The position numbers and the translations under genes are program-made. Positions 1 through 64,000 of a stretch of 64,000 nucleotides of DNA are shown here, piece by piece. This stretch comes from Candidatus Brocadia sp. GTDB lineage: Bacteria > Planctomycetota > Brocadiia > Brocadiales > Brocadiaceae. The stretch covers positions 1 to 64,000 of the forward strand of contig WYAU01000008.1 in the NCBI GenBank assembly GCA_011525665.1, in the 5' to 3' direction. Each line of letters begins with the position of its first letter. The first letter of the stretch is position 1. The notes below the pieces were generated by a model. That model was given only the letters and a program-made list of their open reading frames with translations. It was not told the origin of the DNA and did not search any database.

Positions 1-311
1 GCACGGTAGTTACAAAGGACTCGCTGGATACGATCTTTAAAAAAACCCTGAAAAACCGCCTGCCGACATTCTGCACGTCAGGCGCAATGGTTAAGGCGGG
101 TGCGCTGATTTCCCTTTCTCCTGATTACCGGCACATTGGCCTGCAGGCAGCCCGGCTTTCGGAAACGTTGTTACGTAACCCTGCAATAACCTCACTGAGT
201 ATTAAACGTCCAAATAAATTAAAACTCACCCTGAACACCCAAACGGCTGAGATAATCGGAATCAATTTCTCTTCGATAAAATCCTGCAGTAACATTGTTT
301 TGTACCCATGA
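1..311 (+). CDS. ABC-type substrate-binding protein, C-terminal part (cut by window edge)
   Basis: The reading frame is open from the left edge (first full codon at base 3) to TGA at 309-311, giving about 102 residues of the C-terminus. The segment SGAMVKAGALISLSPDYRHIG followed by a run of hydrophobic and charged residues matches the end of the periplasmic ABC_sub_bind (PF04392) proteins, in which a GALxSxSPDYxxxG stretch precedes the last helices. The role would be to bind a ligand outside the inner membrane for an ABC importer whose permease and ATPase are not in the window. No signal peptide can be judged because the N-terminus is missing. The ATG at 87 is internal, not the true start, since the protein similarity continues upstream of it. 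Confidence 0.7.
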   Translation, partial: TVVTKDSLDTIFKKTLKNRLPTFCTSGAMVKAGALISLSPDYRHIGLQAARLSETLLRNPAITSLSIKRPNKLKLTLNTQTAEIIGINFSSIKSCSNIVLYP

Positions 312-323
312 TAAAATTAAATG

Positions 324-518
324 TTAGCTTGAATGTGTGAACCCATTTTTGTGATTTTGGTCAGATGCCTTTTTTAAACACGGGTGATTTTCACCATCCG
401 GTTTTTTGTCGATACCGGAGGCTTTCCCTTCCACCACACAACCTTTCTGCAAAGGCTGGCACGGCTTCTTCAATCTGACACATCCATCCTTTGTCTGATA
501 CGGGCAGTCCCAACTCAT
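324..518 (-). CDS. small cysteine-rich protein, translationally coupled to the DUF488 gene
   Basis: This encodes 64 residues. The N-terminal half carries four regularly spaced cysteines (positions 5, 13, 20 and 27, in MSWDCPYQTKDGCVRLKKPC and onward), a pattern suited to metal binding. The C-terminal half is polar and looks unconserved. Its ATG overlaps the stop codon of the upstream DUF488 gene (ATGA overlap at 515-518), which supports real translation by coupling. I do not recognise a named family with certainty; short bacterial proteins with the WDCPxxxxGxCxRLKxPCxPxxKGC pattern are familiar to me but uncharacterised. No transmembrane segment or signal peptide is visible. Confidence 0.5.
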   Translation of the reverse strand: MSWDCPYQTKDGCVRLKKPCQPLQKGCVVEGKASGIDKKPDGENHPCLKKASDQNHKNGFTHSS

Positions 519-859
519 TTCTCTTTCAGGGCCTCCAGAAGCACCACGGCGTTGTTTCTTTCTTCGTCTTTGGCCGCATACAGCAGGGTAACTTTTTTCG
601 TTCTTCCTAAATCACGTAATTGTATCAAAAGCGCCTTTTTCTCCTTCAACTCTATTTTGTAACGATGTTTAAATTCTTCCCAGCGTTCCTCCCTGTGGGC
701 AAACCATTTTCGGAGGCTGTCGCTCGGGGCTATCTCTTTTATCCAGTAATCAATCTCTGCCTCTTCTTTTTTGAGACCGCGTGGCCACAGACGATCAATG
801 AGTACCCGCATGTCATCATCTTCGCCCGGCTTTTCATATACCCGTTTTATTCCAAACAT
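515..859 (-). CDS. DUF488 family protein (YeaO-like)
   Basis: This 114-residue cytoplasmic protein has the whole DUF488 domain: an N-terminal IKRVYE strand, the family signature RVLIDRLWPRGLKKEEA (about residues 18-34), the motif WFAHREERWEEFKHRY (about 52-67), and a C-terminal TLLYAAKDEERNNAVVLLEAL segment that resembles the family's usual ending. The length is normal for the short YeaO-type members. The biochemical role of the family is unknown. It overlaps the small Cys-rich gene downstream, so the two probably form one transcript. The upstream gap (860-950) is AT-rich but I could not pick a convincing promoter in it. Confidence 0.9.
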   Translation of the reverse strand: MFGIKRVYEKPGEDDDMRVLIDRLWPRGLKKEEAEIDYWIKEIAPSDSLRKWFAHREERWEEFKHRYKIELKEKKALLIQLRDLGRTKKVTLLYAAKDEERNNAVVLLEALKEK

Positions 860-950
860 ATCGTATATAAACCTTTATTAAGCCTTTTTTAATTAAACAC
901 GGTGCCATGTGTCAAAGATGAAAATCATTACCATGAAACCTGTCCGGATT

Positions 951-1409
951 TTACCTCGTATTTCTGCGCTGATCGATATAGTTCCGGAAAAACTCCTTTA
1001 GTTGCGGCATATCACAGGCAAAACCCTTGGACATGGATTTCTGAATCGCTTCCTCGCCTGTCATCCCTTCTTTCACGGCAACATACATCATGCAAAATGC
1101 ACCAGCACGTTTTCCTTTACTGCAATGAACGAATATGGGAGCCGGAAGGGCTTCTATCTCCTGCCGGAATCGATCGACCTGCTCCGGCCTGATTCCGTCT
1201 TTCATCGATACAGGAATGTTCAGATACTTCATCCCTAATCCCTGCACAATTTTGCCTTCCTCTTCAGGAGAAAGTGGCTGGTCTTCTTCCCCCGTTGCGC
1301 GAAGGTTGATAACCGTCTTAAATCCCTGCAGCGGTAATTTTTTAATCTCCTCTTCTGTCGGCTGACTCGAGGAAGTAATTCTGTCGTTTATTTTTATCTG
1401 CTCTTGCAT
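951..1409 (-). CDS. DUF442 / beta-lactamase-hydrolase-like protein phosphatase
   Basis: This 152-residue protein looks like a dual-specificity-phosphatase-fold enzyme of the DUF442 (BLH) group. The N-terminal part contains SSQPTEEEIKKLPLQGFKTVINLR, the usual 'xSGQP...L...GFKTVINLR' entry of the family. The P-loop is FVHCSKGKRAGA, with Cys and Arg separated by four residues as in DUF442 proteins (CRSGTRS-like) rather than the CX5R of classical tyrosine phosphatases. The Cys would be the nucleophile and the Arg the phosphate-binding residue. There is no fused beta-lactamase-like domain, so this is a stand-alone phosphatase domain. An AGGAGG-like site (complement of tcctt around 1410-1416) precedes the ATG. 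The substrate is unknown. Confidence 0.8.
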   Translation of the reverse strand: MQEQIKINDRITSSSQPTEEEIKKLPLQGFKTVINLRATGEEDQPLSPEEEGKIVQGLGMKYLNIPVSMKDGIRPEQVDRFRQEIEALPAPIFVHCSKGKRAGAFCMMYVAVKEGMTGEEAIQKSMSKGFACDMPQLKEFFRNYIDQRRNTR

Positions 1410-1621
1410 AATAACCTCCTTGTCTTAACAAAAAAATAACACTACCGTTCCTGTCTTTGTATCTGTTCGCTGAGTATGTATCTTTATCATAATGTGATTT
1501 ATTGTCAGCGTTTTTTGGATGTATGTCAATCAAAAATTCAAGATCCAAAAAACCGCAATCTTTGTCCTTTGGAAAAGATGAAGTGACCGGAATCGGTTTA
1601 CGGCACGATAAACACAGATCA

Positions 1622-2752
1622 TCAGGCTAGGGTCTTTCGGAATCTCCTCGATGCTTGCCACAATGTGACGATGCCCATCACGGCCAGGGCCGCCATTTGC
1701 GGCCAGAGAATGGCAGGCCCCACCCCCTTGAGGAAGATGCCCCGGATGATCACCAGGAAGTATCGCAAAGGATTCAGGAAGGTAAGCCACTGGACGACTT
1801 CCGGCATGTTTGCAATGGGAAACATGAATCCCGAAAGGAGCACCGCGGGAAAATAAAAGAAAAAGATGCTCATCATTGCCTCCTGCTGGGTTTTACTGAC
1901 CGTTGAAATGAAGAGTCCTATACCCAGTGTTGTCATCAGGTAGAGGGCTGTGGCAATGAAGAGTATGAAAAGATTTCCCCTGATCGGCACCTCAAACCAG
2001 AATATCCCGATCAGGGTAATTACTACTACATCAGCGATACCTATTATGGCAAAAGGCACGGTCTTGCCGAGTATGAACTCCGTCTGTGTGATCGGAGTGA
2101 CCATAATTTGTTCCATCGTGCCGATCTCCTTCTCGCGTACAACCGCCATACTGGTAAGCATCAGGGTGATGAGCATTACGATAATGGCGATTACACCCGG
2201 CACGTAAAAGTTGCGGCTCTCAAGATTCTCGTTAAACCAGGCGCGCGTTTGCATCTCCACATGAGCAGGTTTCTGGGCAGGGCCTTTTATCCGGGTGAAT
2301 CTGGTAATCAAAATCTTTTGTGAGAATTGACTGACAATCCTGGCACTATAATCAAGCACGACTCCTGCCGTATTAGAGTCGGTTCCATCTACAATTACCT
2401 GAAGCTGTGCCGTCCGCCCTGCCCGCAGGTCGTCTTCAAAGCCCTTGTTCATGCGAAGGACAACCCGGGCTTTCCCCCGGTCAATTAACCCGCGCACCTG
2501 GTCTTCGTTGGTTATATATTTCACGACGTCGAAATAGCCTGACTTCACGAACCGGCCCACAAGCTCGCGACTGGCCACACTGTTGTCCAGGTCATAGACG
2601 GCTGTGGTGACGTGTTTAACATCAGTTGTCACGGCATATCCGAACACAAGCACCTGAATGACGGGCGTCAGGAAGATCATACCCTTCATCTTCGGGTCGC
2701 GGAATATCTGAATGAATTCCTTGACGAGCATGCGTTTGATGCGTTCGTACAT
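1622..2752 (-). CDS. ABC-2 type exporter permease (YbhR/YhhJ-like), second permease of operon
   Basis: This 376-residue inner-membrane protein starts MYERIKRMLVKEFIQIFRDPKMKG, the typical 'KEFxQIxRDPxxx' amphipathic start of ABC-2 permeases, followed by TM1 (about 26-43). A large periplasmic loop follows (about 44-175, containing 'VDGTDSNTAGV' and 'RAWFNENLESRNFYVPG'), then five or so C-terminal TM helices. The sequence 'VREKEIGTMEQIMVTP' at about 205-220 is the conserved cytoplasmic coupling element. It starts 1 bp after the upstream permease stops, so the two are translationally linked and should form the heterodimeric channel of a drug- or lipid-type exporter driven by the two ATPases upstream. 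It is the last gene of the operon. Function is confident at family level; the substrate is unknown. Confidence 0.92.
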   Translation of the reverse strand: MYERIKRMLVKEFIQIFRDPKMKGMIFLTPVIQVLVFGYAVTTDVKHVTTAVYDLDNSVASRELVGRFVKSGYFDVVKYITNEDQVRGLIDRGKARVVLRMNKGFEDDLRAGRTAQLQVIVDGTDSNTAGVVLDYSARIVSQFSQKILITRFTRIKGPAQKPAHVEMQTRAWFNENLESRNFYVPGVIAIIVMLITLMLTSMAVVREKEIGTMEQIMVTPITQTEFILGKTVPFAIIGIADVVVITLIGIFWFEVPIRGNLFILFIATALYLMTTLGIGLFISTVSKTQQEAMMSIFFFYFPAVLLSGFMFPIANMPEVVQWLTFLNPLRYFLVIIRGIFLKGVGPAILWPQMAALAVMGIVTLWQASRRFRKTLA

Positions 2753-2753
2753 G

Positions 2754-3887
2754 TTACATCAACCTTTTCCTGAATTTCACGTTAGCCAAAGCCACCATAG
2801 CAGCACCAAAAATAGTCAGGAGCCCTGCCTCAAGGGCGAGGATCTCCAATCCCACACCTTTCAGATAGATGCCTTTTAATATGGTCACAAAATACCGTGC
2901 CGGGATCGCATAGGTAATTATTTGGATTACCTTCGGCATGTTACTGACCGCATACATAAAGTCTGACAGCAGGAACGATGGTAAAAATGTCAGCACCATC
3001 GCCAGCTGGCTTGCCAGGAGCTGACTTTTGGTAAGTATACTGATCGCCATGCCCAACGACAATGCCCCGGTCAGGAAGACCGCCGCCATGCCAAAAAGCA
3101 GGCCGACATTGCCGCGAAGCGGAACGTTAAAGAGATATTCTCCCATGAGCACTGCCAATAGCACATCAAACATGCCTATGGCAAAGTAAGGTATAAGCTT
3201 TCCAAGGATCAATTCCTGGCTCTTTACCGGCGTGGAGACAAGCTGCTCCATGGTGCCCCGTTCCCATTCACGAGCCACGGTTAGCGAGGTAAGGAGTGCG
3301 GCAATTACCATCATAATCACGGCGATAAGGCCGGGGATGATATAGTTTTTCGATTCCATATCGGCATTGAACCAGGCGCGGGTCCGGATATCAACCGGCG
3401 GATGAAGCGTGTGTCCACCAACCCGCTGAATCTCACGAATAGCGACGTCCTGTGAATAGGTCCGGGCAACCGCATCAACATACCCAATAGCAATAGTGGC
3501 AGTATTGGAGTCGCTCCCGTCCACAATCAACTGGACGGGCGTTGGCCTCCCGGACTCGATGCGCCTGGCAAAATCCGTCGGAATTACGAGGGATACAAAG
3601 GCACTGCCGGAATCGATGGCCTGTTCCAACTCCCGGTAGTTGCGTCCATATCCCTTAAGGGAGAAGTAGTGAGACCCTTCGAAGTGACTGATGAACTCCC
3701 TGCTTGCCTGGGATTCGCTCTGATCCCAAACCATCATGGGTACTTCATCCACGTCGAGTGTCAGGGCATAGCCAAAAAGCACTAAGAGGAGCATGGGAAT
3801 GGCAATGGCCATCCCAAGGCTCCGCGGGTCACGAACGATATGAATGAATTCCTTGCGGGCAATCGCCGAGATTCGAAATAGCTTCAC
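2754..3887 (-). CDS. ABC-2 type exporter permease (YbhS-like), first permease of operon
   Basis: This 377-residue permease is paralogous to the gene downstream: an N-terminal 'ARKEFIHIVRDPRSLG' segment, TM1 at about 28-44, a periplasmic loop with 'VDGSDSNTATIAIGY' and 'TRAWFNADMESKNYIIPG', and then five C-terminal TM helices. The coupling motif is 'VAREWERGTMEQLVSTPV'. The periplasmic loop and motif order match YbhS/YhhJ-type exporters. Only 12 bp separate its ATG from the stop of the 42-codon ORF upstream, and 1 bp separates its stop from the next permease. It probably pairs with the second permease and with the two separate ATPases in the inner membrane, using the HlyD adaptor to reach an outer-membrane channel that is not encoded here. 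Confidence 0.92.
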   Translation of the reverse strand: MKLFRISAIARKEFIHIVRDPRSLGMAIAIPMLLLVLFGYALTLDVDEVPMMVWDQSESQASREFISHFEGSHYFSLKGYGRNYRELEQAIDSGSAFVSLVIPTDFARRIESGRPTPVQLIVDGSDSNTATIAIGYVDAVARTYSQDVAIREIQRVGGHTLHPPVDIRTRAWFNADMESKNYIIPGLIAVIMMVIAALLTSLTVAREWERGTMEQLVSTPVKSQELILGKLIPYFAIGMFDVLLAVLMGEYLFNVPLRGNVGLLFGMAAVFLTGALSLGMAISILTKSQLLASQLAMVLTFLPSFLLSDFMYAVSNMPKVIQIITYAIPARYFVTILKGIYLKGVGLEILALEAGLLTIFGAAMVALANVKFRKRLM

Positions 3888-3899
3888 CTTCTTGCTCCA

Positions 3900-4028
3900 T
3901 TACTTTTTGAGTTTTAATTTCAGATATTCACCTATTAAGAGTGCGGTTGGATATAAAACCTCTTCCTCAGTTTGTGCATGCAGCATCAATTTCTCGCGAA
4001 TTAAACGATACGATTGAAACAACTTCAT
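3900..4028 (-). CDS. 42-residue ORF resembling a hemerythrin (HHE) half-domain, inside exporter operon
   Basis: This short ORF lies between the second ATPase and the first permease. It begins with ATG 2 bp after the ATPase stop codon; a GGAGGT ribosome-binding site lies within the last ATPase codons (4034-4039), 5 bp upstream of the ATG. It ends 12 bp before the permease start, so it fills the gap almost exactly and is likely translated. The peptide contains LHAQTEEEVLYPTALLIGEY (residues 16-35). The His-x(3)-Glu-Glu-Glu...Tyr-Pro pattern matches the metal-ligand helix of hemerythrin HHE proteins (compare HIEMEEKILFP in the lipoprotein upstream of this operon). With one His/Glu set it cannot form a full four-helix di-iron site alone. 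It may be a remnant of a hemerythrin gene or a functional small protein. No signal peptide or TM segment is visible. Confidence 0.55.
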   Translation of the reverse strand: MKLFQSYRLIREKLMLHAQTEEEVLYPTALLIGEYLKLKLKK

Positions 4029-4030
4029 CG

Positions 4031-5026
4031 TTATACCTCCTTTTGAGGTTGTTCCGCCCGGTCACGCGCCTCGATAAGGGAAACAAATACATCTTCAAGA
4101 GAGGGAACAATCTTCCCGATACGCATCATCCGGTAGCCTCTTTCGTCAAGCAAACGGCGGACTGCAGAAGCAGCAGCTTCGCCATCCTCAGCTACGATGT
4201 GAAGTCCCTTACCGAACAGGGCGACATCTTTGATACCGTCAACCTTTTTCATTTCATCCATTGCATCCTGAGGTCGCTCACACAAGACTTCCAGGACATC
4301 CTCACGCATAAGTTCCGTCTTGAGCATCTCCGGGGTTCCACAGGCGATCAATTCACCGCGATAGATAAGACCTACCCGGTTACAGTACTCGGCCTCTTCC
4401 ATATAATGAGTAGTGACAAATACCGTAACACCCCTGCCGGAAAGTTCGTAGATGAGGTCCCAGAACTGGCGGCGACTGATGGGGTCAACCCCTGATGTCG
4501 GCTCATCGAGAAAGATAACAGGCGGTTCGTGGAGAATCGCACAACCAAGTGACAACCGCTGCTTCCATCCGCCCGATAGAATGGCCGTCCGGGAGTGACG
4601 ATGCTCACTGAGACCGGCCATCCCGATCACCCACTCTTTCCGTTCTCTCTTCTTTTCCGGGGCGATGCGATAGATGCCGCTGTAGAAGTCAATGTTTTCC
4701 TCAACGGTGAGGTCCTCATAGAGTGAAAACTTCTGGCTCATGTAACCGATATGGCTTTTGATCTTCTCCGGTTCAGTGCGGACATCGAATCCTGCTACCG
4801 TTCCAGTGCCGTCCGTTGGTGCAAGAATGCCGCAGAGCATACGGATCGTTGTGGATTTACCGGCCCCGTTAGGACCAAGGAAGCCAAATATTTCTCCCCT
4901 GTCTACTTCGAAGCTGACACGATTTACGGCGACGAAACTGCCGAAACGCTTCTCCATGCCCTTCACAATGACCGCTTTGGTGTTTTTGGTTTCCATAGAC
5001 ATAGTTTTGGGTTTTTTCGGATGCAC
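4031..5026 (-). CDS. ABC exporter ATPase, counterpart of the YbhF C-terminal half
   Basis: This 331-residue cytoplasmic ATPase has a complete nucleotide-binding domain: Walker A GPNGAGKST (51-59), Q-loop region YMSQKFSLYEDLT (95-107), signature LSGGWKQR (150-157, Trp where Met is usual), Walker B VIFLDEP (170-176), D-loop SGVDP, and the H-loop His at about 207 in TTHYMEEAE. The C-terminal 90 residues ending 'VPSLEDVFVSLIEA' are the usual tail of drug-export ATPases. The start is uncertain: GTG at 5026 gives the full length, but ATG codons at residues 9 and 11 are also plausible and no strong ribosome-binding site decides. It lies 237 bp downstream of the other ATPase and its stop overlaps the ribosome-binding site of the following 42-codon ORF. 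It retains all catalytic motifs. Confidence 0.92.
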   Translation of the reverse strand: MHPKKPKTMSMETKNTKAVIVKGMEKRFGSFVAVNRVSFEVDRGEIFGFLGPNGAGKSTTIRMLCGILAPTDGTGTVAGFDVRTEPEKIKSHIGYMSQKFSLYEDLTVEENIDFYSGIYRIAPEKKRERKEWVIGMAGLSEHRHSRTAILSGGWKQRLSLGCAILHEPPVIFLDEPTSGVDPISRRQFWDLIYELSGRGVTVFVTTHYMEEAEYCNRVGLIYRGELIACGTPEMLKTELMREDVLEVLCERPQDAMDEMKKVDGIKDVALFGKGLHIVAEDGEAAASAVRRLLDERGYRMMRIGKIVPSLEDVFVSLIEARDRAEQPQKEV

Positions 5027-5168
5027 AGATACTTACAGATATAATGTTACCAATTTTATCTCAACCAATATATTTTTAAAATTTATTGCGGGAATAATCA
5101 TATTCCTTTAATCGTAGCGAACGTCTATGGTGTATTTTTGGATCGTACGTCATAATTTAATTGAAGGG

Positions 5169-5183
5169 GCGGGGTTTCCCCGC
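5169..5183. repeat. GC-rich perfect hairpin in the gap between the two ATPase genes
   Basis: The 237-bp gap 5027-5263 contains GCGGGG-TTT-CCCCGC, a perfect 6-bp stem with a 3-base loop. No U-run follows on the minus strand, so it is not a convincing intrinsic terminator. It could instead be an mRNA-stability hairpin or a small palindromic repeat unit separating two parts of the operon. No ORF of note was found elsewhere in this gap. Confidence 0.5.
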
Positions 5184-5263
5184 GCATGTTTCCTTGTTTT
5201 ATGTGAAAAAATTCCTGTACAATTCAATTACAAAAAATCAGAAATGCTCCCAGAACACACCTT

Positions 5264-6181
5264 TTATTCCCTGGCGAGGACTGAGACAAAGACATCCTCG
5301 AGTGTCGGTTCCGCAATCTGAACCTCAATGGGTTTAAGGCCGGCTCCGGTGAGGATCTCTTCCACCTGCACTGCGGCCTTTTCCGGATTCCGGGTGACGG
5401 CGTGAATCCGGACTCCGAAAAGACCTACAGAATCTGCCTCCAGCCGATCCCGCAGCAAAGACGCAGCCTTGCGCGGTTCCGGGGAACGAATCTCGAGGAT
5501 CGTCCCATGCATGAGCTTTTTCACTTCATCCGGCGTCCCGCAGGCGAGCAGTTTGCCCTTATGGATGAGTCCCACCCTGTTGCATCGCTCGGCCTCGTCG
5601 AGGTAAGCAGTCGACACAAAAACCGTGACCTTCTCACGGAGCAATTGATACAGGATACGCCAGAAGTCGCGCCGGGAAACTGGATCCACACCGTTGGTCG
5701 GTTCGTCCAGGAAAAGCACTCTGGGGGTATGAATCAACGCACAGGCCAGGCCAAGTTTCTGTTTCATCCCTCCTGACAGGTTCCCTGCAAGACGTTTCCT
5801 GAAGGGTGTCAGGTTGCTGAAGGCAAGGAGCCGGTCAATCTTCTCTCCACGGTCTTTGCGCGGTACGCCGTAAATGTCCGCATAAAAGTTAATATTTTCC
5901 ATTACCGTGAGATCCGGATATAAACCAAATCTCTGACTCATGTAACCGATTTCCTCTCTGATCTTATCTGCCTCTTTCACGATATGATGTCCGGCAACCC
6001 AGGCATCACCTGACGTTGGTTCCATGATCGCACTCAAAAGTCGCATGATAGTCGTTTTTCCGGCTCCGTCAGGGCCAACAAGGCCAAATATCTCCCCTTT
6101 GGCTACCGTTAGCGTAAGGTTGTCAACGGCGCTCAGATCGTTAAAAGATTTCGTGAGGGTTTCTGTTCTGATGGCATCCAT
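5264..6181 (-). CDS. ABC exporter ATPase with altered H-loop, counterpart of the YbhF/RbbA N-terminal half
   Basis: This 305-residue ATPase has Walker A GPDGAGKTT (36-44), Q-loop YMSQRFGLYPDLTVMEN, signature LSGGMKQKLG, Walker B VLFLDEPTNGVDP and a C-terminal tail ending TLEDVFVSVLARE. The switch (H-loop) position reads FVSTAYLDEAERC: the usual His is replaced by Ala in the STxYxDEA context. The same STAYxDEA form is what I remember for the first ATPase of the fused YbhF/RbbA proteins, so this gene and the next one look like the two halves of that tandem ATPase encoded separately, in the same order. The ATG overlaps the HlyD stop (TAATG), giving translational coupling. It would act as the catalytically weaker partner in an ATPase heterodimer. 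Confidence 0.92.
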   Translation of the reverse strand: MDAIRTETLTKSFNDLSAVDNLTLTVAKGEIFGLVGPDGAGKTTIMRLLSAIMEPTSGDAWVAGHHIVKEADKIREEIGYMSQRFGLYPDLTVMENINFYADIYGVPRKDRGEKIDRLLAFSNLTPFRKRLAGNLSGGMKQKLGLACALIHTPRVLFLDEPTNGVDPVSRRDFWRILYQLLREKVTVFVSTAYLDEAERCNRVGLIHKGKLLACGTPDEVKKLMHGTILEIRSPEPRKAASLLRDRLEADSVGLFGVRIHAVTRNPEKAAVQVEEILTGAGLKPIEVQIAEPTLEDVFVSVLARE

Positions 6182-7194
6182 TACTCGCCCTCCATGGTCT
6201 GGCCCAGAAGGATGTCCGCATCGGCAGGCATACCGGGCTTGAGTTCCATGCCGGGGTTTGTCATTTCCACTTTCACCCGGTAGACAAGTTTAACCCTTTC
6301 CTTTTGTGTTTGGACGTTTTTGGGGGTAAACTCGGCTTCCGGGGCGATGAAGGAGATGTGTCCTTCATAGACCTTGCCCGGATACGTATCGGTCGTCACC
6401 TTGACCTGCTGGCCGACCTTCACGCGACCCAGGTCTGTTTCATTGATGTAAGCCCGAAGCCACGGCCTCTCCAGGTCTCCGACCGTCACGACTGGTGTTC
6501 CCGGAGAGACGTATTCGCCCGGTTCGATGTTCTTCGAGAGGACAACACCTGAAAGAGGTGAAACAAGCTTTGTATAGCCCAGACGAACCTGGGCCAGCTT
6601 GAGGGTAGCCCTGGCTTGCCTGACCCTTGCACGGGCCTGTTCAATCCTTTCCTTGCGGGGACCTTCCTTAATGAGCTTGTACCGCTCTTCGGCCTCCTGC
6701 ATTCGGGCGACTGCAACCTCGTAAGTTCCCTTGGTATGTATATATTCCTCAGCGGAAATCGCCTGTTTTTGGTAGAGTTCCATTGCTCTATGGAAGTCGC
6801 TCTCCAGATGTTCTTTGTCTGCCTTTGCAGCCGCTAGTTTAGCCTCAGCCTCAGCAATTTCTTCGGGACGCGAGCCGGCCTCAAGCTCTGACAGGTCTGC
6901 CTGCGCCATCTGCAGTTCTGCCCGTCGTATCTCCATCTCGCTGGCAAGGTCTGAACTGTCCAGGAGGGCTACAAGATCGCCTTCCCGTACAATCTCTCCT
7001 TCATCTGCCAGCCGCTTCTCGACGCGCCCGGAAATCTTGAAACTCACCTCAGCATCGGTGACTTCGATATTGCCTGAGATGCGAATAATACTTGAATCGC
7101 CGTGTGACCTGGTGTGGTAATGGAGGTAAGTCGGCCCCGTTATCATCAAAACTACCGGTATTACAATAACCAGCACTTTCCATTTTTTTCTCAT
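6181..7194 (-). CDS. HlyD/RND-type membrane fusion (adaptor) protein of the exporter, YbhG-like
   Basis: This 337-residue protein has an N-terminal membrane anchor (about residues 5-24), then the first half of a lipoyl/barrel-sandwich domain (VSFKISGRVEKRLADEGEIV and 'EGDLVALLDSSDL', about 49-83), a long alpha-helical hairpin rich in Ala, Glu, Arg and Gln (about 84-205), the second lipoyl half ('LVSPLSGVVLSKNIEPGEYV'), and a beta-barrel domain ('GMELKPGMPADADI'). This order is diagnostic of periplasmic adaptors. It is the first gene of the operon and bridges the inner-membrane ABC complex to an outer-membrane TolC-like duct encoded elsewhere. The 211-bp region upstream (7195-7405) probably holds the operon promoter; I could not choose one with confidence. 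Confidence 0.93.
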   Translation of the reverse strand: MRKKWKVLVIVIPVVLMITGPTYLHYHTRSHGDSSIIRISGNIEVTDAEVSFKISGRVEKRLADEGEIVREGDLVALLDSSDLASEMEIRRAELQMAQADLSELEAGSRPEEIAEAEAKLAAAKADKEHLESDFHRAMELYQKQAISAEEYIHTKGTYEVAVARMQEAEERYKLIKEGPRKERIEQARARVRQARATLKLAQVRLGYTKLVSPLSGVVLSKNIEPGEYVSPGTPVVTVGDLERPWLRAYINETDLGRVKVGQQVKVTTDTYPGKVYEGHISFIAPEAEFTPKNVQTQKERVKLVYRVKVEMTNPGMELKPGMPADADILLGQTMEGE

Positions 7195-7405
7195 GCCTCG
7201 CGCTTTCTTTTGAAATGTAAAATATGGGTGGGGCGGATAAACTGTCTTTGTCCGTGCTGAGTTTAAGAAAAACTCGTGTCCTTAATTCACTGACATTGCC
7301 CTGTGAAAGAAGGAGAAACAGGGGGCTTTTAATTGCAACCGGGCTGTATTAAAAGATAGTGGATTCGCATCACTCATTAGACAACGGCATCTTCAAGTAT
7401 TTCTT

Positions 7406-8077
7406 CTATTCTGAACAAAGCCCCAGTTGCTGCTCAAGCCTTTCGATCATTGCGCTGTATTTCTCATGTACGCCGGCATCAATGTCTTCTCTTTCCATGT
7501 CTTCAAACTTCTTTGTTAGCATTATATGCTCATCGGGGGTCAATACCCTATTTATCCAGGGAAAAAGGATTTTCTCCTCCATTTCTATGTGCTTTTCCAT
7601 ATGCTTAATATAGGAACGAGCCTCTTTGATGATCTTCTTTTGTGCCTTTTTGCCGTGATGGATATTATTGATTGCTTTAGCAAGATTTCTTATTTCATCA
7701 CGCGCCGATACATGCTCCATAAGTAACCGCCCTAATAAATCCTTTTTTTTGCCTCCATCCTTCACTTTTAGTGCAGGAAAGAGTACCTTGTCTTCCTTCT
7801 CCTGATGGTGTTTGTCGGAAAATCCGGAGATGACTTCTATGATATCATCAAAAATCTCTTTCGAAACGGATTCATTTTTTTCAAGGCAACTCGAAGCCCT
7901 TTCCAGGATATGCATCATCCTCTTTACTACGTCAAGGTCATAATGCAATACCTCTGTAATGGAAGGTGCCGCACCTTCGGTATGCTTACACTCCTGATAA
8001 ACCCTGTATTTCGAAGAGGCACAGGCGGAAATACTGAGGCAGAAAACAACAACGACAGATACGAAGATTTTTTTCAT
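7406..8077 (-). CDS. hemerythrin-domain lipoprotein
   Basis: This 223-residue protein begins with a lipoprotein signal peptide: charged MKK, hydrophobic VSVVVVFCL, and lipobox ISAC with Cys19 as the predicted lipidated residue. The mature part is alpha-helical and carries the hemerythrin metal-ligand pattern: a His around residue 45 (LHYDLD), KHHQEKEDKVLFP (about 89-101), LLMEHVSARDEI, and HIEMEEKILFP. It would be anchored in a membrane facing the periplasm, binding a di-iron centre for O2, NO or iron sensing or storage. It lies upstream of the exporter operon in the same direction, with a gap of 211 bp. The 42-codon ORF inside that operon resembles one helix of this kind of domain, but the two sequences are not copies of each other. 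Confidence 0.85.
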   Translation of the reverse strand: MKKIFVSVVVVFCLSISACASSKYRVYQECKHTEGAAPSITEVLHYDLDVVKRMMHILERASSCLEKNESVSKEIFDDIIEVISGFSDKHHQEKEDKVLFPALKVKDGGKKKDLLGRLLMEHVSARDEIRNLAKAINNIHHGKKAQKKIIKEARSYIKHMEKHIEMEEKILFPWINRVLTPDEHIMLTKKFEDMEREDIDAGVHEKYSAMIERLEQQLGLCSE

Positions 8078-8227
8078 GACACGAAATAAATCGTTTTTGT
8101 ATGCAGCTATGCACCGCGCCGGGGAATTTTCCCTTTATTTACGCGGTTTGAAGATCGAGGAAATCCTTTAGCCCTTCCGAGAAAAGTCTCCAAAGTGCTA
8201 AGAGTAAGATGTGTCGTTCGCTTTACT

Positions 8228-8626
8228 TTAATCGGCGTAAATCGTTACAAATTCAGGTTCCACAATGCTGCTAAGGATATCGCATCTGGAGATGACACCC
8301 ACCAGGGTGTCATTTCTCACCACGGGAACGCGAATAATGTTGTGCTTTGTCATGAGGTCTATAATCTCTTCGACCGGGGTATTTTCAGAGACGCAGACGG
8401 GATTTTTCGACATAATATCGCCCGCCGTTACCTGCTCCAATGCCTTCCCGCTTCTTATTACTTTTAAAAGGTCAAATTCGCTTACTACTCCGATAACTTT
8501 TCCCTCATCATCCACAACCGGCAATCCGCTATACATGCCGGACAATAGTTTTACGGCCAAATCCCTGCCGATAGTTTTCCTCTTTGCCGCTGTAACGAGT
8601 TTATTCATAATGTCTTTGGCTACCAT
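8228..8626 (-). CDS. tandem CBS-domain protein
   Basis: This 132-residue stand-alone CBS pair begins VAKDIMNKLVTAAKRKTI (CBS1) with 'SGLPVVDDEGKVIGVVSEFDLLK', followed by CBS2 with 'AGDIMSKNPVCVSENTPVEE', 'RVPVVRNDTLVGVISRCDIL'. Such proteins bind adenine nucleotides (AMP, ATP, SAM) between the two motifs and act as energy-state sensors; what it controls is not shown. A good AAAGGAGGT ribosome-binding site precedes the ATG (8631-8640). It has its own near-perfect promoter at 8719-8746 on the minus strand. Confidence 0.9.
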   Translation of the reverse strand: MVAKDIMNKLVTAAKRKTIGRDLAVKLLSGMYSGLPVVDDEGKVIGVVSEFDLLKVIRSGKALEQVTAGDIMSKNPVCVSENTPVEEIIDLMTKHNIIRVPVVRNDTLVGVISRCDILSSIVEPEFVTIYAD

Positions 8627-8718
8627 GACAGATACCTCCTTTCAAAACAACGATGATTTTACCGGCTTTTCAATGATACACGCCACTTTCCTGTTGAATA
8701 ATGGCTATATACAATCCA

Positions 8719-8746
8719 ATTATACGGTCGATTCGCCGTTTGTCAA
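8719..8746 (-). promoter_or_regulatory. sigma70-type promoter for the CBS-domain gene
   Basis: Reading the minus strand, the -35 hexamer TTGACA lies at 8746-8741 and the -10 hexamer TATAAT at 8724-8719, separated by 16 bp. Both hexamers are exact consensus. The expected transcription start is near 8712, giving an 85-nt leader to the CBS gene at 8626. Confidence 0.8.
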
Positions 8747-8768
8747 ACACTAAGAAAAGAGAAAAACC

Positions 8769-8797
8769 TTGATAACCTTTTGTCAAATTGATACTAT
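8769..8797 (+). promoter_or_regulatory. sigma70-type promoter for hslVU
   Basis: On the plus strand TTGATA (8769-8774) and TACTAT (8792-8797) are spaced by 17 bp, a close match to the sigma70 consensus. It lies back to back with the divergent CBS promoter. A transcript from here would carry a leader of about 330 nt before the hslV start at 9137, which includes the nested hairpins at 8863-8972. Confidence 0.6.
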
Positions 8798-8862
8798 TTG
8801 TCCGATGGAAACAGTTTACAGGGAGCAGGCATCGGTAGTCAGATGTTTAATCCCCGTGGTTA

Positions 8863-8972
8863 ACCCGGAAATGACGTCACCGTGGTGTTTCCGGGTGTGA
8901 GCCGGCAGGGGTTTGCTCATAACCCCGGTATTTATGGGGATGCCGGGGCATAAGTGAGGCAAAAGTCCCCAT
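8863..8972 (+). promoter_or_regulatory. candidate structured leader RNA upstream of hslVU
   Basis: The 500-bp gap between the CBS and hslV genes holds a dense set of complementary segments. ACCCGGAAA (8863-8871) pairs exactly with TTTCCGGGT (8888-8896). GGGGTT (8908-8913) pairs with AACCCC (8921-8926) around a 7-nt loop. CCCCGG (8923-8928) pairs with CCGGGG (8943-8948). ATGGGGA (8934-8940) pairs with TCCCCAT (8966-8972). The second and third pairings share bases 8923-8926 and exclude each other, as in a switch. I do not recognise a known riboswitch class. It could also be a fossil repeat. Confidence 0.4.
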
Positions 8973-9136
8973 GAGAAAGAGGGTGGCGATCTGTCTCCCT
9001 GTCGTTAAGGGAGGGGGGGGGCAGGAATAACCGGAGTGTAAAGGAATTTTCATTTTAATCAAACGGTTTGAAGAGTGAAGGGCCTTCGCTCTCCCGTGAA
9101 AAAGTAGCCGAAGGCCTAACACAAAGGGATTTGAAT

Positions 9137-9676
9137 TTGAAACCAGTCATTGTATCCACAACAATTTTAGCGGTCCGGAAGGACGGGCATGTTGCCATCG
9201 GCGGCGACGGACAGGTTACCATGAACGCTGCCGTTGTGAAGCAGGACGCCAAGAAGATTCGCAGGCTTTACCATGACAAGGTTATCGTGGGTTTTGCCGG
9301 TTCATCTGCCGATGCCTTTGCCCTTATGGAAAGGTTTGACGCCAAGCTTGAGCAATACCAGGGAAATGTGTTGCGGAGTGCCCATGAACTGGCGAAAGAG
9401 TGGCGGACGGATAAGGTACTCAGGCGGCTTGAGTCGCTGCTTGTTGTCGTGGATAAACATTATTCCTTTTTGATTTCGGGTGGCGGAGACGTAATTGAGC
9501 CGGATGACGGCATTATTGGTATAGGCTCCGGCGGTTCGTATGCAATCGCTGCAGCCAGGGCGCTCATGAAACATACCGTATTGTCTGCAAAAGAGATCGT
9601 TCAAGAATCCCTTAACATAGCGGCGGATCTCTGTGTATATACCAATAAAAATATCAAGGTAGAGGAGGTCAGGTAG
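9137..9676 (+). CDS. hslV: HslV, ATP-dependent protease proteolytic subunit
   Basis: HslV is the peptidase of the HslUV (ClpYQ) complex, a Thr-dependent double hexamer or heptamer in the cytoplasm. The mature N-terminus is [10 protein letters not shown] with the nucleophilic Thr exposed after removal of a short leader; GGDGQVT and [29 protein letters not shown] follow, closely matching the family, and the protein ends [11 protein letters not shown]. The reading frame is open from a TTG at 9068, but I place the start at TTG 9137: an AAGGGA site (9124-9129) lies 7 bp upstream, and this leaves a 7-residue MKPVIVS leader like the short propeptides of other HslV proteins. The stop codon overlaps the GTG of hslU (TAGTG), so the two are translationally coupled. 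Confidence 0.95.
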
Positions 9677-11010
9677 TGAAGGAACTAACACCCCGCAAGA
9701 TCGTGGAAGAACTTGATAAATACATTATCGGACAGAAAAATGCCAAACGCGCCGTGGCAATTGCTATCCGTAACCGGTGGCGCAGACACCAGCTTTCTGA
9801 TGAATTACGGGAAGAAGTCTTGCCAAAAAATATCATCATGATAGGACCTACAGGCGTAGGGAAAACGGAGATTGCAAGGCGCATGGCCGCCCTCGTGAAG
9901 GCGCCTTTTCTTAAAGTTGAGGCATCAAAATACACGGAAGTTGGCTACCACGGACGCGACGTGGAATCTATGATACGCGATATTACCGAGATCGGCGTGA
10001 ATATGGTCAAGGCCGAAATGATCCAGTCCGTGCAGGAAAAGGCTGAAAAGATGGCAGAAGAGAGACTTCTGGATTTGTTACTGCCGCCGGTACCAAAGAG
10101 TACGGAACAATCCAATGTCGAGGCCGAGGAGCAGCGGTTGAGCACACGGGAAAAGTTTCGGAAAAAATTGCAGGACGGTGAACTTTCGAACCGTATCGTG
10201 GAACTTACCGTACATGAAAAGCCTTACGTGCTGCAGGGCTTTGTTGCAGGGGTTGAAGAAATAGGTATGGATTTTCAAAACATGCTGGAAAAGATGATCC
10301 CGCCCCGTTCTCAGGTACGAAAGGTGCCCGTAGCTGAGGCAAAAAGGATTTTGACACAGGAAGAGGCCGAAAAGCTTATCGACCGGGAAAAGGTCATGCA
10401 GGAAGCGATTCGGAGAACGGAGCAGTTTGGAATTATTTTTGTTGATGAAATTGATAAGATTGCAGGCCGTGAATCCACGCATGGTCCGGACGTCTCCCGG
10501 GAGGGTGTACAAAGGGACTTATTGCCGATTGTGGATGGTACGACGGTAAACACACGATACGGAATGGTCAGGACGGACCGTATTCTTTTTATTGCCGCCG
10601 GCGCATTCCATGTCTCCAAACCATCGGATTTGATACCCGAACTTCAGGGACGATTCCCCATACGCGTGGAATTGGAAGACCTCGGGAAGGAAGAATTTTT
10701 ACGCATTCTGACCGAACCCAGAAATGCCCTCGTTAAGCAATATAAGGCGCTCCTGGAGACCGAAGGAATTAAGGTGCGCTTTGAGAATGACGCTGTCGAG
10801 GCAATTGCGGAGATCGCCGTGCAGGTTAACAAACGCACACAGAACATTGGCGCTCGAAGATTACATACCGTAATGGAAAAACTTGTGGAAGACGCCTCTT
10901 TTGACGCCCCCGATATGAATGGCGCAGAGGTCGTTATCAATGCAAAATATGTGCAGGACAAATTGCAAGAGATAGCAAAAGACGAGGATTTGAGCCGATA
11001 TATTCTATAG
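9676..11010 (+). CDS. hslU: HslU, AAA+ unfoldase of the HslUV protease
   Basis: This 444-residue AAA+ ATPase unfolds substrates and feeds them to HslV. The N-terminus '[33 protein letters not shown]' is the classic HslU start. Walker A is GPTGVGKTE (about 57-65), followed by the pore-loop region '[17 protein letters not shown]'. A long I-domain spans about 110-230. Walker B is FVDEIDKIA (about 254-262), with sensor and arginine-finger segments '[16 protein letters not shown]'. The C-terminus ends DLSRYIL, the tail that inserts into HslV and activates it. The length is normal. The start codon is GTG overlapping the hslV stop. Confidence 0.97.
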
Positions 11011-11173
11011 CGTTATCGGAGAAAAGAGAAGGCTGTGTGTTTTTCGTTGAACCCCGCACGTGTAAGACGCCTCGGCTTTTTATTTCACGCCGTGAAAATT
11101 TAGCAATGGCTCACCGCAAAGTATTAAGTTCTTTTCTTTGCACACCTTGCTTGTGCCGTGAACAATACCGGAT

Positions 11174-11881
11174 ATGAAACCCGTCATCGGCATCACTTGT
11201 GATTATGAAGCGGAAGGCATGCAGCCGTACTCGTTCACATACAGAGATTACAGCGACGCTATCATTGCCGCACACGGTATTCCGGTCTTGCTGCCTGTTA
11301 TGAAAGATACAAACACTGCTGGGCTCCTTTTGGAAAAGATAGACGGCCTGCTCCTTACCGGCGGAGATGACGTCCCACCGCAGCGCTACGGAGAGGAACC
11401 ACACAAAAAAACCATATGCATCCATCCTGACAGGGATATTTTCGACCATGCCCTTATATGTGTCGCCTTGCGGATGAAGAAGCCTGTCCTGGCAATATGT
11501 TACGGCGCTCAGCTTGTAAACGTTGTTCTGGGAGGTTCTCTCATCCAGGATATTCAGTCGGAAGGCATGTCACCTCTTGCCCATAAAGATTTACGGAACC
11601 GGCGGTACACTCATACGGTAACGGTAGAAAAAAACTCTATTCTCTATAAAATTATAGGAAAAGAACACGTTGAAACCAACAGTGTTCATCATCAGGCCAT
11701 CAGGAGACTGGGTAAGGGTTTAAAAGGTACAGCCCGTACCCCGGATGGTATTATTGAGGCTGTTGAACTCCAGGATTATCCGTTTCTTGTGGGTGTCCAG
11801 TGGCATCCTGAACGCATGGCTGATTTTCCGTGCCATGCAGCGTTATTTCGTGCCCTTGTAAAGGCTTCCGTTTCCCGATAA
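11174..11881 (+). CDS. class I glutamine-amidotransferase-like hydrolase (peptidase C26, PuuD-like)
   Basis: This 235-residue protein has the class I glutamine amidotransferase fold. It starts 'KPVIGITCDYE' and shows 'IDGLLLTGGDDVPPQRYGEEP' and the nucleophile elbow LAICYGAQLVNVVLGGSL with Cys at about residue 109 (the family usually reads 'GICRGxQ'). Then come 'NSVHHQAI' and the catalytic QWHPE (His at about 211, Glu at about 213). Family members hydrolyse gamma-glutamyl bonds, for example gamma-glutamyl-GABA in the putrescine pathway. No other polyamine gene is nearby, so the substrate is uncertain. It converges with the fur-type gene, whose end lies 45 bp downstream. Confidence 0.85.
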   Translation: MKPVIGITCDYEAEGMQPYSFTYRDYSDAIIAAHGIPVLLPVMKDTNTAGLLLEKIDGLLLTGGDDVPPQRYGEEPHKKTICIHPDRDIFDHALICVALRMKKPVLAICYGAQLVNVVLGGSLIQDIQSEGMSPLAHKDLRNRRYTHTVTVEKNSILYKIIGKEHVETNSVHHQAIRRLGKGLKGTARTPDGIIEAVELQDYPFLVGVQWHPERMADFPCHAALFRALVKASVSR

Positions 11882-11926
11882 TGACTCAGAGTGGGGAGCG
11901 CCGTCACAAATTGTCGTGGAACGTTC

Positions 11927-12343
11927 TCAGGTGCACATTGTGCAGGTACCATAGAAAGTTATCTGAAACCCGGAGACCGTGTAATTCTCTTGGACGAAAT
12001 CGGGCAATTTGACGTGTGATGAAAAATCCTCGAAGACATCGTGTATCTTTTTACAGGTAGAGCAGATCACATGATGATGATTAGTTATATTGGGGTCGTA
12101 GTGTTTGCGGTCTTCATCGATAATGAGTTCTCTGACCTCTCCCAGATCCCTTAAAGTCTCCAGAGTTTTGTATATCGTGGTGAAGGATACGGTGGGATAA
12201 ATCTTTTTTACCCTTTTATATACATCTTCTGCGGACGGGTGGGAGGTATTGTTTTCCAGAATCCTGAAGATCATTAACCGTTGGGGGGTGACCTTCATAC
12301 CGTGGCTTCTTAGTGTTTTTGTAAGTTTTTCTACAGTTTCCAT
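11927..12343 (-). CDS. Fur/PerR family metal-dependent repressor
   Basis: This 138-residue regulator has an N-terminal winged helix: 'GMKVTPQRLMIFRILENNTSHPSAEDVYKRVKKIYPTVSFTTIYKTLETLRDLGEV' with the DNA-recognition helix around SFTTIYKTLETL (about 53-64). The dimerisation domain has HHHVICSTCKKIHDV (His-rich metal site plus the first CxxC) and a C-terminal CTMC that completes a structural zinc site. The HYD near 81-83 and the following HHH are typical of PerR/Fur sensing sites; I cannot tell from sequence whether the signal is iron, peroxide or another metal. A promoter with an overlapping palindrome lies directly upstream, so the gene is probably self-regulated. Confidence 0.92.
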   Translation of the reverse strand: METVEKLTKTLRSHGMKVTPQRLMIFRILENNTSHPSAEDVYKRVKKIYPTVSFTTIYKTLETLRDLGEVRELIIDEDRKHYDPNITNHHHVICSTCKKIHDVFEDFSSHVKLPDFVQENYTVSGFQITFYGTCTMCT

Positions 12344-12379
12344 AATTCTTAAAATTTTAAAGAGAAATGATTGCTAATA

Positions 12380-12416
12380 ACATAAGAATATTATGTAAAA
12401 TTATTATGTCTGTCAA
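12380..12416 (-). promoter_or_regulatory. promoter with overlapping palindromic operator of the fur/perR-type gene
   Basis: On the minus strand TTGACA lies at 12416-12411 and TAATAT at 12393-12388 with a 17-bp spacer. The -10 box sits inside a palindrome, ACATAA-N5-TTATGT at 12380-12396 on the plus strand. A Fur-family dimer bound there would block the polymerase. The start codon lies 37 bp further downstream at 12343. A further half-site-like TTATTATG occurs in the spacer (12401-12408). Confidence 0.65.
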
Positions 12417-12624
12417 TAAAAAAGCAAAAGTTTTCAATAGACGGGTTTACATGAAGATATTTGTTACGTATTTTTTTTCATTACTAACCAACATAAAGTT
12501 AATCACTTATGATATATTTTAAAAATATTTAATTTATATAAACATTTTACATGAAAAATATGTTATATGTAGTGAAAATATCGCACGTTATAAATCTTTC
12601 ATTCAAATCAGGAAAATGTAAAAT

Positions 12625-14106
12625 ATGGATAAATTTGGATATAAAATTGATCATCTTATCGATGAAAGTGTTGAAAACTTTGTTGCTGAAGAGGATATTA
12701 CTGAAGGTGAAGTCTTTGAAGAACGGGTGAAATACAAGGATTATGACCCTGTTCGTCTTTACTTGAAAGAGATGTCATCCTTGCCGCTGTTGTCCCGTGA
12801 AGAAGAACTCTATCTGGCAAAGAAGATAAAGATCATGAGCCGGTTGCTCCACCGGAGGGTACTGGGATTCGATTATGCTTTGGAAAGATACGCACACATG
12901 CTTGAGGAATTGGACAGTGAATCAGACCTTGTTCAATTTGTCGAGACGGCTGTAACAAAAGAACAAAGTAAAAGTGAAACCGTTGAACAGATTCACTGCA
13001 TTGCAGAGCAAATCAGGGACGCCCTGGAAAAAAATCTGAAAGACTATGAAAGGGTTAATCAAGGCGTCGTTTCCAGGAATTTAAAAGCAAGGGCGCTGAA
13101 AAAAGCTGCATCCAGGAAGCGGAAGGTAATTCAGGATTTAGAGGCTATGCACATCCGTGCTGAAACTATATTGCCGGTCATGAGGGATCTTTTAAGCGTT
13201 TTACTGGACGCGGTATCGTATAAGGAAAGTCCTCAAGGTTCGCATCTCAAAAAAGAGATTCATAAGAGGCTTTTGCACGCTTCCGGCAAAACAAAGATAC
13301 TGTTCGTGGAAACTACCGGGGAAATAAAGAAAGCTATTCATAACATCAACTCCATTTACCATGAGTACGAATCTGCCAGGAACCGATTCTCGGAAGGGAA
13401 TCTGAGGTTGGTGGTAAGCATTGCAAAAAGGTACAGGAAACGTGGCATGGTCTTTCACGACCTGATTCAGGAAGGCAACACGGGTCTGATGCGGGCTGTC
13501 GACAAATATGATTACCGCATGGGTTTTAAATTCAGCACGTATGCTACCTGGTGGATCAAGCAGGCGATTATCAGGGCAATAGATGACAAGGCCAGGATGG
13601 TGCGCATTCCGGTACACATGACGGACGTAATTAACAAGGCGAATAAAGCGCTGAGAAATCATGAGGGTCCTTTTGATAAAAAACCAAAGCTGGAGGCCAT
13701 TGCAAAAGAGGCGAAAATTCCCGTTTCGGAGGTTCACCGGGTATTCCGCATTGCATCTCAGCCAATATCGTTAGAGAACCCCATTGGCGATGACGGCGAA
13801 ACAATGTTTGAGGACTTCATCCAGGACAAAAAGATGGAATCACCCATCTCCTCTGTTCACCAATCATTGCTCAAGGAGCAGTTGCAGAAGGTGCTGAACA
13901 CACTGAGCCATCGGGAGCGTGAGGTCATTAAACTGCGCTTTGGCATTGGCGACGGGTACACCCATACGCTGGAAGAGATTGGAGCGCGGTTTAATATCAC
14001 GAGGGAGCGAATACGGCAAATCGAGACTGTTGCTATTCGCAAACTTCAGCACCCGCTGCGAAGCAGGAAACTTGAGGGATTTCTCGAGGGCGTAATGGCA
14101 AATTAA
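12625..14106 (+). CDS. rpoD: RNA polymerase sigma-70 factor, primary (RpoD/SigA) type
   Basis: This 493-residue sigma factor has region 1.2 at about 38-70 ('YDPVRLYLKEMSSLPLLSREEE'), a charged non-conserved linker, then region 2 (about 258-320) with NLRLVVSIAKRY, 'DLIQEGNTGLMRAVDKYDYRMGFKFSTYATWWIKQAI'. Region 3 follows ('RIPVHMTDVINKANKAL'), then region 4 with the helix-turn-helix 'THTLEEIGARFNITRERIRQIE' (about 445-466) and the classic tail 'RKLQHPLRSRKLEGFL'. This is the primary-factor architecture; region 1.1 is short, so a paralogous RpoD/RpoS-type factor is possible. The 280-bp upstream region (12344-12624) is very AT-rich; no single promoter stands out there beyond the divergent fur promoter. 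A strong terminator follows the stop codon. Confidence 0.92.
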   Translation: MDKFGYKIDHLIDESVENFVAEEDITEGEVFEERVKYKDYDPVRLYLKEMSSLPLLSREEELYLAKKIKIMSRLLHRRVLGFDYALERYAHMLEELDSESDLVQFVETAVTKEQSKSETVEQIHCIAEQIRDALEKNLKDYERVNQGVVSRNLKARALKKAASRKRKVIQDLEAMHIRAETILPVMRDLLSVLLDAVSYKESPQGSHLKKEIHKRLLHASGKTKILFVETTGEIKKAIHNINSIYHEYESARNRFSEGNLRLVVSIAKRYRKRGMVFHDLIQEGNTGLMRAVDKYDYRMGFKFSTYATWWIKQAIIRAIDDKARMVRIPVHMTDVINKANKALRNHEGPFDKKPKLEAIAKEAKIPVSEVHRVFRIASQPISLENPIGDDGETMFEDFIQDKKMESPISSVHQSLLKEQLQKVLNTLSHREREVIKLRFGIGDGYTHTLEEIGARFNITRERIRQIETVAIRKLQHPLRSRKLEGFLEGVMAN

Positions 14107-14128
14107 TTGCCCATCGGGAGTCACAGGA

Positions 14129-14164
14129 GAGGCGTCGCGATTTTCACAAAAGTCGCGCCGCCTC
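14129..14164. terminator. bidirectional intrinsic terminator between rpoD and the TPR gene
   Basis: GAGGCGTCGCGA (14129-14140) pairs with TCGCGCCGCCTC (14153-14164) with one mismatch around a 12-nt loop that itself can pair TTTT with AAAA. A pyrimidine-rich TATTTCTTT tract follows on the plus strand. It ends both convergent transcripts; its right arm reaches the stop codon of the TPR gene. Confidence 0.8.
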
Positions 14165-16300
14165 TATTTCTTTATCCCCAGTTTTTCAATCATCTTATTG
14201 ATAGCATCCTTTTGGTCGGGCTCCAGGGCGGACAATTCCCTCAGATAAAAAATAGCCTTTTCACTATCCCTCTTATAGTTCCAATACAGCATAATAAGAT
14301 TTACGTATGCGTTAGCATTTTTCGGATGTCTCTGAATGATTGATTCAAATTCAGCAATTGCCTCTTCTCCATGCCCTTTTTTCATATAGGCATTACCCAG
14401 ATTTTCGCAATAGATAATGCTCTTCGGGTCGTTTTCCGTGGCAGCCCTGTATTCAAAAATAGCCTCATCAAGGGCACCTTTTTTTAAATATACATTACCG
14501 ATGTTGTTGTGCGTATGAGCGCTGTTTGGGTCAATTGAAAGCGAAAGCTGGTATTCCTTCATGGCTTTCTCCAGTAAACCCTTGTCCTCGTAAATATTTC
14601 CCAGGTTGTTATGTGCATGCGGATTGTTCGTGTTAATTCGAATCACATTTTCATATTCGATCTCTGCGTTACGGGACAAGCCCATCTTTCCGTAGGTTAC
14701 GCCCAGGTTAAAGTGGGCTGTTTCATTAAAGGGGCTGATTTCAATGGATTTTTTGTATTCGGCAATTGCATTGTTAAAATTCCCTTTGTCCAGATGCGCA
14801 TTGGCAAGATTACCATGCGCCTCAGAATAATCAGGCCTGATATGAATAGCCGTAGTGTATTCCCGGATTGCCGCATCCATAAACCCCATTTTTTTGTATA
14901 AAACACCCAAATTGTTGTGCGCCCGTGAACTCCGAGGCGACCGTTTTGCAGTCATTGACCATAGCGAAAGGTCATCAAACCAGATTTTAGAAATCCCACA
15001 TGTTTGCCAGGAAAACCCGATCAAAATGAGTATGGTTGCGAAGGTAAAACCGTAAGAATTTAAGACGCAGCGCCTTGAGCCTAAACGTGGAATATGATTG
15101 AGCAAAAAAGCCCCCAGAAGGCAGAATCCAACAAGAGAGAGATAGAGATAACGCTCTGCCATGATATTTTCTATGGGGATAACATTCATGACAGGGAACA
15201 AGGTGATGAAAAACCACAACACAGAAAGAAACAAAATCCTGGAACGAAAAAACAATCGGTACGTAATTACCATTACAGAAAAGATCAGAAGGAGGGACAC
15301 GATAAGGGATATTTCAAAGGGAGACGCCGTATGCTGAACGACATAATCGGCATTAAGATTTACGGGAAAAAAAAGGAGCCTGATATAAGAGGCAAGGACT
15401 TTAGGCATGGTCAGAAAGTTTACCCAGATACTGTTTTGAGGATAGGGGATGTAAGACTCTGTGGGGTTGTGCAGGAACACAAAACGTATCAGAATATAAT
15501 AGATACTAGCAAGGGCATAACCGAGATAGTTGCGGACATGGCTGCGGGTCAACCGGGCCTTACTATGACCCAGGATGTCATAGCAAACGACGAGTACAGG
15601 CAAGGTGATAGCCATTTCCTTGGAAAACAGACCCATGAGATAGCATATGAGAGAAACGGAATACCAGAGGGGAAATCTTTGCTGACAGGCCTTGAGGTAG
15701 AAATGAAAGGCAGCGAGGTAAAAAGTGGCAGACAGAAGGTCTTCACGGTAGCTGATGGCATTGACAGCCTCTGCAAGAACGGGGTGAGCGCAAAAGATCA
15801 GACACGCCATAATAAGGTATAGAGGTTTTTAGAACCGGGGGGCTGGGAACTGATGCCTCTGAATTTTTTGGAAAAACAGGCTCCATCTTTTTACGTCTTT
15901 CTCCGAATACACTCACGAGGCGGGTGAGAAAGAAGAACAGGAGGATGGTATTAAGGCAGTGGAGGGATAGGTTTGTAAGATGATACCCAACCGGATTGAG
16001 GCGCCAGAGGGTGTAATCGATAAAATAGGTTAACGTAACAAGCGGTCGATAGCTGAGTTCTCCGGCAGCCACGAAGTAATCACCGTTGAAAATCGTTGGC
16101 GCGTTGCGCCACGACCTTATCAGATAATTATTTACAACGGTAAATTTGTCATCATAAGCAAAATTGTTTCCTATGGTATACAGATAGAGAACTATGGATA
16201 CAATGATGATAAGAGTTAACTGGTAAACGAAAAGGTGTGATTTATAGGATATGACTGCTACCGCCCCATTTTTACCGCCGGGTTGGTATAAATTATGCAT
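14164..16300 (-). pseudogene. TMTC-like membrane protein with C-terminal TPR array, split by one frameshift
   Basis: Two overlapping frames make one protein. The upstream part starts at 16300 and encodes a TM helix, the acidic loop 'NNFAYDDKFTVVNN', 'SYRPLVTLTYFIDY' and 'GYHLTNLSLHCLNTILLFF', the N-terminal signature of TMTC-like TPR membrane proteins (DUF1736 context). The downstream part continues with 'FCAHPVLAEAVNAISYREDLLSATF', several more TM helices, and then at least seven TPR units (for example 'AHNNLGVLYKKMGFMDAAIREYTTAI') to 14164. The frames meet at a run of five T's (15826-15830, AAAAA in the mRNA): dropping one A restores a continuous protein of about 710 residues. This is either a real disruption, a slippage site, or a homopolymer sequencing error. 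Eukaryotic TMTC proteins are O-mannosyltransferases; the bacterial role is unknown. Confidence 0.8.
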
Positions 16301-16621
16301 TTACCTTCTTTTCTGTTAACTCACTGTAACCGTAATAATTTGTATTCGCCTTTACCGTTGAAATGTCTGAGGGTAATTCCTAACAATAGGAAAAAAACCA
16401 TGTTAAACTTTTTCATGCTTCCTTCTGCGCCTTTTCAAAAGATATTTTTTCCTGTTTAACCTATGCTTTTTCTTTCCGCAAAAACCATTTGCCATATAAT
16501 CCTCTCAACAAAGTGTAATATACATTCTATAAAAACGAAAACAAAATGATACCACAATAAATAGAAAATTCAAGATAATATTATATATTCCGGCGCATAT
16601 AAATTCAACCAAGTGCTTGAA
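16301..16621. other. AT-rich intergenic region, nothing recognised
   Basis: This 321-bp stretch separates the TPR gene start from the decayed sulfurtransferase. It is AT-rich with several T- and A-runs. I see no ORF, no strong hairpin and no clear promoter hexamer pair. The promoter of the TPR gene must lie here on the minus strand. Confidence 0.5.
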
Positions 16622-17214
16622 CTACCCGGATATGCCCTTTATGATTGGGTAATCAGGGCGGGTGCTCCATTCACTCCATGAACCGGCATACAAACGAACA
16701 GTTCCTAATCACGAATGGGCCAAAGCAAGCAGATTGTGCGATGCAGTGACGCCGGAACCACTGTGGAAAATCGTACGTTCAGGTGGCACATTATCGAGGA
16801 TGCGCCGGAAGGGGGCATTCAAATCGTTCGGGGAAAGGAAGGTGCCATCCGAATCCAGATTATTCCTAAAAGGCACAGATAGCGCACCGGGAATATGGCC
16901 AGCCACCGGATCTATTGTCTTATTTTCTTCACGATAGCGGTCAGCGCTGCGGGAGTCAATTAAACGAAAGTTTGGATTTGGACAAATGCTTCGGCCTTTG
17001 GTAACGGATGACGTCCGGTTATGCCCTGGATGATGTGGCCGGATAAGTCTTCATTCAGATGTGCGTAAATGGCGCCGGCTATATGGGTTTGAAGGTAATC
17101 CCGGCGACCGCGGTCTGCGCTATCCAACGAAAAACGGCAATCAATGATCATCCAATCGGGATTGGCAATATGATTAACCAGTTGTCCGGTGGATATAAGG
17201 GTAGTGTAAGACAT
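16622..17214 (-). pseudogene. decayed two-domain thiosulfate/3-mercaptopyruvate sulfurtransferase
   Basis: The N-terminal fragment (17214 to about 16985) starts MSYTTLISTGQLVNHIANPD and carries 'MIIDCRFSLDSADRGRRDYLQTHIAGAIYAHLNEDLSG', the start of the first rhodanese domain. It then jumps, with a frame change, into 'NPNFRLIDSRSADRYR' and 'VAGHIPGALSVPFRNNLDSDG' of the second domain, so about 130 codons in the middle are missing. The active-site loop reads IFHSGSGVTASHNLLAL: the catalytic Cys of the usual CGSGVTAC is Ser. An in-frame TGA interrupts 'LAHS-stop-LGTVRLYAGSW' before the natural end 'PDYPIIKGISG' and TAG at 16622-16624. Deletion, frameshift, nonsense codon and lost nucleophile all point to a dead gene. 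Confidence 0.88.
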
Positions 17215-17272
17215 AAGGCTTTTTAAGATGTGCCAGCATTTGCTATTAAAGCAACATTGACTTTTACGCTGT

Positions 17273-18022
17273 TCATTGCAAAATACCCAGCCAATCCCTT
17301 AGCAAGAATTGAATCCTGCCGATAAGCAACGACAACCTGCCCATGACCGTGTAGCCGAAGGATGCGCCGAAGGAGATCATGAGAAACCATATCCCGATCT
17401 TCGATACCTTTCCGATCGCGCCCTTATGTTCGACGGAAAAGATAAAGTAGATAAGTACGGAGATTACCCCCAGCATGATAAGCAAGGTATTAATGCTGGA
17501 GAGCATGGTTTCCCCTCCTGAAAAGACGGGATTTAAGGAAGGTTTGATCTGCTCCAGGATGAATGCCGAGATGACACGTGGAATGCTTACACCGGCCCCA
17601 AGACCTACCACGAATGCAAATGTCCATCGGCTCAGCCATGATAATTTCTTCGAAAATCTGAGCAGCATAAAGATTCCCAAGAGGGAGGGAATGAGTAATG
17701 CATACCGGGGATCCCGTGTTGCAGTCTTTGAAAAAATCGGTACGATGAGGGGGTCATACAAATCCGGTTTCAAAAAATTGAACCAGGTAATAATAATGGT
17801 ATAGCCCAAAGAAACGCCAACATAAAGGTTCTCAGCAATCTTGAATGCCGGATTGTCCTTATACAGGAAGCTGTAAATGGCCAGGGTAAGGCCCGCGCCC
17901 AGGATAATTCCAAACCCGTCAGAGGAAAAAGGCAGTTTTCCTGAGGCCATTAAAAAAATATTAATGCAAACAAACAAACCGATTGTACCAATCAAAATGA
18001 AAAAGTTAGAATTCTTACGCAT
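17273..18022 (-). CDS. polytopic membrane protein of unknown function (DUF6754-cluster)
   Basis: This 249-residue protein has about seven or eight hydrophobic helices and no soluble domain. It begins MRKNSNFFILIGTIGLFVCINIF and contains 'SDGFGIILGAGLTLAIYSFLYKDNPAFKIAENLYVGVSLGYTI'. I do not recognise a named family. Its start lies 3 bp after the stop of the 267-residue gene upstream and it is the last member of a minus-strand group of four (DUF6754-like protein, 218-residue membrane protein, 267-residue exported protein, this one). The context suggests a subunit of a membrane complex. No catalytic motif is apparent. Confidence 0.8.
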   Translation of the reverse strand: MRKNSNFFILIGTIGLFVCINIFLMASGKLPFSSDGFGIILGAGLTLAIYSFLYKDNPAFKIAENLYVGVSLGYTIIITWFNFLKPDLYDPLIVPIFSKTATRDPRYALLIPSLLGIFMLLRFSKKLSWLSRWTFAFVVGLGAGVSIPRVISAFILEQIKPSLNPVFSGGETMLSSINTLLIMLGVISVLIYFIFSVEHKGAIGKVSKIGIWFLMISFGASFGYTVMGRLSLLIGRIQFLLRDWLGILQ

Positions 18023-18025
18023 GCA

Positions 18026-18829
18026 TTACCTTTTTGACAGGAAATAGATGACGTTGCCAAATATGACAAAGAGAATGATAATCACATGTACGACACTTTG
18101 CGGACGCATCCCGCTCACGGCGCGCGCTTTTTTCCCCACCAAGGCCTCGTATTCAGCCGCACCCTTGAGGCCGCCGAGCAAGCCGGTAAGCTGTTTCGAT
18201 TGGAGAAAGGGGTACATGTCAGGCCCCATCACAGCGGTGCATCCCGCCCCCAGTTCGAATTTATATTTTTCCTTTCCAAAAGCTATCCACATTTCAATAG
18301 TTGTGCCCGCTGCAAGGTCAAATAAGTAATCGATTTCCCTTAATGAATCGACACCCTGCAGTGCGGGTAATGTTGTTGTCTCATTTCCGTAAAAATCCTT
18401 GGGGAATGCGGAATAAAGGTTTTCTCCCATATTGATAACGAGTGATGCGGAACCGGGTTTATAACCCAGAAAGACGTAGTCCTCACCGTATTTTTTCTGG
18501 TATTGGCTGGCTACGGAGGTCAACGCCTGCTCTGCAAGCCCGGGGGCGCCCGGATAATGTGTCATGCCAATAACCTTTAAATCCCTGCTGAAACAATGAT
18601 GGAGAAAGGCAATGGACATAGGTTGTAGTTCCTCTTTTGAGGAGGGATCATAATCAAAGGCAACCATGACATGGGAACCTGCAGGAAGCGATTCTATCTT
18701 CTTGTAAATTCCGTGCACCGGTTCCGAGGCGGGTATAGGCAACTCAAATCTCAAAACAAGGGAAACAATGACCGCCACGGTGATGATTGCAAAGATAATG
18801 CGTCGGTCTATCCGTAAAAACCTTTCCAC
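18026..18829 (-). CDS. bitopic protein with large extracytoplasmic domain, unknown function (DUF6754-cluster)
   Basis: This 267-residue protein has an N-terminal TM helix (about 12-29, 'IIFAIITVAVIVSLVLRF'), a soluble domain of about 210 residues and a C-terminal TM helix (about 243-263). The soluble part reads 'GSHVMVAFDYDPSSKEELQPMSIAFLHHCFSRDLKVIGMTHYPGAPGLAEQAL' and later 'DYVFLGYKPGSASLVINMGENLYSAFPKDFYG'. I do not recognise it with certainty. The alternating strand-helix pattern suggests an alpha/beta fold. It sits between two polytopic membrane proteins in the same direction, 3 bp upstream of the next gene and 62 bp downstream of the previous one. Confidence 0.8.
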   Translation of the reverse strand: MERFLRIDRRIIFAIITVAVIVSLVLRFELPIPASEPVHGIYKKIESLPAGSHVMVAFDYDPSSKEELQPMSIAFLHHCFSRDLKVIGMTHYPGAPGLAEQALTSVASQYQKKYGEDYVFLGYKPGSASLVINMGENLYSAFPKDFYGNETTTLPALQGVDSLREIDYLFDLAAGTTIEMWIAFGKEKYKFELGAGCTAVMGPDMYPFLQSKQLTGLLGGLKGAAEYEALVGKKARAVSGMRPQSVVHVIIILFVIFGNVIYFLSKR

Positions 18830-18891
18830 TAATCACCTCCCCTTGGTCGGGTCCGTCTGATGATAGCCATGCTGCACGAACAAAAGCCTTC

Positions 18892-19548
18892 TCATTGCTC
18901 GCCCCCCCCCAGATAAGACCGTTCAATGCCAAATATGATTTTAAGAGATGTCGCAATTGCTCCAAGACTCACACCTAAAAGAATGCCACGTTTGGCGGCA
19001 AGGTTAGGGACAGCCATAATCCAATCGGCAACAGCAGGGATATACTGAGAGATATAGTTCCCAATAGGCACACGTCCAAGCATAACGATAATGGCTGCGA
19101 TTAATAATACCGTCGATTCGTTCGTACGGGCACGAAAGGTACGATAAGCTGCAGAAGCAATAAAAAATGCCAAAATGGAAAAGATCGTGGCCCCGGCGGG
19201 AACCTGTATATAGTAATAAAGCCAATCAAACATCGTACCATCCTGTTTGTCATTCCAGAAAAATTTTCCGCCGTTCAACAAACCAAATATCAGGGTAATT
19301 ATTGCCCCGAAAAAGACAAAGGCACTGTATCCCCAGCCTTCTACCTTCCTTTTGATCCTCGTCCAGTGGAGATGGAAAAGGCTATACGCCCCGATAAACA
19401 CGGCAAAACCTGCAATAATCCTGTCCCATCTGGTTACCACCTCCAGCAGGTCCTGTGAGAGTTTGTGGGGGACATAATACTGCAGAGCCATGAGTACACC
19501 CATGACAAAGGCAATAATCAGCGGAATAGTACGTTTTAAAAAATTCAT
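18892..19548 (-). CDS. polytopic membrane protein of unknown function (DUF6754-cluster)
   Basis: This 218-residue protein has six likely TM helices: MNFLKRTIPLIIAFVMGVLM at the start, 'RIIAGFAVFIGAYSLFHLH', 'YSAFVFFGAIITLIFGLL', 'GATIFSILAFFIASAAY', 'STVLLIAAIIVMLG' and 'GILLGVSLGAIATSLKIIFG'. It ends IERSYLGGGEQ. I cannot assign a family by name. It sits in the minus-strand group downstream of a DUF6754-like protein and a decayed HEPN gene; its ATG overlaps the end of that decayed frame. It is likely one subunit of the same membrane complex as its neighbours. Confidence 0.8.
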   Translation of the reverse strand: MNFLKRTIPLIIAFVMGVLMALQYYVPHKLSQDLLEVVTRWDRIIAGFAVFIGAYSLFHLHWTRIKRKVEGWGYSAFVFFGAIITLIFGLLNGGKFFWNDKQDGTMFDWLYYYIQVPAGATIFSILAFFIASAAYRTFRARTNESTVLLIAAIIVMLGRVPIGNYISQYIPAVADWIMAVPNLAAKRGILLGVSLGAIATSLKIIFGIERSYLGGGEQ

Positions 19549-19901
19549 AAGTAATTACTTGCTAAAACCATGTCCTTGTTCGGAAAATGCAGATCCGTAC
19601 CATTAGATATATAATCAGAATGTGTGCCTGAAACCCAACCATTCGGATATCTTGCGGAGATATAAAATTTATCCAACTGTTTTGCACTATGTATTAAGTC
19701 CACAGGAACCTTCACCTTTTCGCAAAGTCCTTTTAACAGTTCGCCCACTGAATGTCCCCACGCTTCACCGCCACAGCCTCTTCTGCCCCCTGCTGGGCGA
19801 TAAAACAAGACCATTCAAAGAATCCCACCTTTCATCTGCGCCCTGGTGCTTTCTCTATCTTTTTCCGCCTGTTTTATCCAATCTGTGCTTCTTTCAGGCA
19901 T
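19545..19901 (-). pseudogene. decayed HEPN-domain protein gene
   Basis: Starting from ATG at 19901 the frame reads MPERSTDWIKQAEKDRESTR, the usual start of minimal HEPN (PF05168) proteins. It then meets TGA after 'KGGIL'. A one-base shift continues as FFEWSCFIAQQGAEEAV, the core HEPN helix. Another shift continues as 'EAWGHSVGELLKGLCEK' and 'AKQLDKFYISARYPNGW', the family's C-terminal helices. At least two frameshifts and a loss of several codons mean no intact protein is made. Only the last 89 codons form an open frame (ATG at 19814). No partner nucleotidyltransferase is adjacent. It interrupts the otherwise compact DUF6754-type cluster, so it probably arrived by insertion. Confidence 0.8.
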
Positions 19902-19944
19902 AATTTGTTTCCCTTTATTAAAGCAAAATTAGGAATAGTTTATA

Positions 19945-21207
19945 CTAAAAAGCCTCAAAGAGATGCGTAATAAATTTCAGCCCAAAACTGGCCAGCAAAG
20001 TGCCAAATATTAATATAATAATAAGTATGCCCTTTCCCACATCCTGCGCCCTGAGTGTACCCATGAGCATCGGTTCCCTGGACAAATAGGCACTGGCCGC
20101 ATAAAGCTCCTCTCCAATCAGGGTGTAATCGCATGTGGTAATAAAGAATGGCAACTGGGTGTAGGCATCAGTGCCGGCGATCTGGATAGCTCCGGTAGAG
20201 GCGCCGGTTTCTGCCAGGATCAATGCCTCTGCATAGAAATAGCCGACAAAAAAATTAGCGGCGGGTCTTTCGCGGGTCATAATACCACCCACTGCTGCAA
20301 CATACGGGAATTGTTCCGAGGCCACGAGAAAGACGTTATCCGGATTATAGGCATCAGGACGTCCTGCTTCAAGATACGATTCCTTCACTACCTCCTGGCT
20401 GACAGACATCACAATGGGGTCATTATTCACAACCTTTAAATTTGCATCATAATCTGCAATCTTTCGCGCAATCCTGCCCAGGATACTTGTTGCTGCGATC
20501 GTTGAGATGCTTCCCATCCCAGTCAGCCCGTGAACAAAAAGGACCGGTTTGCCCATCTCCGTGGCGCGTCCCAGGGCATCATCCACGGCATCCAAACCAC
20601 CAATCTTCCTCAGAAACATATTGGGATTTTTCCGTGCATGCACTATAAAATAGAGGATAATAGCGGAAAGAATGATCATTATTGCAAAATTATTTATCTT
20701 TTTTGTGTGCAACCAATTACCGCGAGCCGACGCAGAGGCAATGGTATCCAGGGTGATTTTTGTATCCTCTGCCACCATTACCAGCTTGAAATAATAGACC
20801 TGCTTTTTACCAAGGGTTTCTCCCTGAAAAATCTTCCGGGGAAATATTTGAACATGGTGATAGTCTCCATTTTCCTTTTTATAACCGTAAATTTCAGGGA
20901 CGCTTGTCCGATAGCCGGTATTTGACTTGATACGGATAGCTTCTTTCTCAAAAGAGCCATTTTTATCCTTGTCGGTGTAAATTACATAGAAGATATCGGG
21001 ATGGTCACTGGGAGACACAGACCATGTCAGTGATATGGCCTCCCCGGCATCGTTCGGGGTATCAAAGGCCTTAAAATCAGCAGGGGGGATGAGAAAGGGT
21101 GGTGATTGAGCAAAGATGACAGAAGGGTGGAAAAATACGATGAAAATGATACCGGCAGTAAAAAATAATTTTCCGAATACTGACGTCATTATCAGAATTA
21201 ATAACAT
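19945..21207 (-). CDS. DUF6754-like membrane protein with extracytoplasmic FN3-like domain
   Basis: This 420-residue protein has a signal or anchor helix (about 12-33), a beta-rich domain of about 130 residues opening 'PPADFKAFDTPNDAGEAISLTWSVSPSD' that looks like a fibronectin-III-type fold, and a TM helix (about 173-189, 'FAIMIILSAIILYFIV'). A conserved cytoplasmic domain follows: 'GGLDAVDDALGRATEMGKPVLFVHGLTGMGSISTIAATSILGRIARKIADYD', 'VASEQFPYVAAVGGIMTRERPAANFFVGYFYAEALILAETG', 'IAGTDAYTQLPFFITTCDYTLIGEELYAASAYLSREP', and a last TM helix. I assign DUF6754 from memory of this pattern. Its activity is unknown. It heads a group with three other uncharacterised membrane or exported proteins. 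Confidence 0.7.
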   Translation of the reverse strand: MLLILIMTSVFGKLFFTAGIIFIVFFHPSVIFAQSPPFLIPPADFKAFDTPNDAGEAISLTWSVSPSDHPDIFYVIYTDKDKNGSFEKEAIRIKSNTGYRTSVPEIYGYKKENGDYHHVQIFPRKIFQGETLGKKQVYYFKLVMVAEDTKITLDTIASASARGNWLHTKKINNFAIMIILSAIILYFIVHARKNPNMFLRKIGGLDAVDDALGRATEMGKPVLFVHGLTGMGSISTIAATSILGRIARKIADYDANLKVVNNDPIVMSVSQEVVKESYLEAGRPDAYNPDNVFLVASEQFPYVAAVGGIMTRERPAANFFVGYFYAEALILAETGASTGAIQIAGTDAYTQLPFFITTCDYTLIGEELYAASAYLSREPMLMGTLRAQDVGKGILIIILIFGTLLASFGLKFITHLFEAF

Positions 21208-21487
21208 AGAAAACCATTCAGACGAAAATGAATCTCATCGTAGCAGCGAAAAACACTTTCCTTTTTCCATTCCGTGCAAGGAGGTGTGAGAGAAGATGTC
21301 AAAAAATCCCTTAATGTCTCGCCTTTCACTGTACATAAATTGCCATAATTTTACAAATTTCCGCCATTATAATGCTTTGTCTTTAAATTACAACAGGAAA
21401 AGTAGTAACGCAAACATACCGGCAGTTTTTTTTTAAAAACTCTGGATAGCATCGCGAAACTATTTAGGAGAAAATGCTTAACAATTG

Positions 21488-21515
21488 TTGACATGACGGA
21501 TACCTGTAGTATAGT
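21488..21515 (+). promoter_or_regulatory. sigma70-type promoter for floA
   Basis: TTGACA at 21488-21493 and TATAGT at 21510-21515 are separated by 16 bp. The floA start codon is at 21569, so the leader is about 45 nt. The remainder of the 361-bp divergent gap (21208-21487) is AT-rich with no recognised feature; the promoter of the DUF6754-like gene must lie there on the other strand. Confidence 0.7.
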
Positions 21516-21568
21516 ATAACAATGCCTTCAAGACATCTTAATAATAATACTCCTGAGGAAAAAGGAAT

Positions 21569-22597
21569 ATGCACTATTTGCCACTTCTTATTATATCTAT
21601 AAGCACATCAGTATTTTTATTTGTTTTACTCTTTCTGTTCTTCGGCATATGTGGATTTGTTCTTTTTAAATTCGGGTGGCTCTATATCAAGGCAGTTTCA
21701 TCAAATGCGCACGTATCCTTCTTGCAAATGATCAGCATGACATTTCGGAACGTTGATGTGCGGTCTATTGTAGAATGCCGTATCATGGCAAAAAAGATGG
21801 GAATCGATATCGCTCCGTCATCCCTGGAAGCGCATTCTCTGGCAGGCGGCAATGCACATCAAGTCGTTCGCTCACTTATCGCGGCGCAAAAGGCAAATAT
21901 CCGGCTTAGTTTTGACCGCGCCTGTGCCATAGATTTGTCGGGGAGGGATGTATTTGAAGCCGTGAAAACCTGCATCAACCCGAAGGTGATCGATTGTCCC
22001 GATCCCGTTAAAGGAACTACTGCCTTAGATGCCATCGCAAAGGACGGCATTCAGCTAAAAGTAAAAGCGCGTGTGACTATCCGCACCGATATTGAAAGAC
22101 TTGTGGGGGGGGCAGCCGAGGAGACCGTGATTGCCCGTGTGAGCGAAGGCATTATTACGACTATCGGTTCGTTGGAAACGTATAAAAAAGCGCTTGAAAG
22201 CCCTGATCTGGTATCTAAGCTTGTCATGGAAAAGAAATGTGATAATGATACGGCTTTTCAGATACTTTCGGTTAATATTGTTACTGTGACGGTGGGTGAC
22301 AACGTTGCTGCAAAACTGCAGGCCGAGCAGTCTGAGGCGGATACACGTATGGCGCAGGCGGATGCCAAAAAACGACGGGGAATGGCCCTTGCGCGCGAGC
22401 AAGAGATGAAAGTGATGAGAGAGGAAAATATTGCAAAAATACTGGCGGCTGAGGTCGAAGTGCCAAAGGCCATTGCCCAGGCATTTCGGGAGGGCAATCT
22501 TGGCATTATGGATTACTATCATCTGAAAAATATTCAGGCCGATACCGAGATGAAGGCATCTTCATCTTCAAAACCTGGAATTTCACCGTCGATGTAA
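21569..22597 (+). CDS. floA: flotillin-like protein FloA
   Basis: This 342-residue membrane scaffold protein has an N-terminal hydrophobic hairpin (about 5-45), then the FloA core: 'AHVSFLQMISMTFRNVDVRSIVECRIMAKKMGIDI', 'SLEAHSLAGGNAHQVVRSLIAAQKA', 'FDRACAIDLSGRDVFEAVKT', and 'IQLKVKARVTIRTDIERLVGGAAEETVIARVSEGIITTIGS'. The C-terminal half is a charged Ala/Glu/Lys-rich helix (about 245-310) for oligomerisation. The length matches FloA/YqfA proteins. The family organises membrane microdomains and was linked in Bacillus to envelope stress. A GGAAAAAGGAA stretch precedes the ATG. A tRNA gene follows. Confidence 0.93.
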   Translation: MHYLPLLIISISTSVFLFVLLFLFFGICGFVLFKFGWLYIKAVSSNAHVSFLQMISMTFRNVDVRSIVECRIMAKKMGIDIAPSSLEAHSLAGGNAHQVVRSLIAAQKANIRLSFDRACAIDLSGRDVFEAVKTCINPKVIDCPDPVKGTTALDAIAKDGIQLKVKARVTIRTDIERLVGGAAEETVIARVSEGIITTIGSLETYKKALESPDLVSKLVMEKKCDNDTAFQILSVNIVTVTVGDNVAAKLQAEQSEADTRMAQADAKKRRGMALAREQEMKVMREENIAKILAAEVEVPKAIAQAFREGNLGIMDYYHLKNIQADTEMKASSSSKPGISPSM

Positions 22598-22613
22598 AAC
22601 AATGAAATTTTCT

Positions 22614-22641
22614 TTGATTATTTCAGATAAAATATTATACT
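22614..22641 (+). promoter_or_regulatory. promoter of the tRNA-Leu gene
   Basis: TTGATT (22614-22619) and TATACT (22636-22641) are spaced by 16 bp and lie 9 bp before the mature tRNA start at 22651, so transcription would begin just upstream of the tRNA. Confidence 0.6.
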
Positions 22642-22650
22642 AACGGCAAA

Positions 22651-22736
22651 GCCAGAGTGGTGGAATTGGCAGACACGCCAGACTCAAAATCTGGTCCCCG
22701 TCACAGGGGGTAAGGGTTCGACTCCCTTCTCTGGCA
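22651..22736 (+). tRNA. tRNA-Leu (anticodon CAA)
   Basis: The acceptor arms GCCAGAG (22651-22657) and CTCTGGC (22729-22735) pair fully, with discriminator A at 22736. The anticodon stem CCAGA/TCTGG encloses the 7-nt loop CTCAAAA, putting CAA at 22685-22687, which reads UUG (Leu). A long variable arm (CCCC...GGGG region, about 22695-22710) marks it as a class II tRNA, and GGTTCGA supplies the T loop. CCA is not encoded. Confidence 0.96.
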
Positions 22737-22833
22737 TTTATTAAAACAGTAAGGTTTATCCACCGCCGTAACTGTCCAGAATAAGATGAAATAAAGAAGG
22801 ATTTTCTTCTGAAATTCTTCACTTTCCCGTATA

Positions 22834-22850
22834 CGCCGGGCTTTCCGGCG
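22834..22850. repeat. short GC-rich hairpin upstream of the DUF1622 gene
   Basis: CGCCGG-GCTTT-CCGGCG is a perfect 6-bp stem with a 5-base loop in the 170-bp gap between the tRNA and the DUF1622 gene. No T-run follows, so it is more likely a small palindrome or processing site than a terminator. Confidence 0.4.
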
Positions 22851-22908
22851 CACGCAAACCATCTCGGAATGCCAAAGCGCTCACGGCAGTTTTCTGATTT
22901 TACTGCAT

Positions 22909-23265
22909 ATGATTATCACTATAATAGAGCATCTTACTTTTTATATCGGACTGTTCGGATACGGAGTTATCTACTGGGGAATATTGAAATCGTTGTATGA
23001 ATTCTTTCAGGCAGAACTTTACAAAAAACAAGACGTACACACCAAATCTTTGGACCAGATAAGATTGACGCTTGGTAAATACCTGAGCCTTGGGCTTGAG
23101 ATATTTATTGGAAAGGATATAGTAACAACAATTTTAAGTCCAACCTGGCAGGAGATTGAAATGCTTGGAGCCGTTGTTGCCATTCGCATAGTCATGAACT
23201 TCTTTCTCACTCGCGATATAAAGTTACTAACCACAAGGAATACCGCAGATGAACCAGGGAACTGA
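22909..23265 (+). CDS. DUF1622 family membrane protein
   Basis: This 118-residue inner-membrane protein has one N-terminal helix ('IEHLTFYIGLFGYGVIYWGIL'), a short cytoplasmic segment ending 'RLTLGKYLSLGLEIFIGKDIVTTILSPTWQEIEMLGAVVAIRIVMNFFLTRDI'. The segment GKYLSLGLEIFIGKDI followed by 'ILGAVVAIRT'-type residues is the DUF1622 hallmark. The function of the family is unknown. Its 3' end overlaps the start of folC by 17 bp, implying co-translation. Confidence 0.85.
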   Translation: MIITIIEHLTFYIGLFGYGVIYWGILKSLYEFFQAELYKKQDVHTKSLDQIRLTLGKYLSLGLEIFIGKDIVTTILSPTWQEIEMLGAVVAIRIVMNFFLTRDIKLLTTRNTADEPGN

Positions 23266-24664
23266 TGTGACTGCAAGCGTACCGCCATCTTCCCATTCCT
23301 ATGAAGAAGCACTCTCCTTTCTTCACAAGGCGATCGATTATGAAAAGTTGATCAGTTATCAATACAATACATCGACGTTCAGCCTGGACAGAATGGAAAG
23401 ACTGCTTGCGCATGTGGGAAATCCCCACAAAGAACTGCCTTGCATTCATATCACCGGGACAAAGGGGAAGGGTTCTACGGCCATTATGATATCAACCATC
23501 CTGGAACACGCCGGTCTTACGACAGGACTTTTTACCTCCCCCCATCTGATCGATATAAAGGAGCGCATTCAGATAAACCGCCAAAAGATATCTGCCGATG
23601 AATTTACCCGTGTTATAAATGATTTTCGACCTTACATTCAATATTTGCGTGAAGCAGAACCATCTGCCTCTCCTACTTTTTTTGAGATACTTACCGCCGC
23701 CGGCATGCTCTACTTCAAAAGGAGACAGACAGAGATGGCGGTTTTTGAAGTAGGATTAGGTGGACGCCTCGATTCCACGAACGTGGTAATGCCACAGGTG
23801 GCAGTTATCACCAATGTTGGCCTTGATCATACTGCTATCCTGGGCAACACCCTTTCAAGCATTGCGTTTGAAAAGGCCGGTATTATCAAGCGGCATATTC
23901 CTGTTGTTTCCGGCGCAGAAGATCCTGAAGCCCTTCCGGTAATAGAGAAAACATGCAGGGAGAAGGACGCCCCCTTATACCTTTTGGGGAGGGATATAGA
24001 GGTTGAAGGTGTGCAGGGTTTTAACAGGGACAGCACAAGGGGGTTGTTGTGCAAAATAAAAACCTGGAGACATACCTATGACAATATCTTTCTGCCCCTT
24101 GTTGGAATTCATCAGGTCAAAAATTGTGCCCTGGTTCTGGGAGCGCTGGAGGTTATGAGAGAGCGAAAGTATATTTCAATCAATGATGATATCATTCAAA
24201 AAGCCCTTGCTTTTCTCTCCTGTCCTGCCAGGATTGAAATTGTTGCAGGAAATCCGTTAATCATACTGGATTTTGCCCATACGGTGGATTCCATGCGATT
24301 CCTGAGAAAGACTTTATTGGAAAATTTTCAATTCAATAGATTGATCTTAATCCTGGGGTTTTCACAGGATAAGGATTTAGATAATATTTTGAAGGAAATT
24401 GTATGGGAGGGAGATTTTATTCTGGTCACCAGGAGCAAAAACCCGCGTGCCGCCTCGCCTGATGATTTGTATCAGAGGATCGAAAGATTGTGTGGCAGAC
24501 AACCGAAGATCTTTGATACGGTTCACAATGCCATAGATAGTGCAAAGCAGATAGCTTCAGAAGGAGATTTGATCTGTATTACCGGTTCGGCCTATCTCGC
24601 CGGAGAAGCAAAACAAGCGTTAGATTTACAAGGGGCTACTCCACAGACGCTACTGGCCGGGTAG
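23249..24664 (+). CDS. folC: bifunctional folylpolyglutamate synthase / dihydrofolate synthase
   Basis: This 471-residue Mur-ligase-family enzyme adds glutamate to dihydropteroate and to tetrahydrofolates. An N-terminal 'SYEEALSFLHKAIDYEK' and 'FSLDRMERLLAHVGNPHKELPCIHITGTKGKGSTA' give the P-loop (about 66-77). Next are 'GLFTSPHLIDIKERIQIN' (the folate/Mg loop), 'FEVGLGGRLDSTNVV' and 'VITNVGLDHTAILGNTLSSIAFEKAGIIK', all diagnostic. The C-terminal domain has 'ILDFAHTVDSMRFL'; most FolC read DGAHN here, so the loop is slightly divergent. The ATG at 23249 lies within the DUF1622 gene. It converges on the histidine kinase gene 36 bp downstream. Confidence 0.92.
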   Translation: MNQGTDVTASVPPSSHSYEEALSFLHKAIDYEKLISYQYNTSTFSLDRMERLLAHVGNPHKELPCIHITGTKGKGSTAIMISTILEHAGLTTGLFTSPHLIDIKERIQINRQKISADEFTRVINDFRPYIQYLREAEPSASPTFFEILTAAGMLYFKRRQTEMAVFEVGLGGRLDSTNVVMPQVAVITNVGLDHTAILGNTLSSIAFEKAGIIKRHIPVVSGAEDPEALPVIEKTCREKDAPLYLLGRDIEVEGVQGFNRDSTRGLLCKIKTWRHTYDNIFLPLVGIHQVKNCALVLGALEVMRERKYISINDDIIQKALAFLSCPARIEIVAGNPLIILDFAHTVDSMRFLRKTLLENFQFNRLILILGFSQDKDLDNILKEIVWEGDFILVTRSKNPRAASPDDLYQRIERLCGRQPKIFDTVHNAIDSAKQIASEGDLICITGSAYLAGEAKQALDLQGATPQTLLAG

Positions 24665-24700
24665 TAATGGTGAGGATCCATCATATAGCTGGCCGGGGTT

Positions 24701-26560
24701 CTACGCTGCGGGTAATTCAATCACAAATGTTGCGCCTGAGCCCAACGTGCTTTGGGCATAAATCCTGCCATTATGCTGGTGAACAATACTATGGGCAATA
24801 GATAAGCCTAATCCGGTTCCCCTGGTATGTTTGATATTTTTTGCAGTAAAGAACGGTTCAAATATCTTTGTAAGATATTCCCCGGGTATTCCCGGACCCG
24901 TATCGGAAATCATAATCTTTACGCTGTCTTTGCATCCCTCCGTCCGGATGGCCAAGCGCTTCTCCTGTTTCGCTTCTGAGAGGGAAGTGCAGGCATTTTC
25001 CACGATATTCAGAAACACCCGCCGCATTTGCTGCTTATCCACAAAAACCAAGGGCAAATTTTCATCCAGTAATTTAATGACTTTAATATCGGCGTAGTCA
25101 AATTGATTTGCCTTTTGCGTAATGATTTCCTCAATAATCTCGTTCGTATTGACGTGTTCTTTAGACAGGGTATAATTTCCTGTAAGGGTCAGCAGGCTTT
25201 TTATAACACTCTGTATTTGTTCAGCTTCTTTTTGAACCCTGTTTAAATATTTTTTTGCCTTTTCACTGATAGAAGGGTCATTTAACACAAGGTCTGTACA
25301 AAGCTGGATTCCTGCCAGAGGGTTGTTTAATTCATGGGCAGCCCCCGCCACTAAATTACTCACGGCACACAGCCTTTCAGATTTTATTACCTGGTCTTGC
25401 AATTGATATTCCCGCGTAACGTCCCTCAGCACAAGGATAACACCCGCCTTTTCCTCGGCAACGCCGTTTACCGGTGAGGCAACGATAACAAGGTGTTTTC
25501 CGCTATCCCTCTTTGTATGTGCTTCAAAGGAAACATACCGTTGTTTTCTCTTGAATATTTCATGATAAACCTCTTTCATGCTGACCTTATTAAGGCTTAT
25601 TATGGAATCGTCATCGGCCTTGTCGATATCCAAATACGCGAGCATTTCCTTTCCTGCCCTATTCACCAGGGTTGTCTTACCCTGTGTGTCCATCACTATG
25701 ACACCATCAACCATTCCCTCTACGATAGAATGTAATCTCGACTCTATCTCATCCACATGGTTGCCGATGAGATTCATATCATATTTTTTCAAGGAATATT
25801 CACAGATGGCAGAAACGCTTTTGATGTCGAAGGGTTGTGTGATATAGTCATTAGCGCCCGCCTTCATCAATTCAATCGCCATGGCTTCAGAGCCGGGGTC
25901 TGCCATAACAATAACAATTGTCTCTGGCATGTATTTATTTATCCACGCGAGTATTTTCTGCCCATCTGCTTTTGGCATTGCGCAATCCAGAAAAAGGATA
26001 CGGGGCGTTTCAATTTCTAATGTATGAGTCACTTCTTCTCCATGCTGTTCAACGATAATCTCATATTCCTCCATGTCCATACACTGTTCAAATTTTTTCA
26101 CGATATCAGGGTCGTCATTCGCAATCATTACCTTTGACTTATATTTTAAAGGCCGGACATTGTCTGCAGGAAATCTTTCGGGAAAGAGTTTTGTACGAAT
26201 CAAGGGCAATAAATCCTCCAGGGAGAGGGGTGCATGGAGGATACAATAAGCACCGGCAAAGTGTGCCAATTGAGATACCATATACGTTCTGTAGCTTTCT
26301 GATAAGAGAACGACGGGTATATATTCGCAGTGTTTGAACGCAGCAGATTTCATTATTTTGCATAACTGAAATCCATCCAATATCGGCAGGTTCACGTCAA
26401 AAATAGCGAAATCGGGAACATGATTGCCTAGATATTTCAATACATCATTCCCGTCAGCTGCGACAACTACACGGAAAGACCCCCCTTTTTCCAGATGACG
26501 GAATACGTTTCCGTATTTTTCTCTTTTATTCGTTGCAAATAATATTTCGGCATTCATCAT
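24701..26560 (-). CDS. sensor histidine kinase with two N-terminal receiver domains and a PAS domain
   Basis: This 619-residue cytoplasmic protein has no TM segment. Receiver 1 (about 4-120) has the phospho-acceptor Asp55 in DFAIFDVNLPILDG. Receiver 2 (about 142-262) has its Asp at about 197 in RILFLDCAMPKADG, ending with 'KAGANDYITQPFDIKSV'. A PAS domain (about 283-395) starts 'LHSIVEGMVDGVIVMDTQGKTTLVNRAG'. The HisKA box is LVAGAAHELNNPLAGIQ with the phospho-His near 410. The ATPase domain (about 500-619) has N box 'RVFLNIVENACTSLSEA', 'ISDTGPGIPGEYLTKIFEPFFTAKN' and 'GTGLGLSIAHSIVHQHNGRI'. No cognate DNA-binding regulator is adjacent. Its start lies 3 bp downstream of the sdhA/frdA stop, so it may be co-transcribed with the TCA genes. 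Confidence 0.92.
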   Translation of the reverse strand: MMNAEILFATNKREKYGNVFRHLEKGGSFRVVVAADGNDVLKYLGNHVPDFAIFDVNLPILDGFQLCKIMKSAAFKHCEYIPVVLLSESYRTYMVSQLAHFAGAYCILHAPLSLEDLLPLIRTKLFPERFPADNVRPLKYKSKVMIANDDPDIVKKFEQCMDMEEYEIIVEQHGEEVTHTLEIETPRILFLDCAMPKADGQKILAWINKYMPETIVIVMADPGSEAMAIELMKAGANDYITQPFDIKSVSAICEYSLKKYDMNLIGNHVDEIESRLHSIVEGMVDGVIVMDTQGKTTLVNRAGKEMLAYLDIDKADDDSIISLNKVSMKEVYHEIFKRKQRYVSFEAHTKRDSGKHLVIVASPVNGVAEEKAGVILVLRDVTREYQLQDQVIKSERLCAVSNLVAGAAHELNNPLAGIQLCTDLVLNDPSISEKAKKYLNRVQKEAEQIQSVIKSLLTLTGNYTLSKEHVNTNEIIEEIITQKANQFDYADIKVIKLLDENLPLVFVDKQQMRRVFLNIVENACTSLSEAKQEKRLAIRTEGCKDSVKIMISDTGPGIPGEYLTKIFEPFFTAKNIKHTRGTGLGLSIAHSIVHQHNGRIYAQSTLGSGATFVIELPAA

Positions 26561-26563
26561 TTT

Positions 26564-28288
26564 TTAATACTTTCTTTCCTTTGGTTCAAAGGGACCGATA
26601 TTTACCGGCTTGTAGTCCAATCTTACGCCTTCAGGCGTACAATAAGCCAGCGTATGCTTCAGCCAGCCGGCGTCATCTCTTTGGGGAAAATCGGTACGGA
26701 AATGAGAGCCCCGACTTTCCTCGCGCGCCACTGCGCCGGCAATAACAGCCTCGGCCACATCCAGACTTCCTTTGAGTTCCAATGCCCACATAAGGCTCAG
26801 GTTGACCCGTTTTCCTGTATAATTTATCTTAATTCGCTTGTATCTTTCCTGTAAAACCTTAACTTCATGGAATGCGTCTTTCAGATGAGAGGCCTCCCGA
26901 AAGATACCCACTTTTTTGTCCATAACTTTATTGAGGGCTACTTTTACATCGGCGGGAACCTCATTTCCCTCCGACTTACATAGCATGTCGATTCTCTGTT
27001 CTGTGCGCTTTAAGGCATCGCGGATAGCGCTCTCGCCCTTTTTACTTTCCAGACCCTGGATATAGCCAGCGGCATTGCCGCCTGCAATAGCGCCAAAGAC
27101 GATGGTGTCCAGCAATGAATTCCCGCCCAACCGGTTGGCGCCATGCACGCTCACACAGGCGGCCTCGCCGGCTGCGTAAAATCCCTTTACGACCGTTTCG
27201 CATTCTGTATTACAGTCGATACCACCCATGGAATAGTGTTGTCCCGGCTGAATGGGAATAGGGGCTGTAACAGGGTCTACACCGACAAAATTCATACAAA
27301 TCTCCCGTATGCCAGGCAATCTCTGGACAATCTTTTCTCCCCCCAGGTGTCGTAGGTCCAGATGCACGTAGCTATCGTCAAAACCGCCACCCGCCATGAT
27401 CTCACGTATAATATTCCGTGAAATAATATCCCTGGGAGCCACTTCCATATCCTTCTTTGAATCGCTGTATTTCTCCAAAAATCGTTCACCCTTATTATTC
27501 AGCAGAAACCCCCCTTCGCCACGGCACCCTTCTGTGATTAAGATATTTTTACCCAAAAGGGTAGTTGGATGAAATTGGATAAACTCCATATCCTTTAGCG
27601 GCGCACCCCCCCAATAGGGAACAGCCATGCCCATACCGGTATTAATTATGGCATTCGTGCTCTTTTCATAGATGCGACCTGCACCGCCTGTAGCAAATAT
27701 TACAGCCCCTGCCTGGAACGCCTCCAATCGCCCGTTCACAATATCCAGTGCTATCACACCTGCACAGACTCCATCTTCAACTACGAGATCCGTTACCAGC
27801 CATTCTTCGTAGATTACTATCTCTTTCCGCTCGGCAGCCTGTTTCAATTTGATGGTTTGTTGATATAAGGTGTGCAAAAGGGCATGTCCGGTTTTGTCGG
27901 CAGCATAACAGGTACGCGGGAAACCGGCACCGCCGAAAGGCCGCTGGGCAATCTTGCCTTCCGGAGTACGACTGAAAGGGCACCCCCAGTGTTCCATCTC
28001 ATAGATGCGTTCTGACGCCTCTTTGGTCATGCAGATAACGGCATCCTGATCGGCCAGGTAATCACTTCCCTTCACCGTATCAAAGGCGTGTTTTTCCCAA
28101 TTATCATAAGCACCACGCGGATGATTTCCCAGCGGGGCATTAATTCCCCCCTGCGCGGCAACAGAATGTGATCGAATAGGGTGTACCTTTGAGATGATGG
28201 CAACCCTGACATTGTTACGGTTCAGTTCAATGGCAGCCCTCAGACCCGCCAGACCCCCACCCACCACAATGGCATCATGGTAAATCAT
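26564..28288 (-). CDS. sdhA: succinate dehydrogenase/fumarate reductase flavoprotein subunit
   Basis: This 574-residue flavoprotein interconverts succinate and fumarate. The N-terminus 'DAIVVGGGLAGLRAAIELNR' is the FAD Rossmann motif. The covalent-FAD region is RSHSVAAQGGINAPLGN, with a His next to SVAAQGG. Further motifs are 'FSRTPEGKIAQRPFGG', 'FIQFHPTTLLGKNILITEGCRGEGG', 'VHGANRLGGNSLLDTIVFG' and the C-terminal 'REESRGSHFRTDFPQRDD' with catalytic Arg and His. Membrane subunits lie upstream (28493-29273). The iron-sulfur subunit is not adjacent; the 204-bp gap to the membrane subunit is too short to hold it. The enzyme could run in either direction. Confidence 0.94.
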   Translation of the reverse strand: MIYHDAIVVGGGLAGLRAAIELNRNNVRVAIISKVHPIRSHSVAAQGGINAPLGNHPRGAYDNWEKHAFDTVKGSDYLADQDAVICMTKEASERIYEMEHWGCPFSRTPEGKIAQRPFGGAGFPRTCYAADKTGHALLHTLYQQTIKLKQAAERKEIVIYEEWLVTDLVVEDGVCAGVIALDIVNGRLEAFQAGAVIFATGGAGRIYEKSTNAIINTGMGMAVPYWGGAPLKDMEFIQFHPTTLLGKNILITEGCRGEGGFLLNNKGERFLEKYSDSKKDMEVAPRDIISRNIIREIMAGGGFDDSYVHLDLRHLGGEKIVQRLPGIREICMNFVGVDPVTAPIPIQPGQHYSMGGIDCNTECETVVKGFYAAGEAACVSVHGANRLGGNSLLDTIVFGAIAGGNAAGYIQGLESKKGESAIRDALKRTEQRIDMLCKSEGNEVPADVKVALNKVMDKKVGIFREASHLKDAFHEVKVLQERYKRIKINYTGKRVNLSLMWALELKGSLDVAEAVIAGAVAREESRGSHFRTDFPQRDDAGWLKHTLAYCTPEGVRLDYKPVNIGPFEPKERKY

Positions 28289-28492
28289 AAAATATCTTTA
28301 ACAAATTAACCTCATTGGACCGGATTTATTGCCCTGAAAATTCGTTGAACTTTATTTATTCTTCCAATGAAAAATTCGATGGGCACTGGTTGTCCAGAAT
28401 AAAATGGGATTTTCCCTTTGCTAATATTGTTCATAATTCCCCCTTCAACCGCTAAAATCAAACCGACAATGGATTAGTCGGGTTTTTTATCA

Positions 28493-28867
28493 CTACAAAA
28501 GCACCGTAGTAACCCCGACGGCGGCAATTAAGAAGAAGACAAAGAGTGATATCCACAAGAGCTTCTTTTGGATGCGGGTAAGACCCCAAAAATCAGCAAA
28601 GGTAATTCTTATTCCATTCAACAGGTGCACGGCCACGGCAAGAAGCAATACGTACTGAAATATGTAACCGACCTTTGTATCAAACTTGCTGATCGCATAA
28701 TCATAGGCGTCTTTGCCACGAAATACGGTGCTCAGTGTCCAGATATGGAGAAACAAAAACACCGTAACTGCCACACCGGTAATCCGATGCGCCCAGAAGG
28801 CGTACATGCCGGGATTTCTGTTTTTAACCAGGTCTTTAATACCTTCCTTTAAACTTTGAATGTTCAT
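28493..28867 (-). CDS. succinate dehydrogenase/fumarate reductase cytochrome b-type membrane subunit (SdhC-like)
   Basis: This 124-residue membrane anchor has three TM helices. 'NPGMYAFWAHRITGVAVTVFLFLHIWTLS' has the R/H-x-TG entry and the helix I His ligand (FLFLHI) of SdhC. 'GYIFQYVLLLAVAVHLLNGIRITFADFWG' has the helix II His (AVAVHLLNGIR), matching the haem-ligand/quinone pattern. A third helix ends the protein. It lies 40 bp downstream of the second membrane subunit and 204 bp upstream of the flavoprotein gene. It should anchor the dehydrogenase and pass electrons to or from quinone. Confidence 0.88.
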   Translation of the reverse strand: MNIQSLKEGIKDLVKNRNPGMYAFWAHRITGVAVTVFLFLHIWTLSTVFRGKDAYDYAISKFDTKVGYIFQYVLLLAVAVHLLNGIRITFADFWGLTRIQKKLLWISLFVFFLIAAVGVTTVLL

Positions 28868-28907
28868 AGCTATGGTTAGAAACCGTATTGTAATAAAAAT
28901 TTAGTAC

Positions 28908-29273
28908 CTAAAATCCACCATCTGACGTTGCAAACCAAATAAGAATATAAATCCCGATACCAAAGAGAATAATCCCTGTAATCCAGAGGGTTTGTTTCAA
29001 AAAGGAGCTTGTTCTTTTCCCCAGATTATAGTCTGTCAATATACCCCAGAACCCGTTTAAACCGTGAAAAACTACCAGGGCAAGGAGGCATGCGTGGAAG
29101 GTAATCCATCCGGGGGAGCAGAACCGGTTGATAACTTCATCGTAATAGCGGGAGGCGTAGCGGCCGGGACTAAAGTGAAAAGTAAAGAAATGGACGCCCA
29201 TACCCATGACCAGCAGCAAGGCAGTAATCCGCTGTAAAAACCACGACCAGAATCCCCGTTTTTCTCTGTTCAT
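28908..29273 (-). CDS. succinate dehydrogenase/fumarate reductase second membrane subunit (SdhD-like)
   Basis: This 121-residue protein has three TM helices: 'WSWFLQRITALLLVMGMGVHFFTFHF' with conserved QRITAL and a His in helix I, 'GWITFHACLLALVVFHGLNGFWGILTDYN' with the helix II His-Gly-x-x-G motif, and 'LWITGIILFGIGIYILIWF'. The pattern FHGLNGFWGILTDY is typical of SdhD/FrdD-like anchors. It is the first gene of the sdh group in transcription order. An ATTTTATAACCG stretch separates it from the pyrE gene 124 bp upstream, where no strong promoter is visible. Confidence 0.85.
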   Translation of the reverse strand: MNREKRGFWSWFLQRITALLLVMGMGVHFFTFHFSPGRYASRYYDEVINRFCSPGWITFHACLLALVVFHGLNGFWGILTDYNLGKRTSSFLKQTLWITGIILFGIGIYILIWFATSDGGF

Positions 29274-29397
29274 TTTATAACCGTTTGGTTCACTGCGGAG
29301 AGCGCCGAGATCACAGAGGTTTTTAAAGGATGATGGCTGGAATGCATGATTTATTCTTCGTTTTCTCCGTGTTCTTTTTGCGCCCTTATTGTGATTA

Positions 29398-29970
29398 TTA
29401 TGTTTTTTTATACAAATTCATCAAATCAGTTTTCGTAAAGACAGACTCGAAAGGGATTTTTTCCCTCTCAATATTTTCTCTCCCGCCTTCCTGCCGATCT
29501 ACCAGGGCAATGGTGCTGACAACGATCAGGTTGGACTCCCTGGCACGATCAATGGCCTCTATCGTGGATTGGCCTGTGGTTACCACATCATCTACAATTA
29601 CGACCTTATCACCTTCCTGCACGTTACCTTCAATCCACTTCATCAGTCCGTGTTCTTTCGCCTTTTTTCGCACGACAAAGGCATTGATGGCATCGTCCTG
29701 CATACCGCTGACCATGGCCGTGGCAAAGGCAATCGGGTCTGCACCGAGGGTCAGGCCACCGATGGCGTTAATGTGGAGCGCTTTGACCTTGTTATAAAAG
29801 AGATGCCCGATCAGCAGCATGGCCCCGGGATCTAAGGTTGTCGTCTTGCAATTAATATAATAGTTACTCATCCTTCCCGATACCAATTTAAAGATAGGCT
29901 CTTCGCTGTATTTAAAAGATTTCTGTAAAAGAATTTCCAGTAATCGTTTTTTTGCCTTAATCAGATTCAT
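29398..29970 (-). CDS. pyrE: orotate phosphoribosyltransferase
   Basis: This 190-residue enzyme converts orotate and PRPP to OMP in pyrimidine synthesis. It shows 'FKLVSGRMSNYYINCKTTTLDPGAML' (orotate-site region), 'AIGGLTLGADPIAFATAM', 'FVVRKKAKEHGLMKWIEG' and the PRPP loop KVVIVDDVVTTGQSTIEAI, all in the expected order. The length is normal. It lies between mdh and the sdh genes on the same strand. The C-terminal 'SVFTKTDLMNLYKK' resembles the family's usual 'FTxxDL' end. Confidence 0.93.
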   Translation of the reverse strand: MNLIKAKKRLLEILLQKSFKYSEEPIFKLVSGRMSNYYINCKTTTLDPGAMLLIGHLFYNKVKALHINAIGGLTLGADPIAFATAMVSGMQDDAINAFVVRKKAKEHGLMKWIEGNVQEGDKVVIVDDVVTTGQSTIEAIDRARESNLIVVSTIALVDRQEGGRENIEREKIPFESVFTKTDLMNLYKKT

Positions 29971-29977
29971 AATTTAT

Positions 29978-30075
29978 GATTTTAGATTTACGATGTGCGA
30001 TTTTAGATTTAATTTTGATAATTAAAATGGTAATTCAATTTTAAATCGTAAACCACAGATCGTAAGTCGTAAATT
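29978..30075. repeat. short direct and inverted repeats between mdh and pyrE
   Basis: GATTTTAGATTTA occurs twice, at 29978-29990 and 29999-30011, with a 21-bp period. Further right, TAAATCGTAAA and GTCGTAAATTTTA are inverted relatives of the TTTACGAT in the first unit. The stretch is AT-rich and may fold into an imperfect hairpin. It may be an insertion scar or a weak processing site. Confidence 0.4.
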
Positions 30076-30094
30076 TTAGTTTCCTTCAAAGATA

Positions 30095-31030
30095 TTACAA
30101 CAATTTATCCACTTGTTCACACAGGGTTTTTACGGCCTCGGCAGACCGTTTTAATGCAGCCGATTCTTCTGCGTTCAGCTTGATCTCAAAGATCTGTTCA
30201 ATACCCTTTTCACCGATCTTCACCGGCACACCTACGAAGAGGCCGTTGATGCCGTATTCTCCATCACACAAGGCGGCGCACGGTAGTATCTTCTTTTTGT
30301 CCTTTAAGATAGCCTCAACCATTTCTACTACAGCCGCAGAAGGGGCATAAAAGGCGCTGCCCGTCTTGAGCAGGTTAACGATCTCAGCGCCACCATCCCT
30401 TGTACGTTTTACAATGGCTTCCAGTCTCGTCGTTGGAATTAATTCCTCTACAGAAACTCCCGCAACGGTCGTATATCGCGTGGAAGGCACCATCGTGTCT
30501 CCGTGTCCGCCGAGGACAAAGGCATGAATATTTTCCACAGACACGTTAAGTTCCGTTGCAATAAAGGTACTAAAACGTGCGGCATCCAATACCCCTGCCA
30601 TACCCATAATACGTTGCTTAGGAAACCGGCTAATTTTATGGGCTACGTACGTCATGGCATCCAGCGGATTGGACACAATGATAAGGATGCAATTCGGCGA
30701 GGCCTTTACTGCATTTTCTACCACCCCTTTTACAATCCCGGCATTGATCTTAAGCAAATCATCCCTGCTCATGCCGGGCTTCCTTGCCACACCTGAGGTA
30801 ACAATCACGATATCGGAGTCCTTTGTTTCTTCGTATCCGTTCGTGCCGATGATCTTTGAATCATAGCCATAGACTGGTCCTGACTCCAGGATGTCCAGCG
30901 CCTTTCCCTGGGGCATATCCTGGACAATATCCACAAGTACCACATCCCCCATTTCTTTTTCAACCAAACGTTGTGCCGTAGTGGCGCCCACATTTCCGGC
31001 GCCGATAACGGTTATCTTTTTTCTAGCCAT
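30095..31030 (-). CDS. mdh: malate dehydrogenase (lactate dehydrogenase-like fold)
   Basis: This 311-residue NAD-dependent enzyme oxidises malate to oxaloacetate. The N-terminal '[20 protein letters not shown]' is the NAD-binding motif, ending with an acidic residue at '[21 protein letters not shown]'. '[23 protein letters not shown]' holds the substrate-binding Arg that distinguishes malate from lactate dehydrogenase. '[44 protein letters not shown]' and the catalytic His in [19 protein letters not shown] follow. The length fits the type found in many bacteria and in Planctomycetota. An AAAGGAT site precedes the ATG. Confidence 0.95.
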
Positions 31031-31175
31031 AGAGAATTCATCCTTTAAATCATTCTTTTATTAGTGTATTTTCCATTAAAATGAGATCTTTATGAGAAAG
31101 TTTACCTAGTTTTTTCAAAATCAGAGTTTGTTCAATAGTTGATATGGAAAAGGGACAAGGACGACATCTCCTCTA

Positions 31176-31373
31176 TTATAGACTGTCATAAATTGTGTCC
31201 TCTTCGTTGTCCCATATTTTTTGGAATGACGCAGTGGATAAATCCTGAGAGGTTTTTGCAATCATGATTCTTTCTCTTTTGTTTTCTAAAAATTGAATGA
31301 AATCAATGACCTCCGGAAGAAGATCTTCCGGAAGTTTATCAATTTCTTTCTTTATCATTTCTTTGACCGACAT
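31176..31373 (-). CDS. DUF2281-type small protein, orphan antitoxin-like
   Basis: This 65-residue protein begins MSVKEMIKKEIDKLPEDLLPEVIDFIQFLENK. The 'I..eIdkLPeeLl.EVLDFIeFL' helical segment is the DUF2281 hallmark, found in the antitoxin half of many toxin-antitoxin pairs. The C-terminal half ('TASFQKIWDNEEDTIYDSL') resembles the toxin-binding tail of such antitoxins. An AGAGGAGAC ribosome-binding site precedes the ATG. No toxin ORF lies downstream (31031-31175 holds only the mdh leader), so it is an orphan or its toxin was lost. Confidence 0.75.
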   Translation of the reverse strand: MSVKEMIKKEIDKLPEDLLPEVIDFIQFLENKRERIMIAKTSQDLSTASFQKIWDNEEDTIYDSL

Positions 31374-31553
31374 TTTGTCTCCTCTGTACTTATATTAATA
31401 TACTTTTATGTTTTATATTTACAAGGAATTTTAAATAAGTTCCCATTTAAATGCCCTGTTCAAGATACTTTCCTTTAATTCCTTGCCTTATCTTCACAAA
31501 GTTTTATAATCTTAACATGCTGTCCAGTTTTTGGGGTACATTATACTTTTTTC

Positions 31554-31639
31554 GTAACAGTTCAGTTTTTTGAAAAACATCAACAGTTGAAAATACCTTT
31601 GTGACAGTATGCAGTGGCAATTCATGAATTGCCACTGCA
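31554..31639. mobile_element. truncated copy of a palindrome-containing MITE
   Basis: The segment starts GTAACAGTTCAGTTTTTTGA at 31554, a diverged form of the terminal repeat of the complete element at 50687-50823. It continues through a shared CCTTTGTG block to a perfect 30-nt palindrome (31610-31639) whose 24-nt core is identical in the other copy. The right-hand terminal repeat is absent, so this copy has lost one end. It lies in the 310-bp gap between the DUF2281 gene and icd; the rest of that gap is AT-rich with nothing recognised. Confidence 0.75.
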
Positions 31640-31683
31640 GGTTCTTCTTTCTCCTGTTTCGTGCCCATTCGTGGCTAAAATTA

Positions 31684-32928
31684 TTATCGCTCCATATTTC
31701 TTATTATCTCATCGGCAAGCTCAGAACATTTGACCAACTTTGCACCTTCCATCTGCCGTTCGAGGTCATAGGTCACGGTCTTTTGCCGGATGGTCTTTTC
31801 CAATGCCTGCACAATCATACCGGCCGCCTTGTCCCATCCCAGATGTTCAAACATCATGACCCCTGATAAAATAACGGAGCCGGGATTGACCTTATCCTGT
31901 CCTGCATATTTTGGGGCAGTCCCATGGGTAGCTTCAAAGATAGCAGCTTTATCTCCGATATTGGCACCGGGGGCCATGCCAAGACCACCTACCTGGGCGG
32001 CGCAGGCATCTGAGATATAATCACCGTTAAGATTCGGTGTGGCTACTACGTCATATTCCTCTGGCCTTAGCAGTACCTGCTGAAACATGGCATCGGCAAT
32101 CCTGTCCTTTATAACAACTTTACCCTTCGGAACAACACCATTATGCTTTTTCTGGACATCCTCTTCCGTAACGATAAATTTGGGAAATTCTTCTTTAGCT
32201 ACTTCATAGCCCCACTCCCGGAATGCGCCCTCAGTAAATTTCATGATATTGCCCTTATGCATGAGGGTCACACTCTTTAGCCGCTTATCGATTGCATACT
32301 GTATGGCACGTCTAACGAGCCTTTTTGAGCCGGTCACACTCATCGGTTTAATACCGATGCCAGAATCTTTTCTGATCTTTTTCCCCAGTTCCTTTTCCAG
32401 GAATGCAATGAGTTTCTTTGCCTCGGGAGACCCTTTTTTATATTCAATCCCCGCATACACATCTTCCGTATTCTCCCGGAAAATCACAACATGTAATTTC
32501 TCCGGTGATTTCACGGGACAGGGTACCCCTTCAAAATAACGTACGGGCCGGACGCAGGCATATAAATCAAGCTCCTGTCTCAGGGTCACATTAAGGCTCC
32601 TGATACCGCCGCCAACAGGTGTTGTAAGCGGTCCCTTGATAGCCACTTTATATTTTTTAATGGCATCAAGGGTAGTTTTGGGAAGCCATTCACCGCACTC
32701 CTGAAAGGCATGCTCGCCCGCAAAAATTTCCTGCCAGCAGATACGCTTTTTATCCTTATACGCCTTGCTCACGGCGGCATCAAATACACGAACGGATGCA
32801 TTCCAGATATCAGGACCTGTACCGTCTCCCCTGATAAACGGAATAATGGGGTCATTCGGTACAACCAACCGGTTCTTTTCAACTTTTATCACAGTACCCC
32901 TGTCTGAATTATTCTTCTTTTTAGACAA
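31684..32928 (-). CDS. icd: NADP-dependent isocitrate dehydrogenase
   Basis: This 414-residue enzyme converts isocitrate to 2-oxoglutarate. It has '[20 protein letters not shown]' at the N-terminus and the isocitrate-binding and phospho-site loop [20 protein letters not shown]. It also has '[16 protein letters not shown]', '[22 protein letters not shown]', '[30 protein letters not shown]' and '[26 protein letters not shown]'. These match the Icd family throughout. Its ATG lies 5 bp after the stop of the O-antigen-ligase-like gene, which suggests co-transcription. Confidence 0.95.
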
Positions 32929-32933
32929 CGTCT

Positions 32934-35906
32934 TTACCTCCTCATTATGCTGTTTGAAATTTTCACAAGTAAGTCTTTTGCGTCCTGGTCATTGGGATTT
33001 AATGCCAGGGCATTGTTTACTATCTTTTCCGCAAGTTCATACTGCTGCGTGTTGTAATATGCATTGCCAAGCATCTTGTACGCAGCGATTGATTTTCCAT
33101 CAATCTTCAAAGCCTGTTCACACGCATAAGCGACTTTTTCCCAATCCGCATTTTTTGCATAGAGATCAGCCAGGAGTAAATGAATATTTGCATATCCATG
33201 ACCCGGATACGTCTTATCAAACACTTGAAGAATTCGCCCGGCCTCATCATACTGACCTTTTTCAACGAATGTATCAGCCAAATTATACGCATAAATGGGA
33301 TTATCCGGTCGCAAAGATAACGCCTTCTGAAACGACCGAACAGCATCGTCAAGATGTTTTTCCCTTTTATATATTACACCAAGATTGTTTTGATAATCGG
33401 CCACAGAGGGATTAAGGTCGATAAGCTTTTTGTAGTACGGTATTGATTCCTCATGTTTACCCAGCGATCGATAGAGTTTCGTCAAATTTTCCATATAAAT
33501 GGGATCGTTCGGGTCTATTTCTATTGCCTTTTTAAAGGCATTCATTGCCTCTTCATGCATACCTTTTCTGCTCAGTATGGCCCCGAGGTTATTATAATAA
33601 CCGGGCTCTGCCGGTTTTAGCTGAACGGTCTTCTGTGAAAAAACAAGGGCTCTTTCCAAATCTCCCTTTTGCAAGTAGGCATTGGCTAAGCGGTCTGCAT
33701 GGTTCACGTCTTCAGGCCGGATCAGATATGCCTGCAGGAGTTCTTCAATCGCTTGATCCAGCAGACCCTTTTTGTTATACATCGAAGCAAGATTACTGTG
33801 AAAAATGGCCTGAAAGGGATCCGAGTCTATTGCCTTTTTATAATAGGCGATGGCAGCATCTGTCGTATTTCTGTTAAAGTGTTCAGCCAGGAATTGATGG
33901 GCCATACCGAGATGGAACAGCCCCATGTAGTGCTGTGGAATCAACCGTAAGGTATTGTTGGCTTCGACATATGCCTTTTGTATCCATGCCTCGTCTTTTG
34001 TCTTAAAAGCCAATTGTATATACGTCCTGCAGAGTTCGTCACGATAAAAGGTCTCATATGGGTTAAGGACTACCGCGTGCTTTATAAAATATACGCCCTT
34101 TTCTGTCACGGTTTGAAGATTTTCCTTTTCATACTCCAATATCCTCCTCCCGTATTCGAAATAGGCATCCGCCCTGTAAAACCGAACGACAAAAACGGTA
34201 ACAAAACCTATTGCCGCTAGCGCAATTCCACAACCAAGCCATCTGTAAAAAATACGAAGGGAAGAATTTGGTAAATTGGGCGGTTGCGCATTTTCCGGCT
34301 TTCCACTTTTACAACTTCTCAACTTCATAACTTCACAATGTTCTTCAGTTCCCAAGCCACCCTCGTCAGTCCTTAGTCCTCCTTCTGTTTCGTTTATTTT
34401 TACTACAGAAATACAAAGCGCCATCATCATCCAGAAAAGCATCACGATAGGCGTATTTCCAAAGCTGAATTCATTCTGAATGAGGTAGCATATAATCCCA
34501 GCTAAGAGTCCTGAGACGAGCAGTTTGTTTTGGTTATTTAACCGTTTATAATTTTTCCCTGCATATATACCAAAGGCAGCCAATAACCAGATATAGGTTC
34601 CCAATCCAAAAATGCCTCGAGTGACGGCGGTATCGAGGATATCATTGTGGATTCTGTCCTGCCTGGGGAATGGAAAACCTTTGTCGCTTTCCCGTAACGA
34701 GAACACCTTTGCCAGATTTTTCTGATAAACAATGCCGATGGTATCGGGTCCTATTCCCAGCGCGGGGTAATCCTTAATGATTCTTGTTGCCGCCAAATAC
34801 TGAAATATACGGGAAAAAGTAGAACCGCCGGCAGAAAGTTTATTGGCAATCCACGGTCTGTGGCGAGTCTGGCTTTTTTCAAAAACAGGTAATTCTCCTT
34901 CCTGTTTAAAGAAGGTGTCAGGAGGATTATCAGCAGTCTTTACATCAGCAGCAAAGTGTTTAATAACCGATGTCTCGTGTCTTACATTGAAGAATACCCC
35001 AATGAGAATAAACGAAATAACGAGAACTACAAATTTAAATCTTTCTGCAGTCTGTTTTTTAAAAATCAAATAGAGAAGTGGCGTTATGCCTCCAAGGAGC
35101 GCCACGAAGCATGCCCGGGTATTGGTAAGCCAGAATGCAGTATAAATGACCGAAGATACTATAAAAAAAATCCAGGGGATATACTCTTTACCCGGAGAAA
35201 CTCCTTCTTTTGACAAACACGCCTCCCGCCCCTTCGAAGGGGCAGGAAATTGGTTGCTGTTTGCAGTACTGTAGAGTTTCTCCAGAACCACTTCTTTTTG
35301 TCGGGAGGATTTAAAAAAAAATAAAACAACGGCCAACGGTAAGGTCGTCACCAGGTAGGCGGAAAAGAATACGGGGTTTCCAAAAGTGGAGAATACGCGC
35401 CTCGCTTCAAAACTACTCCATTTGAAAAAATCAACTCCAAGATGTTGCGCAATCCCGTAACAGGATGAAATGAGAGCGCCGGCAAGGATGGATACGATAA
35501 GCAAATAAAGCCTTTTTTTGGTAGTTATGAAATTTACCGTGGCATAAAAAACAAAAATATAGCATAAAGTGGCAGTTAAACCCTCAAATCGCTTATAAGT
35601 GCCGAAAAGGCTCATAATGGGGTTTATAGATATGGCAGATGAAACTATGAAAACGAGTATATAAGCAAGGAGGGGGATATCTATTGCCGTATGCAAGAAT
35701 TTAAAATTATGGTTAAACGTCAGTATGATTGTCCATATAACCAAAATTGCAATCGTTAATAAATACAAGGCAGTTACTTTGCTGAGGTCAAAGACGCTGT
35801 AAAGACGTATGTCAAACCAAAGAGGAACAAAGATAACCGCAACCATCAGAAAGCCTGCGGGTAGTGTATTACAATAGGTGGTTATATTTTTCAGAAGGGT
35901 TTTCAT
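32934..35906 (-). CDS. O-antigen ligase/polymerase-like membrane protein with C-terminal TPR array
   Basis: This 990-residue protein has about twelve TM helices in the first 530 residues and a long periplasmic loop carrying '[17 protein letters not shown]' and '[32 protein letters not shown]', the Wzy_C/WaaL signature with the key His of RxHND. From about residue 600 there are about ten TPR units (for example '[32 protein letters not shown]'). It likely ligates or polymerises sugar chains on the outer face of the inner membrane, with the TPRs as a protein platform. A polar stretch '[17 protein letters not shown]' (about 219-236) coincides with a DNA palindrome and looks inserted. Its ATG directly abuts the stop of the upstream coiled-coil gene (TAAATG). 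Confidence 0.9.
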
Positions 35907-36269
35907 TTACTTTATAAATTTCAAAATACCAACAATTGATGCACCCTGACCTATAAGAAATATAAATAACCACTTGATGATTTCGGCCTTTGCGTTAGCC
36001 AGTTCATTTCTTACTTTATTAATATCTTCTTTCAATTCTGTTCGCAAATTGACAATATCATCCTTTGTTGCCACCCTCACATTATTAATGTCTTCTTTCA
36101 GTTCCGCTCGCAAATTGGCAATATCATCCTTTGTTGCCAAAAAACTTTCCTGCCTCTTTTGGTATTCCTCCAGGGATTTTTCCAAGGCTTTTGTTAAAGT
36201 ACGTGCCTCTTCTTCTTTGAATTGTGACTTTAAGTCTTCGTAAATCTCGAGGGTATTTATAATGGGCAT
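35907..36269 (-). CDS. coiled-coil protein with C-terminal membrane helix (DUF1640-like)
   Basis: This 120-residue protein starts MPIINTLEIYEDLKSQFKEEEARTL, followed by two tandem units 'ATKDDIANLRAELKEDINNV' and 'ATKDDIVNLRTELKEDINKV' of a coiled coil. It ends with a TM helix ('IIKWLFIFLIGQGASIVGILKF'). This layout, with xTKxDIxxLRxELK repeats and an xxKWLFxFxxGQ end, is common to the DUF1640-like proteins scattered in many genomes. The stop abuts the O-antigen ligase start with no gap, so it may be translated with it. Two decayed relatives occur at 37150-37440 and 38437-38565. Confidence 0.75.
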   Translation of the reverse strand: MPIINTLEIYEDLKSQFKEEEARTLTKALEKSLEEYQKRQESFLATKDDIANLRAELKEDINNVRVATKDDIVNLRTELKEDINKVRNELANAKAEIIKWLFIFLIGQGASIVGILKFIK

Positions 36270-36575
36270 AACAGCCTCCGTATCTGAAAGTAACAGGTAA
36301 TGTTCACAGGGAAGTGTCCTGATTATGGCAGATTTTTAGCATTTTTGCAATAAATTAACCGCCTGCCGGCGCAATCGTTCGGACAATCTGCTGCGCGTGT
36401 ATTCACAAAATTTTATCAATTGTTTCAAATATGGGAATGTTATATAATTAAAACATTTAGTGTCTAAATGAAAACTAACAAAAATATAAATAAAATTAAC
36501 CCTGTCAGGGTTGACTCACGAATTTCGTGCTTCGGATTTTGTCTTTTCCGACTTGTTCGGGTTAGGAGGTAGCCA
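36270..36575. other. intergenic region with a short shared repeat
   Basis: The stretch is AT-rich. AACCCTGTCAGGGTT, a short perfect inverted repeat, lies at about 36498-36512. The last 35 bases (36541-36566) contain the reverse complement of a 21-bp motif that recurs with one mismatch at 53818-53838. A GGAGGT ribosome-binding site for the Uma2 gene follows. The divergent promoters of the coiled-coil and Uma2 genes should be here, but I cannot pick one. Confidence 0.45.
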
Positions 36576-37124
36576 ATGCTTAAAACCAAAGCAAAATACA
36601 CCTACGATGACTATGCGGCCATGGATGATGATAAAAGATACGAACTTATTGAGGGAGAATTGTATATGGTACCGGCACCCAATTTCCAACATCAAACCAT
36701 TTCAAGAGATTTAGGCGTAGTTCTATGGGAATTTGTTAAAAAAAATAATTTAGGTACGGTACTTTATGCCCCCTTTGATGTAGTCCTGTCAGAAACTGAT
36801 GTTGTCCAGCCCGATATTATTTTTGTTTCTAAAGAACGAATGGGCTTGATGACGGAAAAAAATTTACGGGGTGCGCCAGATTTAGTGATCGAGATTTTAT
36901 CTAGCACGACTAAAGAAAGAGATAAACTGGTAAAAAAGAGGCTTTATGGGGAATATGGTGTGAAGGAATTCTGGATAGTTGACCCTGATAAGAAGGCTAT
37001 TGAAACCATGGTATTAAAAGAACCGGGTTATGAAACAGATGGTATATATTTTATCGATGACGAACTTACCTCTCCTCTTTTAAAGGGCTTCAGGCTTTAT
37101 TTAAAAGAGGTGTTTCTTCCTTAA
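36576..37124 (+). CDS. Uma2-family (DUF820) restriction-endonuclease-fold protein
   Basis: This 182-residue protein starts 'KYTYDDYAAMDDDKRYELIEGELYMVPAPNFQHQ' and has 'YAPFDVVLSETDVVQPDIIFVSKER', 'GAPDLVIEILSSTTKERDKLVKKRLYGEYGVKEFWIVDPDKKAIE', and a C-terminal 'LKGFRLYLKEVF'. These give the PD-(D/E)xK pattern, with Asp in VQPDI and Glu in VIEI-(L)-S as the metal ligands. The family is often mobile or present in many copies, and its role is not established. A strong GGAGGT site (36566-36571) precedes the ATG. Confidence 0.9.
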   Translation: MLKTKAKYTYDDYAAMDDDKRYELIEGELYMVPAPNFQHQTISRDLGVVLWEFVKKNNLGTVLYAPFDVVLSETDVVQPDIIFVSKERMGLMTEKNLRGAPDLVIEILSSTTKERDKLVKKRLYGEYGVKEFWIVDPDKKAIETMVLKEPGYETDGIYFIDDELTSPLLKGFRLYLKEVFLP

Positions 37125-37149
37125 AAAATTTAGCCGTTTGAAAAATTGT

Positions 37150-37440
37150 CTTTAAATCCAGAAACCAAAAAGCCATTTAAGCATATCTATCTTCGCAGTT
37201 CCGATTTTACCCGTCAGGTCAAGTCATAGATTTTCAATTTTACCCTCAAGGTCGCTCTTTGTCTTTTCAATTTTACCTTCCAGATCAATCTTTAAGCAAT
37301 TGAAGGTCTGTCTTCGTAACAACATCACCCTTAAATGACTCAATGAACTCTATGAGTTCTTTGGCCTCCTCTTCGCCGATCTTGGGTTCACGTTTTTTTA
37401 TAAGGTCGTAAGATTTAGGCCTAACGCAAAAATAGCAATG
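37150..37440 (-). pseudogene. decayed coiled-coil (DUF1640-like) gene fragment
   Basis: On the minus strand the pieces 'NLTTL', 'KKREPKIGEEEAKELIEFIESFKGDVVTKTDLQLLK', 'KIDLEGKIEKTKSDLEGKIENL' and 'LDLTGKIGTAKIDMLKWLFGFW' appear in order but in shifting frames with stop codons between them. They follow the layout of DUF1640-like proteins (coiled coil then KWLFGFW membrane end). The rest of this 540-bp gap (37441-37664) is AT-rich with nothing recognised. Confidence 0.65.
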
Positions 37441-37664
37441 TCTCATTTTTCCGAATCTTTCGTAGTTGTTTACGATATTGGAATATCTGAAAGAGGTCTT
37501 CCAATGCGCAGTACAAATTATGAAGTAAATAGGCGAGATGGGTAGTTTCCGAATTGATATGCATAGATAGTATAGGATTTAAAACGTTTCAGTGGTTTAA
37601 ACGTCTGATGAGTAGTATTGAGGCACGGTTAAAGCATAACCCGGGGCAGCCCCTTTCCCCATAA

Positions 37665-38114
37665 TCATAATGTATCCAGGAAATTTTTTACCTCTTTTAT
37701 AAAGCTGCCAAATACATGGGGATACCTTTCCTTTAATCTGATGATACGATCTCCCAACAGTTCAAATCCGTATATATTTCTAAAAACGTGCCTGAATTCC
37801 AGGTATTCTTCAAGATCTGATGCCATTCGTTCTGAAATAACAAGAGGGCGCAGTCCTTCAACTTTACGTGTCACCTTATTCAGCATCTGACGGTGCCACT
37901 CAAAACCCACGGGGATAGCACCGTTAATCTCGCCAACTATTAACCTGAATATCCGTTCACAATAGTTGTATGAATCATGTAAAATAGACCCGATAACCCT
38001 TCGCGTGGCAGTATTTTCATCAATAGGGGTGGATTGTAATTCAACCATCAATTTCCTCAAATTCTGCAGTTCATGCCTGACGTCACTTTTGAGTTCTTCG
38101 TGTCTCTTTTTCAT
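37665..38114 (-). CDS. HEPN-fold, HepT-like ribonuclease toxin candidate
   Basis: This 149-residue all-alpha protein contains 'ILHDSYNYCERIFRLIVGEINGAIPVGFEWHRQML' and 'ERMASDLEEYLEFRHVFRNIYGFELLGDRIIRLKE'. The helix with FRHxFRNxYG (Arg108-His109, Arg112-Asn113) matches the HepT-like group, in which an R-x(4-6)-H motif forms the ribonuclease site. The start overlaps the end of the nucleotidyltransferase gene upstream by 32 bp, the standard MNT-HEPN toxin-antitoxin arrangement. The toxin would cleave RNA and be silenced by AMPylation by its partner. The exact catalytic motif here is somewhat altered (Asn where relatives often have His), so activity is uncertain. Confidence 0.75.
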   Translation of the reverse strand: MKKRHEELKSDVRHELQNLRKLMVELQSTPIDENTATRRVIGSILHDSYNYCERIFRLIVGEINGAIPVGFEWHRQMLNKVTRKVEGLRPLVISERMASDLEEYLEFRHVFRNIYGFELLGDRIIRLKERYPHVFGSFIKEVKNFLDTL

Positions 38115-38433
38115 TTTTCATCCTATAGCCCCTATCCTCAATTTTTTGTCTCATGTAGGCGTCTAATTCTTCAAATCTCCTTATATCTACCTTTAATGAG
38201 CTGAATTTTTTCAATGTTGCTTTCACTAATGTTGAGTAATCACTATCACTCAGTCCTTTAACTACGATATCAATATCAGACCCCGGATGGATTAAATCCG
38301 GCCTTAAGACAGAACCATGTATGTATACAGCTGCCATCGGAAATTCTTTTTCTATCCATTTGGCAATATGTATAGCATTTTTTAGTGTAATATTATCGGT
38401 ATATTTTTGATTTTTTATAAGTTCTAAAAACAT
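38083..38433 (-). CDS. MNT-type nucleotidyltransferase antitoxin
   Basis: This 116-residue minimal nucleotidyltransferase has the GS-x(11)-D-x-D motif: Gly40-Ser41 and Asp53/Asp55 in HGSVLRPDLIHPGSDIDIVV. The third acidic residue, Asp82, lies in LKVDIRRFEEL. The intact catalytic triad suggests that it can AMPylate its HEPN partner, encoded immediately downstream with a 32-bp overlap. It starts 4 bp after the end of a short decayed coiled-coil frame, so it was probably assembled into this patch by insertion. Confidence 0.85.
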   Translation of the reverse strand: MFLELIKNQKYTDNITLKNAIHIAKWIEKEFPMAAVYIHGSVLRPDLIHPGSDIDIVVKGLSDSDYSTLVKATLKKFSSLKVDIRRFEELDAYMRQKIEDRGYRMKNEKETRRTQK

Positions 38434-38436
38434 TTT

Positions 38437-38565
38437 TTATTGTATTAACAAATTTCTTTTTTTAGAAGATAATTGCCACATAAATTCAATAAGTTCTTTA
38501 GCCTCTTCTTCGCCGATTTTGGGTTCGAGTTTTTTTAAGGTCGTAAGATTTATACATAAATACAT
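38437..38565 (-). pseudogene. second fragment of the coiled-coil (DUF1640-like) gene
   Basis: A 42-codon frame reads MYLCINLTTLKKLEPKIGEE and then EAKELIEFMWQLSSKK. It shares NLTTLKK.EPKIGEEEAKELIEF with the longer decayed copy at 37150-37440, and the DNA block TAAGGTCGTAAGATT is identical in both (37401-37415 and 38536-38550). It lacks the coiled coil and membrane end, so it is a truncated relic. A motif in it (AATTGCCACATAAATT, near 38472-38488) recurs near 40329 on the other side of the transposase. Confidence 0.6.
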
Positions 38566-38648
38566 AGCGATTGCAGCCGCAACCAAATTTTCTCCTAGAA
38601 AGCTGCAACTAAAATCCCCCTTTTAAGGGGTGATGGGGGTTGTTAGAA

Positions 38649-38672
38649 ACGTGTAAAAAGGTTTTTACACGT
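38649..38672. repeat. perfect 11-bp-stem hairpin with a CCCCCTTTTAAGGGG block nearby
   Basis: ACGTGTAAAAA and TTTTTACACGT are exact reverse complements separated by GG. The A/T-rich end of the stem could act as a bidirectional terminator. Just upstream, at about 38613-38640, a CCCCCTTTTAAGGGG...GATGGGGGTT block resembles the C/G-rich palindromic repeats seen elsewhere in the window. Confidence 0.6.
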
Positions 38673-38796
38673 AATACTGTAACTTAAAAATAGCATAATC
38701 ATTATGTGGAATCAACGGCAAAAATAGTAAACCTGTTTTTACTTGAAAATCCCTTAATGTGTCATTTCCGTGGAAACGGAAATCCATTCTTTCTGC

Positions 38797-38960
38797 CATC
38801 ATCAATTTCTTATCCTTACAACACTCAAAGGAAAAGAAATATTTTATTTTCAACACCCGGATTCTCAATTCTTGTCTTTTAGAATGCCCTCAAAAAGTTC
38901 TTTATTAAGCATTCTTTGGAAGCAGATCATTTTGCCTTCATCTCCTGAAAAGTTAAAAAA
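38797..38960 (+). pseudogene. truncated duplicate of the glycosyltransferase at 40660
   Basis: The frame reads HHQFLILTTLKGKEIFYFQH and goes on to 'SFRMPSKSSLLSILWKQIILPSSPEKLKK'. This aligns with residues about 33-85 of the intact glycosyltransferase 1.9 kb downstream (HHFLVFTTLSGKKAFYFPHP, 'YKIPSKNPIFRILWEQCLLPFLLKK'). Both ends of the match break off abruptly. The GT N-terminal motif 'AGGGVTYIKNLL' is missing. It appears to be a duplication scar next to the transposase. Confidence 0.75.
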
Positions 38961-39042
38961 AAACCCTGAATTTTTGCTTTATGATAACCATTTAGGAAGC
39001 TATGCAATATAACTTGAACAACTTAAAGAAGCGTGATATGAT

Positions 39043-40287
39043 GTGTACATGGCAATTACAGAGAGGCTATCAATGAAATACGAGAGACTGTCGTCTTTGT
39101 TGGACGAACGGTCTTATCGGTTATGCATAGCAGCAGATGCTGAATCGTTTGGATATGGGGGCGTTAGTCGGGCAGCGAAGGCAAGTGGTATATCTCGAAC
39201 GACAATACACGCTGGCATAAAGGAACTGAGGCAAAGCGGTCTGAAGTCGAGTGCAAAATCTGCGGGTGGTGGGGAGAGGATACGGAGGCCTGGGGCAGGC
39301 AGGAAAAGCCAGAAAGAAAGAGATGAAAAACTGCTTGCAGATATGGATACGCTTCTTGATCCTGTTACGCGCGGCGACGCGATGTCAGCGCTTCGCTGGA
39401 CATGCAAGAGCACCACGAAACTTGCGTTGGAATTACAGTCGATGGGGCATGCTGTTTCACAGGCAACCGTGTGGCGTCTATTGAACGAACTTGGCTATAG
39501 CATGCAATCAAACAGAAAGGCCAGAGAGGGAGTTGCACGTCCCGACAGGAATGCCCAATTTCAGTACCTTAGCGCTACCGTAAATGATTTTTTGAAGCGA
39601 GACCTGCCTGTTATTTCCGTAGATACAAAAAAGAAGGAATTGATAGGGTGGTTCAAGAACGGAGGGAGGGAATGGCAGAAAAAGGGTGAGCCTGTTGAAG
39701 TGCACATGCACGACTTTGCCGACAAAGAGCTTGGCAAGGCCATTCCGTATGGAGTGTATGATATAGCGAGAAACGAAGGCTGGGTGAGCGTAGGTGTAAC
39801 GCACGATACGGCGGAATTTGCTGTTGAAACGATACGCCGCTGGTGGAAGCAGATGGGAAGACGTGTGTATCCGAAGGCGAAGGAACTTCTGATAACGGCT
39901 AATGGTGGTGGCAGCAATGGTGCGAGAGTTCGTCTGTGGAAGGTGGAACTTCAGAGACTTGCGGATGAGCTGGCAATGATTATTCATGTGAGACATTTCC
40001 CGCCAGGTACAAAGAAATGGAACAAGATAGAACACAGAATGTGCTGTCACATTACGGAGAATTGGCGTGGTCGCCCACTGGAAAGCCTAATGGCTGTAGT
40101 GAATTTGATCAGCAATACCAAGACAGCTAAAGGGTTGACAATATCTGCCGAACTGGATGAAAAACCATACGAGACCGGCACAAGGATAACTGAGGATCAC
40201 ATGAAGGGAATCGCAATAACGAGATGTGATTTTCGTGGTGAGTGGAACTATCTCCTGTCTCCACATCGAAGCGGGAAAAAGAAATAA
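39043..40287 (+). CDS. ISAzo13-family transposase with second catalytic Asp replaced by Asn
   Basis: This 414-residue transposase has an N-terminal helix-turn-helix ('YGGVSRAAKASGISRTTIHAGIKEL'), a basic linker with 'RRPGAGRKS' and a DDE domain of the ISAzo13 type (DDE_Tnp_ISAZ013). The first Asp is D194 in VISVDTKKKELIG. The expected second Asp in 'LLITADxGGSNG' is Asn287 (LLITANGGGSNGARVRLWK, codon AAT). The Glu is E330 in WNKIEHR. A single G-to-A change would explain the Asn and should abolish strand transfer. I could not define terminal inverted repeats. Flanks: the GT relic on the left and an inverted repeat (40310-40421) on the right. Confidence 0.88.
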   Translation: MYMAITERLSMKYERLSSLLDERSYRLCIAADAESFGYGGVSRAAKASGISRTTIHAGIKELRQSGLKSSAKSAGGGERIRRPGAGRKSQKERDEKLLADMDTLLDPVTRGDAMSALRWTCKSTTKLALELQSMGHAVSQATVWRLLNELGYSMQSNRKAREGVARPDRNAQFQYLSATVNDFLKRDLPVISVDTKKKELIGWFKNGGREWQKKGEPVEVHMHDFADKELGKAIPYGVYDIARNEGWVSVGVTHDTAEFAVETIRRWWKQMGRRVYPKAKELLITANGGGSNGARVRLWKVELQRLADELAMIIHVRHFPPGTKKWNKIEHRMCCHITENWRGRPLESLMAVVNLISNTKTAKGLTISAELDEKPYETGTRITEDHMKGIAITRCDFRGEWNYLLSPHRSGKKK

Positions 40288-40659
40288 AACAGAGAAGAAA
40301 GTATTAATAAATTCCTTCTCTTAGAAAATAATTGCCACATAAATTTCCTTTTTTAAATAAAATTATTATTGTGCAGTTTTTATGCTTTTGCGTGATTAAC
40401 AGGTAATTTAGAGAAGGAATTAAACAATCTCCTTTTAGTAATGTCAAGATTTATGTGTAAATTCTTTCAGCTATTCGCATGAAAGGATGGTTGGTATCAT
40501 ATTCACAGTTATCCTCTCTGATAAAGAAAACGCACATATTCTGTGTTCTGGCGAATGAAACTTTACACGATTTTATCCATTATCTCATTTGCAGAAATAT
40601 TGTATAGTTTATCACCATTCTTCATTGTCCTATTGTAAAATCTATGGATTTGATATTAC
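40288..40659. repeat. intergenic region with inverted repeat flanking about 90 bp
   Basis: AATTCCTTCTCT (40310-40321) and AGAGAAGGAATT (40410-40421) are exact reverse complements enclosing 88 bp that includes AATTGCCACATAAATT, also found near 38472-38488. This may be a small non-autonomous element or an IS end. The rest of the 372-bp gap is AT-rich, with no ORF. The promoter of the glycosyltransferase probably lies near its right end, but I cannot pick one. Confidence 0.5.
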
Positions 40660-41796
40660 ATGAAAATAGCCATTAATACAATGTCTGCCGTTGCAGGTGG
40701 TGGCGTTACATATATAAAAAACCTGTTAACCCATTTATCAAAGATAAACAGCCGCCACCACTTTTTGGTATTCACTACCCTGTCAGGAAAGAAAGCATTT
40801 TATTTCCCGCATCCTGATTTCACATTCGTATCTTACAAAATACCTTCAAAAAATCCGATTTTCAGAATTCTCTGGGAGCAATGTCTCTTGCCTTTTCTTC
40901 TGAAAAAGGAGGGGGTTGATGTCCTTTTTTCTCCCGGTAATATATGCCCCCTTTTTTCAAAGACACCCAATGTCGTTATGGTACAAAATCTTGCCCCATT
41001 CGATGATAGTATTATTAGTACCGAAGGTAAAACTCAAAAGTATCGATTGATATTGCTAAAGTTATTAACTATGGCATCAATTAAAAGAGCGAAAAAAGTA
41101 ATATTTATATCAAAAAAGGCCATTCACGATATGAAGAATCTGGGACTTTGTCTAAAACATGCCAATCTCATTTACCATGGAAAGAATGAGGAATTATTTC
41201 ATGAAAATGTCACTAGAGATAAAAAGCTGCACGTCATTAAAAAATACAATTTAGGTAAATTTATCCTTTATGTATCAAACATTCATCGCTATAAGAACTT
41301 TTTTGAACTCATACAGGCATTCGCGATGATTCGGAATAAAATAGATGAAGAGATAAAGCTTCTGTTAGTAGGGAGAAGATTTGATGTTGGTTATTACGAT
41401 GGCATGATGAGATTTATACGGGAAAAGAGACTTGAAGAAAGGATTTTGTTTCTCGGAGAAATACCTTATGATGAACTCCCTGTTCTCTACGGTTCGTGTA
41501 TACTTTTTATATATCCTTCTACCTGTGAAAATTGTCCTAATATTTTAATAGAGGCGATGGCTTGCGGCGCTCCTATGCTTGCCTCTAATATAAAACCTAT
41601 GCCGGAGATATGTGCCGGTGCAGCGGTTTATTTTGATCCCACTGCCCCAGGTGAAATGGCTGATGTGTTATTGAAAACGATAATGGATAAAAGTTTAATT
41701 TCATTATTAAAAACGGAATCATTAAAAAGGGCAAAAGATTTTTCCTGGGAAAATGCAGTAATGAAGACTTTAAAGGTTTTTGAAGGTGTTCTATGA
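40660..41796 (+). CDS. glycosyltransferase family 4 (GT-B)
   Basis: This 378-residue protein opens MKIAINTMSAVAGGGVTYIK, the acceptor-side Rossmann start with the Gly-rich loop. It later shows 'FILYVSNIHRYKNFFELIQAFAMIR' (donor-domain start) and the nucleotide-sugar EX7E region EAMACGAPMLASNIKPMPEICAGAAVYFDP. It would transfer a sugar from a nucleotide donor onto a lipid-linked glycan on the cytoplasmic face of the membrane. It is the only plus-strand gene of the glycan locus and converges on the DUF2079 gene with a gap of 6 bp. A truncated copy lies 1.9 kb upstream. Confidence 0.9.
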   Translation: MKIAINTMSAVAGGGVTYIKNLLTHLSKINSRHHFLVFTTLSGKKAFYFPHPDFTFVSYKIPSKNPIFRILWEQCLLPFLLKKEGVDVLFSPGNICPLFSKTPNVVMVQNLAPFDDSIISTEGKTQKYRLILLKLLTMASIKRAKKVIFISKKAIHDMKNLGLCLKHANLIYHGKNEELFHENVTRDKKLHVIKKYNLGKFILYVSNIHRYKNFFELIQAFAMIRNKIDEEIKLLLVGRRFDVGYYDGMMRFIREKRLEERILFLGEIPYDELPVLYGSCILFIYPSTCENCPNILIEAMACGAPMLASNIKPMPEICAGAAVYFDPTAPGEMADVLLKTIMDKSLISLLKTESLKRAKDFSWENAVMKTLKVFEGVL

Positions 41797-41802
41797 TTCA
41801 GT

Positions 41803-43455
41803 TTACCAAGCTATTTTTTTAAATAAAAATATACCATCATCTTCCTTGATAAGTTTCCATTTTTCTGTATCTTTTTCAACCCTATCATAATATTTCTGTG
41901 GATTCTTTCTTGCCTCAAGCGGGTCAATCCCTGCTTTAGAGACCCCGAATTTGACGGGATGTTTCTTGTCAATTAAGACATAGTCAGCTCCATCCAGGAT
42001 AGGGAATTGCATTAAAGTTTTTTTCCTATAAAGATACGGTAAAAAAAAATGTTCCGCCGAAACAGATGCATCGTTTGGAATTAACGGGAAGAATTCAAAT
42101 GCCTTCCGGTGATGTTCCGTAAATGTATACTGGGAATGGTGGAAATTATGTGTTTTATAAGGTGCCAACGTATAGTTCTTGTTCCAAAACTGTATGGATA
42201 AAGGAGAGGGACCAAAAAATATACTCGAAGACACAGAGGCAACAAATACACAAGATACTAAAACATCAGCAAATGCTTTATCATCAACCCGGCTTATTAT
42301 GATGCTCTTTTTTTTCAGGGAGGGGAAACCTTTGTCACTTATATTTTTTACTCCCTTGATTGCGGATAAGAATAAGAAAGGTATCGTCGGAGAAAGGTAA
42401 TAAAGGATGTATGAATAATGTGAAATGGAAAGGCTTAAAAAATTCAACAAAAGGTTGCCTGCGGAAATCGATAAAATTGATGGCGAAAAAAGCGAGGTAA
42501 AAAGAAGGGGTAAAATAAACATTAAAAAATTCGCTATCTTTATTTTATCCAATAGATTCAGAATAATTGCAAAAGGATGCGAAGCAATATAAATAAATAC
42601 TTCGTAAGGAGTCCTACCCAAATGTGAAAAAACAGTGTTTTGAAGAGTAGTAGCGTCCCCAGCGATATATGGCATCACAATTTTGATAAGAGCTAAGAAA
42701 TACATAATCGAAATAACCGAAGTAATTATGCCTGCTTTCTTTTCTCTCATAATAAAGGTTATATAAATCCCTAGTAAAAAGGTAGTCAGCGCTACTTCTT
42801 CACGGACCAAAAGAGATAAAATTAAAAAAACATAATACAAGATATATTTTCTCTTGTTTATAAAGTAAAAACTGAATAACAATAGGGGGATGGAAATCCT
42901 CAAGAATTCAAAATCGTAAAGATTAATATACTGTATAGTAGGAAAAAATAAAAATGATGCAGCGAATAAGTATCCTATTTTTCTATCTTTGAAAATATCC
43001 CTTGCAAAAAGATAAATAGGAATAATTGACAACGTCAGAATTAAAGTTTGTAATACGATTAAATATACGGAACAATTTTTGAAAACAGAGAGAGGGAGTG
43101 CAAGAAGATATATTAAAGGAACAAAATGTATTCCAAGATAATTCTTTATATTCCCATAAGCATGGGAAGTTTCCTGTAAGGAAGAAACCATGCCACGATT
43201 ATTTACAATGTTTGAAAATAGTTCCAGCCAAACAGAAAAATCAGCGTAGTATTTGAATGTGTATAACTTCAGGAATTGAAAAGTCAGAATATAGGTAAAG
43301 TAGAAGAGTACGGAGAATATAAAGAGATATTTGGACCAGGTTATAAAGAAGTTTTTTTTAAGAAATACAAAGGAGAAAATACCTGTTATAAAGAGCGTCG
43401 ATAATATGCCCGTAGCATATATCAACAATAACGTTTGGTAATTTTGGTCGGGCAT
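41803..43455 (-). CDS. DUF2079-family polytopic membrane protein
   Basis: This 550-residue protein has about 11 TM helices followed by a soluble C-terminal part. The segment 'LELFSNIVNNRGMVSSLQETSHAYGNIKNYLGIHFVPLIYLLALPL' with 'HFVPLIYLLALP', then 'FLFFPTIQYINLYDFEFLRISIPLLLFSFYF' and 'LLVREEVALTTFLLGIYI', follows DUF2079 (GNAT-less, GT-C-like) proteins. The C-terminal domain includes 'PNDASVSAEHFFLPYLYRKKTLMQFPILDGADYVLIDKKH', usual for the family. Members are suspected membrane glycosyltransferases (GT-C fold), but no activity is proven. It lies first at the 3' end of the long minus-strand locus. Confidence 0.85.
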   Translation of the reverse strand: MPDQNYQTLLLIYATGILSTLFITGIFSFVFLKKNFFITWSKYLFIFSVLFYFTYILTFQFLKLYTFKYYADFSVWLELFSNIVNNRGMVSSLQETSHAYGNIKNYLGIHFVPLIYLLALPLSVFKNCSVYLIVLQTLILTLSIIPIYLFARDIFKDRKIGYLFAASFLFFPTIQYINLYDFEFLRISIPLLLFSFYFINKRKYILYYVFLILSLLVREEVALTTFLLGIYITFIMREKKAGIITSVISIMYFLALIKIVMPYIAGDATTLQNTVFSHLGRTPYEVFIYIASHPFAIILNLLDKIKIANFLMFILPLLFTSLFSPSILSISAGNLLLNFLSLSISHYSYILYYLSPTIPFLFLSAIKGVKNISDKGFPSLKKKSIIISRVDDKAFADVLVSCVFVASVSSSIFFGPSPLSIQFWNKNYTLAPYKTHNFHHSQYTFTEHHRKAFEFFPLIPNDASVSAEHFFLPYLYRKKTLMQFPILDGADYVLIDKKHPVKFGVSKAGIDPLEARKNPQKYYDRVEKDTEKWKLIKEDDGIFLFKKIAW

Positions 43456-43503
43456 ACGTGTGAACCTTTAGTGCAGAGAATTATAGTGTCGGATAAGATG
43501 TCA

Positions 43504-44925
43504 TCAGGTGGCCATTTCCTTAAGAAAGGCAAATCCTTCTTTTAGGAGTTGTCGTCTGTATTTCGGATCGCGCATTAATTTGATGTAGGACCAAATAATT
43601 TGTGGCCTGAGATAAAATTTACGGTGAACCATTTTCAGGTAACGGCGAAGGTCTTTTCTTGTAAACCCGCGTGGGACAAAGACAATATCCCACATATTCA
43701 TCTTTTTCCAGTCTTTTTCAAATGCGCCGTATTTATCCGCAATGTCGTAAGCAGGTGAGCCGGGAAATGGAGTAAAATAGGTTGCTTGGAAATTATCTAA
43801 GGGGATTGATTTTGCAAAATCAATGGTCTCAAAAATGGTCTCCTGAGTTTCAGTGGGATGTCCGATCATAAAATATCCCTTTGTCCTGATACCGGCTTTA
43901 TACGTCATTTCAACGGCACTGCGAACACGTTCCAGCGTGATGCCTTTCTGCTGTAAATTAAGGATGTTCTGGTTACCACTTTCTATTCCGTATGCGATTT
44001 GAAAGCAGCCGGCCTGCTTCATAAGGGATAACATTTCTCCGGTGATTGCATTTACCCGTGCACTGCAAACCCATTCGAGATCCACTTTTTCCTCAATCAT
44101 TTTGAGACAAATTTCTTTAAGGCGCCTCTTGTCGGCTACAAAGTAATCATCGTAGAATACCAGGCTTTTAATCCCGTAGTTTGATTTTAAGTGTTTGATC
44201 ATCCCTATCACATAATCAGCCGAGTGTGATCTAAACCTGCGTCCAAATACGCTATTGTCGCAAAAGAGACATTTTCCGGGACAGCCCCTGGATGTAATAA
44301 CGGAACCGAGCGGTAATTTTGAAAAACGGGTTGCTGATTCGTGGTAGTACTTTAAATGCGGTACCATATCCCAGGCTGGCAAGGGAATCGAATCCAGGTT
44401 TTCGATAGGCGGACGAGGCGCGGTGAGGAATAAATTCCCGTCATCTTCCCGTATTATCAGGCCATTAACATTCCGCAAATCCCTGTTTTCTTCCAAAGTT
44501 TGAATCAATTCGGCAATGGTAATCTCACCCTCGCCGATTACACCAATATCAACCTGTGGAAATCTTTCCATGGTCTCCCGGGGCACAGCGGTAATGTGGG
44601 CACCGCCAATGATAGTACTAATCCTGGGGTCTGCTTTTTTAATTTCTTCTGCTAGCTCTGCTGCACGAAAGATGGCAACTGTCTTTGCGGTAATTCCTAC
44701 GTACCGGGGATTCAGGCTTAAAATTTCCTTCACGGTCTCTTCCATGGTTTTCTCAAAGGACAGGGCATCAATAATACGACTTTTGATCCCGTTCCGCCTG
44801 AGGACAGATGCTAAATAACAAAGGCCAAGAGGTGGAGCCGTTGCCCCATGTTTAGCCATTTCTCCGAAACGCTCTTCACGTGTTATTGGGGGATTTATTA
44901 AAACTACAGGGGTTTCCTGATACAT
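43504..44925 (-). CDS. B12-binding radical SAM protein 1
   Basis: This 473-residue protein (start ATG at 44925 after an AAAGGAAA site, rather than an upstream ATG that would overlap the methyltransferase gene) has an N-terminal cobalamin-binding domain ('VVLINPPITREER', 'GLCYLASVLRRNGI', 'ITAKTVAIFRAAELAEEIKK', 'TIIGGAHITAVPRET'). A radical SAM core follows with the cluster motif SRGCPGKCLFCDN (CxxxCxxC) and 'GIESGNQNILNLQQKGITLERV', then 'GYFMIGHPTETQETIFETIDFAKSIPLDNFQATYFTPFPGSPAYDIA'. Such enzymes methylate unactivated carbons or rearrange carbon skeletons. It starts 2 bp after the upstream methyltransferase stops. Confidence 0.92.
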   Translation of the reverse strand: MYQETPVVLINPPITREERFGEMAKHGATAPPLGLCYLASVLRRNGIKSRIIDALSFEKTMEETVKEILSLNPRYVGITAKTVAIFRAAELAEEIKKADPRISTIIGGAHITAVPRETMERFPQVDIGVIGEGEITIAELIQTLEENRDLRNVNGLIIREDDGNLFLTAPRPPIENLDSIPLPAWDMVPHLKYYHESATRFSKLPLGSVITSRGCPGKCLFCDNSVFGRRFRSHSADYVIGMIKHLKSNYGIKSLVFYDDYFVADKRRLKEICLKMIEEKVDLEWVCSARVNAITGEMLSLMKQAGCFQIAYGIESGNQNILNLQQKGITLERVRSAVEMTYKAGIRTKGYFMIGHPTETQETIFETIDFAKSIPLDNFQATYFTPFPGSPAYDIADKYGAFEKDWKKMNMWDIVFVPRGFTRKDLRRYLKMVHRKFYLRPQIIWSYIKLMRDPKYRRQLLKEGFAFLKEMAT

Positions 44926-44927
44926 TA

Positions 44928-45650
44928 TCAAATTTCCTTTTTTGTTCCACAGCCTAAGACATAAGAACCTATGTATCGAGAGAAAGGTGAGTAACCAAGA
45001 ACACATTCCCAAAGATTATAGACCGGTAATATTTTCTGTGCTATTCTGCCGTGTATATAACTATGCGTTATACCGGAGATTATTCGGGTATCAGTGTTGG
45101 CAAACCCAACTTTATTGCACACATGTTTTAATTCAGTTCTTGTTAACAGTCTTTCGTTTTCTGTCCGTCCAGACTTAGACATGAATGGCGAAGAAGAATC
45201 CCTGTAAATAAAAAAAGCCGGGTTATATTTATGCGGATCATATGACCAAAATCTACCTCCTTTTCTCAAAACCCTGTGAACTTCGTGCATCACTTTTTCA
45301 ATGTTTTGGAAATGATGGAGAACGCCAAAAAAAGTACATATATCAACAGAATTCTCATCTATCTCCAGTTTTTCTATATCATTTACTTTATAAATTACAC
45401 GGGGATTTGTCTTCTTTGCAGTCTCGATAAGTTCAGGGGATATATCTATTCCAATAATATTGGGAAATGTTCGCGCTATTCTCGACGTAAAAGCCCCCGT
45501 GCCGCATCCCAAGTCGAGAATAACCTCAGATGGGTTGGGTTTTACCATCTCAAAAAAGAATTTTATAAGTCTTTTATAACTCTTCTCTGTTAAAACCTCC
45601 CAGGACGGTTGCTTAGAAAAGAAATCTATTTCAGCATGCTTATTTTGCAT
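44928..45650 (-). CDS. class I SAM-dependent methyltransferase
   Basis: This 240-residue methyltransferase has motif I VILDLGCGTGAFTSRIA (about 38-54), 'NIIGIDISPELIETAKK' (motif II region) and 'VDICTFFGVLHHFQNIEKVMHEVHRVLRKGGRFWSYDPH' (motifs III-V). It looks like a small-molecule or lipid/sugar methyltransferase of the Methyltransf_11 type. It directly precedes a B12-radical SAM gene with a 2-bp gap and follows a radical SAM/SPASM gene by 13 bp, so all three probably act together in one pathway. Confidence 0.92.
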   Translation of the reverse strand: MQNKHAEIDFFSKQPSWEVLTEKSYKRLIKFFFEMVKPNPSEVILDLGCGTGAFTSRIARTFPNIIGIDISPELIETAKKTNPRVIYKVNDIEKLEIDENSVDICTFFGVLHHFQNIEKVMHEVHRVLRKGGRFWSYDPHKYNPAFFIYRDSSSPFMSKSGRTENERLLTRTELKHVCNKVGFANTDTRIISGITHSYIHGRIAQKILPVYNLWECVLGYSPFSRYIGSYVLGCGTKKEI

Positions 45651-45663
45651 CTCATTTTATCCT

Positions 45664-46650
45664 TTAAACGGTTATTCTTGGTCTTATCAATTGGCCGGTA
45701 TATTCTGAACAATTACCACATAATCCCCCAAAATTCCCTTCAATATGCGATCTTCTCAATGCTCTCATTTTATCGCTATTCCAGAGTTTGGGGAGCGTAT
45801 CCTCCTGTGCATTTCCAATTTTAATCCTGCCGTCAAAATCCACACAGCAGGGTACTACCGTCCCATCCCAGAAAACGATAAGATTGCCTCTGTAAATTTC
45901 CTTGCATCTTTTTGAACGTTTATTTCCCTGATAAATAATTTCCGGTTGCAATGACACATGGTCAACAAAACCCTCCCACTCCTTTCTCACATCGCTAATA
46001 TCCTCTTCATTTTTTTCCGATACGGTCATAATAATTTCAGTCCGTATTTTTTTTCGGGAATTTTTCTTTTTTTCTAAAAAGTTCAGGATATTTTTTTTAA
46101 TCATTTCATACTTTACATGCCGTATTTTTTCGTATGATGCGTAAATACCATCAATGGAGAAGGCGATACTATGCAATTTGCTGTCTAAAAGCATATCAGC
46201 CATATTATGGGTCAACAATATGCCATTTGTTATTATCATAGGCCTTATCTTTCTTTCTCCGGCGTAATTTATCATATCTATGACTTTATTATGCATCAGC
46301 GGTTCGCCCAAGCATACTAACAATACATGGGCAATAGACAAGTTTTCATCGATGATCCGTCTGTATAAATCAATACTTATTTCTCCGATTTTCCTTGTCA
46401 TATCAGATCGCTGGCAGTGCTGGCATGTCAGGTTGCACTTATTCGTTGGCTCAATGACCAAACTTAAGAGATAAGGTGGTTTGTCCCATTTGAAAAGATA
46501 ATAGAATTGATTTATAATCAGTTTAAGCAGGGATTTTAAAGAATATCTCGTAATTATTTTGTACGCAAATTCGGGATTCCCGGTTACCCCGGAAACAATT
46601 TTTGCGAACGCATTCAGGAATAATGTTTCTGGAAAATTTTTAGATTTCAT
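45664..46650 (-). CDS. radical SAM/SPASM protein 1
   Basis: This 328-residue enzyme has the radical SAM cluster motif in CNLTCQHCQRSDM (CxxxCxxC, about 69-76) with 'VLLVCLGEPLMHNKVIDMINYA' as the GGE-like motif. The C-terminal SPASM domain has VPCCVDFDGRIKIGNAQEDTLPKLW and 'GGLCGNCSEYT', giving auxiliary Fe-S cysteines. SPASM proteins modify peptides, sugars or alcohols by hydrogen abstraction. Its ATG overlaps the end of the upstream B12-radical SAM gene by 11 bp. Two further proteins of this type occur in the locus. Confidence 0.9.
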   Translation of the reverse strand: MKSKNFPETLFLNAFAKIVSGVTGNPEFAYKIITRYSLKSLLKLIINQFYYLFKWDKPPYLLSLVIEPTNKCNLTCQHCQRSDMTRKIGEISIDLYRRIIDENLSIAHVLLVCLGEPLMHNKVIDMINYAGERKIRPMIITNGILLTHNMADMLLDSKLHSIAFSIDGIYASYEKIRHVKYEMIKKNILNFLEKKKNSRKKIRTEIIMTVSEKNEEDISDVRKEWEGFVDHVSLQPEIIYQGNKRSKRCKEIYRGNLIVFWDGTVVPCCVDFDGRIKIGNAQEDTLPKLWNSDKMRALRRSHIEGNFGGLCGNCSEYTGQLIRPRITV

Positions 46651-48094
46651 GTGAAAAGATATTTTTTAGATGATTCCCTAGAAATTTAAGACCGTATTTT
46701 ACTGAACCCGTAAAAAAGTTTTTCAGGCCAATATTCCTGATATGTCTAAAGATAAATTGTGGTCTCAGGTAGAAACTGAGATAAGCATGAGAAATAGCCT
46801 TTTTCACTATGGTTTCATTCAAATCTTTCGTTTTGATTATATAAGACGAATATTCCATTTTATCCCAAGAGTCACTGTGAAGATAACCGTTAGAAACGCT
46901 TTTTGCATAGAAAGCCGTACCGGGATAAGGAACCGCCGGATAAAAATTGGCATAATCTAAGGGTAATGAGAGAGCGAATTTTGTTGTTTCGTACATGTCT
47001 TTTTCTGTTTCACCCGGGTATCCATAAATGAAAAAACCAAAAGATATAATTCCTGTTTCCCTGAGAAGCCTGATTGCCTGTGTTATTTTACCTGTTTCAA
47101 GTTTTTTTTGCATATCATTCCTGGTTTTTTCATTGTATGATTCTATGCCAATCGACAACATCCAGCATCCCGATTTCTTCATCTTTTTTACTAACTCACT
47201 ATCATAAATAGTGTCTGCTCGCGTGTTTGTCAGCCACCGTATGTTCAGGTTTCTTTTTATTAACTCATCGCAAAATTTTTCGACAAATTTTTTATTAAGC
47301 GTTACTGTGTCTCCAAAGAGATTGAAGTTTTTTACGTTAAATTTCTTTATTAAACCTTCAATTTCGTTAACTACCGTCTCCGGTCTTTTTTCCCGGAATT
47401 TTATGCCATGGTTTAGTGATGCCACGCAAAAATCACAGGCAAAAGGACAACCCCTGCTCGTTTCCACGATAAGATATTTTTCGTTCGTGAATGGTAATAC
47501 ATATTTCTCTAAAGGGAACAGGTCCCATGCGGGTTGGGGAAGCTTGTCTAAATCCTCTATCCAGGTTCTGCCCTTTGTTGTCCTGATTCCTGCACAATTT
47601 CTCCAGACGATACCGTCTACTCTGTCGAGACTTTCCAGATTATCATTGCTTAAAAGGTCTAAGATTGTCTTTTCAGGTTCTCCTCGTATCCCTATATCAA
47701 TATCCGGAATTTTTTCTAAAGTTTCCTGAGGAGCGCCCGAGATGTGGGCTCCAAAGGCTACAAGCTTGGCACGGAACTTTTTTTTGAGACCTGAAAGAGA
47801 TTCTGTATCGGCTAAGATTGTTGCCGTTGTTGTACCATATACAATAACATCGGGATAAAATTTTGATTCGGTAAGGCGCTTCCCTATATCTTCACTTTTC
47901 AGATTGAGGGCGGTGGCGTCCAGGAATCTGAAGTGGATTTTGTTATTACGCAAAAGGGCAGCTATTAAGGCCAGCGAAAGAGGCGGTTTTACTGTTCCTA
48001 AAATATCTTCTTTTTCCTGGCATCTTCCTTCCCTTGTCCAAGAAAAACCATGTATTCGCGGTGGATTGATTAACAGTACCTTATAAGGACTCAT
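46640..48094 (-). CDS. B12-binding radical SAM protein 2
   Basis: This 484-residue protein has an N-terminal cobalamin-binding part ('VLLINPPRIHGFSWTREGRCQEKEDILGTVKPPLSLALIAALLR'). A conserved middle section reads 'LVAFGAHISGAPQETLEKIPDIDIGIRGEPEKTI'. The radical SAM core has SRGCPFACDFCVASL (CxxxCxxC) and 'KKSGCWMLSIGIESYNEKTRNDMQK', 'GFFIYGYPGETEKDMYETTKFALSLPLDYANFYPAVPYPGTAFY'. It is about 30% similar in layout to the first B12-radical SAM protein of this locus. A 'KVLLINPPRIHG' start is common to the class. Its 3' end overlaps the SPASM gene, so both are probably co-translated. Confidence 0.92.
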   Translation of the reverse strand: MSPYKVLLINPPRIHGFSWTREGRCQEKEDILGTVKPPLSLALIAALLRNNKIHFRFLDATALNLKSEDIGKRLTESKFYPDVIVYGTTTATILADTESLSGLKKKFRAKLVAFGAHISGAPQETLEKIPDIDIGIRGEPEKTILDLLSNDNLESLDRVDGIVWRNCAGIRTTKGRTWIEDLDKLPQPAWDLFPLEKYVLPFTNEKYLIVETSRGCPFACDFCVASLNHGIKFREKRPETVVNEIEGLIKKFNVKNFNLFGDTVTLNKKFVEKFCDELIKRNLNIRWLTNTRADTIYDSELVKKMKKSGCWMLSIGIESYNEKTRNDMQKKLETGKITQAIRLLRETGIISFGFFIYGYPGETEKDMYETTKFALSLPLDYANFYPAVPYPGTAFYAKSVSNGYLHSDSWDKMEYSSYIIKTKDLNETIVKKAISHAYLSFYLRPQFIFRHIRNIGLKNFFTGSVKYGLKFLGNHLKNIFSHEI

Positions 48095-48102
48095 GATATT
48101 GA

Positions 48103-48810
48103 CTACGTATATTTTTGCGTTCGTTTGTATTTATAAAGTCGATGTAAATGCTGAAGATAGAAAAAAATTTCTTTCATTCCCATCTTACTTTTTCCTGTGA
48201 CCCTATCGCTGAAAGTAAACGGCACTTCCATAATAGTTTGATAATTTCCTTTAACTAATATCTCCAAACATATTTTGAAGCCTATTGGATCAAGATTTAT
48301 GTTCTCGATTACTTCTCTTTTAAAAAAAAAGAAGCCGGAGGTAACATCTTTAACCGTTGTGAGCATAGAACCTAAAAATCCTGCGGACCGTGAAATTATA
48401 TATCTCCTCAGCGGCCAGTTAAGAACCCTTCCCCCCGGTATATATCTGCTTCCTACCGTAATATCACAGAAATTATATATCAATGGATTTAGCAGATAGG
48501 GTAATGCCTTCGGGGCATGGCTTAAATCGCCGTCCATAACTCCTATTATTTTACCCTCTGATAAATTAAAACCGTGGATACATGCTGAGGCTAATCCCAT
48601 CTTGCCTTTTCTCTTTGCCAGAATAACATTGTTGTGGTTTTTACTGAAATTTTCAACGAGATCAGCTGTACCGTCAGGTGAATTATCATCAACAACAATA
48701 ACATCCGCTGTAATGTTGTTGAGTGACAATTGGGTAATAGTCTCTTCTAAAAAATTGACGATCGATTCCCGTTCGTTGTAAGTTGGTACAATTATCGATA
48801 TCGCGTTCAT
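48103..48810 (-). CDS. family 2 glycosyltransferase, dolichol-phosphate mannose synthase-like
   Basis: This 235-residue GT-A enzyme starts 'ISIIVPTYNERESIVNFLEETI', with 'VIVVDDNSPDGTADLVENF', the metal-binding 'GVMDGDLSHAPKALPYLL' (DGD) and 'DITVGSRYIPGGRVLNWPLRRYIISRSAGFLG', followed by 'DVTSGFFFFKREVIENINLDPIGFKI'. This is the polyprenyl-phosphate sugar synthase layout (DPM1-like). It has no C-terminal TM helices, so it makes a polyprenyl-P-sugar at the membrane surface. It would feed a GT-C enzyme such as the DUF2079 protein in the same locus. It lies 8 bp upstream of the second B12-radical SAM gene. Confidence 0.9.
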   Translation of the reverse strand: MNAISIIVPTYNERESIVNFLEETITQLSLNNITADVIVVDDNSPDGTADLVENFSKNHNNVILAKRKGKMGLASACIHGFNLSEGKIIGVMDGDLSHAPKALPYLLNPLIYNFCDITVGSRYIPGGRVLNWPLRRYIISRSAGFLGSMLTTVKDVTSGFFFFKREVIENINLDPIGFKICLEILVKGNYQTIMEVPFTFSDRVTGKSKMGMKEIFFYLQHLHRLYKYKRTQKYT

Positions 48811-48897
48811 ACGTTATTTTTGTATGATTATATTCCTTGAGCAGAGACAGCACAATGCCTTTGAATAAATACTTTTTTCAGTTTATGGCCTCCGCCA

Positions 48898-49698
48898 TTA
48901 TTTACGAATAAGCATATATTTAAAAACATACACAAAAAAGGAAATTACTTTGAGAATATAAAGACTTTTTCCTGCATAAGGAGCATGTCTTTTTGCAATA
49001 AGTACCATTCGTTTCAATTCTTTACAGCCTGATCTTTTAAAAGTGGCACAATGTCCCACTCTATAGAGTAATAGGGGTGCGCCATGTACGCAATGAACCC
49101 GTTTTGTTCTGGCTATCTTCAGCCACATATCATAGTCTTCAGAAAATGCTAATTGAGCATCTTCATTCAATAGTCCGAGTTCCTTAAATACCTCCCTTCG
49201 CACCATAACACTTGAATTAGCAATTATCGGCTTAAAATATAAGGGTTTAAAAATATATCCTTCAAATCTATTTTTTGGTTTTGGATATTCACCTTTAATG
49301 GAACCGTCTTCCAGCAAAAAGGAAAATAAAACATACGACATGGCTATTTCCGTATTTGATTCCATTAAATCTGTTTGCATTTCTAACTTATTTTGCAACC
49401 AAACATCATCAGAATCAAGGAACGCGATATATTTCCCTCTTGATTGCTTTATAGCGTGATTTCTTGGAACCGCGGGGCATCCGCTATTAGCATTAAATCT
49501 AAAAATACGTATTCTCGGATCCTTTTGTGCATATTTTTTTAATACATCATATGTATTGTCTGTTGAGTGGTCATCAACGATCAACATCTCCCACTTTTTC
49601 CACGTTTGATTTAAAACAGATTCTATCGTCTCGCTAATAAATTTCTCGGAATTAAAAGCCGGTGTGATAACTGATACAAGCGGCTTATTTGTGAGCAT
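48898..49698 (-). CDS. family 2 glycosyltransferase
   Basis: This 266-residue GT-A enzyme starts 'VSVITPAFNSEKFISETIESVLNQTWKKWEMLIVDDHSTDNTYDVLKKYA'. The nucleotide/metal motif is FLDSDDVWLQNKLEMQ and the later motif 'LAFSEDYDMWLKIARTKRVHCVHGAPLLLYR' includes ED. One C-terminal hydrophobic stretch ('LYILKVISFFVYVFKYMLI') may attach it to the membrane. It probably adds a sugar to a growing chain. Confidence 0.9.
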   Translation of the reverse strand: MLTNKPLVSVITPAFNSEKFISETIESVLNQTWKKWEMLIVDDHSTDNTYDVLKKYAQKDPRIRIFRFNANSGCPAVPRNHAIKQSRGKYIAFLDSDDVWLQNKLEMQTDLMESNTEIAMSYVLFSFLLEDGSIKGEYPKPKNRFEGYIFKPLYFKPIIANSSVMVRREVFKELGLLNEDAQLAFSEDYDMWLKIARTKRVHCVHGAPLLLYRVGHCATFKRSGCKELKRMVLIAKRHAPYAGKSLYILKVISFFVYVFKYMLIRK

Positions 49699-49831
49699 AA
49701 GGATTGACCCGAAAAAAAACGAACTAAGTTAAGAAGACATTCTGCATTTTTTTTATTGATAAAATAAATCTATTTCATTTTGATCACTATGTGATGACAG
49801 GATTTAAAAAACTCAGTTTATGGATGCCCAT

Positions 49832-50626
49832 TTACAAACTATTGCATGCTTTACATATGTCCAGCTGCCAGATGCCGCATTTTATTTTGTCTCGTAATGA
49901 TTTGTAATTGCCTTTATTCCAGACGGTCATGATTTTTTCCGTTTTCAGATTACCAAATGTATATTGTGACATATAATCCTGGCAGCACAAAAGCATGTTG
50001 CCTTCGTAATCTATGGTAATACCGGATACGTAATCACAGTATGTCATTTTCAGGTAACGCTTTACTTCAATTAACCCTCCTCTGTTCATAAGTAACGTAT
50101 CGTTGTCAAAATATTTTATATATTCTACGTGTTTATCAAGGGTCTTTTTGTCCATTTTTTGAAGAGTATTCATCATTGTTGTTGATGGCTGTCGATCGTG
50201 TTGAGCGATTCTGAAAACGTCAACGCCTGCATTCAGCAATGTGAGAAAGAGTTCGTATGTGAGGAAATCCCCATTTGTGAAAAGTTTTATAAAGGCGTTG
50301 GGGAGTTTATTCCGGGTGTAAGTTATAAACGTCACCATCCTTTTATCAAGCAATGGTTCGCCATAGAAGTGAGGAGAAAACCTGCCTGAGAATTTCATTT
50401 CCGAGAGTTCATCAATAATTTTGTAAAAGAGGTCTTCCGCCATATAACCGGCCGCTCTTTGGATGGAATAATTCGGACAATAGGTACATCTTCTATTACA
50501 GGCAGAAACGGTCTCAATTTCGACTGATTTGAACAGGGGATTTTGTAACGTTTGAAGAGTGTGACAAATATTTCTACCAATATTGGCAGAAAGCACGGTT
50601 TCTTTAATAATACTTTGAATACCCAT
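49832..50626 (-). CDS. radical SAM/SPASM protein 2
   Basis: This 264-residue protein has the cluster motif VSACNRRCTYCPNYSI (CxxxCxxC, about 40-47). The GGE-like loop is FSPHFYGEPLLDKRMV. The C-terminal SPASM part reads MLLCCQDYMSQYTFGNLKTE followed by 'ICKACN', giving Cys ligands for auxiliary clusters. It is somewhat shorter than the other two SPASM proteins here. It is bounded by an AT-rich gap (49699-49831) on one side and by the MITE 60 bp upstream on the other. It starts an operon portion of its own. Confidence 0.88.
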   Translation of the reverse strand: MGIQSIIKETVLSANIGRNICHTLQTLQNPLFKSVEIETVSACNRRCTYCPNYSIQRAAGYMAEDLFYKIIDELSEMKFSGRFSPHFYGEPLLDKRMVTFITYTRNKLPNAFIKLFTNGDFLTYELFLTLLNAGVDVFRIAQHDRQPSTTMMNTLQKMDKKTLDKHVEYIKYFDNDTLLMNRGGLIEVKRYLKMTYCDYVSGITIDYEGNMLLCCQDYMSQYTFGNLKTEKIMTVWNKGNYKSLRDKIKCGIWQLDICKACNSL

Positions 50627-50686
50627 TATTTTATTTACTATGAAATTAATCCGTTATTCAAACAACAAAGCTCAATTACAAAATTC

Positions 50687-50823
50687 GTAACACTTTAGTT
50701 CTTTGAAAAATTGCACCAATGAGGCGATTATCTTACCTTGTAGTGGCAATTCATGAATTGCCACTGCATATTGACACAAAGGCATTCTGCACCGCCGACA
50801 TTTTCAAAGAACTAAAGTGTTAC
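50687..50823. mobile_element. complete 137-bp MITE with 8-bp target duplication, IS66-like ends
   Basis: The element begins GTAACACTTTAGTTCTTTGA (50687-50706; repeat continues to 50709) and ends with its exact reverse complement (50801-50823). The terminal inverted repeat is 23 bp. CAAAATTC occurs on both sides (50679-50686 and 50824-50831), an 8-bp target duplication. The interior holds a 24-nt perfect palindrome (50742-50765). Ends beginning GTAA with an 8-bp duplication are typical of IS66-family elements, so an IS66-type transposase may mobilise it. It has no ORF. It was inserted just after the stop codon of the gene at 50832. Confidence 0.9.
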
Positions 50824-50831
50824 CAAAATTC

Positions 50832-52253
50832 TTATGCCTTTGAAAATAATTGTTGATAATTTACTACAGGATGATTTAATCCTAAACTTTTCCTCATACT
50901 CTCGGAATCAACATGCACATTCGTCGTAGTGAATAAATCTGTTGCAGCGAGTTTCCTGTAATCAATTTTTACGGCCCCCTGAACTCCGTCAATATCTATG
51001 TATTGTAAATAATCCGGATGGGTTAATTGGATAACCGGGCAACTCATGAGAAGCGCCTCTTCCAATACTGTTGTACTCATTCCGATAACTGCCAGGGCGC
51101 CCTCTATGTCGGTTTTTAGTGGGGTGCTTTTGGATATTTCAATGATGCCTTTCTTTGTCTTTGAATGTATCCAATATTTACCCCTAATGCTGATTTTTGC
51201 ATCCGGATGAAACCGCAACCTTACCGGTATTGATTCTCCGGTGGTATTAAATAAATTCCGTAGCGAAGCGATCAGGACATCGTTGTCAAATTGTGCAAGC
51301 GCTCCAACAAAAAGAAAATATCTTTTTTTCGCTGTATCTTTTATCCCTTTTGTTTCTTTCCAGAAAGAATAGCGGCAACTGCAACCTAACAGAAATTTCG
51401 TGTTTTCAAAATATGGTTTGAGGAGTTGGACCACCTTTTCATTATACACATACATTACATCGGGAAGTATTAACCCGGCTTTTTTTTCTTCCGGATAAGC
51501 AAAATACCATCTTTTACCAGGAGAAATTGATGCATGTTGAATGGTAAAACCTGTGGCCTTGTATTTCGATGCGATCATCCATACAGTCCTTGCGTAAAAA
51601 TGCATTTCATGGATGCATCCGATATTTTTAACTTTATGTTTTTCTACTACCTCTGATAAAGACTTTTCAAAGTAGTAGTCATATAACCATTGGAAACCAC
51701 ATACCCACGAAAACCATTTTAACAGCAACAGTGTCTTTTCAGTGGCATTTCCCTCTATCAGAAAGAAAGCACGTATTCCGCTTTTTATCAGTAAGCACGC
51801 CAGGAGTAACTTATCTTTACGTGCCAAATTTGCTACTTTTTCCACATTTTTCCCGCACGCGCTTGCGGCGCCAAAGACAAAAACACCGTCATCCTTTTCC
51901 GTAAAAACATAAGGTGTTTTAAATTCGCCATCTGAAGTTGCTTTTCCCAGGGCAGCAGGTACTACCAGAAGGGTATCAAGTATTTTTCCATATACGGCAT
52001 ATCCGAATGGTTTAAAGGTAAATATCAATTGTACCATTCCTTTTGTAGCATTCACTGCAATCAATCCCAGAAGGTTAGTTACTATTCTTAAGGCATGCCG
52101 ATTTCTATAACCAGGGTGCCATAACATGCAGAGGTCTGGACTCCGGGCGCTCAGAGGTGAGGAAAAGATTAATGAAATCAGGTTGTTTGGAACAAATCTG
52201 GCTGCTGTCGCCGCAAAGTTTGCAGCCAAACGTTCGAAAGGATCAAAGCACAT
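50832..52253 (-). CDS. GT-B-like surface-carbohydrate biosynthesis protein
   Basis: This 473-residue protein has no TM helix of note. Its C-terminal half shows 'GCIHEMHFYARTVWMIASKYKATGFTIQHASISPGK', 'DVMYVYNEKVVQLLKPYFENTKFLLGCSCRYSFW', 'IPVRLRFHPDAKISIRGKYWI' and 'STPLKTDIEGALAVIGMSTTVLEEALLMSCPVIQL'. The pairing of an RxHPxx strand with a G-x-S/STxxLEEA segment is the capsule/CDP-glycerol-type GT-B pattern, and it recalls the TIGR04326 group of surface-carbohydrate proteins. It probably transfers a sugar or phospho-polyol onto the surface glycan. The MITE target duplication directly follows its stop codon. Family naming is tentative. Confidence 0.65.
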   Translation of the reverse strand: MCFDPFERLAANFAATAARFVPNNLISLIFSSPLSARSPDLCMLWHPGYRNRHALRIVTNLLGLIAVNATKGMVQLIFTFKPFGYAVYGKILDTLLVVPAALGKATSDGEFKTPYVFTEKDDGVFVFGAASACGKNVEKVANLARKDKLLLACLLIKSGIRAFFLIEGNATEKTLLLLKWFSWVCGFQWLYDYYFEKSLSEVVEKHKVKNIGCIHEMHFYARTVWMIASKYKATGFTIQHASISPGKRWYFAYPEEKKAGLILPDVMYVYNEKVVQLLKPYFENTKFLLGCSCRYSFWKETKGIKDTAKKRYFLFVGALAQFDNDVLIASLRNLFNTTGESIPVRLRFHPDAKISIRGKYWIHSKTKKGIIEISKSTPLKTDIEGALAVIGMSTTVLEEALLMSCPVIQLTHPDYLQYIDIDGVQGAVKIDYRKLAATDLFTTTNVHVDSESMRKSLGLNHPVVNYQQLFSKA

Positions 52254-52825
52254 GAGCTAATCTGTTACTATGAAAAATCAATCAGATTTTAAATACAAAT
52301 TTTTACGACAGATGTCCACCCTCTTCACCCCCGCCAGCGGGGGACAGATGATTTTCTCCTTTTTTGAGGATGAAGGGGATGTATTCCGCCGATTATTTCA
52401 GTGAATACAAAACCGGTTAGCACACATCCCAAAAATCCGCACAGATAAGATGAAAACTCCTAACCCACCGCTCCGATCGTCCCCGATTAAACCGAGACAT
52501 TTAGTATAATTCCGTCTCAATGCCCGAGTTTACCCATTATATTAAACATCTTAAATAAGTTTACATATAATAGTCATTGCGAGCGACAGCGAAGCAATCC
52601 AACCCATGAGACTTCGTCGTGAGCTCAGTCGAACGATTGCTTCGGGCTAACGCCCTCGCAATGACAACTTCCTTTTTGCGTTTACTAGAGAGTACCGTTC
52701 AAATATAGTTCAACCTGCAAGATTGAACCAGCCTTTGGAAGTCTCCGGGTTCAACCTTTTTATGACCACCCCCTTCCCCGCCTTCGCAAGGAGGGGATGA
52801 AGGGATGGTCTTCTGCAGCTGTGTA
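52254..52825. repeat. intergenic repeat patch with three palindromic elements
   Basis: This 572-bp gap has no ORF. CCCCCGC-CA-GCGGGGG (52328-52343) is a perfect hairpin. A 93-bp palindromic element runs from GTCATTGCGAG (52573-52583) to CTCGCAATGAC (52655-52665), with inner GAAGCAATC and GATTGCTTC arms. A third C/G-rich inverted repeat lies at about 52769-52795. These resemble dispersed extragenic repeats found in many bacterial genomes. They may act as terminators and mark a boundary between two halves of the glycan locus. Confidence 0.7.
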
Positions 52826-53794
52826 TTATCCTTTTGTGGATAATACTTCCTGATAAGTAGTTGATACCTTCCATACCCGTTCTTTCACATCAAATTTTGA
52901 GTTGAAAATCATGACATCTGATTTGTCTTTATTGCGCTGATCGCAATTTTCACAAATGAGATCACTGCCCGTAAAATTACCCGTAGTATGACACCCTACA
53001 ATCTTTTTAAACAATGACGACTCAAATATTTCTTTGAGTGTTTGCGTTTTGAGGTCTCCTAACAATAATTTCCCGTTAAAGTCAAAACAACACATGTTCA
53101 CGGTCCCATCGACCTGGACCTGAAGAGGCGTGCTGAATGGTCTTCCGCATGTTATTAACTTTTCATGCTCTACGGCTCTGTAGTTCCTGCCATCTACCCA
53201 GTTATGAGGACGCCATACTTCTAACAGGTCGACTTTATCCTGCCAGTATTCTATCCACGATTCCAGTGTTGATTTATTGTGATTCTCCACCACATTATAG
53301 GTAATTAAGAGTTTTGTGGTTTTCTTAACCTTTGCAATATGAGTAAGATTATATTTAATCCTGCGAAACAAATCTTTGTTTTTTATCCCGTGTACCGCAT
53401 TGTATGATTTCGGAGAATTCCCATATATGCTTACACGTATTGACTCCACCCCTATATCTTCCAATCTCTTAAACCTGTCAACAGTAAGCAAGGAACCGTT
53501 TGTCAGAATGAGCACCGAAAAACCGCGCTTCTTTGCATAAATAATTTTATCGTCAAGCGACTCGTCTAACAGCGGTTCTCCCATACCGGGGAACGTTAAG
53601 GTATTATATTGTGAAGTTTCCGAGGTGATTTTATCAAAAATACTTTTAAACAACCCGAAACTCATCGTTTCAATTTTTCTGGTGAGCTTTTCTCTGGGGC
53701 ACAAGATGCAGTTGTAATTACAACTGGTTGTTACCTCAACTCTCATTTCATTGCTTTTGGGAATCATTTTATCTCCGGTTGCTTCCAATACCAT
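52826..53794 (-). CDS. radical SAM/SPASM protein 3
   Basis: This 322-residue enzyme has the cluster motif TTSCNYNCILCPREKL (CxxxCxxC, about 30-37) and 'LTFPGMGEPLLDESLDDKI' as its GGE-like element. 'DIGVESIRVSIYGNSPKSYNAVHGIKN' matches core strand motifs. The C-terminal SPASM domain has VNMCCFDFNGKLLLGDLKTQ and 'GSDLICENCDQRNKDKSD'. It is most like the first SPASM protein of this locus in layout. It is located downstream of the third B12-radical SAM gene with a 193-bp gap. Substrate unknown. Confidence 0.9.
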   Translation of the reverse strand: MVLEATGDKMIPKSNEMRVEVTTSCNYNCILCPREKLTRKIETMSFGLFKSIFDKITSETSQYNTLTFPGMGEPLLDESLDDKIIYAKKRGFSVLILTNGSLLTVDRFKRLEDIGVESIRVSIYGNSPKSYNAVHGIKNKDLFRRIKYNLTHIAKVKKTTKLLITYNVVENHNKSTLESWIEYWQDKVDLLEVWRPHNWVDGRNYRAVEHEKLITCGRPFSTPLQVQVDGTVNMCCFDFNGKLLLGDLKTQTLKEIFESSLFKKIVGCHTTGNFTGSDLICENCDQRNKDKSDVMIFNSKFDVKERVWKVSTTYQEVLSTKG

Positions 53795-53987
53795 TGTCCA
53801 TTTTCAAAATATCCCTGACCCGAACGAGTCGGAAAAGATTTTTAATAGCCCTGATGGTCCTTAATCGTTTTAACACATAAACAATTTTCACAACACCACA
53901 TATTCTTTTATTTGATGAAGTTCGGCTTAGTTGCCTGAAAAAAATGTGTAAAATCCTTCTTTTTTAACGAGTTTTTTATAAACCCAT

Positions 53988-55553
53988 TCACTCCCCTTTT
54001 CTAAGGGGGATCTGGTTGTGGCTTTGCTGCGCATGCTCTCTTATTCCCAAAATACCTTTTATAAAGTCATTGACTCGTGCTTTTAACTTAATTCTTCCAC
54101 GGGTATCGGGAGGAACAATAGCGTGATAAATCATTTTCATATACTTTTCAAAGGTAATGGATAAAATGTTACGATACTGTCCTCTTTTTTTATAATAAGC
54201 ACAGTCAACTCTGTAGGCAAGATCAATAACCTTATTTAAAAATTTTTGCCTCGGCATATCGGTTAGATTATATTTGTAATCAGCGTATCCTCCGAGATTG
54301 AAGAGATATTCCCGTGTATCTTTTACAATTCCTTTATCCAGAACATGCTGAAACAAAGGCGATCCGGGGTAGGGGGTTGCCAGAGCCGCATAATACTCCT
54401 TGCTTGTTAAATCCAGGCTTATCAGGAAGTCTTTCGTTTCATTCATTGTTTTTATCGTTTCGCCGGGCATACCGAATACTATGTTTACCGTACATGGCAT
54501 CCCAACTTCTTTCATGAGCGAAACGGCCTTATAGTTATCCTGCACCTTGGTCTTTTTTTTCATGATATCAAGCATAGTCTGGCTCCCCGATTCAATCCCG
54601 TAGCTTATCCTCCTGAACCCCGCCTCTTTCATCTTTTCTAATATTTCCTTATCAACGATGTTTGGCTTTCCACCGCTGGAAAAGAAACTAACTTTAATGC
54701 CACGGTTAATTATTTCATCACAGACCTCGTGAAGCCATTTTTTATTAATAAGTATCAGGTCATCCATTATCTGAAATGATGTTGCACCATACCGGCTCAT
54801 CATAAACTCTATATAATCGGCAATGTACTGAGGGGAATGCTTCCGGTGAAGCCTGTTGAAATGGAAACAAAAGGTACATTCATAGACACATCCTCTGCTC
54901 ATAAGTAAAGGCAGGAACCGCTCATCCTCTCGAAAGTGATAATTTTCATTACAGAGGACGTTCTTTATCCATCTTCTTTGATTTTCAACGTAGTATTCCA
55001 AATCAACCTCATCATACGTTAAAAATGGGATATAATCCAGGTTCATGGGAAGTTCGGGTTTATTTCCCGCATATCTTCCTTCTTCATTCAAATAATGCAG
55101 TCCCGGTATATTTCTCAAACCTTCCTTGTTGTGCGGATAACACTTCATAAATTGTTCAATAACTAATTCACCGTCCGATTCGCAGATGTAATCGACTGGC
55201 GCATGCTTTTCCCACAACTCTTTGACCGGGAGGCCAAGAGAACCACCAATTATTATTGGCAATCCCTCTCTCTTTTCCCGTACTTTTTTAACAAGACGTT
55301 CGCAGTAAGAGTACGATGAAACAACGCTTCCTATACCAAGGATGTCAAAATCTTTAGATAACACATAATCGATCCCGGAATCATCCTGGAGATTGAACTT
55401 TTCTGGTTGCGTATTAATGAGATACGGGATGTCTACTATTTCTGCCTCATGTCCGGTTCTCCGGATTGACTGTGCAATATACAACAAGTGAAGCGGTGGG
55501 AAAATATATGTATCTTTAAGATAACGGGCCGGATTGACAAGAAGGACTTTCAT
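53988..55553 (-). CDS. B12-binding radical SAM protein 3
   Basis: This 521-residue protein has an N-terminal cobalamin domain ('KVLLVNPARYLKDTYIFPPLHLLYIAQSIRRTGHEAEIVD'), 'YVLSKDFDILGIGSVVSSYSYCERLVKKVREKREGLPIIIGGSLGLPV'. The radical SAM core has MSRGCVYECTFCFHF (CxxxCxxC) and 'MKEAGFRRISYGIESGSQTMLDIMKKKTKV', 'VNIVFGMPGETIKTMNETKDFLISLDLTS'. The last residues, HNQIPLRKGE, are encoded by a CCCC...AGGGGG repeat-like DNA block (53988-54015), so the natural C-terminus may have been overwritten by a repeat. Confidence 0.9.
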   Translation of the reverse strand: MKVLLVNPARYLKDTYIFPPLHLLYIAQSIRRTGHEAEIVDIPYLINTQPEKFNLQDDSGIDYVLSKDFDILGIGSVVSSYSYCERLVKKVREKREGLPIIIGGSLGLPVKELWEKHAPVDYICESDGELVIEQFMKCYPHNKEGLRNIPGLHYLNEEGRYAGNKPELPMNLDYIPFLTYDEVDLEYYVENQRRWIKNVLCNENYHFREDERFLPLLMSRGCVYECTFCFHFNRLHRKHSPQYIADYIEFMMSRYGATSFQIMDDLILINKKWLHEVCDEIINRGIKVSFFSSGGKPNIVDKEILEKMKEAGFRRISYGIESGSQTMLDIMKKKTKVQDNYKAVSLMKEVGMPCTVNIVFGMPGETIKTMNETKDFLISLDLTSKEYYAALATPYPGSPLFQHVLDKGIVKDTREYLFNLGGYADYKYNLTDMPRQKFLNKVIDLAYRVDCAYYKKRGQYRNILSITFEKYMKMIYHAIVPPDTRGRIKLKARVNDFIKGILGIREHAQQSHNQIPLRKGE

Positions 55554-55645
55554 TTATTTCCTTTTATATTTTTGATGATCGATTAAGAAGACTCTGTGAG
55601 GCTATGAGACCAATTTTACATGAATATTTATTTTACCGTAACATT

Positions 55646-56653
55646 TTACCGGATTATCCTGCCTCCGGGATTTTTAAGAAAATTCTCAACATCGCTGATT
55701 CCACTCTGCGAAGCGTCTCCCCGCACGGTGTGGTTTAAAGCCGACAACCCAACGGCAAAATTTATCGTCCGCTGATAATCTTCTTTATAATGAATTAAAC
55801 CGTGTATTATTCCGGCGGCGAAACTATCTCCCGTACCTATTCTGTCTACGATATTCGTTATCCTTATTTCCGGCCCCTTATACGTAATGAAATTGCTGTC
55901 CTTCTTTACACATAATAAACCGCTCCATCCGTTTTCATTTGCCGAAACTGATTCTCTGAGACTTATTGCAACGTATTGAAGATATGGCAGACTTTTGAAA
56001 CAATGAGAGGCCACCTTCTCATAATTAACCTGTTCTCTTTTGTCTTCATCCTGAATTCCCAGTGCATCATGAAAGTCTGTTTCGTTTCCAACAATCAGGC
56101 AGGCCTTCGAACACATTTCCCACATAATTTTATGTATTGATAATTGTTTATCCTTAACCCACTCCCATAATTTGCTTCTATAGTTTAGGTCGATTGATAT
56201 CCTGCAATCCGGACTGATATCACTGAATATTTTTTTTAGTGTTACATAAACATTTTCTGACACGGCTGGTGATATACCGCTGGTGTGGAACCAGTATGTG
56301 TCCGTAAAAATTTTGTCCCAATCAAAATCACTGTGGCTTATTTCAGAGAAGGATGAACCTACACGATCATAAAATACCTGCGAAGCCCTTGGGCCGGTTC
56401 CGATTTCAGTCCAGTATAAACCGACTCGCTCTCCTCCAAAAGTGATATTTGAAGTGTCGAGAGAGTAGCTTCTTAAATATCGGATTATTTTTTCAGACAA
56501 AACCCCCGCCGGAAGTCTGGTAATGAATCCACACCGATTCCCGATAAGTGAAAGAGCAATTGAGACGTTCGATTCACTTCCGCCCGGTTCTATAGTAAAA
56601 GCTGATGCCTGGATAACCTTCTCACCGAAAACAGAAGGAGTAATTCTCAGCAT
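55646..56653 (-). CDS. PfkB-family carbohydrate kinase
   Basis: This 335-residue kinase has 'IEPGGSESNVSIALSLIGNRCGFITRLP' near the N-terminus (a GGxxxN substrate motif) and the C-terminal ATP/catalytic motif ITNIVDRIGTGDSFAAGIIHGLIHY with catalytic Asp in GTGDSFAAG. 'ISIDLNYRSKLWEW' and 'IVGNETDFHDALG' are typical of 2-keto-3-deoxygluconate kinases. It likely phosphorylates a keto-deoxy sugar or related sugar acid. Its neighbours, an aldolase-fusion protein and a CMP-sugar synthetase-like protein, suggest that it acts on an intermediate of the same surface-sugar pathway. Confidence 0.88.
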   Translation of the reverse strand: MLRITPSVFGEKVIQASAFTIEPGGSESNVSIALSLIGNRCGFITRLPAGVLSEKIIRYLRSYSLDTSNITFGGERVGLYWTEIGTGPRASQVFYDRVGSSFSEISHSDFDWDKIFTDTYWFHTSGISPAVSENVYVTLKKIFSDISPDCRISIDLNYRSKLWEWVKDKQLSIHKIMWEMCSKACLIVGNETDFHDALGIQDEDKREQVNYEKVASHCFKSLPYLQYVAISLRESVSANENGWSGLLCVKKDSNFITYKGPEIRITNIVDRIGTGDSFAAGIIHGLIHYKEDYQRTINFAVGLSALNHTVRGDASQSGISDVENFLKNPGGRIIR

Positions 56654-56733
56654 AATTTCACCGAACGTAAGTATTTTTTTATGGTTATTGTGAATAACGT
56701 CTTCCTTTTTATAGAGTATAGGAAAAGAACCCT

Positions 56734-58470
56734 TTAGATATAATTATTTATACCTTTATAAAATTCGCTGTAACTTGTAGGTGTTACAATGTGTATTCCT
56801 TCTTTACCGTGTTTTAATAGGTATTCGTTTATTTGCCCGAGGAATTTATAATTCCATTGATGAAGGTCTAATATGAGATTTATATCTTCTTTTTCTTCCT
56901 GCTCTTTATAGAAAAGAAGATTGCCATCGGCATCGATATTACGATATCCATCCATGCCGGCGGCAAATATCCTGTCTGCACCCATAACTATTGCTACGCC
57001 CATAAGAAGCACTGAAACAGTGCGGCAATTACATTGTATCACACCATCGATTATTTCAAAATCGTTATTAAGCGTATCCAAATAATAAATAGTCTCATAA
57101 TCTCTCTGAGTATATTCGCGTATCATTTCTTCCGAGATATATTGCCCGATGAGGAGTTTTGATTCTAATGATACGTTATCTATATAACTAACAAACCTTC
57201 TTTTATTACAGAATGCATGATAGTGGGGTTTAAATATATCGGCCAGATAATTTGCACCAAATACGATGGGGTTGTATTTATTGATAAAGTTTTGTATTTG
57301 ATCGTGGTATTTCATGAGGCTCGGACCGTTGCCAAGGATCAAGCACGTCTTCCCCTTATGCCTGTTACTATAGGTGACGTGTTGTTTATCCGAATCCCTT
57401 CTTTTCTGTGGCAAATATTCTTCACCTTTTATTTCTTTCTGCTTACAGGAACTTCCGATGATACCTTCATGAATAATTTCAGTAAGTAACCCCTCGGAAA
57501 ACCCAACCGGGTTTTTCCTGTTTATACAGTCAAGCGCCCTCCAGATGTCTTCCATAGTATACTCTTTTAAATTCACCAGTTTCTGCGCATATGACGGGTG
57601 GCACTTAAATAATCCTGAAAGCATATATATAAGCTGGTAACCCCATCCGATTTCTTTCTGCATGGTTATGAAATACTTATCAATACAGTTAAGTACCGGA
57701 ATTACATTAAATTTGTCTGGCACCTTATCGTGTAAATATAAAAGGGTTATCTCGGTCGGAAGATTGCCTGCCCCTCTCCCCATTCCGAAGATAGAACTGT
57801 CAATGATATCAACCCCGCACTTGATCGCTTCTATTGAATTTGCAAAAGCCATCTGTAAATTGTTATGGGGATGGAATCCGGTCTTTACGTAAGGTTGTAA
57901 TTTTATAAGAGGCTCAAGCATTTTGGCTATTTGATCGGGAAATAGAGAACCATAGCTGTCAGCCACGTAAGCGTAGTCAGCCCCTGAATCTTTAATTATC
58001 CCGGCCAGTTCATTCCTCTCGTGGTCGGTGTAACTGGAATACCCCATGGCCTGAATCGACGTTTCATAACCCTTTTCTTTTATCTTCTGAAGGAGGCTTA
58101 AGGCATTTTTCATCTCGTGCTTATGGGCAGCAAGGCGTATGAGGTTTACGATGCTTTCGTCTTTTGGTTCGATGTCAGAAATTTCAAACTTTCCGTAATC
58201 GACCATCATGGCGATTTGAGAACCCTGTATCCCATCACACACTTCGATAATATCCTTTTGCCCGGAAAATCTCCAAAGACCGTAGGTACCTTTGCTGAAA
58301 TATTTTTCTGTACCCCGGTATCCGATCTCAAAATAATCTACCCCTGCTTTTGAGAGTGCCCGATACACTTCACGGACGAATTTTTTCTCGAAACGCCAAT
58401 TATTCAGATATCCGCCGTCACGGATTGTACAGTCCAATATTTTTACTATACCGTTAGAAGCAGTTGTCAT
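56734..58470 (-). CDS. HMGL-like aldolase fused to a DUF115-like C-terminal domain
   Basis: This 578-residue protein has an N-terminal aldolase barrel of the DRE-TIM/4-hydroxy-2-oxovalerate aldolase type. It shows ILDCTIRDGGYLNNWRFEK (metal/substrate Arg and Asp), 'YFEIGYRGTEKYFS', 'DSGADYAYVADSYGSLFPDQI', and the metal-binding 'TGFHPHNNLQMAFANSIEAI' and 'IDSSIFGMGRGAGNLPTEI'. From about residue 372 a second domain begins 'HKGKTCLILGNGPSLMKYHDQIQNFINKYNPIVFGANYLADIF', with 'VLLMGVAIVMGADRIFAAGMDGYRNI', resembling DUF115/glycosyltransferase-29-like motif sets. It would build or cleave a C-C bond in sugar-acid synthesis, while the C-terminal domain may transfer the product. Between the domains there is a charged linker (about 345-372). 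Confidence 0.8.
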   Translation of the reverse strand: MTTASNGIVKILDCTIRDGGYLNNWRFEKKFVREVYRALSKAGVDYFEIGYRGTEKYFSKGTYGLWRFSGQKDIIEVCDGIQGSQIAMMVDYGKFEISDIEPKDESIVNLIRLAAHKHEMKNALSLLQKIKEKGYETSIQAMGYSSYTDHERNELAGIIKDSGADYAYVADSYGSLFPDQIAKMLEPLIKLQPYVKTGFHPHNNLQMAFANSIEAIKCGVDIIDSSIFGMGRGAGNLPTEITLLYLHDKVPDKFNVIPVLNCIDKYFITMQKEIGWGYQLIYMLSGLFKCHPSYAQKLVNLKEYTMEDIWRALDCINRKNPVGFSEGLLTEIIHEGIIGSSCKQKEIKGEEYLPQKRRDSDKQHVTYSNRHKGKTCLILGNGPSLMKYHDQIQNFINKYNPIVFGANYLADIFKPHYHAFCNKRRFVSYIDNVSLESKLLIGQYISEEMIREYTQRDYETIYYLDTLNNDFEIIDGVIQCNCRTVSVLLMGVAIVMGADRIFAAGMDGYRNIDADGNLLFYKEQEEKEDINLILDLHQWNYKFLGQINEYLLKHGKEGIHIVTPTSYSEFYKGINNYI

Positions 58471-58488
58471 AGGTTCTCCGAATTAATA

Positions 58489-59157
58489 TTAACGCACTAA
58501 CTGTTTTTCAAGTATCAATTCCGCAAGCTGGAAATCTTCCAGGGTATCGATATCGTGACCTTCAAAGGCATTCACTAACTTAATAAAAGGATTCGAGCTG
58601 ATTCTCTGCGCCTGTGTCACAAAAACTTCCCGCCTGAAAACATAAAGTCCGGATTGTTCAAACACTATCGGTTCCATGTCTTGTGTCCGGGGAATAGGTT
58701 TCTCCAGAGAGTAGTTCAACGGTTTCCCCTGATACCACGCAAACCTTCTCACTTCCTGGGCGGCAAATGCCGAATCATTTTCGCCGGATATAACTTTTTT
58801 TAAACATTCCGATACAGTTTCGGGTTTGATAAAAGGAGACGTTATATGAAGCAGCACGATTATTTCTGCCTTTTCTCTTTTAAGAAATTCTCCCACAAAG
58901 TCCTGAACTTTAGCTTCGTTTGTATCCAGATAGGGCGGACGTTCCATGAATGTATATTTTAGCCCTTTTTCAATGTATTTTACTATTGACGGTTCAGAGG
59001 CGAAAATAATACTGTCGTCAATTAATTCAACCTTGTTCAGTGTTCTCATGACATAGTTAACAAGAGGGGTATTCCCGAGCATACGCACGTTTTTCTGCGG
59101 GAGTCTTTCGCTGTTAAGTTTGGAAGGAATAAACCCCACAATCCTCATTGTCTTCAT
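58489..59157 (-). CDS. CMP-sugar synthetase-like cytidylyltransferase (KDO/sialic-acid type)
   Basis: This 222-residue nucleotidyltransferase starts 'IVGFIPSKLNSERLPQKNVRMLGNTPLVNYVMRTL', the family's R-x-P-x-KN nucleotide-binding loop in slightly altered form. It has 'VLLHITSPFIKPETVSECLKKVI' (CTP/sugar-binding part) and 'ENDSAFAAQEVRRFAWYQGKPLNY', ending 'NAFEGHDIDTLEDFQLAELIL', typical of acylneuraminate cytidylyltransferases. It would form a CMP-activated acidic sugar. It sits between the aldolase fusion and a GT-B-like capsule protein, which fits a pathway running from aldolase to CMP-sugar to transferase. Only 3 bp separate it from the next gene upstream. Confidence 0.88.
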   Translation of the reverse strand: MKTMRIVGFIPSKLNSERLPQKNVRMLGNTPLVNYVMRTLNKVELIDDSIIFASEPSIVKYIEKGLKYTFMERPPYLDTNEAKVQDFVGEFLKREKAEIIVLLHITSPFIKPETVSECLKKVISGENDSAFAAQEVRRFAWYQGKPLNYSLEKPIPRTQDMEPIVFEQSGLYVFRREVFVTQAQRISSNPFIKLVNAFEGHDIDTLEDFQLAELILEKQLVR

Positions 59158-59160
59158 TTC

Positions 59161-61170
59161 CTATGTGAGGGATTCCTGAATAAACTGATAAAAATTTTCA
59201 CGGTAATTTTCTTTATAGCGATATCTATCCAGATCCGCATTTTCGATCATATTCATGGATTTCTTTGTCATAAATTCTAGGGCATTCCCCAGTTTATTCG
59301 TATCATTTACGTAACAGACAGGACAAAAGGCAGGAGACCCGTCATTTTCGAAAACATCCGTCTTGTAGTGGTTGTATCTGTTCCATTTGTCATAAAGCAA
59401 AACCGGAATCCCGTTAATAAGGGCTTCGTCTATGGTCGTTGAAGAATAGCTTATCAAGAAGTCTGTAGCCGCAAGAACCTCAGAAAATGGCCCTTCCCTT
59501 TGAATTATAAATCTATCGGAAGCGGGTAAAAGTGTCTTTATTTCGTCATTATTCAGGTGAAAGCCGGGGTGTATTCTGATTATTAATTTCAGGTTTTTGT
59601 TCTTATCGGCTACATGAATGATGTCAGAGAGTGAAGAAAAAAATTCGTCCAGGGTTTCAACAAAATGATACCTTTCCGCCTGCCGCCCTTTCGCAATGGT
59701 AGCGTGAGTGGCTACAATGTCATCCGGAGAAAGACCAAATTTTGATTTTTGTGAAGATTTTTTCATTTCCCTTAAATCGGCAAAAATAAGAGGGCCGGTC
59801 TTTAATTCTTCATTTTTTATCCAGTCGTGTCTTTTTTTGAAATAGTGTAAATTATCTTCTTGCACGGGGGTACTCAAAGCAACGTGTGTATAATCGCTTA
59901 ACATAAAACCTTTACACAGATTCAGCAGTTCAATTTCATGATACAGATCAACCGGCGCAGGAGTTACACCATGAGAGATAAACAATGATGTCATTTTCAT
60001 CTTTTTGGCAAGTTCTCCTGCAACGGACATGATGCCCAATGCGTAAAAAGACATTACGATCTTTTTATTACATCTTTCAAATAAGTATTTCAAATTATGC
60101 GCATGTAACAGCATCAAGGACATATATTTCTTAAAACCTGTTTCTATTTTTTGCATCAATACATCATGATAACTGACACCATTATATTCAAAGAGAGATG
60201 TATCAGACGCATTACCAATAGAGGCTATACACTCCATCAAATTTGAGTGTTCCCCCCTGTCAACGGTTTTATGAATAAAAGCAGGATTTATAACATAATA
60301 TCGGCGCGAATTGCTACGCAAAATTGATTTTACAAAAGAAATACTGTTGAAGCAGATCAACTTTGATAATTTTCCGGTGTAATCGATCCCTAAAAATGTA
60401 ATATTTCCGTCTCTTCGTGATAATTGAGCAGTTAATTTGTCAAAGCCGTATCCTAAGCCGGGGATAAAAATTATCTTTTTCCCTTTTTGGAGACGCAGAG
60501 AAAGAAAGGTCACAAACTTCTCTACAGATATGTTCAGCGATTTCACGGTTACGTTAATGGCATGGATAATCCCCTTAATTCCCTGTAAAAAAGGGGGACC
60601 GGGGGGGTTGTCTGTGCTTAATTTGGTCGCCCCTTTTTGTGTTGCCTTAAGTGGCTCATGGGAAATGTCATTTTCATTAAAGTTTACAAATGTTAAATTT
60701 TTATTTTTAGCATAAGCTTCTGCCAGGATTCCCGCATATCGCTCATTATCGGTAATCATACAAGAAGAAGTATGGCTTTTTTTTACATAAGCATATATTT
60801 CAGACATAGCGTTTTCCCTATAGATATTTTCGAGTACTTCCAATATCTTAAATAGGTGATTTAAATAGAGCCTTATGTAATGAGAGAATTCTGTTTCGTA
60901 ACAATTCTTAAGACCGTTGCCATCAAAGAACTTGAAATTCTCATGAATGTAGTTCATTACTTTTTCGGTTTCGATAATTATCTTTTTATGGGATTCATTA
61001 TTAAAATATGGCACTGTATTCCTGTATACGATACCCTGTTTTTTCAGGTAGGCCTGAAGCCTCGGTTCTAGTGCAACAATGATAAAATCATCGATACTGA
61101 AATTATTCTTATGGAGAAAAGCCGAAAAAGCTTTAAACTCATCTATGAACTCGATAACAGCAAACTTCAT
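59161..61170 (-). CDS. large GT-B-like capsule biosynthesis protein with an in-frame repeat insert
   Basis: This 669-residue protein is started at ATG 61170, 1 bp after the methyltransferase stop (TAAGATG), rather than an upstream ATG inside the methyltransferase gene. The C-terminal half has 'ATHATIAKGRQAERYHFVETLDEF', 'LKLIIRIHPGFHLNNDEIK', 'FIIQREGPFSEVLAATDFLISYSSTTIDEALINGIPVLLYDKWNRYNHY', a GT-B donor-domain pattern seen in capsule and CDP-polyol transferases. The N-terminal half is a helical domain of unknown role. Residues about 185-200 (NPPGPPFLQGIKGII) are encoded by a C/G-rich inverted repeat block (60568-60613) that looks like an inserted repeat. Confidence 0.75.
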   Translation of the reverse strand: MKFAVIEFIDEFKAFSAFLHKNNFSIDDFIIVALEPRLQAYLKKQGIVYRNTVPYFNNESHKKIIIETEKVMNYIHENFKFFDGNGLKNCYETEFSHYIRLYLNHLFKILEVLENIYRENAMSEIYAYVKKSHTSSCMITDNERYAGILAEAYAKNKNLTFVNFNENDISHEPLKATQKGATKLSTDNPPGPPFLQGIKGIIHAINVTVKSLNISVEKFVTFLSLRLQKGKKIIFIPGLGYGFDKLTAQLSRRDGNITFLGIDYTGKLSKLICFNSISFVKSILRSNSRRYYVINPAFIHKTVDRGEHSNLMECIASIGNASDTSLFEYNGVSYHDVLMQKIETGFKKYMSLMLLHAHNLKYLFERCNKKIVMSFYALGIMSVAGELAKKMKMTSLFISHGVTPAPVDLYHEIELLNLCKGFMLSDYTHVALSTPVQEDNLHYFKKRHDWIKNEELKTGPLIFADLREMKKSSQKSKFGLSPDDIVATHATIAKGRQAERYHFVETLDEFFSSLSDIIHVADKNKNLKLIIRIHPGFHLNNDEIKTLLPASDRFIIQREGPFSEVLAATDFLISYSSTTIDEALINGIPVLLYDKWNRYNHYKTDVFENDGSPAFCPVCYVNDTNKLGNALEFMTKKSMNMIENADLDRYRYKENYRENFYQFIQESLT

Positions 61171-61171
61171 C

Positions 61172-62062
61172 TTACAGCCTCGCAATTGCAATAAGCGTGT
61201 CACTTCTTCCATTCGACTTTACATAATTCCTATAAAAATCTTCGACGGGTTTATATGCATCACATATATCAAATACTGGCGTTTCTATCTGTGGCTTGCC
61301 TGTGGTAAGCCAGCTGCAGAGATTGATAAGCCCGTACCTCTGCTCAAATCGTGTTTCCACATTTTCGTATCGAGCCTTTTTAAGACAATCCAGCAATGTT
61401 TCACGGCTGAAATAATTTACATGCGCCCTTATCCAATAGAAATTATTATATTCTTCACAACTATCCAAAAGCGCCTCTCTGAGATTGGGCACCTCACATA
61501 TCAACGTACCTCCGGAATTCACGAAATTTCGTATTTTCGCAAGGAACATAATAGGGTCAGATATGTGTTCAAGGACATGAAAAACAGTAACCACATCAAA
61601 CCGCCCAATGTTTCTATCCGGATTATTTACATCGAAATTCATAATCTGCACAGAACTGTGGTTATTTGCTATATTTCGCCTTTCGTCGCTGATTTCTATC
61701 CCGGTAACATTTTTATACCCGGAATTATATAATTCGTTCACAAAGAACCCGTAACCGGAGCCCACGTCTAATATGCTGCACGTATTATTTTGAAAAAGTT
61801 CCTTAATAAGCTTTACGCGCCGAGCCGTGTCACATTTATTATTTATCCTCAGTTTTTCGTAATCGATCTCCTTTTGCCTGTTTTTATCCTGCATGTTTTT
61901 ATTATAAAATTCTCTATCTTCTCCTTCTGCCGGTCTAGGCAAAAGTTGAACATGATTACAATTCCTGCACCTGAAAACTTTGAATCCGGTTTTCTCATCT
62001 CTGAGTTCTGACTTAAGCAGTTCAAATTCTCGTGAGTCGCAAAGGTTACAAGTATCTTTCAT
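61172..62062 (-). CDS. SAM-dependent methyltransferase with N-terminal zinc-ribbon-like motif (Methyltransf_23)
   Basis: This 296-residue protein opens with MKDTCNLCDSREFELLKSEL and CRNCNHVQLLPRP, a CxxC...CxxC pair that should bind zinc. The methyltransferase core follows with SILDVGSGYGFFVNELYNSG (motif I), 'VTGIEISDERRNIANNHSSVQ' and 'RFDVVTVFHVLEHISDPIMFLAKIRNFVNSGGTLICEVPNLREALL'. This layout is common among sugar-associated and polysaccharide-locus methyltransferases. Its ATG overlaps the stop of the flippase gene, and its stop lies 1 bp before the next gene, so the three are tightly linked. Confidence 0.92.
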   Translation of the reverse strand: MKDTCNLCDSREFELLKSELRDEKTGFKVFRCRNCNHVQLLPRPAEGEDREFYNKNMQDKNRQKEIDYEKLRINNKCDTARRVKLIKELFQNNTCSILDVGSGYGFFVNELYNSGYKNVTGIEISDERRNIANNHSSVQIMNFDVNNPDRNIGRFDVVTVFHVLEHISDPIMFLAKIRNFVNSGGTLICEVPNLREALLDSCEEYNNFYWIRAHVNYFSRETLLDCLKKARYENVETRFEQRYGLINLCSWLTTGKPQIETPVFDICDAYKPVEDFYRNYVKSNGRSDTLIAIARL

Positions 62063-63540
62063 GCCTGGACTTCTTTTCGTCTTGCAGAGCCAAGTAAGGA
62101 AGCAAAAACCTTTTCAACGGAATGTTTAGTTATCACCTTTGACGTGATTCCGATGCAAATGAATAAAAAGATAAAAACCGTTTTTATCAGATACACATAC
62201 ATAATGTTAAATTCTCTTGCTCTAAGATACAAGACAGAAACCGCTGCCCCTGCAATAAGTACAAACAACTGAGCTATTGTCTTCCATTCATATTCAATTC
62301 TGTATAATTTCTGCCCGACGAAGGTTAAAATACTGTACATGACAATATAACCCGTATTTACCGAAATTCCCGCACCAATTAAGCCAAATTTTGGTATCAA
62401 TAGTATGTTTGATATTACATTTGCAAGAGTACCAACTACGGTTATAGGAAATATCCAGTATGCCTTTTTTGTATATGCATATTGAACCCCGACAAACATG
62501 CCAAACGTTTGTGTGGCAACGCCCGCCGAAATAATAATTATTATATCAATCGCTTCATAATAGGGTGCAGGCGCTACAGTATATACTATTTCCTGGGCAA
62601 AGAGGATTAACAAAAGCACTGGCATCAGGGTGATGTAAGAAAATATGGTAAATATCCTTCCTACCGGAACTGAGCCATCTTTGCCTTTATCAAATACCTC
62701 TCTGTAATACACAGGTTGAAATGAAGACCAGACGGTGCTCATTAAGAAGAACAGGGTATTGCCTATCGTTTGACCGATATTAAAAACCCCAACCGCTGAG
62801 AGAGAAAGCATGTTATTTAACAAATACTTATCAAAAAACTTACTAATAAAACCTGTAAAGGATTTTGGTACTACTTGCAGTCCGTATTTTATGTTCTCCA
62901 GTAAAATTTTGCCATTAAGGATAAACAGAGAGTTTTTATTAAAATGAAAAAGCATTACAAGACAGACAGTGAAGGCTCCTGAAAGTGAACCGTAGATCAT
63001 ACCCATATACGACATTTTAAAATACCACACCAGCAATAAACTCATTCCCGTAGAAATAGCCGCTTGCAGGATGGTAAATAGTGAATGAAACACCGCCTTT
63101 TCCATATTTTGATACAGGCGCAGGTAAAATGTAATGATCTGACCCAAATAGGCGCTTATATACGCAATAAAGACGGCATGTCCATAAATGGCATTACCCG
63201 TTATTATGCTTGCGATGATTCCTTTTAGACTAAAAACAATCACAGAGGATATGATCAATGACGTGTATAAAAATAATTGAGAGGAAAAAACAAGGGAGTT
63301 CAGTTTTTCATGGTCTTTCCTGTATTCAAAATAGTATCTCTCAGCGCCAAAGGTTACCCCGAGGCTGAAAATGCCCACTGCAATGGCGGGAAACACACCG
63401 GAAAGAACTACAATACCAAAATCTTCCGGGGTTAATATCCTGGTTAAAATTGGCAGGGAAAGCAGATTGAGTCCGTACCCAATGAATCTGGGCGCGGCAT
63501 AAATAAATATATTCCTTATATTCTTTTCGGTTAATGCCAT
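62059..63540 (-). CDS. Wzx-type polysaccharide flippase
   Basis: This 493-residue membrane protein starts MALTEKNIRNIFIYAAPRFI (ATG at 63540, overlapping the end of the upstream gene; a TTG at 63564 would add eight residues). About 12 to 14 hydrophobic helices follow. It has 'GLNLLSLPILTRILTPEDFGIVVLSGVFPAI' near the N-terminus, the 'LPxLTRxLxPxDFG' signature of polysaccharide biosynthesis transporters. 'GLQVVPKSFTGFISKFFDKYLLNNMLSLSAVGVFNIGQTIGN' is the second repeat start, also typical. It flips polyprenyl-linked sugars across the inner membrane, giving the export step for this glycan locus. Confidence 0.92.
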   Translation of the reverse strand: MALTEKNIRNIFIYAAPRFIGYGLNLLSLPILTRILTPEDFGIVVLSGVFPAIAVGIFSLGVTFGAERYYFEYRKDHEKLNSLVFSSQLFLYTSLIISSVIVFSLKGIIASIITGNAIYGHAVFIAYISAYLGQIITFYLRLYQNMEKAVFHSLFTILQAAISTGMSLLLVWYFKMSYMGMIYGSLSGAFTVCLVMLFHFNKNSLFILNGKILLENIKYGLQVVPKSFTGFISKFFDKYLLNNMLSLSAVGVFNIGQTIGNTLFFLMSTVWSSFQPVYYREVFDKGKDGSVPVGRIFTIFSYITLMPVLLLILFAQEIVYTVAPAPYYEAIDIIIIISAGVATQTFGMFVGVQYAYTKKAYWIFPITVVGTLANVISNILLIPKFGLIGAGISVNTGYIVMYSILTFVGQKLYRIEYEWKTIAQLFVLIAGAAVSVLYLRAREFNIMYVYLIKTVFIFLFICIGITSKVITKHSVEKVFASLLGSARRKEVQA

Positions 63541-64000
63541 TTTACAACATTCTCTTTTCCCCAAAGTTCAGCATATTTCAGGTTTGCGTATTCAAGTGCA
63601 TCTTCCCTTGTCCCGCCTTCTTTAAGCTTTTCAAATAACCAGCTAATGTATTGTCCCATTCTCAGGGAGGCGTTTCCATCTTTAAAAGGGTCTCTATCTT
63701 TAACCCAATCAGATACGTCTCCAAAGCCTGGAATACTTTCTGGATGTTCCCTATATTTTTGAATTGCAGAAAAAAGATCGTCCAAACTGTCAAAAACGAT
63801 CTTTCCCTTTCCCCATTGATATACAGGGTTGGAATATAATTTTTCCAGGTCTAAGAATACCGTTGGAGTTCCAGACAGATATGACTCCAAAGCAACCGTG
63901 CCGCTTAGTAAAAGCCCTACACACACATCGGCAGCCTGAGCTGCTTCTGTTGGATATTGTTCTGTAACATAACTCCCGCTCTCCATGAATATGCATCTCC
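63531..64000 (-). CDS. glycan-locus protein, C-terminal part (cut by window edge)
   Basis: The frame is open to the right edge, so only about 155 residues are visible. 'VTEQYPTEAAQAADVCVGLLLSGTVALESYLSGTPTVFLDLEKLYSNPVYQWGKGKIVFDSLDDLFSAIQKYRE' resembles the C-terminal donor part of GT-B-type capsule transferases, in which a G-T/S-xxxE stretch precedes a hydrophobic strand. 'DRDPFKDGNASLRMGQYISWL' and the last segment look helical. The ATG at 63986 is probably internal. The stop overlaps the flippase start. Family assignment is uncertain. Confidence 0.6.
   Translation of the reverse strand, partial: RCIFMESGSYVTEQYPTEAAQAADVCVGLLLSGTVALESYLSGTPTVFLDLEKLYSNPVYQWGKGKIVFDSLDDLFSAIQKYREHPESIPGFGDVSDWVKDRDPFKDGNASLRMGQYISWLFEKLKEGGTREDALEYANLKYAELWGKENVVKWH

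Follow-up and report, generated by a model that had tools for sequence, protein, structure and literature searches.

ASKHA proteins are proposed reactivases of B12-dependent mutases, and BadF/HgdC-type proteins are activators of dehydratases. One ASKHA ATPase type, GlmL (MutL; PF13941, NF040745), is an accessory of glutamate/methylaspartate mutase. Barrel-sandwich domains occur in RnfC and NqrA, and Wzm/Wzt and Wza-type proteins serve in polysaccharide export. DUF6754 (PF20539) has no function assigned in Pfam. No mention of DUF6754, PF20539, PF13941, or GlmL with methylaspartate mutase was found in the open-access papers searched, and the main text of an essential-gene study of P. limnophila (PMC10632474) names neither DUF6754 nor MutL.

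The locus described here lies in a window of 64,000 nucleotides from a 3.63 Mb genome of Candidatus Brocadia, an anammox genus. The initial annotation of this window described four consecutive minus-strand genes, among them a DUF6754-like member and two polytopic proteins, with gaps of 3 and 62 bp and one inserted pseudogene. All of this is borne out: the open reading frames, termed A to D, are found at 17273-21207, and the intergenic distances are 3 bp between D and C, 62 bp between C and B, and 396 bp between B and A (Table 1). The last of these gaps contains a broken HEPN gene that matches profile positions 48-96 of 117 (E 1.3e-6), with further HEPN pieces in other reading frames at the same junction. 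This remnant is an insertion and stands outside the A-B-C-D system. In relatives, a PDDEXK_3 or PIN-like gene is seen at the B/A junction.

Table 1. Genes of the cluster in the Candidatus Brocadia window and segments of the A and C proteins (nucleotide positions in the window, or residues where stated)
Feature	Position	Strand	Basis
A, DUF6754 protein, 420 aa	19945..21207	-	ORF and PF20539
B, polytopic membrane protein, 218 aa, ~6 TM helices	18892..19548	-	ORF, hydropathy; without family
C, 267 aa, GTG start, two TM helices, Rossmann-like domain	18026..18829	-	ORF, AlphaFold, conservation; without family
D, polytopic membrane protein, 249 aa, ~7 TM helices	17273..18022	-	ORF, hydropathy, conserved order; without family
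HEPN-domain gene remnant between A and B	19545..19814	-	PF05168 partial match
A, N-terminal signal or TM helix	residues ~13-33		predicted
A, periplasmic FN3-like domain	residues ~45-160		AlphaFold and Foldseek
A, TM helix	residues ~172-192		predicted
A, cytosolic DUF6754 domain, highly conserved	residues ~193-390		low-confidence model
A, last TM helix	residues ~394-414		predicted
C, TM helices	residues ~10-30 and ~245-265		predicted

A is a full member of the DUF6754 family, matching PF20539 with 398.6 bits (cut-off 27) over profile positions 2-257 of 257. In profile searches, none of B, C, and D passes a curated Pfam or NCBIfam cut-off, those of transporter profiles included, and no significant match to a known transporter family was found for any member of the cluster. 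No credible sequence relative of A-D was found in the PDB; the best match there, of C to neurexin (E 0.003), is taken as chance. Comparison of A with C and of B with D in hhalign gives no support for common ancestry. Alignment-averaged hydropathy finds three hydrophobic segments in A, about six in B, two in C, and about seven in D. The two predicted helices of C flank its domain; C, first described as bitopic with a large outer domain, therefore has two anchors and not one.

A is 45-85% identical to 28 diverse homologues, and the A of the window is about 45-56% identical to those outside the Brocadiales. Its AlphaFold model resolves the FN3 domain only, where pLDDT is mostly about 80-94 and the Foldseek matches are FN3 domains. 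The DUF6754 domain, which contains the invariant segment TTCDYTL.GEEL, is most likely cytosolic, since the transmembrane helix before it is followed by positive residues (the positive-inside rule). The AlphaFold model of C (pLDDT 90, pTM 0.86) places an alpha/beta Rossmann-like domain between the two helices, and this domain is most likely periplasmic. A fold search of the PDB with C returned generic Rossmann-like folds only, none at E <= 0.001.

The order of these genes is conserved across several phyla. Among loci with at least 3.6 kb downstream of A, and with the same strand required, B-C-D comes after A in all 32 Brocadiales loci and in 31 of the 32 from other groups; in the one exception the A match seems to be split in two, with B and C after it. 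The same order follows 11 of the 14 A matches in other Planctomycetota and 53 of the 73 in Stahlbacteria-type genomes, where most exceptions look like a single A gene matched in two pieces. The groups with the conserved order are the Planctomycetota, Methylomirabilota, Latescibacterota, Bdellovibrionota, and Stahlbacteria-type bacteria, and the conservation is far beyond chance. Neither a loss of the order in relatives nor a clear match to a known transporter family, the two outcomes named in advance as refuting it, was seen, which supports the earlier reading of the cluster as a membrane complex of unknown role; that the four proteins associate physically is something we infer.

A is found in 94 of 100 Stahlbacteria-type genomes, 54 of 64 Latescibacterota genomes, 60 of 195 Planctomycetota genomes, 14 of 60 Methylomirabilota genomes, and, above the cut-off, 2 of 114 Bdellovibrionota genomes, and in none of 14 control genomes. 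The system is present in most of the sampled Brocadiales and in one large planctomycete family. Genomes contain one to seven A-B-C-D copies, which in Stahlbacteria-type bacteria often form tandem A-B-C-D units. The tree of A follows phylum for the most part, with 7 label changes where at least 5 are required and shuffled labels average 25.9, and this fits mostly vertical descent. A plasmid search for the system gave no match, leaving spread on plasmids unsupported. The Gemmatimonadota, considered as a further phylum with DUF6754, were dropped because the returned set was identical to that of the Latescibacterota.

In many genomes A-B-C-D is the distal half of a larger cluster. When the open reading frames flanking A were clustered across 80 loci, three more families emerged on the upstream side of A, present in 32 to 40 of these loci, and the contiguous order P6a-P6b-P5-P4-A-B-C-D occurs in several planctomycete families. 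Two Stahlbacteria-type loci (L173 and L174) read P6b-P5-P4-A-B-C-D-A-B-C-D. P6a is a two-TM protein with a PH-like domain (the latter read by eye), and P6b is a small protein. P4 adjoins A in only about half of the Brocadiales loci; among Stahlbacteria-type loci the two are adjacent in just 2 of 75. In Jettenia (L128) all system genes lie in one stretch. The genome of the window has P6b-P5-P4 on a separate contig (C87, locus L126), where same-strand Wzm/Wzt-type ABC exporter genes come after them; a second Brocadia genome (L127) shows the same arrangement, including the exporter after P4. P5 and P4 thus lie outside the window, and the initial annotation for that reason missed them. Its statement that there is no known catalytic motif holds for A-D and fails for the whole system, which includes the ATPase P5. 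A curated family cut-off is reached by just two proteins of the system: P5, and A, whose family is a DUF.

P5 of contig C87 matches the MutL family with 441.7 bits (cut-off 27) and scores 238.6 bits against the GlmL equivalog, below its cut-off of 475. The motifs DCGSTTTK and DIGGATTD are kept among 45 sequences, as are two cysteines, C496 and C503, which lie at the start of an extension of about 120 residues beyond the MutL domain. From its sequence, P5 is a GlmL-type ASKHA ATPase, and by its family it would hydrolyse ATP. PF13941 occurs once per genome in 9 of 9 Brocadiaceae genomes. Glutamate mutase subunit E (GlmE, PF06368) is absent from 20 of 20 system-bearing genomes, so that P5 has another client, which would most simply be P4 and A-D.

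P4 is probably a barrel-sandwich-like protein. Its N-terminus gives sub-cut-off matches to the RnfC_N, NQRA_N, and Biotin_lipoyl profiles; in the P4 of the window genome these reach 14.0 bits for NQRA_N (cut-off 25) and 13.1 for RnfC_N (cut-off 25.6). Beyond the N-terminus the protein is strongly conserved, including a TEGFG...GATQIRAG..RPE region, and its C-terminus weakly resembles KOW. The Pfam matches of two P4 proteins include no FMN, Fe-S, or SLBB domain, and P4 has neither an invariant cysteine nor the canonical biotinyl MKM motif. A paralogous system, whose P5-like and P4-like domains are distantly related to P5 and P4, carries both on a single open polypeptide of about 950 aa at three loci (L198, L199, and L201; 958 aa in one of them), and the two genes are adjacent in L200 and L202. 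It is very likely that P5 acts with P4.

The presence of P4 closely follows that of A. Among the 195 Planctomycetota genomes, in which the overlap was counted by hand from the lists, P4 is found in 56: 55 have both A and P4, 5 have A only, 1 has P4 only, and 134 have neither. The corresponding numbers for 100 Stahlbacteria-type genomes are 91, 3, 3, and 3. The 295 genomes of the two phyla combined include 146 with both, 137 with neither, and 12 mismatches, although these genomes are related and the counts are therefore not independent events. G009 is one of the few genomes in which A and P4 do not match. In most Stahlbacteria-type genomes P4 is full-length and single, while A reaches seven copies. 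The comparison is between A and P4, and P5 is tied to P4 by fusion and adjacency; the ATPase is linked to the membrane core by these two lines together.

Beyond the cluster, each lineage has different neighbours, many of them housekeeping genes, which leaves an envelope or transport reading weak. In some Stahlbacteria-type genomes, Wza-like or Wzi-like genes lie beside A-D with TonB/ExbB/ExbD nearby; Wzi-like genes are directly 3' of D in seven loci, and Wza-like and patatin-Omp85 genes occur at L148 and L154. TonB/ExbBD, Wza, and Wzi were rejected as fixed members since they are lineage-restricted, as were the EF-G, UvrD, and AsnS types identified by eye in the same bacteria and the oligopeptide-type ABC ATPases and PD40 peptidase of the Latescibacterota. 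The flotillin FloA was likewise rejected as a partner, since it is a divergent neighbour in some Brocadia genomes only.

We are strongly confident that A-B-C-D and P6a, P6b, P5, and P4 form one functional system, and P5 and P4 probably act on A-D. The best-supported reading, with about an even chance of being right, is that A-B-C-D is the inner-membrane core of an ATP-dependent, multi-gene envelope machine driven by P5 through P4. Cytosolic P5 would hydrolyse ATP and, through P4, act on A at its conserved cytosolic domain, which would switch the membrane core of B and D to another state. A client on the periplasmic side would be handled by A with its FN3 domain and by C with its Rossmann-like domain, so that a component would cross the envelope or be assembled within it. 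With P5/P4 as a common unit for energising or assembly and A-D as the client-specific membrane core, one P5/P4 set could work for several A-B-C-D copies whose clients differ. That P5 drives A-D is again what we infer. The topology and the lineage-restricted neighbours tentatively suggest the export or assembly of an envelope component as the task, somewhat short of an even chance.

The chief rival to this machine is a membrane-embedded enzyme that is not a transporter, for which P5 and P4 would be ATP-driven reactivases or maturation factors. The place of P5 in the GlmL/MutL family and its invariant cysteines agree with such a role, as does the invariant cytosolic segment of A, and one P5/P4 set per genome for several A-D copies fits a maturase. 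Yet no enzyme family is matched in A-D, glutamate mutase is absent from the system-bearing genomes, and the A-D partner is integral to the membrane, unlike the known clients of GlmL-type proteins; on our analysis this alternative appears unlikely. It is improbable that the genes encode a signalling or envelope-sensing complex, in which the periplasmic FN3 and Rossmann-like domains would bind a ligand and P5/P4 would relay the state in the cytosol. A and C each appear to put a folded domain in the periplasm, and copies have multiplied in some lineages, as is often so with sensors. However, the surroundings of the cluster show no conserved output domain, kinase, or regulator gene, and two polytopic subunits exceed the usual needs of sensing.

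The weak matches of P4, together with the polytopic partners, would also suit an RnfC/NqrA-type subunit within an ion-translocating redox pump or a biotin-dependent decarboxylase. Every one of these matches is below its cut-off, however, P4 lacks the domains and motifs expected of such subunits as set out above, and B and D match no Rnf, Nqr, or decarboxylase membrane family, so this reading is very improbable. Finally, the HEPN remnant that parts A from B in the window and the position of P6b-P5-P4 on another contig could suggest mere neighbours without a common function. This is hardly credible, as an order kept across several phyla and a tightly matched presence and absence contradict it.

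Returning to the machine driven by P5, it is possible, although on balance doubtful, that the genes represent a new class of ATP-driven machine, whose four-subunit inner-membrane core would be powered or assembled by a GlmL-type ASKHA ATPase acting through a barrel-sandwich adaptor. Under the same joint reading, this class would use an ASKHA ATPase instead of an ABC, AAA+, SecA, or V/F-type ATPase, and it would have been long inherited in several phyla, with up to seven copies in some small genomes. Very strongly conserved proteins and wide presence indicate that the system must do something important. A likely membrane partner can now be named for orphan GlmL-type ASKHA ATPases, so that their mechanism can be tested, and the system may underlie unknown envelope biology in planctomycetes, anammox bacteria among them.

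Within the open-access papers searched, no description of the system was found, and on that scope we rate it as outside the known kinds. Its parts resemble known families in different degrees. A matches DUF6754 over the whole length of the family, and no description linking the partners B, C, D, and P4-P6 to that family was found. In some Brocadia and Stahlbacteria-type genomes, genes of the Wzm/Wzt and Wza types, which belong to polysaccharide export, lie next to parts of the system, but no sequence relation to A-D was found and the adjacency is lineage-restricted. The N-terminus of P4 is weakly like the RnfC and NqrA barrel-sandwich domains, below threshold, but in place of FMN, Fe-S, or SLBB features P4 has its own conserved region and KOW-like C-terminus. 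P5 shares with GlmL/MutL a MutL domain with intact ASKHA motifs, but reaches only about half the equivalog cut-off, and it differs from GlmL by the absence of mutase subunit E from the 20 system-bearing genomes, by its linkage to P4 and membrane proteins and by its cysteine-bearing extension.

In Brocadiaceae, small genes have been inserted repeatedly at the junction between A, the DUF6754 protein gene, and B, its neighbor in the conserved order A-B-C-D. This junction holds a HEPN remnant in the window, while in relatives it is occupied by PDDEXK_3 (GxxExxY-type) genes in one set and by PIN-like genes in another. Divergent from A lies a gene for FloA, a flotillin-like protein. This adjacency is present in a few Brocadia genomes, and it was not seen among the loci checked outside Brocadia.

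Downstream of D are a sulfurtransferase pseudogene and a TPR membrane protein gene. The pseudogene is open over its first ~77 residues (16960-17214), with the remainder in another frame, and its active-site-like loop, HSGSGVTA, carries Ser at the expected Cys position. The TPR protein seems to be divided between a pair of frames that overlap, one at 15743-16300 and the other at 14164-15810, suggesting either a frameshift or misassembly.

Coordinates of features in the window and in loci from other genomes
Feature	Location	Strand
HEPN remnant in A/B junction	window 19545-19814	
A/B junction sites in relatives	L022:5705-6145; L041:9471-9905	
Sulfurtransferase pseudogene (3-mercaptopyruvate sulfurtransferase/rhodanese-like)	window ~16640-17214	-
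TPR membrane protein, apparently split	window 14164-16300	-
FloA	window 21569-22597	+
GlmL-P4 fusion proteins	L198:8763-11612; L199:4923-7772; L201:6686-9559	

Stahlbacteria-type loci L147, L150, and L152 contain a tandem of three A-B-C-D units, and small genomes of this type have up to 7 copies of A. A-B-C-D also occurs in a metagenome bin titled Klebsiella pneumoniae (L098), where it is nearest to Methylomirabilota; the label is probably wrong for this bin. The near-complete Brocadia genome G009 (L127) has P6b-P5-P4 (a small protein, the GlmL-type ATPase, and its barrel-sandwich-like partner), and a DUF6754 gene is not detectable in it, reflecting either loss or an assembly gap.

GlmL-P4 fusion proteins of about 950 residues form a separate family, whose genes do not adjoin A-D. 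They may represent a second system of the same kind as A-D/P5/P4.
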